34,100 nt of DNA from Flavobacteriales bacterium (lineage in GTDB: Bacteria; Bacteroidota; Bacteroidia; Flavobacteriales; Flavobacteriaceae). Under the pieces are notes generated by a model. It saw nothing but the letters and a program-made list of their open reading frames with translations. It ran no database searches and had not been told where the DNA came from. The stretch covers positions 1-34,100 of the forward strand of contig JAMONV010000050.1 of the NCBI GenBank assembly GCA_027066365.1, written 5' to 3'. Each line of letters opens with the position of its first letter. The stretch's first letter is position 1. Positions 1-34,100 of this stretch are shown here, piece after piece. Both the position numbers and the translations under genes were made by a program.

Positions 1-10
1 AAACCACTAA

Positions 11-280
11 TTACACGAATGGACACGAAGAAATTAGTGAAATTTCCACAGGATAAACCTGAAATTCGTGCAATTCGTGAAATTCGTGGCGAAAAAAAAC
101 ATTAATTACACGAATGGACACGAAGAAATTAGTGAAATTTCCACAGGATAAACCTGAAATTCGTGCAATTCGTGAAATTCGTGGCGAAAAAAAACATTAA
201 TTACACGAATGGACACGAAGAAAAAAGAAAAAATTTGTGTAATTCCCACAGGATAAACGTGAAATCCGTGGAAAAATAAC
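11..280. repeat. Three tandem copies of a 95-bp intergenic repeat
   Basis: Two copies (11-105 and 106-200) look identical by eye. A third (201 to about 280) has diverged in its second half. Each unit contains a shorter internal repetition of an AATTCGTG-type octamer (three in a row near the end of the unit) and a CCACAGGATAAAC core. No open frame runs through the array. Dispersed intergenic repeats rich in 'attcgtg' are familiar from Bacteroidota genomes. Their function is unknown to me. The two identical copies imply recent duplication or gene conversion. Confidence 0.9.
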
Positions 281-436
281 ACGAATCATTTGCGAAAAAC
301 CGGCAAACCCGTAAAACACTGACAATAAGACTATTAACCAGTTTTAGTTAGAAGATTATTAAAATTTTTTCATCCCGAATCTTCGAAAATGACGATTTTT
401 TTGTAAATTGTATTCGTCATTTGCGAAAAATCGTCT

Positions 437-727
437 GAAGGCGATCTTTGATATTATTGATTAACAACAAGTTACAATACTACCAAAATAACAATTTTCG
501 AAAATGCAAAAACTGTCCGGTGACCCAGAATTACTTGCGAAATTTTTTTCATGCTAACTTGTTTAAAATCAACAAAATAACATTTTTAATGTACCGAAAT
601 ATACGTTTTGAAAAAATCTTAAAAATGCATTTGCGAAAAAATGCATTGGTTGTTAAAAAACAAGAGAATCAAGTAATTAGAATTAATTTGATTTTTTGTA
701 TATTTGTAACATATTGATAATCAAGGG
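437..727 (+). promoter_or_regulatory. CRISPR leader with promoter-like element
   Basis: This AT-rich non-coding stretch lies before the first CRISPR repeat. The repeat ends in GAAAC and the degenerate repeat is at the far right end, so the leader belongs on this side. A TATATTTG at 699-706 matches the Bacteroidota -7 element TAnnTTTG and would start transcription about 15 nt before repeat 1. I see no clear -33 element. A related string occurs twice, at 446-465 (CTTTGATATTATTGATTAAC) and 702-722 (TTTGTAACATATTGATAATC region), so the leader core may be duplicated. An open frame at 448-717 exists but is AT-driven and has no protein-like features. Confidence 0.6.
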
Positions 728-1486
728 GGCGCCTCCTTCTTACAGCGCAAGCTGACTGAAACAACGTGGGGTTCTCAGTTTCATGCCCGCAATCCGTTAG
801 GCGCCTCCTTCTTACAGCGCAAGCTGACTGAAACAAAGCAAGGATCATCCTTCTCGCAAACTTTGATTTCGGGCGCCTCCTTCTTACAGCGCAAGCTGAC
901 TGAAACAGGTTTTTTAAGGTTTTCAGAACACCTATAACCGGCGCCTCCTTCTTACAGCGCAAGCTGACTGAAACTCTATTTCTATTTCATTTTTATAGAA
1001 ACTTATCCCTTCTGGCGCCTCCTTCTTACAGCGCAAGCTGACTGAAACTGTATATGATTTACCACAATATAAAAAAATAAATGTTACAAATGGCGCCTCC
1101 TTCTTACAGCGCAAGCTGACTGAAACAAATAAGACAAATACATTTTATAGCCAAAATTACAGCGGCGCCTCCTTCTTACAGCGCAAGCTGACTGAAACTT
1201 TAAGTGTGTAGCTAGTTTAGTTAATGAGCGGCTTTTGAGGCGCCTCCTTCTTACAGCGCAAGCTGACTGAAACGGGGTTTCCCTTATTATTTCTTCGACT
1301 CGTTCCGCGGGCGCCTCCTTCTTACAGCGCAAGCTGACTGAAACTTGACAGACTATGAGAAGTCAGAAGTGTTAAATGATGAGGCGCCTCCTTCTTACAG
1401 CGCAAGCTGACTGAAACGTTATGTTCTCCGCCCTATTTTCTGGGCGGTTTAGGCGCCTCCTTCTTACAGCGCAAGCTGACTGAAAA
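728..1486 (+). CRISPR. CRISPR array, 11 repeats of 35 bp, 10 spacers
   Basis: Repeats start at 728, 800, 872, 940, 1014, 1092, 1164, 1239, 1310, 1383 and 1452. All appear identical except the last, whose final base is A instead of C. The base before each repeat varies, which fixes the length at 35. Spacers are 33-43 nt. The repeat begins GGCGCCTCC and ends GACTGAAAC, and it contains CAGC-GCAA-GCTG, a 4-bp stem closed by a GNRA-type tetraloop. The GAAAC end and the degenerate right-hand repeat indicate + strand transcription from a leader on the left. Variable, long spacers and a GAAAC-ending repeat fit type I or III better than II or VI, but no cas gene is present, so the type is not decided. 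Spacers 2, 4 and 10 contain perfect inverted repeats of 6-7 bp. Confidence 0.98.
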
Positions 1487-1943
1487 GAAGCGCTATAACC
1501 GCCGCAACCCAGCCGGTCTTTTTATTTTTCAGTCGGCCGCCCGGCCGGGGTAAACTCACTGCCACCTTGCTTGAAGTTTATCCGATGGATGAGACGGTGA
1601 TTTATTGAGTGAGTGAGGCCATCAGACATTTCAGAATCCCTGCAACTTCCCCAACCGAACTTTAAAAAAAACTTGGAATAGAACGATTGAACCGGCTTTA
1701 AAAATAAATTCATTACGATTTTTCTATTTATTACCAACCAAATAAATAATTTTATATATTTTAATATTTTAGCACGCATCTTAACAACACAAACATTATT
1801 TGTTTACAATATTTTATAAAATCGTATTAACGAATAAATGTTAATTGCCTCGAAATTGACGAAAATTTATTACAAAATCTTTATTTGTTTATTTTTTTAT
1901 TATATTTGCATCAAATTATAAAACCTGCCCAAATTCTCTTGTT
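1487..1943. other. Intergenic region between CRISPR array and sensor kinase
   Basis: No convincing gene here. A minus-strand open frame at 1522-1779 has no recognisable features. The right half (about 1780-1940) is very AT-rich and presumably holds the promoter of the kinase operon. The left part (1487-1660) is more GC-rich and could be remains of older sequence, but I recognise nothing in it. Confidence 0.6.
1901..1908 (+). promoter_or_regulatory. Candidate -7 element for the kinase operon
   Basis: TATATTTG matches the Bacteroidota consensus TAnnTTTG and lies 35 nt before the kinase ATG. No TTG/TTTG is found at the usual 19-21 nt upstream distance (the nearest, at 1884-1887, is too close), so this is a partial match. 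Confidence 0.4.
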
Positions 1944-4037
1944 ATGTCTATATATAAAATAAAAAAAACAGATATTTTCATTCATTTATTGTTTATTTTC
2001 ATTATTTTTCCTTGGAATTTAACAGGGCAATACGTATCTCACCGGGATAGTTTTTCCGGGTTATACAAGCGGGCGTTGCGCCTAAATAATGATTCTTTAA
2101 AGTTAAAATATTTACACTTGCTCGCTCAAGCTTACATGTATGCCAATCCGGACTCGTTAAAGATTTTGTCGGATTCTTTGTTAAGCATGGCGACGTCTTT
2201 ACATAGTGATAAATACACAGGGATTGCGTATAAATTATTGGGAAATTATTATTCCGTTAATTTTCGAATGGACTCCGCTCGATATTATTTCAAAAAATCC
2301 CTTCAATTTTCCGAAAAAGCCGGAGATTCCATGACATTGGCTCTGATTTTGGTAGGTATGGGAAACAGTTATACGGATTACGTCCCGGATTCGGCGCTTT
2401 TTTATTTTAAAAAAGCTCTGGAGATAAATAAATCAATTGATAATCAAGACGTTTTTTTTATCACTTATTACAATTTGGGGGTTTTGATGAATAATCATGA
2501 AAAACCGCAAAAGGCGATGGATTATTTTCTCTTGGCTGCGAAATATGCGGATTCCATTCATTATGTTAAATATCACGGTTACGTCTACAATAACCTTGGT
2601 ATGTTGGTTTTGAATTACTTGAAAGATACGCTCAAAGCCAGGCAATATTTTGAAATAGGTTTAAAAGATTTCGAACAAATAAAGGATTTAAGAGGTCAAA
2701 GCCTGATTTACGAAAGTTTGGCAAATTTTGTTACGGAAAAAGCCATTCATTATTCCCTAAAGGCTTTGGCTTTAAGCAAACAAGTGGGCGATAAGGGAAA
2801 TATTACGGTTTTTTCACATAATATAGGCATGCGTTATTTGGATAGAAACCAACCGGACTCGGCGGAATTTTATTTGAGGCAATCCGTAAGTTTAGCTAAA
2901 AAATATGGTTTCCAAGATCTGCTTTTGCAAAGTTATAGGGAGCTCGGAAGGGCATACATGCTGAAAAAAGAGTGGAAAAAAGCCAAAGAATATCTGGAAA
3001 AAAGTTGGCAATTGGCACAAAAAGACACCGTTTTGGAATATAAAATACAAGCCCTGTATTATTTGTCCGACTGGGCTAAAGCCACTCAAAATTTCAAGCA
3101 GGCTTATGATTATTATACACGAGCCGATTCACTGGAAAGCATCAGGGATTCTCTGGTTAATGTAAAGGCTATCAAGGAAGTGGAAACCCAATACCAAACC
3201 GAAAAAAAAGAGCGCGAAAACCTGCAGTTGAAAAAAGAAAAAGCCGAACAAGCGTTGCTTATCCAAAGGCAAAAGCAACGTAATCGTATGTTGGTTGCCG
3301 CATCGGCCGGAACCTTGTTGCTGAGCGGTGTTTTTATGTTTTTCTGGGTACGCATTCGCCGGAGAAACGCTGAAATTCGTAGACTTCACCGCATTCTTGC
3401 GCATCGCACCAAAGGCTATTTGGAAAAAATCAACGATTTTATCGATTATATCAAGGAATTCATCGAACGGACACAAGCCACACCGGATCAAGTTAAAATC
3501 AAAATCGAGGAGCTCAAAAGCCGTATCATGACCATTATTCGTGCGCATGAACTCATCATGAGCGGGCATGGACGCGACGGAAAAATCAACCTGAACGAAT
3601 ATGTGAATACCCTGGTGAACGAATTGCGTTCCATGCTGAAGGATAAATCCATAGCCATCCGGACGGATATTGCGCCGGACCTGTATTTGGACGGCAATCA
3701 GGTGTTGCCGGTGGGATTGATTGTGGACGAATTTGTGATGAATAGTTCCAAGTATGCTTTCGACAAAAATCACCCGTCGCCGGAGATAAGCATCCGTTCC
3801 TACGAAGAAACCGGGCGGCTGATATTGGAAATGCAAGACAACGGGCGTGGCGGCGATGTAAAAAACATTCAAGGCTCGGGTTTCGGATTGTTGTTGCTCG
3901 AAAAGATTATACATAAGCAATTGAAAGGCAAGATGGAAATAGACGGCACCAAGGGTTTTAGACTGCGGGTGGAAATACCGTTTGTAAAAAATTATACCGA
4001 ACGGACAACAGAACAAACCAAAACACATCCGATATGA
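1944..4037 (+). CDS. TPR-containing sensor histidine kinase
   Basis: A 697-residue membrane sensor kinase that should autophosphorylate on histidine and pass phosphate to the regulator encoded next. An N-terminal hydrophobic stretch (about residues 11-28) looks like a signal peptide. Residues about 35-400 are tetratricopeptide-like helical repeats (recurrent A/L-x-x-Y-F-K-K-A/S patterns), expected to be periplasmic. A coiled coil (about 406-447) precedes one transmembrane helix (about 449-469). The kinase core follows: the likely phosphoacceptor is His487 in LAHRTKGYL, resembling HisKA_2-type dimerisation domains. The ATPase has its N box at Asn600 (EFVMNSSKYAF), a G1 motif from Asp632 (DNGRGG) and a G2 motif at 644 (GSGFGL). 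The stop overlaps the next start by 4 bp (ATGA), so the pair is translationally coupled. This TPR-TM-kinase layout is common in Bacteroidota. The signal sensed is unknown. Confidence 0.9.
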   Translation: MSIYKIKKTDIFIHLLFIFIIFPWNLTGQYVSHRDSFSGLYKRALRLNNDSLKLKYLHLLAQAYMYANPDSLKILSDSLLSMATSLHSDKYTGIAYKLLGNYYSVNFRMDSARYYFKKSLQFSEKAGDSMTLALILVGMGNSYTDYVPDSALFYFKKALEINKSIDNQDVFFITYYNLGVLMNNHEKPQKAMDYFLLAAKYADSIHYVKYHGYVYNNLGMLVLNYLKDTLKARQYFEIGLKDFEQIKDLRGQSLIYESLANFVTEKAIHYSLKALALSKQVGDKGNITVFSHNIGMRYLDRNQPDSAEFYLRQSVSLAKKYGFQDLLLQSYRELGRAYMLKKEWKKAKEYLEKSWQLAQKDTVLEYKIQALYYLSDWAKATQNFKQAYDYYTRADSLESIRDSLVNVKAIKEVETQYQTEKKERENLQLKKEKAEQALLIQRQKQRNRMLVAASAGTLLLSGVFMFFWVRIRRRNAEIRRLHRILAHRTKGYLEKINDFIDYIKEFIERTQATPDQVKIKIEELKSRIMTIIRAHELIMSGHGRDGKINLNEYVNTLVNELRSMLKDKSIAIRTDIAPDLYLDGNQVLPVGLIVDEFVMNSSKYAFDKNHPSPEISIRSYEETGRLILEMQDNGRGGDVKNIQGSGFGLLLLEKIIHKQLKGKMEIDGTKGFRLRVEIPFVKNYTERTTEQTKTHPI

Positions 4038-4927
4038 CAACTTCGCCCAAACAACGCATCATGATTGTGGAAGATGAAATTTCCACTTATGAAAAAATAA
4101 AAAACATTCTAAAAAATGCAGGATATGAAATTTCCGGTTATATCCCTTCGGTGCGGGAAGCTCGCAAGGAAATTCAAAACCGTCGCCCCGATTTGGTTTT
4201 GATCGACATCGTATTGCAAGGAGAAGAAAACGGACACACATTGGCTATGGAGTTGAAACATAAATATTATATTCCCTTTATTTACCTTTCTCGTTATGAT
4301 GACAATCGCAATATCCGGGCGGCGGCCAAATTTAACCCGAAGGCCTTTTTGAGCAAAAAACTAATGTTTTTACTTGAGAAAATTAAAGGACAAAATAAAG
4401 AACGGGACATCAGTCGAACGGAAATCCGTCATGATTTGGTTGCGGATAAGTCCTTAAGCTTCGGGTTTGACGAGATACTTTTGCAAAATATAACCTTGGC
4501 TTTAGCGGAATATAACCGGAACGGCATTCTTGCCTTGTCCGATTACCCGGAGAATTTACGCCAAAAACCCGAAAAGTTTCGTCAAAAATTATTTCGATTT
4601 CATGAAGTCATATTTCTGACAACGAACGATATGGAAGGCCGAACCCTGTCGGAAAATTTTGTTCGATTGGGTCTTGAGCCGGAAGCATTTTGGATTATCA
4701 AAACGTCTTTGAAGAAAATTTACCCTGTATTGCCTCCCTATTTTCAACGCATCAACCGGCATTATATTGTGAATCTTTTGCATCCTTCGGTTCGTATTTT
4801 AAAACACTCGGACAAGAAAAAAACGGTGGTATTGATCAACAACACGGAGGTGCAGGTTTCGTCCACTTATTATAAAGCATTCAAAAAGAAATTGGAAGAC
4901 TATTATGTAGGCGCCCAAATACGGTAA
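4034..4927 (+). CDS. LytTR-family response regulator
   Basis: A 297-residue regulator and the evident partner of the overlapping sensor kinase. The N-terminal receiver domain (about 8-120) has the acidic pair Glu13/Asp14, phosphoacceptor Asp58 in LVLIDIVLQG, Ser86 and Lys108. The C-terminal region (about 190-290) fits a LytTR DNA-binding domain: YFQRINRHYIVNL, then a strand with VVLINNTEVQVSSTYYKAF. The roughly 70-residue middle section (120-190) is unassigned. LytTR regulators bind direct repeats in promoters. No such site is obvious next to this gene, so its targets are unknown. Together with the kinase it forms a two-gene signalling operon. Confidence 0.88.
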   Translation: MTTSPKQRIMIVEDEISTYEKIKNILKNAGYEISGYIPSVREARKEIQNRRPDLVLIDIVLQGEENGHTLAMELKHKYYIPFIYLSRYDDNRNIRAAAKFNPKAFLSKKLMFLLEKIKGQNKERDISRTEIRHDLVADKSLSFGFDEILLQNITLALAEYNRNGILALSDYPENLRQKPEKFRQKLFRFHEVIFLTTNDMEGRTLSENFVRLGLEPEAFWIIKTSLKKIYPVLPPYFQRINRHYIVNLLHPSVRILKHSDKKKTVVLINNTEVQVSSTYYKAFKKKLEDYYVGAQIR

Positions 4928-4984
4928 GCACAGACGGAAGGATTTTTTGACCGTGAAGTGTTCTGCCTTTGCGAATGCGAATTA

Positions 4985-5011
4985 ATACAAATATCCCGGG
5001 GTTTTTTGTAT
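4985..5011. terminator. 27-bp near-palindrome, possible bidirectional terminator
   Basis: The outer arms ATACAAA and TTTGTAT are perfect reverse complements. The centre is CCCGGGG followed by a T run, which can fold into one hairpin with two mismatches. It sits 58 bp after the response regulator stop and about 100 bp before dnaE, a good place to end the two-component operon. The T run lies partly inside the stem, so it is not a textbook intrinsic terminator. Confidence 0.4.
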
Positions 5012-5112
5012 AAAATCAATCAAGCATGGAATGGGTTCCAAAAATTCTGTGTAAATTGAGAACCGGATTTTCATGAAATAAGTTTCTACATCCACCTATA
5101 AATCAGCAAGTT

Positions 5113-8100
5113 ATGTTTTTAATTTTCGATACCGAAACCACAGGCTTGCCCGATGCGGGATATGATTATAAACACACGGAAAAATGGCCGAGAATTGTCC
5201 AATTGGCTTGGCAATTGCATGATGAATACGGTAGGCTTTTGGAAAAGGGCAATGAAGTAATTAAGCCGGAAGGTTTTACCATTCCGTATGCGGCACAGGA
5301 TATTCACGGCATTTCCACGGAATTGGCCGAAAAAATAGGTAAGCCTTTGGAAGAAGTTTTGGATAAATTCTTTAAAGCATGGGACAAGGCGGAATTTATC
5401 GTAGGGCATAATTTGAAATTTGACCTGCAAGTGATAGCCGCCGAACTCTTGCGGAAAGGAAATGACGAAAAATTTCTGTTCGAAAAAAAAATTTTGGATA
5501 CGGCGGCGGAATATACGGCTGAAGTAACCAAAATCGAAAGAGGAAAGGGAAAAACCGGACGTTATAAAATCCCGAAGCTTGAAGAATTATATGCTTTCCT
5601 TTTCAATGAAAATCTGGATTTTGCCCACAATGCATCGGCTGATGTGGAAGCGAATGCACGTGTGTTTTTCGAGCTAATACGCCGGGGAGATTTCCCGCCG
5701 GAATTGATGAACCGGGATAAGGAATATATAAAAGTTTTTCGTGAGTTTAACCCCGAACCAACCGGTTTATACGGCATTCGGCATTACGATTTTCGAACCA
5801 TGTCGGCCGAATTGATACCGGATGCGGACAAAGAAACCGGTCCCCGAAAAAAAATCTCCGTAGAACATTTTTGTCATTTGCATAATTACAGCCTGTATTC
5901 CATGTTACAATCCACCGTCCGGTTGGAAGATTTGGTAAGGAAAGCAATCGAGGAAAAAATGCCCGCCATTGCCTTAACCGACAAGCATTATTTGATGGGC
6001 ATGTTTTATTTCTTTCAATATTTGGAAGATTACAACCAAAAACAACAAAAGGAGGAAAGCCCGCACTTTGTCAAGCCGATAGCAGGCATCGAGCTGTATG
6101 TGGCGGAAGATATGCATGATCGTTCGAGGAAAGATTTCGGACGCCCGGTGGTATTATTGGCCAAGAACAAAACCGGCTATCAAAATTTGGTCAAGCTTAC
6201 TACCATGGCTTCCGTGGAAGGTTTCTATAATAATCCGCGAGTGGATATGGAAGCCATACGCAAACACAGCGAAGGTTTGATGATGCTAACGGGAGGAATG
6301 GACGGGGAAACGGCTCAGTTGATTTTGGAAAAAGGCGAAGATATAGCTTTGGACCGATTGCTACGTTGGAAAGAAATTTTCGGTGACGATTTATATTTGG
6401 AAGTGATGCGTCACGGCTTGGACAAGGAACGTGCAGTGAATGAAATTTACAAGCGTTGGAGCAAAGAATACGGCATCAAGCCGGTAGCCACAAACCATGT
6501 GCATTATTTAACCGAAGAAGAAGCGGAAATCCATGAAATACTCTTGGCCGTAAAAAACGGGAACGTGCTCTCCGATCCCGCAGGCGAAGGCTGGCGATAC
6601 CGGAAGAAATTACCCAACAATCAGTATTATTTTAAGCCGGCCGAAGAAATGGGCGCGCTGTTTGCTGACTGGCCGGAAGCTATTGAAAACATTCATGAAG
6701 TTATCGATAAAGTGGAAGTTTATTCGCTCAAGCGAGAAGTGGCCATGCCACGTTTCGAAGTGCCGGAAGCATTTCGTGTGGAAAGCGATCCCGAGGCTTC
6801 CGAAAAGGCTTATTTGCGTCACTTGGTGGAGGAAGGAGCCAAGCGGCGATGGAAAACAATCACGCCGGCGATTCGCAAGCGCTTGGATTATGAATTGGAT
6901 GTTATCGAAAAGCTGGGATTTGTGGGTTATTTCCTTATTGTTCAAGACGTGATGAACAAAGCCCGGGAGATGGGCGTATTTGTAGGAGCGGGACGAGGTT
7001 CGGCAGCCGGGTCGGCGGTGTCTTACACGCTGAATATTACGAACGTAGACCCCATCAAGTATGATTTACTATTCGAGCGATTCCTTAATCCCGACCGCAA
7101 AAGCCTGCCCGATATCGATATGGATTTTGACGATATAGGCCGGTCTAAAGTGGCCGAATATGTCGTGCAAAAATACGGTGAAGACAAGGTGGCACATATT
7201 ACCACCTACGGCATTATTAAAGCCAAAACGGCCATTCGGGATACTTTTCGCGTGCTGGAGCTCCCTTTGGATGAAGCCAACCGCTTGGCTAAACTAGCCC
7301 CTTCGGATAAATTGACTTTGAAAGAAATTTTAGAACTTTCCCCTGCCGAAATCAGGCAATCCAAAGTCCAACCCAAAGAATTGCCCGGCGTATTGAAGTT
7401 GAAGGAAATCGTTGAAAACGACCCTAAAATCCGTGAAGTAATTGCGAAGGCTTCGCAGTTGGAAGGCTCCATCAGACAACCGGGAGTCCATGCCGCCGGC
7501 TTTATCATTTCGCCGATAAAGATCGACGAAATCATGCCTTTGTATAAATCCCGGAAAGCCAAGGATGAATTGCTTATCACGCAATACGATAAAGACGTGG
7601 TGGAACTGGCGGGTTTGATTAAAATGGATTTTTTGGGAATTCGCACCCTCAGTATCGTTAAGGATGCACTCCGATTAATCAAAGAACGACACGGCGTGAA
7701 TATCGATATAGATGCTTTGCCTTTGGACGATTCCAAAACTTACGAATTGTTTCAACGCGGATTGACCGTTGGGATTTTCCAGTTCGAATCCGCCGGCATG
7801 CGAAAATACCTCAAGCAACTCAAGCCCACCGAATTTGAAGATTTGGTGGCGATGGTGGCGCTTTACCGGCCGGGGCCGATGGAAAAAATACCCAATTATA
7901 TCAACCGGAAATTCGGGCTGGAGCCGGTTACTTACGATTTGCCCGAAATGGAAGAATACCTGAAATCCAGCTATGGCATCACCATTTATCAGGAACAGGT
8001 AATGTTGTTATCCCAAAAATTGGCCGGTTTTACGGGTGGCGAAGCCGATAATTTGCGCAAAGCCATGGGCAAAAAGAAAAAAGCAGAGCTGGATAAATTG

Positions 8101-9591
8101 TATCCTAAATTTATAAAAGGAGGAATGGAACGAGGCCACCCGAAGGAAATTCTTGAAAAAATCTGGAAAGACTGGGAAGCGTTCGCCTCCTATGCTTTTA
8201 ACCGTTCACATGCCGTAAGTTACGCCATTCTATCTTATCAAACCGGATATCTTAAAGCCAATTACCCGGCCGAGTTTCTGGCTTCGTCCATGTCTCATCA
8301 CAGTAGTAATATCAAAAAACTTTCAGTGTTTTTGGAAGATGCCAAAAATTGGAATTTGAAAGTATTGCCGCCGGATGTGAATGCCTCTTTTTTGGACTTT
8401 GCCGTGGACGAAGAAGGCCATATTCGCTACGGATTGGCTTCCATTAAAGGCGTCGGCGAAAAAGCCGTGGAAAGTATAGTGAACGAAAGGGAAAATAACG
8501 GAAAATACAAGGATATTTACGATTTTGTAGAGCGTGTAGACCTTTCCACAGTCAATGCGCGCGTGATGGAAAATTTGGCTAAAGCAGGGGCTTTCGATAC
8601 TTTCGGCTTTGAACGCTATGTTTATTTCTGCACCGAAAACAACGAAACAAGCTTTATCGAACACTTGATTAAATACGGAAAAAAAATCCAGAAAGAACAA
8701 TTGAATAAAACCGCCAGTCTGTTTGACGGTTTCGGTGGAGTGGAAATTGCCAAACCGCCCGTTCCCAAATGTGGCGAAGGGATGAGCGATATCGAAAAAC
8801 TGGAAATAGAAAAAGAATTGATGGGTTTGTATATTTCGGGCCACCCGCTGGATAAATACAAGCAACATTTAAAGATTTTCACCGATACGGACCTTAATAA
8901 AACCGATAAAATCTTGCAAGCGATTAATGAAAAAAAAGATATCCCTTTATACGATAGCTTAAGTGATGACGAAAACGAAGAAGATGACATGGAATGGGAA
9001 ATGAATACGGCCGAAGACAAAGACGAAGAAGATGAAGACATTGTCCGCTATGCCGATGCCCGACAATATTTGAACGCTCAAAGGCGCATCCGTGCCGGCG
9101 GAATGATTATCAAGGCGGATATCAAATACAACAAAGACAACAAACCTTATGCCATCGTCGAATTGGAAGATTACGAAGGAAAGGTGCAATTTTTTGTCAG
9201 AACCGAGGTATATTCCGAATATAAAGCTCTGCTATATGAGCGTTCGCAAGTGGCGGTGGATTTGTATGTGGAAGAAGATTGGCGCAATAAAGGCCAATAC
9301 AGACTGGTGCCGAAGGCTTTTTATGACTTGAAAGATTTAATGGAAAAACATGTATCGTCCTTGCGATTATATTTTAATGACTACCATATCGGAGCGAAAA
9401 CGGCAGACGACCTCATTAAGATTTTAAAAAAATATCCGGGAAAACAACGTGTGGAAATAGTGCTCAAATCTTCCAAATGGAATATGAATCTTTATTTTTA
9501 TTCGCGGGAAATCCAAGTCGAAATTCGCCCCGAATTATTGGAAGCGCTGGACCAACTCGAGTTTGAATACAAGGTTATCTATTCGATATAA
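5113..9591 (+). CDS. dnaE: DNA polymerase III alpha subunit with N-terminal 3'-5' exonuclease
   Basis: The 1492-residue replicative polymerase. Residues 1-200 are a DEDDh proofreading exonuclease: FDTETTG at 5-11, a GHNLKFD motif near 98-104, and a final HNASADVEA segment. A PHP domain starts near 252 (FCHLHNYSLYS), but its usual metal-site strings are changed (HNYS for HvHS; ALTDKHYL for ALTDHGN), so PHP metal-dependent nuclease activity is doubtful. The polymerase core has GRGSAAGSA, catalytic Asp667 and Asp669 in PDIDMDF, and a third aspartate at 839 in KMDFLGIRTLS. Next come the AFNRSHAVSYA region, tandem HhH, a very acidic insert (about 1280-1315) and an OB domain (about 1325-1410). E. 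coli DnaE is about 1160 residues; the excess is the exonuclease plus the acidic insert. The fusion could remove the need for a separate epsilon subunit. Confidence 0.96.
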   Translation: MFLIFDTETTGLPDAGYDYKHTEKWPRIVQLAWQLHDEYGRLLEKGNEVIKPEGFTIPYAAQDIHGISTELAEKIGKPLEEVLDKFFKAWDKAEFIVGHNLKFDLQVIAAELLRKGNDEKFLFEKKILDTAAEYTAEVTKIERGKGKTGRYKIPKLEELYAFLFNENLDFAHNASADVEANARVFFELIRRGDFPPELMNRDKEYIKVFREFNPEPTGLYGIRHYDFRTMSAELIPDADKETGPRKKISVEHFCHLHNYSLYSMLQSTVRLEDLVRKAIEEKMPAIALTDKHYLMGMFYFFQYLEDYNQKQQKEESPHFVKPIAGIELYVAEDMHDRSRKDFGRPVVLLAKNKTGYQNLVKLTTMASVEGFYNNPRVDMEAIRKHSEGLMMLTGGMDGETAQLILEKGEDIALDRLLRWKEIFGDDLYLEVMRHGLDKERAVNEIYKRWSKEYGIKPVATNHVHYLTEEEAEIHEILLAVKNGNVLSDPAGEGWRYRKKLPNNQYYFKPAEEMGALFADWPEAIENIHEVIDKVEVYSLKREVAMPRFEVPEAFRVESDPEASEKAYLRHLVEEGAKRRWKTITPAIRKRLDYELDVIEKLGFVGYFLIVQDVMNKAREMGVFVGAGRGSAAGSAVSYTLNITNVDPIKYDLLFERFLNPDRKSLPDIDMDFDDIGRSKVAEYVVQKYGEDKVAHITTYGIIKAKTAIRDTFRVLELPLDEANRLAKLAPSDKLTLKEILELSPAEIRQSKVQPKELPGVLKLKEIVENDPKIREVIAKASQLEGSIRQPGVHAAGFIISPIKIDEIMPLYKSRKAKDELLITQYDKDVVELAGLIKMDFLGIRTLSIVKDALRLIKERHGVNIDIDALPLDDSKTYELFQRGLTVGIFQFESAGMRKYLKQLKPTEFEDLVAMVALYRPGPMEKIPNYINRKFGLEPVTYDLPEMEEYLKSSYGITIYQEQVMLLSQKLAGFTGGEADNLRKAMGKKKKAELDKLYPKFIKGGMERGHPKEILEKIWKDWEAFASYAFNRSHAVSYAILSYQTGYLKANYPAEFLASSMSHHSSNIKKLSVFLEDAKNWNLKVLPPDVNASFLDFAVDEEGHIRYGLASIKGVGEKAVESIVNERENNGKYKDIYDFVERVDLSTVNARVMENLAKAGAFDTFGFERYVYFCTENNETSFIEHLIKYGKKIQKEQLNKTASLFDGFGGVEIAKPPVPKCGEGMSDIEKLEIEKELMGLYISGHPLDKYKQHLKIFTDTDLNKTDKILQAINEKKDIPLYDSLSDDENEEDDMEWEMNTAEDKDEEDEDIVRYADARQYLNAQRRIRAGGMIIKADIKYNKDNKPYAIVELEDYEGKVQFFVRTEVYSEYKALLYERSQVAVDLYVEEDWRNKGQYRLVPKAFYDLKDLMEKHVSSLRLYFNDYHIGAKTADDLIKILKKYPGKQRVEIVLKSSKWNMNLYFYSREIQVEIRPELLEALDQLEFEYKVIYSI

Positions 9592-9658
9592 ATACCCAAA
9601 AGGAGATTTGTGGCTTTTCCCCTACCCGGTTGATAATCGAAGCAAGGTTTAAAAATCC

Positions 9659-9666
9659 TATCTTTG
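9659..9666 (+). promoter_or_regulatory. -7 element immediately before recR
   Basis: TATCTTTG is a perfect TAnnTTTG match ending 4 nt before the recR ATG at 9671. If it is active, transcription would start at or within a few bases of the start codon, giving a leaderless or near-leaderless mRNA. No good -33 TTG at the usual spacing is visible. Confidence 0.5.
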
Positions 9667-9670
9667 CCAC

Positions 9671-10288
9671 ATGGAATATCACTCGAAGCTGCTTTCGCGA
9701 TTGGTGGGCGAAATATCAAAACTTCCGGGCATCGGAGAACGAACCGCTTTGCGCCTGGCCTTGCATTTGCTCAAGCAACCCCAAAGTCAAAGTTTACAAT
9801 TGGCCAAAGCCTTAACCGATTTCAGAACACAAATCAAGCACTGCCGTATTTGCTACAATATTTCCGATACGGATACTTGCTCCATATGTGCCAACCCGAT
9901 GCGCGACCATCAAACCATTTGCGTCGTGGAAACCGTACGCGACGTTATGGCCGTTGAAAATACGGGACAATTTAACGGTGTATATCATGTTTTGGGTGGC
10001 GTTATTTCGCCCATGGAAGGCATCTCCCCCAACGATCTTTTTATTCAACCGCTCATTGAACGCATCCAGCGCGAACATCCGAACGAAGTGATTTTCGCAC
10101 TCAGCCCCACCGTTGAAGGCGATACCACCGGATACTACATTTATAAGGAAATCAAAGACTTAGACATCAAGATTTCCACCATTGCCCGCGGCGTTTCTTT
10201 CGGCGAAGAAATCGAATATGCCGACGAAATGACATTGGCACGAAGCATCGAAAACCGAATCCCCTTCGACCAATCGCTTAAATTCTGA
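9671..10288 (+). CDS. recR: Recombination mediator protein RecR
   Basis: 205 residues, normal family length. RecR acts with RecF/RecO to load RecA on gapped single-stranded DNA. Visible domains: N-terminal helix-hairpin-helix ([18 protein letters not shown], 18-35), a four-cysteine zinc finger (Cys58, Cys61, Cys70, Cys73), a Toprim domain beginning VVETVRDV (about 85), and a C-terminal [13 protein letters not shown] motif. The start at 9671 gives the usual MxxxSKLLSRL N-terminus. An upstream in-frame start would not align with the family. The gene lies 79 bp after dnaE with its own promoter candidate. Confidence 0.97.
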
Positions 10289-10295
10289 CAAAATT

Positions 10296-10321
10296 GCATG
10301 AAAAATCTTTTTTTTTCAAGC
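10296..10321 (+). terminator. Weak A/T-rich hairpin after recR
   Basis: TGAAAAA (10299-10305) and TTTTTCA (10312-10318) are reverse complements, flanked by GC on both sides, and lie just after the recR stop. The stem is weak and the T run is inside it. It could reduce read-through into lon, but the assignment is tentative. Confidence 0.25.
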
Positions 10322-10358
10322 GGTATAATTTTTGACTTTGCTCTAAATTGATAAAAAA

Positions 10359-12794
10359 ATGCCTATGAAGCGACATCCTCACCCGGACGATTGGCTCATG
10401 CAAAACACCGACGCCGATATCATTCCCATGCTGACCCCCGAAGAATTGAAAAAGCTCACCCGCGAACCCATGCCGGACGAACTGCCTTTGTTGACATTAC
10501 GCAATAACGTGCTTTATCCGCTTTTGGCAGTACCGGTTTCGGTACAACGGGACCAATCGGTGCAATTGCTCGAAGAAGCCGTTAACAAAGATAAAATCAT
10601 AGGTGTCGTATCGCAACACAATCCGAAAATCGATAACCCCGGGCCTAATGACATTTTTCGCGTGGGAACCATGGCACGAATTATTCGTATGATTAAAATG
10701 CCGGAAGGATCCATGACGGTGATTTTGCAAGGCATCAAGCCCTTTAAAATCCTACAATTTACGCAAACGCAACCCTATTTGAGAGCACGTGTGGAAGAAA
10801 TTCCCGAAATCTACCCCGGTCAGGACCCCGAATATCACGAAATTACCCGGCAAATCAAACAATTGGCCATCAAAGCCATTAAAATCAATCCGGCGGTTCC
10901 TTCCGAAGCCGTCATGGCTGTGGAAACCATTCCCGACCCATCCATGCTCGTCAATTTTATTATGTCCAATCTCGACTTGCCCGTTAAAACCAAGCAACAA
11001 GTCTTGGAAATTCACAACTTGAAAGAACGTGCCATCGAAGTATTGAAATTATTGAAAATCGAACTGGAAAAATTGGAATTGAGGCGCGAAATTGAACAAA
11101 AGACTCAAAGTGCACTGGACAAACAGTCTCGTGAATATTTTCTGCATCAGCAAATCAAAACCATTCAGGAAGAATTAGGCGACGCTTCGGCACAAGAAAT
11201 CGAAGAAATGCGCCAAAAGGCCAAAACCAAAAAATGGTCGCAGGAAATAGCCGAAAAATTTGAAAAAGAACTTAACCGGTTACAGCGACTCAATCCCCAA
11301 ATGGCCGAATATGCCATTCAAAGAAATTATCTCGAATTATTGCTCGAATTACCATGGAACGAATATTCCGAAGATAAATTCGATCTGGAAAAAGCGCGCC
11401 GCATACTCGATAGGGATCATTACGGACTGGAAGACGTAAAAAAACGCATTATCGAATATTTGGCCGTGCTGAAGTTGAAAAAAGACATGAAATCGCCCAT
11501 CCTTTTGCTTTACGGACCGCCCGGCGTGGGCAAAACTTCCTTGGGCAAGTCCATAGCCGAAGCCGTGGGACGCCAATATGTGCGTATGTCTTTGGGAGGA
11601 TTGCGCGACGAAGCCGAAATACGCGGACACCGGAAAACCTATATCGGAGCCATGCCGGGTCGCATTATTCAAATGATTAAAAAAGCGGGCACTTCCAACC
11701 CCGTTTTTATTCTGGACGAACTCGATAAACTCGGCTCCGACTACAAGGGCGATCCTTCAAGTGCTTTGCTCGAAGTGCTGGATCCGGAACAAAACAAAGA
11801 ATTTTACGATAATTATTTGGAAATTCCTTATGACCTTTCGCGCGTAATGTTTATCGGAACCGCCAATTATTTCTATGATATTCCGTGGGCATTGCGCGAC
11901 CGCTTGGAAGTGATTCCCATTTCGGGTTACACCATTGAAGAAAAAACCGAAATTGCCAAACGCCACCTTATTCCCAAGCTTTTGAAAGAACACGGTGTCA
12001 AAGAAGAACAATTCAAAATAGGAAAACGTTTGATAGAACGCGTGATTATTCATTATACCCGCGAATCGGGCGTGCGCGGATTGGAAAAACAATTGGCCAA
12101 ACTCATTCGTCACCGAGCCATGCAAATCGCTACGGAACAAGATTTTAAACCCGCTTTGAATAAAAAAGATTTGACCGAAATTTTGGGACCGGAGAAATTT
12201 CCTTCGGAGCTCTATGAAAAACATCCCATTCCGGGTGTAGTGACGGGGTTGGCATGGACGCGCACCGGCGGTGATATCCTCTTTGTTGAAGCCGTGCTAT
12301 CCAAAGGAAAAGGTTTGACTATCACGGGTAATCTCGGCAAAGTAATGAAAGAATCGGCCACCATCGCTTTGGAATATATCAAAGCCAATGCGAAAAAATT
12401 CGACATTGATCCGCAAATATTCGAAGAGCAAAAAATACACATTCACGTGCCAGAAGGCGCCACGCCGAAAGACGGTCCTTCCGCCGGTATAACACTTTTT
12501 TCGGCCATACTTTCGGTATTAACCGGAAAAAAAGTGAAACCGCGATTGGCCATGACGGGTGAAATTACGCTTCGCGGAAAAGTGTTGCCCGTAGGCGGTA
12601 TCAAAGAAAAAATATTGGCGGCCAAACGAGCCAAATACAAAGAAATTATCCTGCCGGCCGAAAACCGTAAAAACGTGGAAGAAATCAACCCCGAATACAT
12701 CGAAGGATTAACATTTCACTACGTGAAACGCGTGCCGGAGTTGGTCAAAATGATTTTTGAGGAAAAAGCCAAAAATAAAAAGTCCGAAGCGTGA
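10359..12794 (+). CDS. lon: ATP-dependent protease Lon
   Basis: 811 residues, typical for bacterial LonA, a cytosolic hexameric AAA+ serine protease that degrades misfolded and regulatory proteins. The substrate-binding LON domain covers about 40-240 (LLTLRNNVLYPLLAVPVSV). A coiled coil around 245-310 links to the AAA+ module with Walker A GPPGVGKTS (Lys392) and Walker B FILDELDK (Asp453-Glu454). The C-terminal protease domain has the nucleophile Ser708 in KDGPSAGITL and the paired Lys751 in GGIKEK, with the same 43-residue separation as Ser679/Lys722 of E. coli. The last four bases overlap the GTG of the following sir2 gene, so both are read from one transcript. Confidence 0.98.
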   Translation: MPMKRHPHPDDWLMQNTDADIIPMLTPEELKKLTREPMPDELPLLTLRNNVLYPLLAVPVSVQRDQSVQLLEEAVNKDKIIGVVSQHNPKIDNPGPNDIFRVGTMARIIRMIKMPEGSMTVILQGIKPFKILQFTQTQPYLRARVEEIPEIYPGQDPEYHEITRQIKQLAIKAIKINPAVPSEAVMAVETIPDPSMLVNFIMSNLDLPVKTKQQVLEIHNLKERAIEVLKLLKIELEKLELRREIEQKTQSALDKQSREYFLHQQIKTIQEELGDASAQEIEEMRQKAKTKKWSQEIAEKFEKELNRLQRLNPQMAEYAIQRNYLELLLELPWNEYSEDKFDLEKARRILDRDHYGLEDVKKRIIEYLAVLKLKKDMKSPILLLYGPPGVGKTSLGKSIAEAVGRQYVRMSLGGLRDEAEIRGHRKTYIGAMPGRIIQMIKKAGTSNPVFILDELDKLGSDYKGDPSSALLEVLDPEQNKEFYDNYLEIPYDLSRVMFIGTANYFYDIPWALRDRLEVIPISGYTIEEKTEIAKRHLIPKLLKEHGVKEEQFKIGKRLIERVIIHYTRESGVRGLEKQLAKLIRHRAMQIATEQDFKPALNKKDLTEILGPEKFPSELYEKHPIPGVVTGLAWTRTGGDILFVEAVLSKGKGLTITGNLGKVMKESATIALEYIKANAKKFDIDPQIFEEQKIHIHVPEGATPKDGPSAGITLFSAILSVLTGKKVKPRLAMTGEITLRGKVLPVGGIKEKILAAKRAKYKEIILPAENRKNVEEINPEYIEGLTFHYVKRVPELVKMIFEEKAKNKKSEA

Positions 12795-13180
12795 AAGATG
12801 TGGAACAAGCCGCCCGTGCCATCGGGCAAGCAGGGCATTTAGCCGCGTTTACCGGTGCCGGTATTTCGGTGGAAAGCGGCATTCCCACGTTTCGCGGTCC
12901 CAACGGGATTTGGTCAAAATACGATCCCGTTTATTTGGATATCGATTTCTATCGTACCCATGCCGATCAAGCATGGCCGGTGATCAAGGAAATGTTTTAT
13001 CGTGACATTTCCCGGGCCCATCCCAATCAAGCTCATCAAGTATTGGCGGATTGGGAAAATAAAGGCTTGCTGAAAGCTATCATCACGCAAAATATCGACC
13101 GCCTCCATCAAAAAGCGGGAAATAAAAACGTCATAGAATATCACGGTAATGCCGAGGAACTTGTTTGTATGAATTTATAA
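12791..13180 (+). pseudogene. Sir2-family NAD-dependent deacylase, truncated by prophage insertion
   Basis: Only 129 residues, against about 230-250 for a bacterial sirtuin. It starts at GTG 12791, overlapping the lon stop (GTGA). The N-terminal half is well conserved: FTGAGISVESGIPTFRG (20-36), QNID (100-103) and catalytic His118 in EYHGN. The frame ends just after Cys126 (LVCMN then stop), where the family has CxxC for zinc. The first bases after that point no longer resemble host sequence: an AT-rich non-coding stretch and then prophage tail genes follow. The missing half (second zinc pair and NAD-fold completion) should lie beyond the other end of the prophage, outside the window. The protein is almost surely inactive. 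Confidence 0.92.
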
Positions 13181-13345
13181 TTCCCAATTCCAAATATCAA
13201 TCACAAAAAAACAAATCCACTAAATTTTTTAGCATAGCTTATTTGTTAATATTCTTATAATCTTAATAGTATAAATATTTCCTATAATACCAAAACAAAA
13301 GCCGGCCAAATGACCGGTTTTTATATTAACGTGCCGGGGGCTTTT
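13181..13345. other. Prophage end, non-coding
   Basis: This 165-bp AT-rich stretch lies between the sir2 fragment and the tail fibre gene. It contains a loose direct repeat (AATATTCTTATAAT near 13248 and AATATTTCCTATAAT near 13274) of the kind that could be transposase binding sites at a Mu-like end, plus a terminator at 13297-13322. The exact end and target duplication cannot be fixed without the other prophage end. Confidence 0.5.
13297..13322. terminator. Intrinsic terminator after tail fibre gene (both directions)
   Basis: CCGG (13302-13305) and CCGG (13314-13317) form a stem around an 8-nt loop. The stem is extended by a G.T pair and by AAAA (13297-13300) pairing with TTTT, leaving a T run on either strand. 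Its place just after the stop of the leftward tail operon suggests it ends late transcription before the prophage boundary. Confidence 0.6.
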
Positions 13346-14203
13346 TTATGCCAAGCTCATAACAATTATATCTACATTCATGACGGCATCGGCACTTGAC
13401 GGATTTTGCTCAAATTCTATTTCCCATTTTATCGTATAACCGTCTAACCTTTTATCCGGGACATGAAAACTCGCTTTTTTTAGCGTTCCGGATTCGTTAA
13501 GATTCGGCGCCGTAAGCACGCTGAAACTCACCAGGACAATATAATTACCATGCGGCAATGATAACCCGGTAACATCAATTGTGCCCGCAGTTCTCGGCAA
13601 AACTAATTGATGATTACTATCAAAATGGGCAATAGATACTACTTCCGTTCTCTTATCAAGCACCTTTCCAAAACTCATCCCCGCCAGCGTCGCCGGCGTT
13701 ACAACGCGGGTATCGTCCGATCCGGCATTAACTTCCTGTTGGGTGGCAATTTCCACCACGCCAAGGGAGGTAACCGACGCCGGACCGGTTCGCTGATCAA
13801 TGTCAAGCACGGAGCTTATCCGTTTTAAACTACTAAACGGAAATTCGTCCACGCCCTCACCCTGATCTCCGCATTTCGCATATCGGGTAATATAGGTGTC
13901 GTGTATTTCCAATTGTCCGGCATTGGTCGGATTGGTATTGTATTCCACGGCCTCGCGGTCCTCAATAATAACCACATAATCCGTTTTCTTTCCGGGCTTG
14001 AAATAAAACAATTCGCCCTTCCATGCAATATATCCCTCGGTTACATCGGCGCCATTAACCTTTACACCGGTAATCACTACCGGACTGTCCGGATCCACCA
14101 GCTTGGCCAGCGCATCGGCAATCATTTCGTAGCTTTCTTTGACGAAACGCCAAGACTTCGTCGTCCCCGGGTAACCTGTTGTAGCAATATTGAGTTTATT
14201 CAT
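13346..14203 (-). CDS. Phage tail fibre protein
   Basis: 285 residues, the last gene of the leftward late operon, where Mu-like phages keep host-recognition genes. The middle contains GVVEIATQQEVNAGSDDTRV followed by VTPATL, the characteristic short repeat of phage tail fibre and collar proteins. The N-terminal 130 residues, with strands rich in G, V and Y, should attach to the baseplate. The C-terminal beta-rich domain (about 190-285) is likely the receptor-contacting part. No tail fibre assembly chaperone is seen after it. Function is inferred from the repeat and position. Confidence 0.75.
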   Translation of the reverse strand: MNKLNIATTGYPGTTKSWRFVKESYEMIADALAKLVDPDSPVVITGVKVNGADVTEGYIAWKGELFYFKPGKKTDYVVIIEDREAVEYNTNPTNAGQLEIHDTYITRYAKCGDQGEGVDEFPFSSLKRISSVLDIDQRTGPASVTSLGVVEIATQQEVNAGSDDTRVVTPATLAGMSFGKVLDKRTEVVSIAHFDSNHQLVLPRTAGTIDVTGLSLPHGNYIVLVSFSVLTAPNLNESGTLKKASFHVPDKRLDGYTIKWEIEFEQNPSSADAVMNVDIIVMSLA

Positions 14204-14217
14204 GGTTCAAATGGTTT

Positions 14218-14727
14218 TTAAACGTATTTTAAAAGGTATTTTTTGCTGTATAATTTGTAATAATCAACCAGCACACGAACCGCCGTCTCGAACTTTTCAC
14301 GTTCCGCCGCATCCGCCGGTTGAAGCCGTTGCGGAATAATCACCTCAAAGTCCGCGTTAAGTTGGTCGAATATTTCCGGGTCGTGGAAAATGACCGGCGC
14401 GTCTTGTTGCTCATCATAGTAATATACCGGCCGTTGTTCCACCGGATCATAATGCCAAACCGGTTCTAAAAGGTCCGTGTTTTGTACCACGATTTCGCGC
14501 TCAACAGGATCGAATTTGTCGTTAAGCACCTTCTCCAAATAAACCACTTGGCTATTATGGTTCATTTGGTAGAGCTTATCCTCCCGGAAGCGCTTAAAGA
14601 CTTCGTAAAGGCCTATAAGCGGCGTAATAAGCACATAAAGCCATTGCACCCGCACGAGCGTGCGCAAAAAAGTGGCCAAATTGCCAATTACGACCTTCCG
14701 GTAGTCTATGTCGAAAATGCTACTCAT
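14218..14727 (-). CDS. Tail/baseplate protein, possible gpI equivalent
   Basis: 169 residues, directly after the baseplate J gene with an 8-bp overlap and before the tail fibre gene. That is the place of P2 gpI / Mu gp48-type proteins that complete the baseplate and anchor fibres. I do not see a diagnostic motif. The N-terminus has a hydrophobic helix (about 28-42, VQWLYVLITPLIGLY) and the rest is acidic and tyrosine-rich. Assignment rests on gene order only. Confidence 0.5.
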   Translation of the reverse strand: MSSIFDIDYRKVVIGNLATFLRTLVRVQWLYVLITPLIGLYEVFKRFREDKLYQMNHNSQVVYLEKVLNDKFDPVEREIVVQNTDLLEPVWHYDPVEQRPVYYYDEQQDAPVIFHDPEIFDQLNADFEVIIPQRLQPADAAEREKFETAVRVLVDYYKLYSKKYLLKYV

Positions 14728-15601
14728 TCAATTGTTGATAAATAATATTCGTTCCCGCTTCATCTAATTCATACCAACCCGAAAAAGGCTCTGTAAATTC
14801 CTGATGCACGCCTGCGCTAATGTCATATACGGGTGTCCAACTTCCTGTGGCGGTTTTGACTTCTACTTTTTTCAATACCGGATAATAAATCCCCTTGGCG
14901 TTTTGAATTGCGTCCACCAGTTTGGTAAGGATCAGTTGCGAATCGAAATCCATGGATTTCAAATAATTCTTAATGGCCGGTATCACCGTTCCCTCACCGG
15001 TGGCGATATAATTACCGTCCGCATCAATGAGTTGCGGATCATAATATACCTCGGCTTCAATACGGATACTATCGGCCGGATAACTTCTAACAACAATAAA
15101 CGTTCCTGCGTCCGTCACGCGATCCATATAGGCCGTAAAAGCGTAACGCTCGGTAGCCGTCAGCGGCGCCAAATTGTTGCCGTCGGCTTTCGCCACCTTA
15201 ATAAGCAATGTTCCCCGCCCGCTTATTATCCTTTTTCGCACGCTTGCATACTTAATGATGCGGGCGTCATCGTCTATTGTGTCGTAATAATCCTTATCGC
15301 GTGGCAATTCGTAGCCCTTTTGGAAAGCCAAGGCTTTCTCCCGGTACCATCCACGCGTATGCGGGCGCGTGGCCGCTATTCTGTCTTCCACTTCTTGCCG
15401 AAAAACATCAAATAACTTTTCTAACATCCATATTGATACAGCCACCACCCAAACCCAAAGTCTCCACTCGCTGACTTTCGACGCACTATCCGGCACATCT
15501 TGCAATTCCGAAGCCGTAAGCACGTCCAGCGCTTGCAATTCGGCGGCGTTTTGCTTGGCCGTTAAGATTTCTTCTTGTATTTCATTTATAGATCTTGCCA
15601 T
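14720..15601 (-). CDS. Baseplate assembly protein J-like
   Basis: 293 residues with the Baseplate_J pattern: N-terminal helices, a central region with GRGTLLIKVAK and LTATERYAFTAYMDRVTDAGTF-type segments (about 127-165), and YPADSIRIEAEVYYD leading to IKNYLKSMDF. J-family proteins form the wedge of contractile-tail baseplates. The stop of the preceding gene and this ATG share one base (TAATG), so translation is coupled. A strongly hydrophobic tryptophan-rich segment (46-63, EWRLWVWVVAVSIWMLEK) is present near the N-terminus. Confidence 0.8.
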   Translation of the reverse strand: MARSINEIQEEILTAKQNAAELQALDVLTASELQDVPDSASKVSEWRLWVWVVAVSIWMLEKLFDVFRQEVEDRIAATRPHTRGWYREKALAFQKGYELPRDKDYYDTIDDDARIIKYASVRKRIISGRGTLLIKVAKADGNNLAPLTATERYAFTAYMDRVTDAGTFIVVRSYPADSIRIEAEVYYDPQLIDADGNYIATGEGTVIPAIKNYLKSMDFDSQLILTKLVDAIQNAKGIYYPVLKKVEVKTATGSWTPVYDISAGVHQEFTEPFSGWYELDEAGTNIIYQQLNE

Positions 15602-16080
15602 TATTGCGGGTAATTTTCGGTTACGTAATCATTTATGCGTTGGCGTACTTCCAGAAACAATGACCGGATTTCGTCCAATTTCGGAAGCGTGGTATTGTTC
15701 ATCATGCGCCGGGCAGTCCACCATTGCCCGGATTGGACAAGCTCGATATACGGCAATATTTTCCGGCGGTATTCCACATCAAGGGCATTCCGTTCGTCAT
15801 CTGTTTTGCCTTTCATAAGGCTGACAAGCCGTGCATCTATTTCCTCGTAATATTGTGCTCCGTCTTGTTTTTTGCGGAGAGCGAACTCCAGATCTTGCTC
15901 ATATTCCTTTTGCCGGCGGTAAAATTTTATTTGTTCAGGCGTAGCTCCTTCTACCCATTTGTTATTCCTAAATTTTGGAATATATAATTCTTCCGGCGGC
16001 TTGACATTCGTCCAACCTTCTTTTTCATTTTCTGAATATATCCATTGCGTTCCGTTATGTTTATTGTATAATATTTTCAT
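15601..16080 (-). CDS. Conserved phage tail-region protein, unknown function
   Basis: 159 residues, acidic/basic mixed and helical. It contains KWVEGATPEQIKFYRRQKEYEQDLE in the first half, a phrase pattern seen near tail fibre or fibre-assembly proteins. It overlaps the upstream gene by 4 bp (ATGA) and the J gene by 1 bp. It has no signal peptide or membrane segment. A role in fibre attachment or assembly is possible, but I cannot assign it. Confidence 0.5.
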   Translation of the reverse strand: MKILYNKHNGTQWIYSENEKEGWTNVKPPEELYIPKFRNNKWVEGATPEQIKFYRRQKEYEQDLEFALRKKQDGAQYYEEIDARLVSLMKGKTDDERNALDVEYRRKILPYIELVQSGQWWTARRMMNNTTLPKLDEIRSLFLEVRQRINDYVTENYPQ

Positions 16081-16739
16081 ATATAGTCATTTATTAAAAT
16101 GAACTTATTAATTTCCGTACTTCTCCCCTCACCTCCGTTCCATTGCTTGTAGTAATCCAAAACAATGGCATTATATTTTTTACCGGTACGAACCAAGTGT
16201 ATTACATCTAATGTATATAAATTAGCTGCTGTTACTTTCGGGAAGGTTCCTTCATATAACAAATCAGGATTTGGGATTGGATACCTTCTGGCAGTAGGAA
16301 TAGCGTATATATCCCCAATATATCCATACACTTTGCCCTCTTTTAAACTTCTATCTACTAAATTATAGTCAATTGCAGCACCTCGGCGGCCTGCATTTTT
16401 AAATAATATTCTTGTTACTTCTGAGGGTTCAGTTAAAACAAAAATAGCTCTTGAATAACTGCCATTATCAAAACAATGTACTCTGAATTCAGCATATTGA
16501 GTATCAAAGGAAAGCGGCGATAATTCAGTAACTCGAGGATATTTTGTATTTGCATCGGTATATCCTACAATAATTGATTGGACCTTAACATGTTTATGAG
16601 AGAGATTATTAGGATAAGTAACCGGCACCCCGTTCAAATCCGTTTGCACGATTTGCCCGGTTGAGCGAACGAAATATATCGCGCCCGGTTCCAAAACATC
16701 GGGAAGTGTGTTTACTTGTATGTGTTTGACGGTTGCCAT
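16077..16739 (-). CDS. Tail-region protein, possible receptor-binding or fibre component
   Basis: 220 residues with beta-rich composition. The first 40 residues (QVNTLPDVLEPGAIYFVRSTGQIVQTDLNG) look like the N-terminal anchor of fibre-like proteins that display a variable domain. The nucleotide sequence is visibly more AT-rich than the neighbouring baseplate genes, as often found for host-range modules that are exchanged between phages. It starts after a leader made of repeated CTAAAAA units (16742-16772). Function is inferred from position and composition only. Confidence 0.5.
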   Translation of the reverse strand: MATVKHIQVNTLPDVLEPGAIYFVRSTGQIVQTDLNGVPVTYPNNLSHKHVKVQSIIVGYTDANTKYPRVTELSPLSFDTQYAEFRVHCFDNGSYSRAIFVLTEPSEVTRILFKNAGRRGAAIDYNLVDRSLKEGKVYGYIGDIYAIPTARRYPIPNPDLLYEGTFPKVTAANLYTLDVIHLVRTGKKYNAIVLDYYKQWNGGEGRSTEINKFILINDYI

Positions 16740-16766
16740 AAGTTTTTAGTTCTTAATTTTTAGTTT

Positions 16767-17066
16767 TTAGTTATTGATAATTATCCACTCACAATCGCCA
16801 CCGGTAGGCGCCGGAACAGGCGTATCGGCCACTTCTGTTTCACCGGTGGCGGGCCTGATGCCATGGCGCCGGTAATAATCCACAATCTCCGGTTGCGTTA
16901 TTCCCGGATCCACCTCCGGCACGTTGAGCACTTGCCCGGCCGTAAGTGTATCCGTTACACTAAGGCCGTTGGCCATAGCCAAATCGAACACAGCCTCAAT
17001 CGTGCCGTATTCCTGTATGGCAATGTCGAATAGACTTTGGTTATTTAGGGCTGTTACTTGTCTCAT
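16767..17066 (-). CDS. LysM-domain tail protein
   Basis: 99 residues. The first 50 residues form a LysM-type fold: LNNQSLFDIAIQEYGTIEAV, then LAMANGLSVTDTLTAGQVLNVP. In contractile phages such small LysM proteins (P2 gpX class) help attach the tail tube or hub to peptidoglycan or to the baseplate. The C-terminus is a proline/threonine-rich tail. It overlaps the upstream coiled-coil gene by 4 bp, inside the cluster of lysis-like genes. Confidence 0.75.
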   Translation of the reverse strand: MRQVTALNNQSLFDIAIQEYGTIEAVFDLAMANGLSVTDTLTAGQVLNVPEVDPGITQPEIVDYYRRHGIRPATGETEVADTPVPAPTGGDCEWIIINN

Positions 17067-17443
17067 TGATCGCCGTGTTTTTTGCGGTATTCGTCAAACG
17101 CTTCCTTCAATTTGCGATATTTTGTTTTCCACAATTCCAAATTGGCTCGCAACCTCTTTATTTCGTCCCTTAATTGCTCGAATTGGCTTTCCCACTTTTT
17201 TTCTAATTCCTTTACTTTAGCTTCATAGCTTTCATGCAATTCCTTAATTCTTTCATCGTGGCGACGCTTCAGATCATCCAGCGCTTCTTGATATATATCC
17301 ATCACTTTTTTTGTCGCATCCGCATCGGCGGCTTTGATTTCCGCTTTTTTGCGCCGGCGCTCCAAATACGACCCGCCCATGATGCCGGTAATTATGGCAA
17401 TGAGTTCGGTAATATGCTCTCTCAAAATATCCGTCCAGTTCAT
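17063..17443 (-). CDS. Membrane-anchored coiled-coil protein, possible Rz-like
   Basis: 126 residues. One short N-terminal hydrophobic helix (about 13-26, LIAIITGIMGGSYL) is followed by a basic stop-transfer stretch (ERRRKK) and a long charged coiled coil (30-120). This resembles inner-membrane spanin (Rz) topology, or a tail-associated membrane protein. The ATG shares one base with the stop of the spanin-like lipoprotein gene, so the two are coupled, which favours a joint lysis role. The basic stretch after the helix could equally place the coiled coil in the cytoplasm, so Rz is not certain. Confidence 0.55.
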   Translation of the reverse strand: MNWTDILREHITELIAIITGIMGGSYLERRRKKAEIKAADADATKKVMDIYQEALDDLKRRHDERIKELHESYEAKVKELEKKWESQFEQLRDEIKRLRANLELWKTKYRKLKEAFDEYRKKHGDQ

Positions 17444-17856
17444 TACAATATTTTTTCGGTTACTTTATTGATTATGGACAATCCCGCCAAGCCAAGAAAT
17501 ACGTATAAAATATACCTGTCCTTCCATTGAAAACCGCTTCGTTCCGCCTTTCTTTCCTTGATTTGTTCATCGGTTTGTCGTGTATAGTTTTCCACTATTC
17601 GCACGCTGTCTTGCTTACATTTTATTTTTTCAACTTTACCTTTTGAGAACGTAGTTTCCAACACCACGTTTTTTCGCCTGACCACAATCGTGGTGTCCCG
17701 GTAAACCACCTTCGGGCGGTAAACCACACTGTCGCCTGGCATCTCGATAATCCGCACACCGCTTTCCTCCACTTGTCTTTTTTCTTTTCGCACTTCTTTT
17801 CTCGCGGCACAACCGGTCAGGCTTATCATTAATAATATGTATAAATACTTTCTCAC
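17443..17856 (-). CDS. Lipoprotein with C-terminal membrane helix, candidate unimolecular spanin
   Basis: 137 residues. It has an N-terminal signal with lipobox LTGC (Cys16), a charged and strand-forming middle (17-108), and a hydrophobic C-terminal helix (about 115-133, ILYVFLGLAGLSIINKV). An outer-membrane lipid anchor plus an inner-membrane C-terminal helix is the topology of unimolecular spanins (T1 gp11 class), which disrupt the outer membrane at the last step of lysis. Length is close to that class. It overlaps the gp25-like gene by 4 bp. The endolysin gene is far upstream (25046), so the lysis genes are split. Confidence 0.6.
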   Translation of the reverse strand: MRKYLYILLMISLTGCAARKEVRKEKRQVEESGVRIIEMPGDSVVYRPKVVYRDTTIVVRRKNVVLETTFSKGKVEKIKCKQDSVRIVENYTRQTDEQIKERKAERSGFQWKDRYILYVFLGLAGLSIINKVTEKIL

Positions 17857-18146
17857 TTCTCGGCGGCTATTTGTATGGTATTGCTCATGTCAATCTCGAT
17901 ATTCCGGAACCCGTCATATTCCAATTGCAATTTGATTTTGCGTTTCCACCGGCGCCGGGCATCGTAATCCATCGGACCGTTCAAATACCGGCGGATGCCT
18001 ATGCCCACCAACGGCCGGTGCTTATATTCGCCCTTTTCGGCAAGCAAAATATTTTCGATATGCTGATTATCGGCTTCGCCTACGGCAAAATCACCGTCCT
18101 TAATCAACAAATCGCGTTCGTCCGTATAGATATAATCTCTTGCCAT
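17853..18146 (-). CDS. Baseplate wedge protein, GpW/gp25 family
   Basis: 97 residues, normal for gp25-like proteins. Features: DLLIKDGDFAVGEADNQHIENILLAEKGEYKHRPLVGIGI, the family pattern in which a loop after 'KGEY.HRP..G' leads to a C-terminal helix and strand (RRRWKRKIKLQLEYDGF). These proteins link sheath to baseplate in contractile tails. It sits between baseplate hub/spike genes and baseplate J, as expected. Confidence 0.8.
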   Translation of the reverse strand: MARDYIYTDERDLLIKDGDFAVGEADNQHIENILLAEKGEYKHRPLVGIGIRRYLNGPMDYDARRRWKRKIKLQLEYDGFRNIEIDMSNTIQIAAEK

Positions 18147-18148
18147 GT

Positions 18149-18385
18149 TTATTGTATTACTCCGGTTCCGGTTCCGGTTCCCGTTACGGGCGATCCTGTT
18201 GCATCGGTGCCGGTAACGGTTACTTGCACTTGCGTGGTGCGCCCCACCACAAAATCACGTATGGCTTGGGCCATTCGTTGCGCCATTTCCCGGCGTGCCT
18301 GTGCCGGATCCGTATTCGGATCGTTGGACACCGCTTCCATGGCATCCAATAGTTTTTGGGTTAATTGAGCTACCGTATCGGCCAT
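18149..18385 (-). CDS. Small phage protein with Gly/Thr repeat tail
   Basis: 78 residues. The first 50 are helical (VAQLTQKLLDAMEAVSNDP, then AQRMAQAIRDFVVG). The end is VTGTDATGSPVTGTGTGTGV, encoded by repeats of a GGTTCC-like hexamer. The ATG is 2 bp after the preceding small gene. It has no family I can name. Its place between the baseplate spike and gp25 genes suggests a structural or assembly role. Confidence 0.65.
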   Translation of the reverse strand: MADTVAQLTQKLLDAMEAVSNDPNTDPAQARREMAQRMAQAIRDFVVGRTTQVQVTVTGTDATGSPVTGTGTGTGVIQ

Positions 18386-18387
18386 TT

Positions 18388-18555
18388 TTATTGTTTTAAA
18401 ACGTTGTTTAAACGTTGTTTTATCACCGTCATGGCGGCCACGTTAATCGTATTGCCTTGCACCACGACGATTTTATTCAACTCATCGATCATATCACTGA
18501 GAATTCGGGCTAAATTCTCTCCGTTTCTTTCCACCTTAAATCCTTCGGCGGTCAT
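18388..18555 (-). CDS. Small baseplate-region protein (55 aa)
   Basis: A short frame of 55 codons: it begins MTAEGFKVERNGENLARIL, continues with SDMIDELNKIVVVQGNTI, and ends with KQRLNNVLKQ. Its ATG overlaps the stop of the preceding gene as ATGA (18552-18555), and it ends 2 bp before the next start, so it fills the gap in the operon exactly. The predicted structure is helix-rich. Function unknown; real coding is supported by the tight coupling and amino acid composition. Confidence 0.75.
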   Translation of the reverse strand: MTAEGFKVERNGENLARILSDMIDELNKIVVVQGNTINVAAMTVIKQRLNNVLKQ

Positions 18556-18857
18556 CTCAACCCGGATTGATCAATACTTGCAATCACCTTTTCCACTTCC
18601 GAATACAACACCACAAAAGCACTCCGAAAATCGTTGTTGATCAACCCGACCAATACATACGAACCCACAGCCGGCACGATGATCAATCCTTTGTCTTGCC
18701 CGTCGGCAACGGCACGAATACGCACGTCATACAGGGTCAAATCACGATCGATTTCCACGTCGCACACGGCTTGGGCTTCGTCCACCGATACCACTTTCCC
18801 GGACATCACCTGAACCGGGATTTGTTCTTTGATGATATGTACCAATAGTTCTTTCAT
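18552..18857 (-). CDS. Short OB-fold baseplate/spike-like protein
   Basis: 101 residues. The core (16-95) is beta-rich with the pattern of gp5/gpV-type OB folds: MSGKVVSVDEAQAVCDVEID, then GLIIVPAVGSYVLVGLINND and AFVVLYSEVEKV. It follows the hub gene with a 4-bp overlap, matching the hub-then-spike order of contractile phages. It is shorter than full gpV spikes, and no beta-helix needle is present, so a separate tip protein may be required or this may be a minor OB connector. Confidence 0.6.
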   Translation of the reverse strand: MKELLVHIIKEQIPVQVMSGKVVSVDEAQAVCDVEIDRDLTLYDVRIRAVADGQDKGLIIVPAVGSYVLVGLINNDFRSAFVVLYSEVEKVIASIDQSGLR

Positions 18858-19789
18858 ACGCGCGGACCCAAATATATTTTTTGCCGGTAACCGTCCTTTC
18901 CGAAATTATACACCACCTTATCCACAAAATACCGTCCGGTTTTTTCGTTCGTTCCCTCATCCTTGCTCCTGAGTTCCACCGGTTCGCCATGCTTTACCAA
19001 CGGCTCGCCGAAGGCCGTAAAACTGCCGCGCCATCCGTCGTATTTCAGCCGTTCCAATTCACGCTCGGCCGCCGCCTTCAGTTCCGTTTTCGACAAATCG
19101 TAGAAATTCAACGTCCGTTGTTCGCCGTCATCGTCGCCGATTTCTATTTCCACTTTACTACCGTCCGGCATGTTGCTTATGGCTTTTACCTTTAAGCGAA
19201 CCTCATTCTTGCGTTTAAATACCAAATCATCCGAAATCATGTTTTCGTTCAGCACAAACACTTTGGGCGTGGCATCCGGGCTATAAATCTTCCCTATGAC
19301 CAACCGGCCGTCCCGGAAGAAGGCATACATCCCGAAATCGCTTTTGAGCTTTTCCAACACTTTGGCTTTGGTCAGGTTTTGCACGTAATAATTGCCGATA
19401 CTCATATCGTTATAATCCGTCTCGTAATCACCGAAAAACCGGGCAATCAAATCACTTAACCGCGCCCGGCGGAACGAACCGCTTACGGTCTGTTGCTTCA
19501 ACTTCCACATTTCGTCCTCACACTTGATTTCCACCGGAACGCCCGGTTTCAGTTCCGTTACGTATCCCGTGAAAATTCGGTTCACCTTTCCGTCATATCC
19601 CACCGACACGGAAACCCTGTCGCCGTACCGGACATATTTCAACAGTTCGTCGGCATTGATTTTCAAATGCGCCGGCAACACAATGGTGGCCGTATCGGTG
19701 AGCAATTTCCAAGCGCTTTCCACCTCCACCGACACCACTTGGTCGAATTTAAGACGGCCTATTTCGATATGTCCGATCAATATTTTCAT
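18854..19789 (-). CDS. Baseplate hub protein, gpD/gp27-like
   Basis: 311 residues resembling the late control D / Mu P family that forms the central hub below the tail tube. N-terminal strands (IGRLKFDQVVSVEVESAWKLL), then YGDRVSVSVGYDGKVNRIFTGYV, the typical 'd.v.v..G......f.G.v' segment, and LSDLIARFFGDYETDYND. The C-terminal TGRYFVDKVVYNFGKDGYRQKIYLG is the usual end of this family. It starts 4 bp inside the end of the DUF6046-like gene. Confidence 0.75.
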   Translation of the reverse strand: MKILIGHIEIGRLKFDQVVSVEVESAWKLLTDTATIVLPAHLKINADELLKYVRYGDRVSVSVGYDGKVNRIFTGYVTELKPGVPVEIKCEDEMWKLKQQTVSGSFRRARLSDLIARFFGDYETDYNDMSIGNYYVQNLTKAKVLEKLKSDFGMYAFFRDGRLVIGKIYSPDATPKVFVLNENMISDDLVFKRKNEVRLKVKAISNMPDGSKVEIEIGDDDGEQRTLNFYDLSKTELKAAAERELERLKYDGWRGSFTAFGEPLVKHGEPVELRSKDEGTNEKTGRYFVDKVVYNFGKDGYRQKIYLGPRV

Positions 19790-20412
19790 TCGTCCAAAAT
19801 CAATTCAAAAGGTTCTTCGCTTATGGCGTTGATGCTGTACGGTTGCCAATTCACAAAGGGCACCTTCGGAAATCCGTAATCCGTAATCACGATTTCGTAG
19901 ATACCCAATTCGTTCAAAAGCTCGTGTACCACCTTGATGCTACCTTTGTGTTCCAAATATTTTTGCAATTCCTTCACCCGTTTCATGGGATACTCGATAC
20001 CGTCCGTGGCCAAAGTGCCGCTTATTTTCAACACATAATCACCGTTGTTGATAAATTCCTTGAAGCTCGTATCACGGCCTTGCACCTCGGTAATCACGAT
20101 ATTTTTCGACCGGTTGATTTCCACAATGGCGTCTTCCAAAAGCAAGTCCTTTACCGTGCTGTCAAAGGCCTCGAACAATACCGGCATAAACAAAGGCAAC
20201 CCGAACCGTCCGGTATGAGCCGTTTCCACCGGTTCCACCGTAGTAACGTCATAACCGGTGATTTCGGCCACGGCTTCGCGTTTGGCCATGCGGTATTCTT
20301 CCGTATCCTTGGCCCGTAGCATCCGGTTAATGGCCGATGCCAAACGCGGGCTGTATCCGCGCAAGCCGCTCATTCGGATCAATTCCGGTATGGTATATTC
20401 TATCCGTGCCAT
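19786..20412 (-). CDS. DUF6046-like phage protein between tape measure and hub
   Basis: 208 residues from ATG 20412 (MARIEY). A TTG two codons upstream is possible, but ATG is preferred because it lies 2 bp after the tape measure stop. Its length and the C-terminal phrase VPFVNWQPYSINAISEEPFELIL recall DUF6046 proteins of Bacteroidota phages. I recognise this from memory only. By position it equals the tail protein that joins the tape measure to the hub (the LysM-type or DNA-circularisation slot in other phages). No enzyme motif is seen. Confidence 0.6.
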   Translation of the reverse strand: MARIEYTIPELIRMSGLRGYSPRLASAINRMLRAKDTEEYRMAKREAVAEITGYDVTTVEPVETAHTGRFGLPLFMPVLFEAFDSTVKDLLLEDAIVEINRSKNIVITEVQGRDTSFKEFINNGDYVLKISGTLATDGIEYPMKRVKELQKYLEHKGSIKVVHELLNELGIYEIVITDYGFPKVPFVNWQPYSINAISEEPFELILDE

Positions 20413-20414
20413 AA

Positions 20415-22205
20415 TCAAGATATTGCCGCTTCCGTATCCCGGACGGCGCTTGTAAGCGCTTCGGACACCATGTCCCTGATCCGGGCTTTGCTTTCCGTAA
20501 GGTTTTGCGCCTGTACGATAAGTTTGTCCACCAATTTTTCGATACGCACCGTTACGTTACGCCCGCCTCCGGACGTGCCTCCGCCGTGCACGGTTCCGCC
20601 GGCTTGGGTTTTTGAACCGGAAAAACGGGTACGTTTGTATAATCCCGGTAAGATGTCTTCCGGCGCCTTGTTTTCTTTTACCACCGGACGCACGGTATCT
20701 TCCGTTTCGGCTTTGACCGTTACCTCACCGGAAATTTCATTATCATCGCCGAAAAGTCCCTTAATCCATCCTATGGCTTTCTTCAACGGCTCGATGACCT
20801 TTTTCTTAATCCAATCCCATATTTTGGCAAACGTATCGCCGAACCAACCGAACTTTTTAGCCACCCATACAAAGGCCGCGCCCAACGCCACAATACCCGC
20901 GATAATCAACCCGATAGGATTGGCACTCATGGCAAGGTTCAAGGCCCATTGCGCTGCCGTTACAACCGCCGTCCGGGCGGCTAAAATCCCTTTAAGCGAA
21001 ATATCGCGAAGGGTCAATACCATATTCTTTGTTTTCATCGCTATGCCCACCATCATAGCTTTGATATTTTGCCATGTTAATAATTTTAGCACTTTCATCA
21101 ACGGAATTAAGGCCGTTATGGCACGTCCTAACCGGATAGACACATCCACCGCCGGCATCATCCATCCGGTAAGCTTAGTAAAGCCGATTTGAAGATCGGT
21201 TACCCATGCTTTGAGTTTGGCCATCTTATGAGACAAAGTACCGGTACGGATTTCGGCTTGCTCCATGGCCACGTTGGTGCCGGTAACTTTCCCGGTCATT
21301 TCGTCCACCGCTTCGGCATTTTGGATCAGGAATTGGGCGGCATTCACATTTTCCATGCCGAAGGTTTTTACAAGGAATTCCGTATCCTTCAATTTCGGTT
21401 TCAAGGCCGCCAGGGCCTCCGAAAGCGAAGTTTGGCTAAAATCCACCCCAAGGGCCGTTTGCATCCGTAAAATAATGTTGCGCATGGCCGTACCGGCTTC
21501 GGCGCCTTTAATGGCGTTTTTGCTCAATACTTCCAATCCGCCCACCAATTGTTCCATATCCAATCCCGCTCCGGCGGCGGCCGATCCGGCCACCTTAAAG
21601 GATTGCGCCAATTCGGGCACTTCGGCGGCGCCGTATTTCGCTCCGGCCGCCAATACATTGACCACCCTCGCCGCCTCTGATGCATCCAAACCGAATTGAT
21701 TAATGGCTGCACTCATGGCATTGGCTGCCGTGGGTAAATCCAAGCCGGATGCTTGCGACAAAAGAATGGTTTGCCGTTGCAATTCCTTCAAACCGTCGAT
21801 ACCTATCTTATCCACCGATATTTGGCTTGCCAACAACTTAAAGGCTTCGGCTGCTTCCGATGCACCAAGCGCCGAACTTCGACCTACACGTCGTGCCGTT
21901 TTTTCCAATTCTTTCAAGTCCTTACCCGTAATTCCCGTAATGGCCGATAAATCCGCCATGCTTTGCTCAAAATCCATCCCCGATTGGGCAATCTCGCTAA
22001 AAGTGTTTCCTACTTCTTCAAGTACATCAACCCATGCCCCGTATTTGACCACGTCGAATTCGTTGGCTATCTTGTTAAATGAATTGACGGTATTATCTTT
22101 AAATGAATCCACTATCCCTGTAAGATGTGTAAATTGGGATTTCAACTCCTTAATAGCCACAAGGACATTACCTTCTATATTGATAAGTAACTTGATATTA
22201 TCCAT
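20415..22205 (-). CDS. Tail tape measure protein
   Basis: 596 residues. The N-terminal half is helical with the TP901-type tape measure pattern: MDFEQSMADLSAITGITGKD, RSSALGASEAAEAFKLLA, then LPTAANAMSAAINQFGLDAS and GAEAGTAMRNIILRM (about 78-250). A hydrophobic region (about 395-455, including LNLAMSANPIGLIIAGIVAL) may insert in the host membrane during DNA ejection. The C-terminus has a glycine-rich linker and a helix. At this length the tail would be short to medium. The gene begins just left of a divergent moron gene whose promoter overlaps this coding start. Confidence 0.9.
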   Translation of the reverse strand: MDNIKLLINIEGNVLVAIKELKSQFTHLTGIVDSFKDNTVNSFNKIANEFDVVKYGAWVDVLEEVGNTFSEIAQSGMDFEQSMADLSAITGITGKDLKELEKTARRVGRSSALGASEAAEAFKLLASQISVDKIGIDGLKELQRQTILLSQASGLDLPTAANAMSAAINQFGLDASEAARVVNVLAAGAKYGAAEVPELAQSFKVAGSAAAGAGLDMEQLVGGLEVLSKNAIKGAEAGTAMRNIILRMQTALGVDFSQTSLSEALAALKPKLKDTEFLVKTFGMENVNAAQFLIQNAEAVDEMTGKVTGTNVAMEQAEIRTGTLSHKMAKLKAWVTDLQIGFTKLTGWMMPAVDVSIRLGRAITALIPLMKVLKLLTWQNIKAMMVGIAMKTKNMVLTLRDISLKGILAARTAVVTAAQWALNLAMSANPIGLIIAGIVALGAAFVWVAKKFGWFGDTFAKIWDWIKKKVIEPLKKAIGWIKGLFGDDNEISGEVTVKAETEDTVRPVVKENKAPEDILPGLYKRTRFSGSKTQAGGTVHGGGTSGGGRNVTVRIEKLVDKLIVQAQNLTESKARIRDMVSEALTSAVRDTEAAIS

Positions 22206-22222
22206 GTTTTTTCTTATCTTTG
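22192..22222 (+). promoter_or_regulatory. Promoter of the moron gene
   Basis: TTG at 22192-22194, a 20-nt spacer, and TATCTTTG at 22215-22222 match the Bacteroidota -33/-7 promoter (TTTG, 19-21 nt, TAnnTTTG) at the right spacing. It faces right, against the late operon. The -33 part lies inside the start of the tape measure coding region. Confidence 0.75.
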
Positions 22223-22239
22223 TTTAAAATTCGGAATTC

Positions 22240-22443
22240 ATGACCGAAAAACTTCACAAGCTTTATATCATTTTTGTGCTGTTTATTATCGGTTGGCTTG
22301 GATTTGCCATGTTTTCCATTGGTGTTTCTTCCTTTTGGGAAGCCCTTCAAGTTATTGTCGGACTTTTGCTTGGTGGTGTGTTTCTTCTTTCGCTATGGTC
22401 CGTGTACGAACCTACGTTTCGCCGTTGGGAATCTAAAGACTGA
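22240..22443 (+). CDS. Two-TM small membrane protein, moron gene
   Basis: 67 residues on the + strand, opposite to all surrounding tail genes, with its own promoter 18 bp upstream. Two hydrophobic helices (about 7-29, KLYIIFVLFIIGWLGFAMFS; and 35-56, ALQVIVGLLLGGVFLLSLWS) and a charged C-terminus (FRRWESKD). Its last 97 bp overlap, tail to tail, the end of the frameshifted tail chaperone. The gene fits the definition of a moron: an extra, independently expressed gene inserted between late genes, probably active in the lysogen. Possible roles are superinfection exclusion or another change to the host envelope. No family is recognised. Confidence 0.7.
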   Translation: MTEKLHKLYIIFVLFIIGWLGFAMFSIGVSSFWEALQVIVGLLLGGVFLLSLWSVYEPTFRRWESKD

Positions 22444-22960
22444 TCACTGAACATCCTCGCCAACACTTCCGCTAAAGCCGTTTGCATCTTTCGCAATTCG
22501 TATTCTTCCAACCATTCGGCTTCCGTATGATATTTAATGAACTCTTCTTCACTCATTTGTTCCGGATCCTTGCCGTATCGCCACCGCACCAAAGCAAAGG
22601 CTTTTCGCCACAGGTCCGCTTTCGGATCCGGATCTATCAGGGCGGCGGTTAGAGCTTTTTTAAGCGTGCCGTTTTGGCTTTGAACACCCCTTGCAACTGC
22701 TGAATAACGCCAAGCTTGGCTTCGTCGTCTTCCTTGATGCGCTCGTCTCCGCCCAGCCAAGTGTTTTCAAACAACACAATACCGGATTTCACCGGATCGC
22801 TCTCGGCAAAGCGGGCAACGGCCGCAATGACGTTCAAATCCGGCTTGCGGAAATAGCCTACGGCAATGTCCTTGCCTTCTTCGTCCATCTCCACTTCGAT
22901 TTCATATACCTCGCCGTATTTGGCCTTCCAACGCTTGATTTGTGCTTCTGTTACTTTCAT
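22347..22960 (-). CDS. Tail assembly chaperone, -1 frameshift long form
   Basis: Produced by a -1 shift at A AAA AAG (22661 down to 22655), giving about 204 residues: residues 1-102 from the short form, then ALTAALIDPDPKADLWRKAF and onward to the stop at 22347. The second part contains RWRYGKDPEQMSEEEFIKYHTEAEWLEEYELRKM, a helical region like the T part of lambda G/GT-type chaperones. It lies between tail tube and tape measure, the standard place. The last 32 residues are antisense to the moron gene and look low-quality (S/R/T-rich), as if the original end had been replaced. Confidence 0.8.
22649..22960 (-). CDS. Tail assembly chaperone, short form
   Basis: 103 residues, between tail tube and tape measure genes. 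Helical, ending KAKTARLKKL. The protein begins MKVTEAQIKRWKAKYGEVYEIEV and contains a strand-rich segment GYFRKPDLNVIAAVARFAES, common for the G-type chaperones that coat the tape measure before tube assembly. The slippery site lies two codons before the stop. The ATG is preceded by GGGATTT-type heptad repeats (22961-22983). Confidence 0.75.
   Translation of the reverse strand: MKVTEAQIKRWKAKYGEVYEIEVEMDEEGKDIAVGYFRKPDLNVIAAVARFAESDPVKSGIVLFENTWLGGDERIKEDDEAKLGVIQQLQGVFKAKTARLKKL
22655..22661 (-). promoter_or_regulatory. -1 ribosomal slippery site A AAA AAG
   Basis: In the short-form frame the codons are TTA AAA AAG CTC TAA. The heptamer A AAA AAG is the same as that of E. coli dnaX and fits the X XXY YYZ rule in the correct phase. 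The -1 frame is open from here for over 100 codons of protein-like sequence. Tail chaperones of long-tailed phages are widely known to use such shifts. Confidence 0.85.
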
Positions 22961-23026
22961 GATTTGGGATTTGGGATTTAGGAAATTTTAATTGTTCACT
23001 GTTAGTTGTTCACTCCTTCACTAAAA

Positions 23027-23449
23027 TTAAGCCCATTCTATGTGGGAAACAATCAATTCAAGTTCCACTTCCACGGCGGTGTCGCCCTGTTTGACTTCGC
23101 GTTTGTTGCCGGTAAATTCGGCATTGCGTATCACGTGTGTTACAAGGGTATCCGTGCCATCCGGAATATAACTTACCGTGATGTCGAAGGGCGGAATGTC
23201 GGTCAATCGTTTACCTGGACCGGCGGCGCGCAAAATGGCATCCACTTCGTAGCTGAACAAAGTGATTTTGGCCGATGCCTCATAGTTACCAATCCCGCGA
23301 TGCACGGGCATATTACCCGCTCCGTAGTGGTTTTTCTTTTCCACTTTTTCTTCGTAGCTGATAGCCGTAATGCCCGTAACGGTACGTCCTAAAATATTGA
23401 CGTTTACGTTACCCCACGCATAACGGTTTCCGTTGATCATTGGTGTCAT
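23027..23449 (-). CDS. Tail tube protein
   Basis: 140 residues, directly after the sheath gene. Beta-rich with the tube-protein pattern: MINGNRYAWGNVNVNILGRT, then GITAISYEEKVEKKNHYGAGNMPVHRGIGNYEASAKITL and a final VEVELELIVSHIEW. It forms the inner tube through which DNA passes. Length agrees with Mu gpM / P2 FII type tube proteins. Confidence 0.8.
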   Translation of the reverse strand: MTPMINGNRYAWGNVNVNILGRTVTGITAISYEEKVEKKNHYGAGNMPVHRGIGNYEASAKITLFSYEVDAILRAAGPGKRLTDIPPFDITVSYIPDGTDTLVTHVIRNAEFTGNKREVKQGDTAVEVELELIVSHIEWA

Positions 23450-23466
23450 AAGCTCTATTTTTTGAG

Positions 23467-24645
23467 TTATTGAGCCGGATTGCTAAATCCGATTTCTACC
23501 TTTATCATCCGGGCGGTTCCCGTAGGAACAACCCCGATTTGCACTTTCAGTTCGCTCGTACCGATAATGTCTTGTTCCGGGTCAATATACACTTCCAAAC
23601 CGCTGATTTCACCTTCCGAAAGCATACGTTCCAAAGCCCGTTTGGCATCGTTCTCAAATGACTTGACCACTTCCGGACTCATACGTCCCGTTTCGGCGTC
23701 CACCTTGACCGGACTTCCCAACCGTGGCAACAAAACGGCACGCACCTCACGTATGGCTTTGTCCATGGTGCGGTTGCTCTCGATGTAGGCATAATCGTCG
23801 GTTACGGCCGTGGCCGTATAGCTGTCGTTCAGGTAGATGCCGGCAATACCGGTATAAAGGCGGAAAAAGATATAACCTTTTTCGTCCAAGGCTTCCAATT
23901 CTCCTTCGTTAATGTCCGTAACGGGCGTGGCGTCTATGCCCGGACTGAGTAAAGCGCCGCCTTGCAAGTTGAATTTTTCCACCCATGCCACGCTTTCATT
24001 GACGCGCGCCCGCGAAACGGCCCCCAATAAGGTGCCCACGGCCGCATAATCCGGTTGCGGATTGATCGTGTTGTTTGCTACCGCCATATTTTGGCCGATC
24101 ATCACGCTTACGTTGGGCGCGTTCAACGAATGTAAATCGTGGGTGGTGGTCTTCGACACGCCGTATCCTTCCAAAATAAGTTGCAACGGCTTGGCATGTG
24201 TGGCGGCATAATCGGCAAAGCTTTGGGCTTGTCCCACCAAACCGATTACGTCGCTTTCCGTAACCCCGGATTTGTTGAACACTATACCCACCTGACGAAT
24301 GTCGCCTCCGGCATCGTTGAGCAAACGGTTCAAAGCACCGCCGGTGCTTACATAGTCCGCTAAGGCGGTATTCGGATCTATTAAGCGCAAAAACAAAACG
24401 CCGTCCGGGTTGATACGGAAAAACTCGGCGATATGTTCATATACCAAAATGCCGTTATTTGTGTCGTAATCCGCATCGATACCCAAGGCGCGGGCATCGT
24501 CCACCGATTGCAAGCGGTAGGTTTGGTCCAATTGGACGCCGCCCGTAACGGCCACGCCACCGGCCAATAAACCGGAATACATGTCCTTGACGGGTTGGCG
24601 CCGGCCCAGATTACCGCTCGTTTTTACTATGGTGAGTTTGTTCAT
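23467..24645 (-). CDS. Contractile tail sheath protein (DUF2586-like)
   Basis: 392 residues. N-terminal NKLTIVKTSGNLGRRQP, a domain with EHIAEFFRINPDGVLFLRLID, then the central YIFFRLYTGIAGIYLNDSYTA and DDYAYIESNRTMDKAIREVRAVLLP segments that characterise phage sheath proteins, ending GVVPTGTARMIKVEIGF. The sheath contracts on host binding and drives the tube through the envelope, so this is a myophage. Assigned to DUF2586-type sheaths by memory of the family. Confidence 0.85.
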   Translation of the reverse strand: MNKLTIVKTSGNLGRRQPVKDMYSGLLAGGVAVTGGVQLDQTYRLQSVDDARALGIDADYDTNNGILVYEHIAEFFRINPDGVLFLRLIDPNTALADYVSTGGALNRLLNDAGGDIRQVGIVFNKSGVTESDVIGLVGQAQSFADYAATHAKPLQLILEGYGVSKTTTHDLHSLNAPNVSVMIGQNMAVANNTINPQPDYAAVGTLLGAVSRARVNESVAWVEKFNLQGGALLSPGIDATPVTDINEGELEALDEKGYIFFRLYTGIAGIYLNDSYTATAVTDDYAYIESNRTMDKAIREVRAVLLPRLGSPVKVDAETGRMSPEVVKSFENDAKRALERMLSEGEISGLEVYIDPEQDIIGTSELKVQIGVVPTGTARMIKVEIGFSNPAQ

Positions 24646-24671
24646 TTTTTTAGGGATTTGGGATTTAGGAT

Positions 24672-25034
24672 TTAGCTTTTTTTGTTTCCTTTCTTTCCTT
24701 TGGTCTCACCGGTTTCGGGTTCGGCCGGCTGTTCGGTTTTATCCGGCTCATTTGACTTTTCGGGTTCGGCCGGTTCGGTTTGTTCCTTTTCTTTTTCCTC
24801 GCCTTTTTTTGGTTCGTCCTTGGCGGTGGCGGGATTGCCTTTCTTTCCTTTGGTTTCGTAATCCTTTCTTTTCACTTCAAACCATTTGATGCCTTTTTTA
24901 CGGGCATGATCCATGGCGAAGTTTTTGGCTTCGGGTAAAAAGATGTTCCCGTCTTCGGTGACGATAAGCGCGTCGGTATCTTTGTGATACGCGAATGCTT
25001 CTTTGATTTTTTGTTCCAATTGTTTTTTGGTCAT
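24672..25034 (-). CDS. Phage protein with charged repetitive tail, unknown function
   Basis: 120 residues from ATG 25034. An N-terminal helical/beta part (1-60: KKQLEQKIKEAFAYHKDTDA, FLPEAKNFAMDHARKKGIKW) and a C-terminal half made of E/P/K/T repeats (TEPAEPEKSNEPDKTEQPAEP). Such proteins sit between capsid and sheath genes in related phages and may act as capsid decoration or head-tail joining proteins. I cannot name the family. The upstream in-frame start at 25070 is rejected because it would overlap the endolysin gene by 25 bp. Confidence 0.6.
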   Translation of the reverse strand: MTKKQLEQKIKEAFAYHKDTDALIVTEDGNIFLPEAKNFAMDHARKKGIKWFEVKRKDYETKGKKGNPATAKDEPKKGEEKEKEQTEPAEPEKSNEPDKTEQPAEPETGETKGKKGNKKS

Positions 25035-25045
25035 GGCTGTTTTTT

Positions 25046-25468
25046 TTAGTCTTTGATTTGGTTCCACCACGCCCGGGCATCAAAGCACGGACAGGCCTTT
25101 TTCACGCCCGGAAAATCCCGGTGTCCTTTTACTTCGGCATAAGGCCATATTTCCTTTAATGCTTTCACCAGCGTGGCCAATGTGATTTTTTGTTCTTCGG
25201 TTCTGTTGTCTTCCGGCTTGCCGGTTATGTTGTTCAGGCCTCCCACCCAACATATACCGATGCTTCGCCGGTTGTATCCTTTGACATGCGCCCCCGGTTT
25301 TTTGAGCGGACGGCCGCGTTCCAACACGCCGTTGCGCCGTATGACAAAGTGGTATCCGATGTCGGAAAAGCCGCGGTCAAGGTGCCACCGGCGTATTTCG
25401 GCGGCACCTATATCCGCACTCGGCTTCGTTGCACTACAATGGACCACTATGTATTCGACGGGACGCAT
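25046..25468 (-). CDS. N-acetylmuramoyl-L-alanine amidase, phage endolysin
   Basis: 140 residues, T7-lysozyme type (Amidase_2). Zinc ligands are His10 (VVHCSAT), His116 (GHRDFPG) and Cys126 (ACPCFD). The GYHFVI and SIGICWVGG strands are also typical. It cuts the amide bond between N-acetylmuramic acid and the stem peptide. There is no signal peptide, so export to the wall must depend on a holin, which I did not identify. It sits 8 bp after the capsid gene inside the structural operon, away from the spanin-like gene. Confidence 0.92.
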   Translation of the reverse strand: MRPVEYIVVHCSATKPSADIGAAEIRRWHLDRGFSDIGYHFVIRRNGVLERGRPLKKPGAHVKGYNRRSIGICWVGGLNNITGKPEDNRTEEQKITLATLVKALKEIWPYAEVKGHRDFPGVKKACPCFDARAWWNQIKD

Positions 25469-25476
25469 ATTCCGGT

Positions 25477-26490
25477 TTATCCGCTGTAAATGGCGCCAAG
25501 CCCTTTGCCACGTAAAGGCAATGCAATGCCACGCATTTGCATGCCCATGATGTCGCCCCGGTGTCCGGGATCGCGTTCTTTCAGGAACAGGTCAAAAGTT
25601 CCCAAAGCGCGCATCACCTCCGATTCGGACCAGGCCACCGATGCTATGGTGTCGTTGCTTCCGGCGGCGGCACCGAAGGCCTTCTTGGTGCCGGTGGATT
25701 TGTCATATACCGGCATCTTGCTGAAACGGAATATTCGGAAACCGAACAATTCACCGTCGCGCATAACCTCCTTGAACAATTTCAAGTCTTCGGCCATCAG
25801 GTCGGCTTGGTGCTTGGGATGCAACACCAATACACGATCGTCCGGGATGTCCACCATGTTGAATAACTCGAAGAGTTTGAGTACGTCGTCGAAGGTGAGT
25901 TTTTTGCGCCCGGTGCCGTCGTCTTGACCGGTGGATGCCAATACGGGCGTATATTGCCCGTTGCTATTCGGTGCGTAGGCATGAATAGCCTTTTTGGCAA
26001 AGGTTTCACGCAACTGCCGGCGAAAGCCTTCAATCACACTTTGACGTTTGTCATACGAAAGCTCCACCGCTTCGGCATTACGCACCACGATATTTTTGGT
26101 ATCGTAATAATCCAACTCAATGGCATGCGGAAGATCATCACGTTCTTGCACCGGGATTGGATAGGTGGTGTTATTGATAAGTACGTCCGGCAAAATGCCC
26201 GCTTCGGCGATATTGATTTTGTCATTCTCTACAAATGCCGATAAATCGCGGGAACGTTTCAGGAAACTGTCGTCCGGGAAAAAGCCCTCCAAAATTTCCG
26301 GCAACCAAATTTCCTTATTCAGTCCGGCAAATAAAGCCCCTCCTTGCACTCCCGAAGGAACAAACGATAAGGCCAACATGAGTACGGCGGCAACCGTGAA
26401 CGACAGCCCCGTTACGTTACTTACGGCCACGGCCGCCAACACTACGGCCAACATGGCAAATACAAGATTCAAAAAGCGTTTCATATGCAT
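25477..26490 (-). CDS. Major capsid protein with N-terminal hydrophobic extension
   Basis: 337 residues from ATG 26490 (MHMKRFLN); 26484 is an equally good start. A longer frame from 26589 overlaps the protease gene and is rejected. The first 45 residues form two hydrophobic helices, followed by AGLNKEIWLPEILEGFFPDD, FVENDKINIAEAG, then LPHAIELDYYDTKNIVVRNAEA and a final domain with VLVLHPKHQADLM, typical of Mu-type major capsid proteins. It assembles into the icosahedral head. The hydrophobic N-terminus is unusual for a capsid protein and may be cut off by the protease encoded just upstream. Confidence 0.82.
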   Translation of the reverse strand: MHMKRFLNLVFAMLAVVLAAVAVSNVTGLSFTVAAVLMLALSFVPSGVQGGALFAGLNKEIWLPEILEGFFPDDSFLKRSRDLSAFVENDKINIAEAGILPDVLINNTTYPIPVQERDDLPHAIELDYYDTKNIVVRNAEAVELSYDKRQSVIEGFRRQLRETFAKKAIHAYAPNSNGQYTPVLASTGQDDGTGRKKLTFDDVLKLFELFNMVDIPDDRVLVLHPKHQADLMAEDLKLFKEVMRDGELFGFRIFRFSKMPVYDKSTGTKKAFGAAAGSNDTIASVAWSESEVMRALGTFDLFLKERDPGHRGDIMGMQMRGIALPLRGKGLGAIYSG

Positions 26491-26497
26491 ACGGTTT

Positions 26498-27415
26498 TTA
26501 TTTTTTGTTGATAATTTCTTGATACACATCGGGTGCTTCGCGTTTGATACGCAACAGTCCCGGCGTGTCTTTTTTGCGCCAATCCGCAAAAGTCCAGTCT
26601 TCGCGTCCGGCCATTAAGGGATGCTTCACCGGTGGCACGGGGTGCGCACCGGGCAATTTTTGCGCCTTGGGAAGACCGCTGAGCGTCTTTTTAAACAGCT
26701 CGAAATCGGTTTGTCCCAATCGTTGAAAATCCTCTTTGGTCGATGCATCGATACGGCCGTCTTCAATGGCGGCCTGTAAAAGTTCGTCAATCTGACGTTG
26801 TTTGATTTCTTCCAATTGCTTTAGCAATTGATCGCGTTCGGCGGCCAATAGCTCGATGGCCCGTTCCACCGCTTGCATGTCTGCACCGGGCTGTAAGCCC
26901 AAGCGTTGCAAGGTGTCTTTGCTGAATGTGAGTTCCATATTTTGGGAATTTGGTTTGCTGATTGGTTTTCCGATGCGTTGCAATGCCAATTCAAAAGCCT
27001 CGCCTTCCAGGCGGTTGCCGGCTTCGTCATATAAGGCCAAGGCATTTTTGTTGGACGGAATGTCCACAATGCTCGCTTCCATCACTTCGGCCGTAACAAC
27101 CGGCGGCTCTCCGCTTCGGCGACCGGTGGATAAAATGCGAATGCCCAAACTGGCACCTTTCAAAAATCCTTTTTCCACCCGCCGGCGTATCTTAGCGGCC
27201 AACTCTTCACCTTCGCCTTCCAAAAATTGCGGCTTGGCTTTCAAAATGCCGTCCTTCAGTTCTATGTCCGTCCATTTCCCTATTAATTCATAATGATTAT
27301 AGAGCATCACCGGATTGGACCGGAAACGCTCCGTATCAATCTTATCCATATCCAACCGGAAACCGTATGAGTTTACGGAACCGTCGCTTAACACAAATAC
27401 AGGCAAATCGGACAT
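26498..27415 (-). CDS. Prohead protease with C-terminal scaffold
   Basis: 305 residues, first gene of the leftward arm. The N-terminal domain is a herpesvirus/HK97-type serine protease: His41 in MLYNHY, Ser89 in GFLKGASLGI, and ASIVDIPSNKNALAL (114-128), the standard third element. Residues 170-240 form a coiled coil (AIELLAAERDQLLKQLEEIK) that likely serves as scaffold, as in Mu gpI/Z. The C-terminus (DWRKKDTPGLLRIKREAPDVY) is typical of the Mu-like form. It should guide capsid assembly and then cleave scaffold and capsid N-termini. Confidence 0.85.
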   Translation of the reverse strand: MSDLPVFVLSDGSVNSYGFRLDMDKIDTERFRSNPVMLYNHYELIGKWTDIELKDGILKAKPQFLEGEGEELAAKIRRRVEKGFLKGASLGIRILSTGRRSGEPPVVTAEVMEASIVDIPSNKNALALYDEAGNRLEGEAFELALQRIGKPISKPNSQNMELTFSKDTLQRLGLQPGADMQAVERAIELLAAERDQLLKQLEEIKQRQIDELLQAAIEDGRIDASTKEDFQRLGQTDFELFKKTLSGLPKAQKLPGAHPVPPVKHPLMAGREDWTFADWRKKDTPGLLRIKREAPDVYQEIINKK

Positions 27416-27602
27416 TTTCGCATCGTTTTTCTCTACAAATATGAAGGTGTTTTCAAGCCTTTTCCAAATTGTAATTCAATGGTTTGCGCTTATTTTGACA
27501 AGGGTTGTACCGTATCGTGCCAAGCATTGGTGAAATAAGCGCTAACGCTTAAACTAAAAATTGTTACTCCGCCAACGTATGATGATTTTTGTATAAAAAA
27601 AC
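27416..27602. promoter_or_regulatory. Divergent late control region with two promoters and an inverted repeat
   Basis: Leftward: TTTG (complement of 27465-27468), 21 nt, then CATATTTG (complement of 27436-27443), 7 of 8 to TAnnTTTG. Rightward: TTG at 27561-27563, 20 nt, then GATTTTTG at 27584-27591, 7 of 8. Between them TAAGCG-CTAA-CGCTTA (27536-27551) is a perfect 6-bp inverted repeat, and a further CGCTTA half-site lies at 27487-27492. This suggests a shared activator or repressor site controlling both morphogenesis arms. Confidence 0.6.
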
Positions 27603-28052
27603 ATGGCGTTAAACGACACAAAACGGCGCTCGGCCAGGCGTTTGTATCTCCATACCGACATGACGCGAAAAGAAATCGCGGAAACCGTGCATGTAACGGA
27701 AAAAACCTTGCGCCGGTGGATCGAAAAATACGGCTGGGACAAACTCAAAGAAGCCGAAAGCATTACGCGCCGCCAACTCCTTAACGATGCCTATAAACAA
27801 CTCAAACGGATTAACGAACATATCGAAACCAACCTCGACGGCATCCCCAACAAGGAAATGTCCGACGCCAAAGCCGTGATAAGGAAGGAAATCGAAGCCC
27901 TTTCCGACAGTCCTTTACATATATATATCGAAGTGGTTGAAGAACTGATCGGATACGTGCAAAGCCACCGGCCCAAGGAATTGAAATCCGTGGCCGCGCT
28001 GGTAAATGATTTCATCGAAGCTAAAGCCAAAGAGAAAAACATAAGCGTATAA
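27603..28052 (+). CDS. Terminase small subunit (DUF1804-like)
   Basis: 149 residues, first gene of the rightward arm. N-terminal helix-turn-helix: MTRKEIAETVHVTEKTLRRWIEKYGWD (about 20-46), which should bind the packaging start site. The helical remainder is likely for oligomerisation (ADAKAVIRKEIEALSDSP). Gene order before TerL supports the call. The Mu equivalent is gp27/DUF1804 class. Confidence 0.8.
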   Translation: MALNDTKRRSARRLYLHTDMTRKEIAETVHVTEKTLRRWIEKYGWDKLKEAESITRRQLLNDAYKQLKRINEHIETNLDGIPNKEMSDAKAVIRKEIEALSDSPLHIYIEVVEELIGYVQSHRPKELKSVAALVNDFIEAKAKEKNISV

Positions 28053-28144
28053 AAAAATGTTCAATCGGCGTTAAACCTCTTTTGTGAGCGCATTTTATCA
28101 AAAAGACGGTTAGCCACACGTCAAACAGCGAAAAACGCCCTTAT
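28053..28144. other. Intergenic gap before large terminase
   Basis: 92 bp without a gene inside an otherwise tightly packed operon. It contains repeated short strings (GTTAAAC, GTTAGCC, GTCAAAC) but no clear stem or promoter. A packaging site is possible but not demonstrable. Confidence 0.3.
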
Positions 28145-29653
28145 ATGGCAAAAATCAAAGACAAAGAAGCATTAAAACGGTTCCGGGAAAAAACCAAACA
28201 TATTTTTTCCGAAACGGCCGTCAATCCCTACGAAAGCGAAACCGACCGAAAGGCGCGCATTCAAAGGGCCAAAAAAGATTATGCTTACTTTGTTTCTTAC
28301 TATTTTCCGCATTATGCCACGGCCCCTACGGCCAAGTTTCATATCCGGGCGGCAAACATGATTAGAAAAGACCCGCAAGCACGCATCGTGCTTATGTGGG
28401 CGCGCGGACATGCCAAAAGCACCCACGCCGACCTGATGATACCGCTTTGGCTCAAAATTCAGGATGAGCATACCTTCAAAGTCATGGTGCTGACCGGCAA
28501 AAGCTTCGACGCCGCTTCCATATTGCTTTCCGATTTACAAGCCGAATTGCAATTCAACCAACGCTACATTCACGACTTCGGACCCCAAGTCAAACACGGA
28601 AGCTGGGAAGAAGGCAAGTTCGTCACCCAAGACGGACGCGCCTTTTTTGCCCTCGGACGCGGACAAAGCCCGCGCGGTCTTCGCTACCGACAACACCGCC
28701 CCGATTATATCGTAATGGACGACATCGACGACGACGAATTGGTACGCAACCCCGACCGCGTGGCCAAACTCTACGACTGGACATTGGAAGCCTTGCTGGG
28801 AAGTATGGCCATGGGACGCGGACGCTTTATAGCCGTAGGTAACAAAATCGCCAAAAACTCCATTATCGCCCGCCTGAGCGAACATCCTTCCTTCACAACC
28901 TTACGGGTGGACGTATTGGACAAAAACGGCCGGCCGGCTTGGCCCGAAAATTATTCCAAGTCCGAAATCATGCGCCTGATTGACGAAATGGGATACCGGC
29001 GCGCTCAAAAAGAATTGTTCAACAATCCCGTCACCGAAGGCGCCGTATTCAAACAGGAATGGATACGATGGGAAAAACCATTGCCGCTCAGCAGTTACAA
29101 ACGCATTTTAGCCTACATCGACCCTTCGTTCAAAGGCGGACGCACGGCCGATTACAAAGCCATCGTGGTGGTGGGATCCGACGGACGAAATATGGACGTA
29201 CTCCGGGCATTCGTGCGCAAGACCAACATCGGCGAAATGATACGCTGGCTTTTCGACCATTATCAAAATCTCCCCGAAAATGTGGTATGTGAATATTACA
29301 TGGAAGCCAATTTTGCCCAGGATCTCATTATGGATGAATTCGATCGCGAAGCCGAAAAACACGGTATCGTCTTCCCCTTGCGCAAAGACACCCGTCGAAA
29401 ACCGGACAAATTCGCCCGTATCGAAGCCATGGCGCCCCTGTTTGAGAAAGGACGCATCCGGTTTAACGTCAAAGAAAAAAACAGTCCCGATATGACGACC
29501 CTCATCGAACAATTGCTGAGCTTCCAAAAAGGAAGCCGCGCACACGACGACGGGCCGGACGCCTTGGAAGGCGCCGTATGGATACTATCGCGCGACATGC
29601 GAAAAAACCGCGCCAATTATGTGGTAAAACACCGAACAAGCCGAAAATTTTAA
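28145..29653 (+). CDS. Terminase large subunit
   Basis: 502 residues, the packaging motor. ATPase part: adenine-binding region, Walker A-like WARGHAKST (Lys91), Walker B YIVMDDIDDD (Asp192-Asp193), then GNKIAKNSI as coupling motif. Nuclease part (RNase H-like): Asp326 in AYIDPSFKGG, YYMEANFAQD near 384, and Asp472 in HDDGPDALEGAVW. It translocates DNA into the prohead and cuts it. All motifs are intact, so the gene should be functional. Confidence 0.95.
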   Translation: MAKIKDKEALKRFREKTKHIFSETAVNPYESETDRKARIQRAKKDYAYFVSYYFPHYATAPTAKFHIRAANMIRKDPQARIVLMWARGHAKSTHADLMIPLWLKIQDEHTFKVMVLTGKSFDAASILLSDLQAELQFNQRYIHDFGPQVKHGSWEEGKFVTQDGRAFFALGRGQSPRGLRYRQHRPDYIVMDDIDDDELVRNPDRVAKLYDWTLEALLGSMAMGRGRFIAVGNKIAKNSIIARLSEHPSFTTLRVDVLDKNGRPAWPENYSKSEIMRLIDEMGYRRAQKELFNNPVTEGAVFKQEWIRWEKPLPLSSYKRILAYIDPSFKGGRTADYKAIVVVGSDGRNMDVLRAFVRKTNIGEMIRWLFDHYQNLPENVVCEYYMEANFAQDLIMDEFDREAEKHGIVFPLRKDTRRKPDKFARIEAMAPLFEKGRIRFNVKEKNSPDMTTLIEQLLSFQKGSRAHDDGPDALEGAVWILSRDMRKNRANYVVKHRTSRKF

Positions 29654-29656
29654 GCC

Positions 29657-30058
29657 ATGCAATACCTGACCATCGACGACATACACCAATTAATCACGCC
29701 GGACGACCTGGAAGTCCTTATCAATAACGATACGGCCAAGCTGGACCGTGCCGAACAAATGGCCGTGGAAGAAGTAAAACCGTATGTGGCCGTTCGCTAC
29801 GATACGGACGTCCTGTTTACGCCTCCCTTGCGCGAACCGTTACGCACCATCGTAACCGACGTGATGCTGTGGCATCTCCATGCCGTTGTTTCGCCCGATC
29901 ATATCCCCGAACTCCGAAAAGAACGCTACGACAAAGCCGTTCAATGGTTGGAAAAACTGGCCGACGGATTGCTCAATCCGGATTTTCCGGCCAAAGAAGA
30001 TGCCACCGGCAAGCCATTGCGCTACGGAAGCGGACCTAAATTCAATCATTATTTCTAA
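29657..30058 (+). CDS. Mu Gp36-like protein (DUF1320)
   Basis: 133 residues, 3 bp after TerL. Begins YLTIDDIHQLITPDDLEVLIN, and contains AVEEVKPYVAVRYDTDVLF and REPLRTIVTDVMLWHLHA, the usual DUF1320 pattern (helical bundle that joins head and tail). Normal length for this family. In Mu it is gene 36. Confidence 0.85.
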   Translation: MQYLTIDDIHQLITPDDLEVLINNDTAKLDRAEQMAVEEVKPYVAVRYDTDVLFTPPLREPLRTIVTDVMLWHLHAVVSPDHIPELRKERYDKAVQWLEKLADGLLNPDFPAKEDATGKPLRYGSGPKFNHYF

Positions 30059-30068
30059 AACTTGAATT

Positions 30069-31229
30069 ATGGCAACCAAACAAAAAAAACGCAAACAACG
30101 TCCCAACCGCATCGTGGACAAACTCATCGTAACTTATACCCGCCGTGCGCGACACGACATCGCCCAATGGCAAGCGGCATTGGCTTTGGCCGAAAATCCC
30201 GAGCGCCCGCGCCGGTGGATGCTCTACAATATATACCGCGACATCCTTCTGGATCCGCACCTGACGGCCGAAATCCAAAAACGCACCCTGGCTGTTACCG
30301 GTGCGTCCTACCGGCTCATCGACAAAAACGGAAAAGACAGCGACCGCACCGAACTCTTACAACGCGAATGGTTCGACAAGCTCTTGCAATGGATTTTGGA
30401 AGCCCGCTTTTGGGGCCATTCGCTCATCCAGATCGATACGCTTCATGCCGGCGAAATCGACCGGCTCGAATTGGTGGACCGGCGCCACGTGGTACCGGAA
30501 CAGGGATTGTTCCTTCCCAATATGTTCGACGATAAAGCAATACAATACCGCGATCCCAAATATTACCGCTGGCTCATCGAAGTGGGCGAATACCGCGATT
30601 TAGGATTGCTCAACAAAGCCGTTCCCCACGTGCTCTTCAAACGATTCGCACAAAGCGCTTGGAGCGAATTCACGGAAATTTTCGGCATGCCCATCCGTAT
30701 AGCCAAAACCAATACCAATGACACCGAAGCACTCAACAGATTGGAGCAAATGATGGTGAACATGTCCACTGCTTTTTATGCCGTAATCGATTATGACGAA
30801 GCCATTGAATTTATCGAAACGGCAAAAACCGACGGAGCCGTCTATGACAAACTCATCGACAGGTCCAACAGCGAAATATCCAAACTTATTTCCGGCGCCG
30901 TCTTGGGCGAACGCTCGCCTGGCGGAAGCCGCGCCAAAGAACAGGTGGGCAAAAACATCAGCGACCAAATCACCGCCGCCGACCGCCGCTGGATCGGACG
31001 CGTCATGAACCATTACGTGTTGCCCAAACTGATTCGCTTGGGCTATCCGTTCCAAGGTTTGCGCTTCGCATTCGACGTGGAACCGGACATCAACCAACTT
31101 TGGGAAATCACCAGCGGTGTGCTCAATCACTACGACGTGGATCCCGAATTTATACGCACCACCTTCGGCATTCCGGTCACCGGAAAGAAAGAACAACAAC
31201 TGGGCATTCCGGACGATTTTTTCGATTAA
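30069..31229 (+). CDS. Portal protein (DUF935, Mu gp29-like)
   Basis: 386 residues. Recognisable DUF935 features: YNIYRDILLDPHLTAEIQKR near 53-72, ARFWGHSLIQID near 115, VPHVLFKRFAQSAWSEFTEIFGMPIRI (about 186-212) and the GAVLGERSPGGSRAKEQVG segment (about 276-294) in the second half. It forms the ring through which DNA enters the head. It is shorter than Mu gp29 (over 500 residues), lacking an N-terminal extension, but the core motifs are intact. Confidence 0.88.
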   Translation: MATKQKKRKQRPNRIVDKLIVTYTRRARHDIAQWQAALALAENPERPRRWMLYNIYRDILLDPHLTAEIQKRTLAVTGASYRLIDKNGKDSDRTELLQREWFDKLLQWILEARFWGHSLIQIDTLHAGEIDRLELVDRRHVVPEQGLFLPNMFDDKAIQYRDPKYYRWLIEVGEYRDLGLLNKAVPHVLFKRFAQSAWSEFTEIFGMPIRIAKTNTNDTEALNRLEQMMVNMSTAFYAVIDYDEAIEFIETAKTDGAVYDKLIDRSNSEISKLISGAVLGERSPGGSRAKEQVGKNISDQITAADRRWIGRVMNHYVLPKLIRLGYPFQGLRFAFDVEPDINQLWEITSGVLNHYDVDPEFIRTTFGIPVTGKKEQQLGIPDDFFD

Positions 31230-31240
31230 GCCCCGGAGCC

Positions 31241-32440
31241 ATGGACTTCGGGGCGTCCATGGACTTGTATTACAAACAAAACCGAAGCGGTTGCCCCATC
31301 CACGGCGCCCGGTTGAGCGCCGGTGACGAAAAATTGCCCCGTTTCGGGCTCGATGATAAAACGTTAAAACAGGTTTTAAACGACGTTCAAACGCATCACG
31401 AACAACTCCTGAACAAAACTCTCTTTGACTACACTACCGCCCATCTCCATGACGCCATCGACAAGGCCGTGGGCCGCCCCGGACCGGATGATCCTTTCTT
31501 TGAAACTTATCTCAAACTCAAACACAACGTAGCCCGCTTTGCCGCCTATAAAACGGCACACCAGGTAAACGACCTTCGCCAAAAAGCCCTTGCGCAAACC
31601 GATGCGGACAAACAATGGCAAGTGGCACAAGCCATCAATAACCGGTATAATGTCAATTGGCTACGCACCGAATACGTAACGTCCATGCGCCGTAGCAAAG
31701 CCGCCAAAAAATGGCAACAATACCAACAGGACAAAGACCTGTATCCTTACCTGAAATACATCCCAAGCTTGGCCGCCGAACCGCGCAACGAACATAAAAA
31801 ACTCTACGGCATCATTAAACATGTGGATGACCCATTCTGGGACATTTGGCTGCCGCCCAGTGATTGGAATTGCCAATGCCGCGTCAAACAAGTGCGTAGC
31901 GACGAAGGAAGCCGCCCCGTGCCGAAAAAAATCAAGCGCCCTCCGGGCGCATTACGTGTCAATCCCGGAAAAACCGGACAAATCATCACCAACAACCATC
32001 CCATGATCAAATATGCCGGCAAACGACTGGCCGGCAAAAACGCCCCCGAAAAACGAAAAAAAGAAATGACCGAAAGGATTGAAACGAAATTTAGAACAAA
32101 TTATAGGATATTTATTCAAAAAAGATTGAGTAAATTAAAGAATAAATTTTATAAACTACCGGATGGAATTAATGTAATAATTTCAAAAGCAAGTATTGAT
32201 AAAATAATATCTAATGATAATAAGTATTATACAATTTCTAACGCTTTAATTTATCACATCAATGATATTTTAGAAAAAATAAAATTTATTAGAGAAGAAG
32301 AACCTATTGGGAAAAGAAAGATAAATATTAGCACTGTAAGAATATATAAATATGATAATTTTATGTTTTATGTTTGGTTGCTAAAAGGTAAAAACAAATA
32401 CCATATATTACATTCTGTAAATATTAAAGGTGACAAGTAG
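31241..32440 (+). CDS. Mu gpF-like head protein with C-terminal nuclease-toxin-like domain
   Basis: 399 residues from ATG 31241; ATG 31259 is possible, as both lie in a repeated CCATGGACTT. A longer frame from 31100 overlaps the portal gene and is rejected. Residues 1 to about 275 are the Mu gpF / SPP1 gp7 minor head protein: WLRTEYVTSMRRSKAAKKWQQ, RNEHKKLYGIIKHVDDPFWD, LPPSDWNCQCRV. From about 284 on, composition switches to very AT-rich DNA and the sequence (LPDGINVIISKASIDKII, HINDILEKIKFI, VRIYKYDNFMFYVWLLKGK, YHILHSVNI) resembles PBECR-type phage domains (Barnase-EndoU-ColicinE5/D-RelE-like nucleases), known to be fused to head morphogenesis proteins. The nuclease assignment is by pattern, not by identified catalytic residues. 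No immunity gene is seen. Confidence 0.8.
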   Translation: MDFGASMDLYYKQNRSGCPIHGARLSAGDEKLPRFGLDDKTLKQVLNDVQTHHEQLLNKTLFDYTTAHLHDAIDKAVGRPGPDDPFFETYLKLKHNVARFAAYKTAHQVNDLRQKALAQTDADKQWQVAQAINNRYNVNWLRTEYVTSMRRSKAAKKWQQYQQDKDLYPYLKYIPSLAAEPRNEHKKLYGIIKHVDDPFWDIWLPPSDWNCQCRVKQVRSDEGSRPVPKKIKRPPGALRVNPGKTGQIITNNHPMIKYAGKRLAGKNAPEKRKKEMTERIETKFRTNYRIFIQKRLSKLKNKFYKLPDGINVIISKASIDKIISNDNKYYTISNALIYHINDILEKIKFIREEEPIGKRKINISTVRIYKYDNFMFYVWLLKGKNKYHILHSVNIKGDK

Positions 32441-32474
32441 GACCCGCCAGAATAGGACGGACTTGCTTGCCACC
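32429..32474 (+). other. Stem-loop element copy 1, overlapping the gpF stop
   Basis: Arms 32429-32444 and 32459-32474 pair at 14 of 16 positions, including two G.U, around a 14-nt loop. The gpF-toxin stop codon TAG lies inside the left arm. TTTT follows, so it might also act as a terminator. It is paralogous to 32533-32578, and the downstream 39 nt to the next ATG are also similar in both copies. Confidence 0.7.
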
Positions 32475-32513
32475 TTTTATTAGATACTACAAATATATAA
32501 CAAAATTTATACC

Positions 32514-32534
32514 ATGTCAAGAAATAAAAAATGA
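32514..32534 (+). other. Six-codon remnant frame between the two stem-loops
   Basis: ATG at 32514 lies exactly 39 nt after stem-loop 1, in the context ACCATG, as the gpG-like gene start does after stem-loop 2. The frame MSRNKK ends at TGA 32532-32534, touching stem-loop 2. It may be a leader peptide or the remains of a deleted gene. It is too short to call coding. Confidence 0.35.
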
Positions 32535-32578
32535 CGGTAAGTAGGACCCCACGCATGAAGCAGGACTTGCTTACCGCC
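32533..32578 (+). other. Stem-loop element copy 2, upstream of gpG-like gene
   Basis: Arms 32533-32548 and 32563-32578 pair at 14 of 16 positions around a 14-nt loop. Compared with copy 1, two pairs have changed on both sides: T:A to C:G (third pair) and C:G to T:A (sixth pair). Such compensatory change suggests selection on the RNA or DNA fold. It ends 39 nt before ATG 32618. Confidence 0.7.
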
Positions 32579-32617
32579 ATTGATTGGATACCGTAAAGAT
32601 ACAACAAATTTTAAACC

Positions 32618-33181
32618 ATGGCCAATGATTTTGACAAATTTCGCCGAAAATTAGACCGGCTCCAACGTTACATGGAGCGGGACATGCCGCGCATCATCGG
32701 AATTGAAAGCGCCAATTTCTTTTCGGAAAATTTCGACAGGCAAGGTTTCCTTGACAATGGCCTGAAAAAATGGAAAAAGCCCAAACGCACCGATCCCAAC
32801 AGTCCGTGGTACGGATTTCAATACCGCGCCCGCACCAAATTGCCGAGTAACCATCCGCGCCGGCGCGGCGCCAAAAAGCCCTACAAACCGCGCAAAGCCA
32901 ACCCCATCACCAATTTCAGCCCAGCGGCTACCAAAAAGCCCACACTCGTCAATACCGGCCGATTGGCCAACAGCATCGATTTCCGCATCATAAGCCCCAA
33001 AAAAGTGGAAATCTACTCCGACGTGCCTTACGCCGCCGTCCACAACTACGGCGGAACCATCAAAATATTCGGACGCAAAACCACCCGCGTACCGCAACGC
33101 CGGTTCATGGGACCCAGTGCCGAACTCAACCGGCAAATCAAAAAAATCATTGAACAGGACATAAAAAGAATAATGAAATGA
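32618..33181 (+). CDS. Phage virion morphogenesis protein, Mu gpG / P2 gpS-like
   Basis: 187 residues. It starts with a helix (FDKFRRKLDRLQRYMERDMPRI) and has the tail-completion pattern in the second half: LVNTGRLANSIDFRIISPKKVEIYSDVPYAAVHNYGGTI, then RVPQRRFMGPS and a C-terminal helix. These proteins finish tails or join head and tail. It follows stem-loop 2 with a 39-nt leader and overlaps the next gene by 4 bp (ATGA). Confidence 0.85.
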   Translation: MANDFDKFRRKLDRLQRYMERDMPRIIGIESANFFSENFDRQGFLDNGLKKWKKPKRTDPNSPWYGFQYRARTKLPSNHPRRRGAKKPYKPRKANPITNFSPAATKKPTLVNTGRLANSIDFRIISPKKVEIYSDVPYAAVHNYGGTIKIFGRKTTRVPQRRFMGPSAELNRQIKKIIEQDIKRIMK

Positions 33182-33642
33182 AAGCTTATTTCGACCTCAT
33201 CAAACAACGCATCGCGGAACTGAACGAAATCCATTCCGTGCATTGGTATAACGGCCAATACGAACGATATGACGAAACACGCCCGCCGGATCTTCCGGCC
33301 GTGTATGTGGAATTCGACAATCCGGTATATTGGCAAACCGCCGGCGGTGGCGTGCAAGTGGCCCCAGAAACCACCGTGCGCCTTCATCTGGTGGCTAAAG
33401 ACCTGGACGACAAACCGGACAAATTATGGGAATTGGGCGGGCTGTTGCACCGCCATATGCACCTTTGGCCCGTTCCGGATGATGACACCATCATGACATC
33501 CCTCATGCGATCGCAATGGGAATGGCGCCAATACGACCAACTCAAAGTATTGATTATTTCCTATAAAACCGCCTTGTATGATTATTCCACCGTGCCGCAT
33601 ACCACCACGGTATTGCTCCGGCCGGTGATTGAGAAAAAGTAA
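33178..33642 (+). CDS. Mu gp37-like head-tail protein
   Basis: 154 residues. Starts YFDLIKQRIAELNEIHSVHW, has LPAVYVEFDNPVYWQTAGGG, a strand rich in VRLHLVAKDLDD, and LLHRHMHLWP. The layout fits DUF1834/Mu gp37-type tail terminator proteins, and gene order supports it. It is the last gene of the rightward arm in the window and runs tail to tail with the following minus-strand gene. Confidence 0.65.
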   Translation: MKAYFDLIKQRIAELNEIHSVHWYNGQYERYDETRPPDLPAVYVEFDNPVYWQTAGGGVQVAPETTVRLHLVAKDLDDKPDKLWELGGLLHRHMHLWPVPDDDTIMTSLMRSQWEWRQYDQLKVLIISYKTALYDYSTVPHTTTVLLRPVIEKK

Positions 33643-33644
33643 GT

Positions 33645-33845
33645 TCATTTTTCCCAGCTGTAGCGAATGCGTCCGAACACTATCCCCTCGATAGTGCGCG
33701 GCGAAAGAGCGTATTTTTCGGCTAAAACAGAGAAAATATATTCGTCGGTGTATATGCGAACGCCGTACTTCTTCTTATCCCGCATCTTCAAATACTCCTT
33801 AACTATCTTTTCGTTTCGCTTGATAATACGCTCTTTTTTGGTCAT
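33645..33845 (-). CDS. Small basic helix-turn-helix-like protein
   Basis: 66 residues, basic (many K/R) with a helical end YIFSVLAEKYALSPRTIEGIVFG that reads as a helix-turn-helix. Probably a small DNA-binding regulator from the early/regulatory region of the prophage. It faces left toward the end of the gp37-like gene with 2 bp between stops. The family is not named. Confidence 0.65.
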   Translation of the reverse strand: MTKKERIIKRNEKIVKEYLKMRDKKKYGVRIYTDEYIFSVLAEKYALSPRTIEGIVFGRIRYSWEK

Positions 33846-33918
33846 GTTTTTTTGACTTTAACATTAACTTTAACTATTAAAAATCAGCTTTTAGCCGTTA
33901 GCTGTTAGCCATTAGCTT

Positions 33919-33996
33919 TTAATTCTTAGTTATTAGGAGCTTTTTTCCATAAGCATGGGCATTCATCCGGTAAGGTGCACGTGCTTTTTCTGACAT
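33919..33996 (-). CDS. Possible small peptide gene (25 aa)
   Basis: A 25-codon minus-strand frame from ATG 33996: MSEKARAPYRMNAHAYGKKL and a short end. It is basic and has no stop for its length in an otherwise AT-rich, stop-rich stretch. It would be read in the same direction as the HTH gene, upstream of it. Weak evidence only. Confidence 0.3.
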   Translation of the reverse strand: MSEKARAPYRMNAHAYGKKLLITKN

Positions 33997-34100
33997 TTGT
34001 TTATATTTTAACTTTAACCTTTTGTTTTAGGGATTTGGGATTTTGGATTTCATTCTTCACTATTCATTGTTAGTTGTTCGTTGTTCACTCATCGAACTAT
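33997..34100. repeat. Short degenerate repeats at the right edge
   Basis: Contains GGGATTT heptads (34030-34050) and GTTAGTTGTTC/TTGTTCACT strings. The same two motif types occur at 22961-23022, and heptads alone at 24651-24674. They lie just before start codons on the minus strand, so a leftward gene may begin just past the window edge region. Confidence 0.5.

Follow-up and report, generated by a model that had tools for sequence, protein, structure and literature searches.

A short open reading frame (ORF) that lies antisense at the junction of the genes for the tail assembly chaperone and the tail tape measure protein (TMP) of a prophage raises the question whether it is a gene at all and, if so, what its product does. 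The ORF is located in a stretch of 34,100 nucleotides (hereinafter, the window), which is contig C50 of the 2.03-Mb assembly of a Flavobacteriales bacterium. Within this assembly, there are 41 matches to the Por_Secre_tail domain, which among 14 control genomes was detected only in Bacteroides, in support of an assignment to Bacteroidota. The original prediction took it for a moron that is expressed independently in the lysogen, perhaps for superinfection exclusion, and allowed for an effect of its transcript on late tail gene expression.

The Antisense Gene and Its Predicted Promoter in the Window

The ORF consists of 67 codons on the plus strand, from the ATG at 22240 to the stop codon ending at 22443 (22240..22443). 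The surrounding tail genes are on the minus strand, and the head genes, from 27603 onward, are on the plus strand. One neighbor is the TMP gene (20415..22205, minus strand, start codon at 22205), with matches to PhageMin_Tail (1e-26) and phrog_28 (2.4e-62). The other is the tail assembly chaperone, the short form of which (22649..22960, minus strand) was assigned on the basis of its position between the tail tube and TMP genes and the frameshift site; it matches phrog_19076 (8.8e-28), a PHROGs family of unknown function. The heptamer A AAA AAG (22655..22661, minus strand), read off the sequence and presumably the slippery site, is located at the frameshift, and the open frame that includes the -1 frameshift extension of the chaperone (22347..22760, minus strand) shares its last 97 bp (22347-22443) with the antisense ORF. 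This overlap, the two transmembrane (TM) segments and the promoter motif, all part of the original prediction, were confirmed from the sequence.

The 67-aa protein contains two hydrophobic segments (maximum Kyte-Doolittle value 2.44), and a single-sequence AlphaFold2 model consists of helices 2-28 and 31-66 (mean pLDDT 86.3, pTM 0.57). Given the flanking charges, with Lys/His ahead of the first segment and Arg-Arg behind the second, the protein is probably a helical hairpin with both termini in the cytoplasm under the positive-inside rule. It is an orphan: no homologues were found in 50,697 phage records, in viral contigs (searched with a peptide pattern and tblastn) or in 396 further genomes sampled from the family. 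Comparison with Pfam, PHROGs and PADLOC gave nothing significant for this protein or six relatives, the best Pfam value for the 67-aa protein (0.038) being under the cut-off of the respective model. No terminator-like site, which a moron might be expected to possess as its own, was found on the plus strand from 22443 to 22860.

The predicted promoter of the antisense gene has the form TTG-N20-TATCTTTG, with the -33 element TTG at 22192..22194 and the -7 element TATCTTTG at 22215..22222, both on the plus strand, and 17 nt between the -7 box and the ATG. The sigma-ABfr consensus described for Bacteroides consists of TAnnTTTG at -7 and TTTG near -33, and for Flavobacterium johnsoniae the same source describes the -33 motif as not identified (PMC7366714). 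Compared with this Bacteroides-derived consensus, the -7 box in the window is perfect and the -33 element is TTG rather than TTTG. By itself, the window promoter proves little because the motif is only mildly over-represented there: TTG-N20-TAnnTTTG matches three times against 0.72 expected, and at least three matches occurred in 3 of 100 shuffles. Among the 40 plus-strand ORFs of at least 40 aa that start with ATG inside the minus-strand operon, the antisense ORF is the only one with two TM segments and the only one with a -7 box 3-45 nt upstream. This evidence from within the window is suggestive of a real gene but is not proof.

Recurrence of the Antisense Slot at TMP Starts

The two closest TMP relatives, which were found before any selection, both have the slot occupied. 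One of them (L004, 46% TMP identity) carries a 48-aa two-TM antisense ORF behind TTTG-N19-TATCTTTG; the other (L009, accession MT837149, 47% identity over the match) carries a 53-aa one-TM antisense ORF behind TATATTTG. By eye, neither protein resembles the 67-aa protein from the window. In the remoter first hits (L005-L008 and L010), the slot holds no such gene.

For a census, 427 loci from the earlier hits, further scans and the window, with contig repeats included, were collected after the exclusion of 10 loci (six copies of the window, two HK97 stretches, 6H, and L003). A TMP ORF was detected by BLAST in 373 of these (54 had no match), and 10 more were lost with less than 300 nt of upstream sequence, so that 363 loci with at least 300 nt remained. 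Clustering by the first 300 TMP residues at 90% identity reduced these to 199 clusters; one representative per cluster was judged, and control starts were drawn from the same representatives. A start was scored as positive when TAnnTTTG occurred on the antisense strand between -120 and +40 relative to the TMP start and, 3-45 nt beyond it, an ATG opened an ORF of 30-130 aa that encodes a TM segment, as called with Kyte-Doolittle windows.

The antisense box with a TM ORF, in these cases of 30-95 aa, was found at the TMP start in 35 of the 199 clusters, a fraction that is not a prevalence because most of the TMPs used to build the scan seeds A3-A6 came with a moron; among the 182 clusters free of any seed, 22 were positive. 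The same test at other plus-strand gene starts of the same loci gave 3 positives among 1280 (Fisher p 1e-28 against TMP starts). Two of these three are the starts of TMP remnants in L361, and the third is in L374, where, at 6372, a box and a 109-aa ORF with a hydrophobic segment are antisense at the start of another gene. Regardless of TM segments, a box with an ORF was present at 38/199 TMP starts vs 22/1280 control starts, and a TM segment was present in 35 of the former 38 and in 3 of the latter 22. An earlier, smaller cut gave 24/127 TMP clusters vs 1/776 control starts; without the demand for a box, the counts in that cut were 41/127 vs 110/776, which is less specific. TM ORFs in the sense orientation were found in the same interval in 6 of the 199 clusters, none of them with the promoter box. 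Thus, the box, the antisense orientation and the TM character are associated at the TMP start alone, and the combination of promoter and TM ORF in the relatives is far beyond chance.

The strict signature is missing from 164 of the 199 TMP clusters, with the near cases L022, L027, L031 and L043 scored as negative. In the smaller cut, a gap of at least 60 nt before the TMP was found in 22/24 carriers vs 27/103 non-carriers. When the clusters are ranked by TMP score, carriers comprise 14 of 15 at 600 bits or more and then 20/71, 1/94 and 0/19, a ranking that is partly circular because the reference TMPs are all moron-bearing. Among the clusters that consist of whole-genome loci only, 1 of 15 was positive; this locus (L113, on a 477-kb contig of a genome from the same class) is the sole whole-genome carrier besides the window, and we infer the hosts of the remaining carriers from the promoter only. 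The slot is also occupied in IMG contigs 646206266_000002, 2903906326_000002, 2938284875_000001, 2818991269_000001 and 2775506973_000001, which, judging from the form of their names, probably belong to isolate genomes. By the refuting condition set in the original prediction, a frame not conserved in relatives, the 67-aa protein itself is not conserved, but the slot, its orientation, the promoter and the membrane character recur in a minority of the TMP clusters sampled. Two single cases lack the antisense gene, namely the virulent phage FCL-2, in which a hairpin is seen at this place by eye (its TMP is too distant for the census), and hankyphage p00, in which the upstream frame and the TMP abut. 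The hankyphage RNA-seq data (PMC12135933) were considered as a ready-made test and dropped given that the reference p00 lacks such a gene.

Across the 35 positive loci, TTG is found 19-21 nt ahead of the box in 13 (7 at 19 nt and 5 at 20 nt), against a mean background of 0.68 per spacing outside 17-23, so that the peak is at 19-20. The base after the box is T or C in 33 of the 35 loci, as judged by eye, and the overall pattern resembles the Bacteroides sigma-ABfr consensus. Measured from the TMP start codon, the beginning of the box is located 8 nt upstream in the median case, with a range of -23 to 35. Given that the box abuts the TMP start, the antisense transcript would originate in the TMP leader and be directed away from the TMP gene.

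Constraint and Variability of the Slot Occupants

In the five clearest homologous pairs, three of which share one trio, the antisense frame has pN/pS of 0.41-0.58 (Fisher p 8e-5 to 0.0075); for the close pair L062/L064, the value is 0.26. The weaker pairs (z 5-8), for which homology is doubtful, gave 0.38-0.97, part of these values not being significant. In four matched pairs, dN of the antisense gene is 0.32-0.40 compared with 0.09-0.14 for the TMP. Therefore, where measurable, the antisense genes encode constrained but fast-evolving proteins. Together with the recurrence at the same junction, the purifying selection in the antisense frame gives good support at the sequence level to the predicted independently promoted moron, and the antisense ORF in the window is almost certainly a real gene. 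The slot appears to fit the concept of a phage moron, that is, an extra gene between conserved phage genes that is absent in relatives and, judging from the motif, has a promoter of its own.

The occupants of the slot are mostly unrelated proteins. Within one group of loci with TMP identity of 69-80% (98% for L062/L064), three types of occupants were found, namely {L062, L064, L216}, {L077, L218, L220} and {L219}. Separately, the antisense products of L381, L390, L392, L393 and L361 have, by eye, a C-terminal motif close to (S)G-x-(L/M)-P-W or S-G-L-P, and perhaps represent one family spread over different TMPs.

Among six relatives of the L064 group, the similarity of the occupants tracks that of TMP residues 1-60 (r 0.61, exact p 0.015) compared with r 0.12 (p 0.27) for the chaperone C-terminus, which is little varied (mean identity 0.81) and so leaves less to correlate. 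With an anchored N-terminal part and normalized scores, the correlation in the six relatives is 0.74 (exact p 0.0056), and that with the TMP core is -0.24. A partial Mantel test over 26 loci gave r 0.48 (p 0.0002), 9 of the 35 loci having fallen out because the anchor motif was missing. This covariation may be mere linkage of adjacent sequences. An exception is L216, which combines a gene of the L064 type with a TMP N-terminus that is nearer to L218. The idea that the moron makes the TMP N-terminus hypervariable was rejected given that, at equal core identity, the identity of the N-terminal part is the same with or without a moron. In phage 80alpha, the TMP N-termini are described as lying next to the head rather than at the end of the tail that leads (PMC11661146), which speaks against the exclusion reading given below.

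A Tandem Array of Antisense Genes

In L361 (IMGVR_UViG_2124908002_000008), positions 1-3600 encompass four antisense TM ORFs in tandem, each just upstream of a TMP N-terminus, and three of the four have the strict box. The partner of the first ORF (219-377) is a truncated TMP of 428 aa; those of the second (1923-2072) and the third (about 2602-2751, from an internal ATG) are TMP segments of ~80-100 aa fused in frame to a chaperone C-terminus; and that of the fourth (3273-3407) is a full TMP of 729 aa. The chaperone end ahead of the last three is nearly identical, whereas the TMP starts and the antisense genes differ. We read this arrangement as cassettes that would have been acquired by recombination, with the TMP remnants decaying and the small genes remaining open. 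Given that L361 is a single metagenome contig and that a scan that used one of the remnants turned up no further array, misassembly is possible.

The Prophage Context

The window holds part of a Mu-like prophage that resides in a sir2 gene. The N-terminal part of sir2 (12791..13180, plus strand, PF02146) is cut by the prophage end, with positions 1-113 of PF02146 on C50:12854-13177 and positions 112-180 on C11:4275-4475; the regions of the split are window 12791-13200 and L440 4122-4500. Beyond sir2, C11 encodes an S24-type repressor, a transposase that matches rve weakly (under the cut-off) and an AAA/HTH protein similar to MuB. Both phage ends contain CCAAATATCAA in inverted orientation, some 12-17 bp inside the ends. 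A Mu-type portal and Mu F-like proteins are present, and the gene order is like that of hankyphage p00. A search of the bacterium's own genome for Mu-transpos_C found none, as was the case with every control genome. The split sir2, the repressor and the MuA/MuB-like genes bear out the lysogenic setting that the original prediction had assumed, and, judging from its promoter, the antisense gene is very likely expressed in the lysogen.

Several other features of these contigs are recorded here as observations. Two different sets of portal, Mu F and G-like genes (L440 13824-17440, minus strand, and window 30069-33642, plus strand) seemingly belong to one prophage and might reflect duplication, the presence of another prophage, or an assembly interrupted by strain variants. 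The Mu F-like head protein at window 31100-32440 has an extra C-terminal part (LPD3 match under the cut-off), unlike the C11 version, and resembles MuF proteins with variable C-termini. At window 32440-32620, there is, by eye, an imperfect tandem duplication of ~90 bp in the leader before the G-like gene, the antisense strand of which carries a match to TTG-N20-TATATTTG. Window ~669-1332 is a CRISPR-like array, the repeats of which translate as FQSACAVRRRR on the minus strand.

Comparison with Known Exclusion Systems

The closest parallel in position is HK97 gp15, a 62-aa protein labeled in its record as a moron product, the gene of which, like the gene in the window, lies at the junction of the frameshifted tail chaperone and the TMP. 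gp15 is reported to be a superinfection-exclusion protein, predicted to reside in the inner membrane, and its block is escaped by hybrids with the tail tube and TMP genes of HK022 (PMC10883804). The gp15 gene is in the sense orientation and has an annotated terminator, whereas the window gene runs antisense, has a promoter motif of the Bacteroidota type and is followed by no terminator that could be detected; gp15 has one hydrophobic stretch, by eye, and the window protein two. No local alignment between the two proteins was found at E<=100. Thus, the window gene might work like gp15 but, given the lack of similarity and the opposite orientation, is not a member of the gp15 family. The 'reverse moron product' of HK97, gp23, is likewise encoded by a small gene opposite to the strand of the tail operon but elsewhere in that operon, with a putative terminator annotated and no function in the record.

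Other membrane-associated systems offer further parallels. Ltp of Streptococcus thermophilus phage TP-J34 is described as a membrane-anchored exclusion protein that targets the TMP (PMC3952083); it is a surface-exposed lipoprotein with repeat domains, whereas the window protein contains no cysteine and therefore no lipobox, as would be required for an Ltp-type lipoprotein. SieA of P22 and Sie2009 of Tuc2009 are described as prophage-expressed membrane proteins that block DNA entry (PMC10883804); they belong to other families than the window protein and are likened to it by description only. SNIPE, a membrane nuclease, is reported to associate with the TMP during entry (PMC13190303). As it is established for other systems that membrane-bound proteins interfere at the TMP step, a variable, lysogen-expressed membrane gene next to the TMP gene would fit in with these systems.

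Possible Function and Alternative Explanations

Of the explanations considered, we lean modestly toward a variable moron slot the product of which, made in the lysogen, would prevent the DNA of related phages from entering, perhaps by way of the TMP; superinfection exclusion, as originally proposed, is what we infer in keeping with the position of HK97 gp15. In Bacteroidota-type phages, the recurrent slot comprises a short membrane gene antisense to the late operon, with a predicted sigma-ABfr promoter that abuts the TMP start. In the silent prophage, the host polymerase would produce a small inner-membrane protein from this housekeeping-type promoter, and this protein would keep the genomes of related phages from entering, its probable partner being either the TMP of the incoming phage or the membrane protein of the host on which that TMP relies. 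Upon induction, transcription of the late operon would traverse the gene in the opposite direction and may silence it by collision or antisense pairing, so that the phage's own progeny would not be hampered.

The same promoter and TM evidence applies equally to a small membrane protein that is expressed in lysogeny but has another job, such as a membrane toxin or abortive-infection effector, an antiholin or lysis-timing protein, or a host fitness factor. Small TM proteins serve many such roles, and the variability of the occupants also suits an arms race other than that over DNA entry. We consider this possibility rather unlikely: it leaves the TMP-adjacent position and the covariation with TMP residues 1-60 unexplained, although linkage could produce the latter, and the lack of significant matches in PADLOC, Pfam and PHROGs also counts against it but favors nothing in particular.

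That the antisense transcript rather than the protein matters, tuning expression of the chaperone or the TMP, is suggested by the 97-bp overlap with the chaperone extension in the window and by some overlap with the upstream sense frame in 28 of the 35 loci, in four of them by just 4 nt, under a crude definition of the frame. By the same crude estimate, however, the overlap lies anywhere between -89 and 273 nt, with 7 of the 35 loci at zero or below, the transcript heads away from the TMP start, selection is detectable on the antisense codons, and the box-linked ORFs almost invariably have TM segments. This explanation appears improbable, and the originally suggested influence of the transcript on late tail gene expression is not supported as a conserved role, given the direction of the promoter and the range of the overlap. 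The last alternative, that TAnnTTTG is no more than the complement of an A-rich TMP leader and that the ORF is spurious, is compatible with the mild over-representation of the motif in the window and with the overlap of the box with the TMP leader, but is largely refuted by the census: the rarity of the signature at other gene starts, the peak in the -33 spacing and the purifying selection make coincidence extremely unlikely.

Returning to exclusion by a slot-encoded membrane protein, a broader scheme can be proposed only tentatively, and we regard it as speculative. Under this scheme, Bacteroidota prophages would have a fixed antisense slot at the TMP start, occupied by a fast-changing membrane exclusion gene that corresponds to the type of N-terminus in the neighboring TMP, and the orientation would act as a switch that keeps the gene active in the lysogen and turns it off during transcription of the late operon. 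Cassettes consisting of the chaperone end, the antisense gene and the TMP N-terminus would pile up as in L361, storing exclusion genes against several TMP types, comparable to the orphan immunity arrays of polymorphic toxins.

Short antisense genes are easily overlooked, and the carriers found here come without gene annotation (MT837149) or as bare sequence (the IMG/VR and genome loci). Among the matches listed in open-licence PMC full text, no paper appears from its listing to describe this arrangement. If the proposed function is correct, phages of this phylum would carry exclusion genes of a hitherto unrecognized class at a position that can be predicted, and these genes could be harvested from existing data. 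To our knowledge, there is little work on DNA entry in these phages, and the slot would then also provide a handle on how long-tailed phages cross the inner membrane in Bacteroidota.
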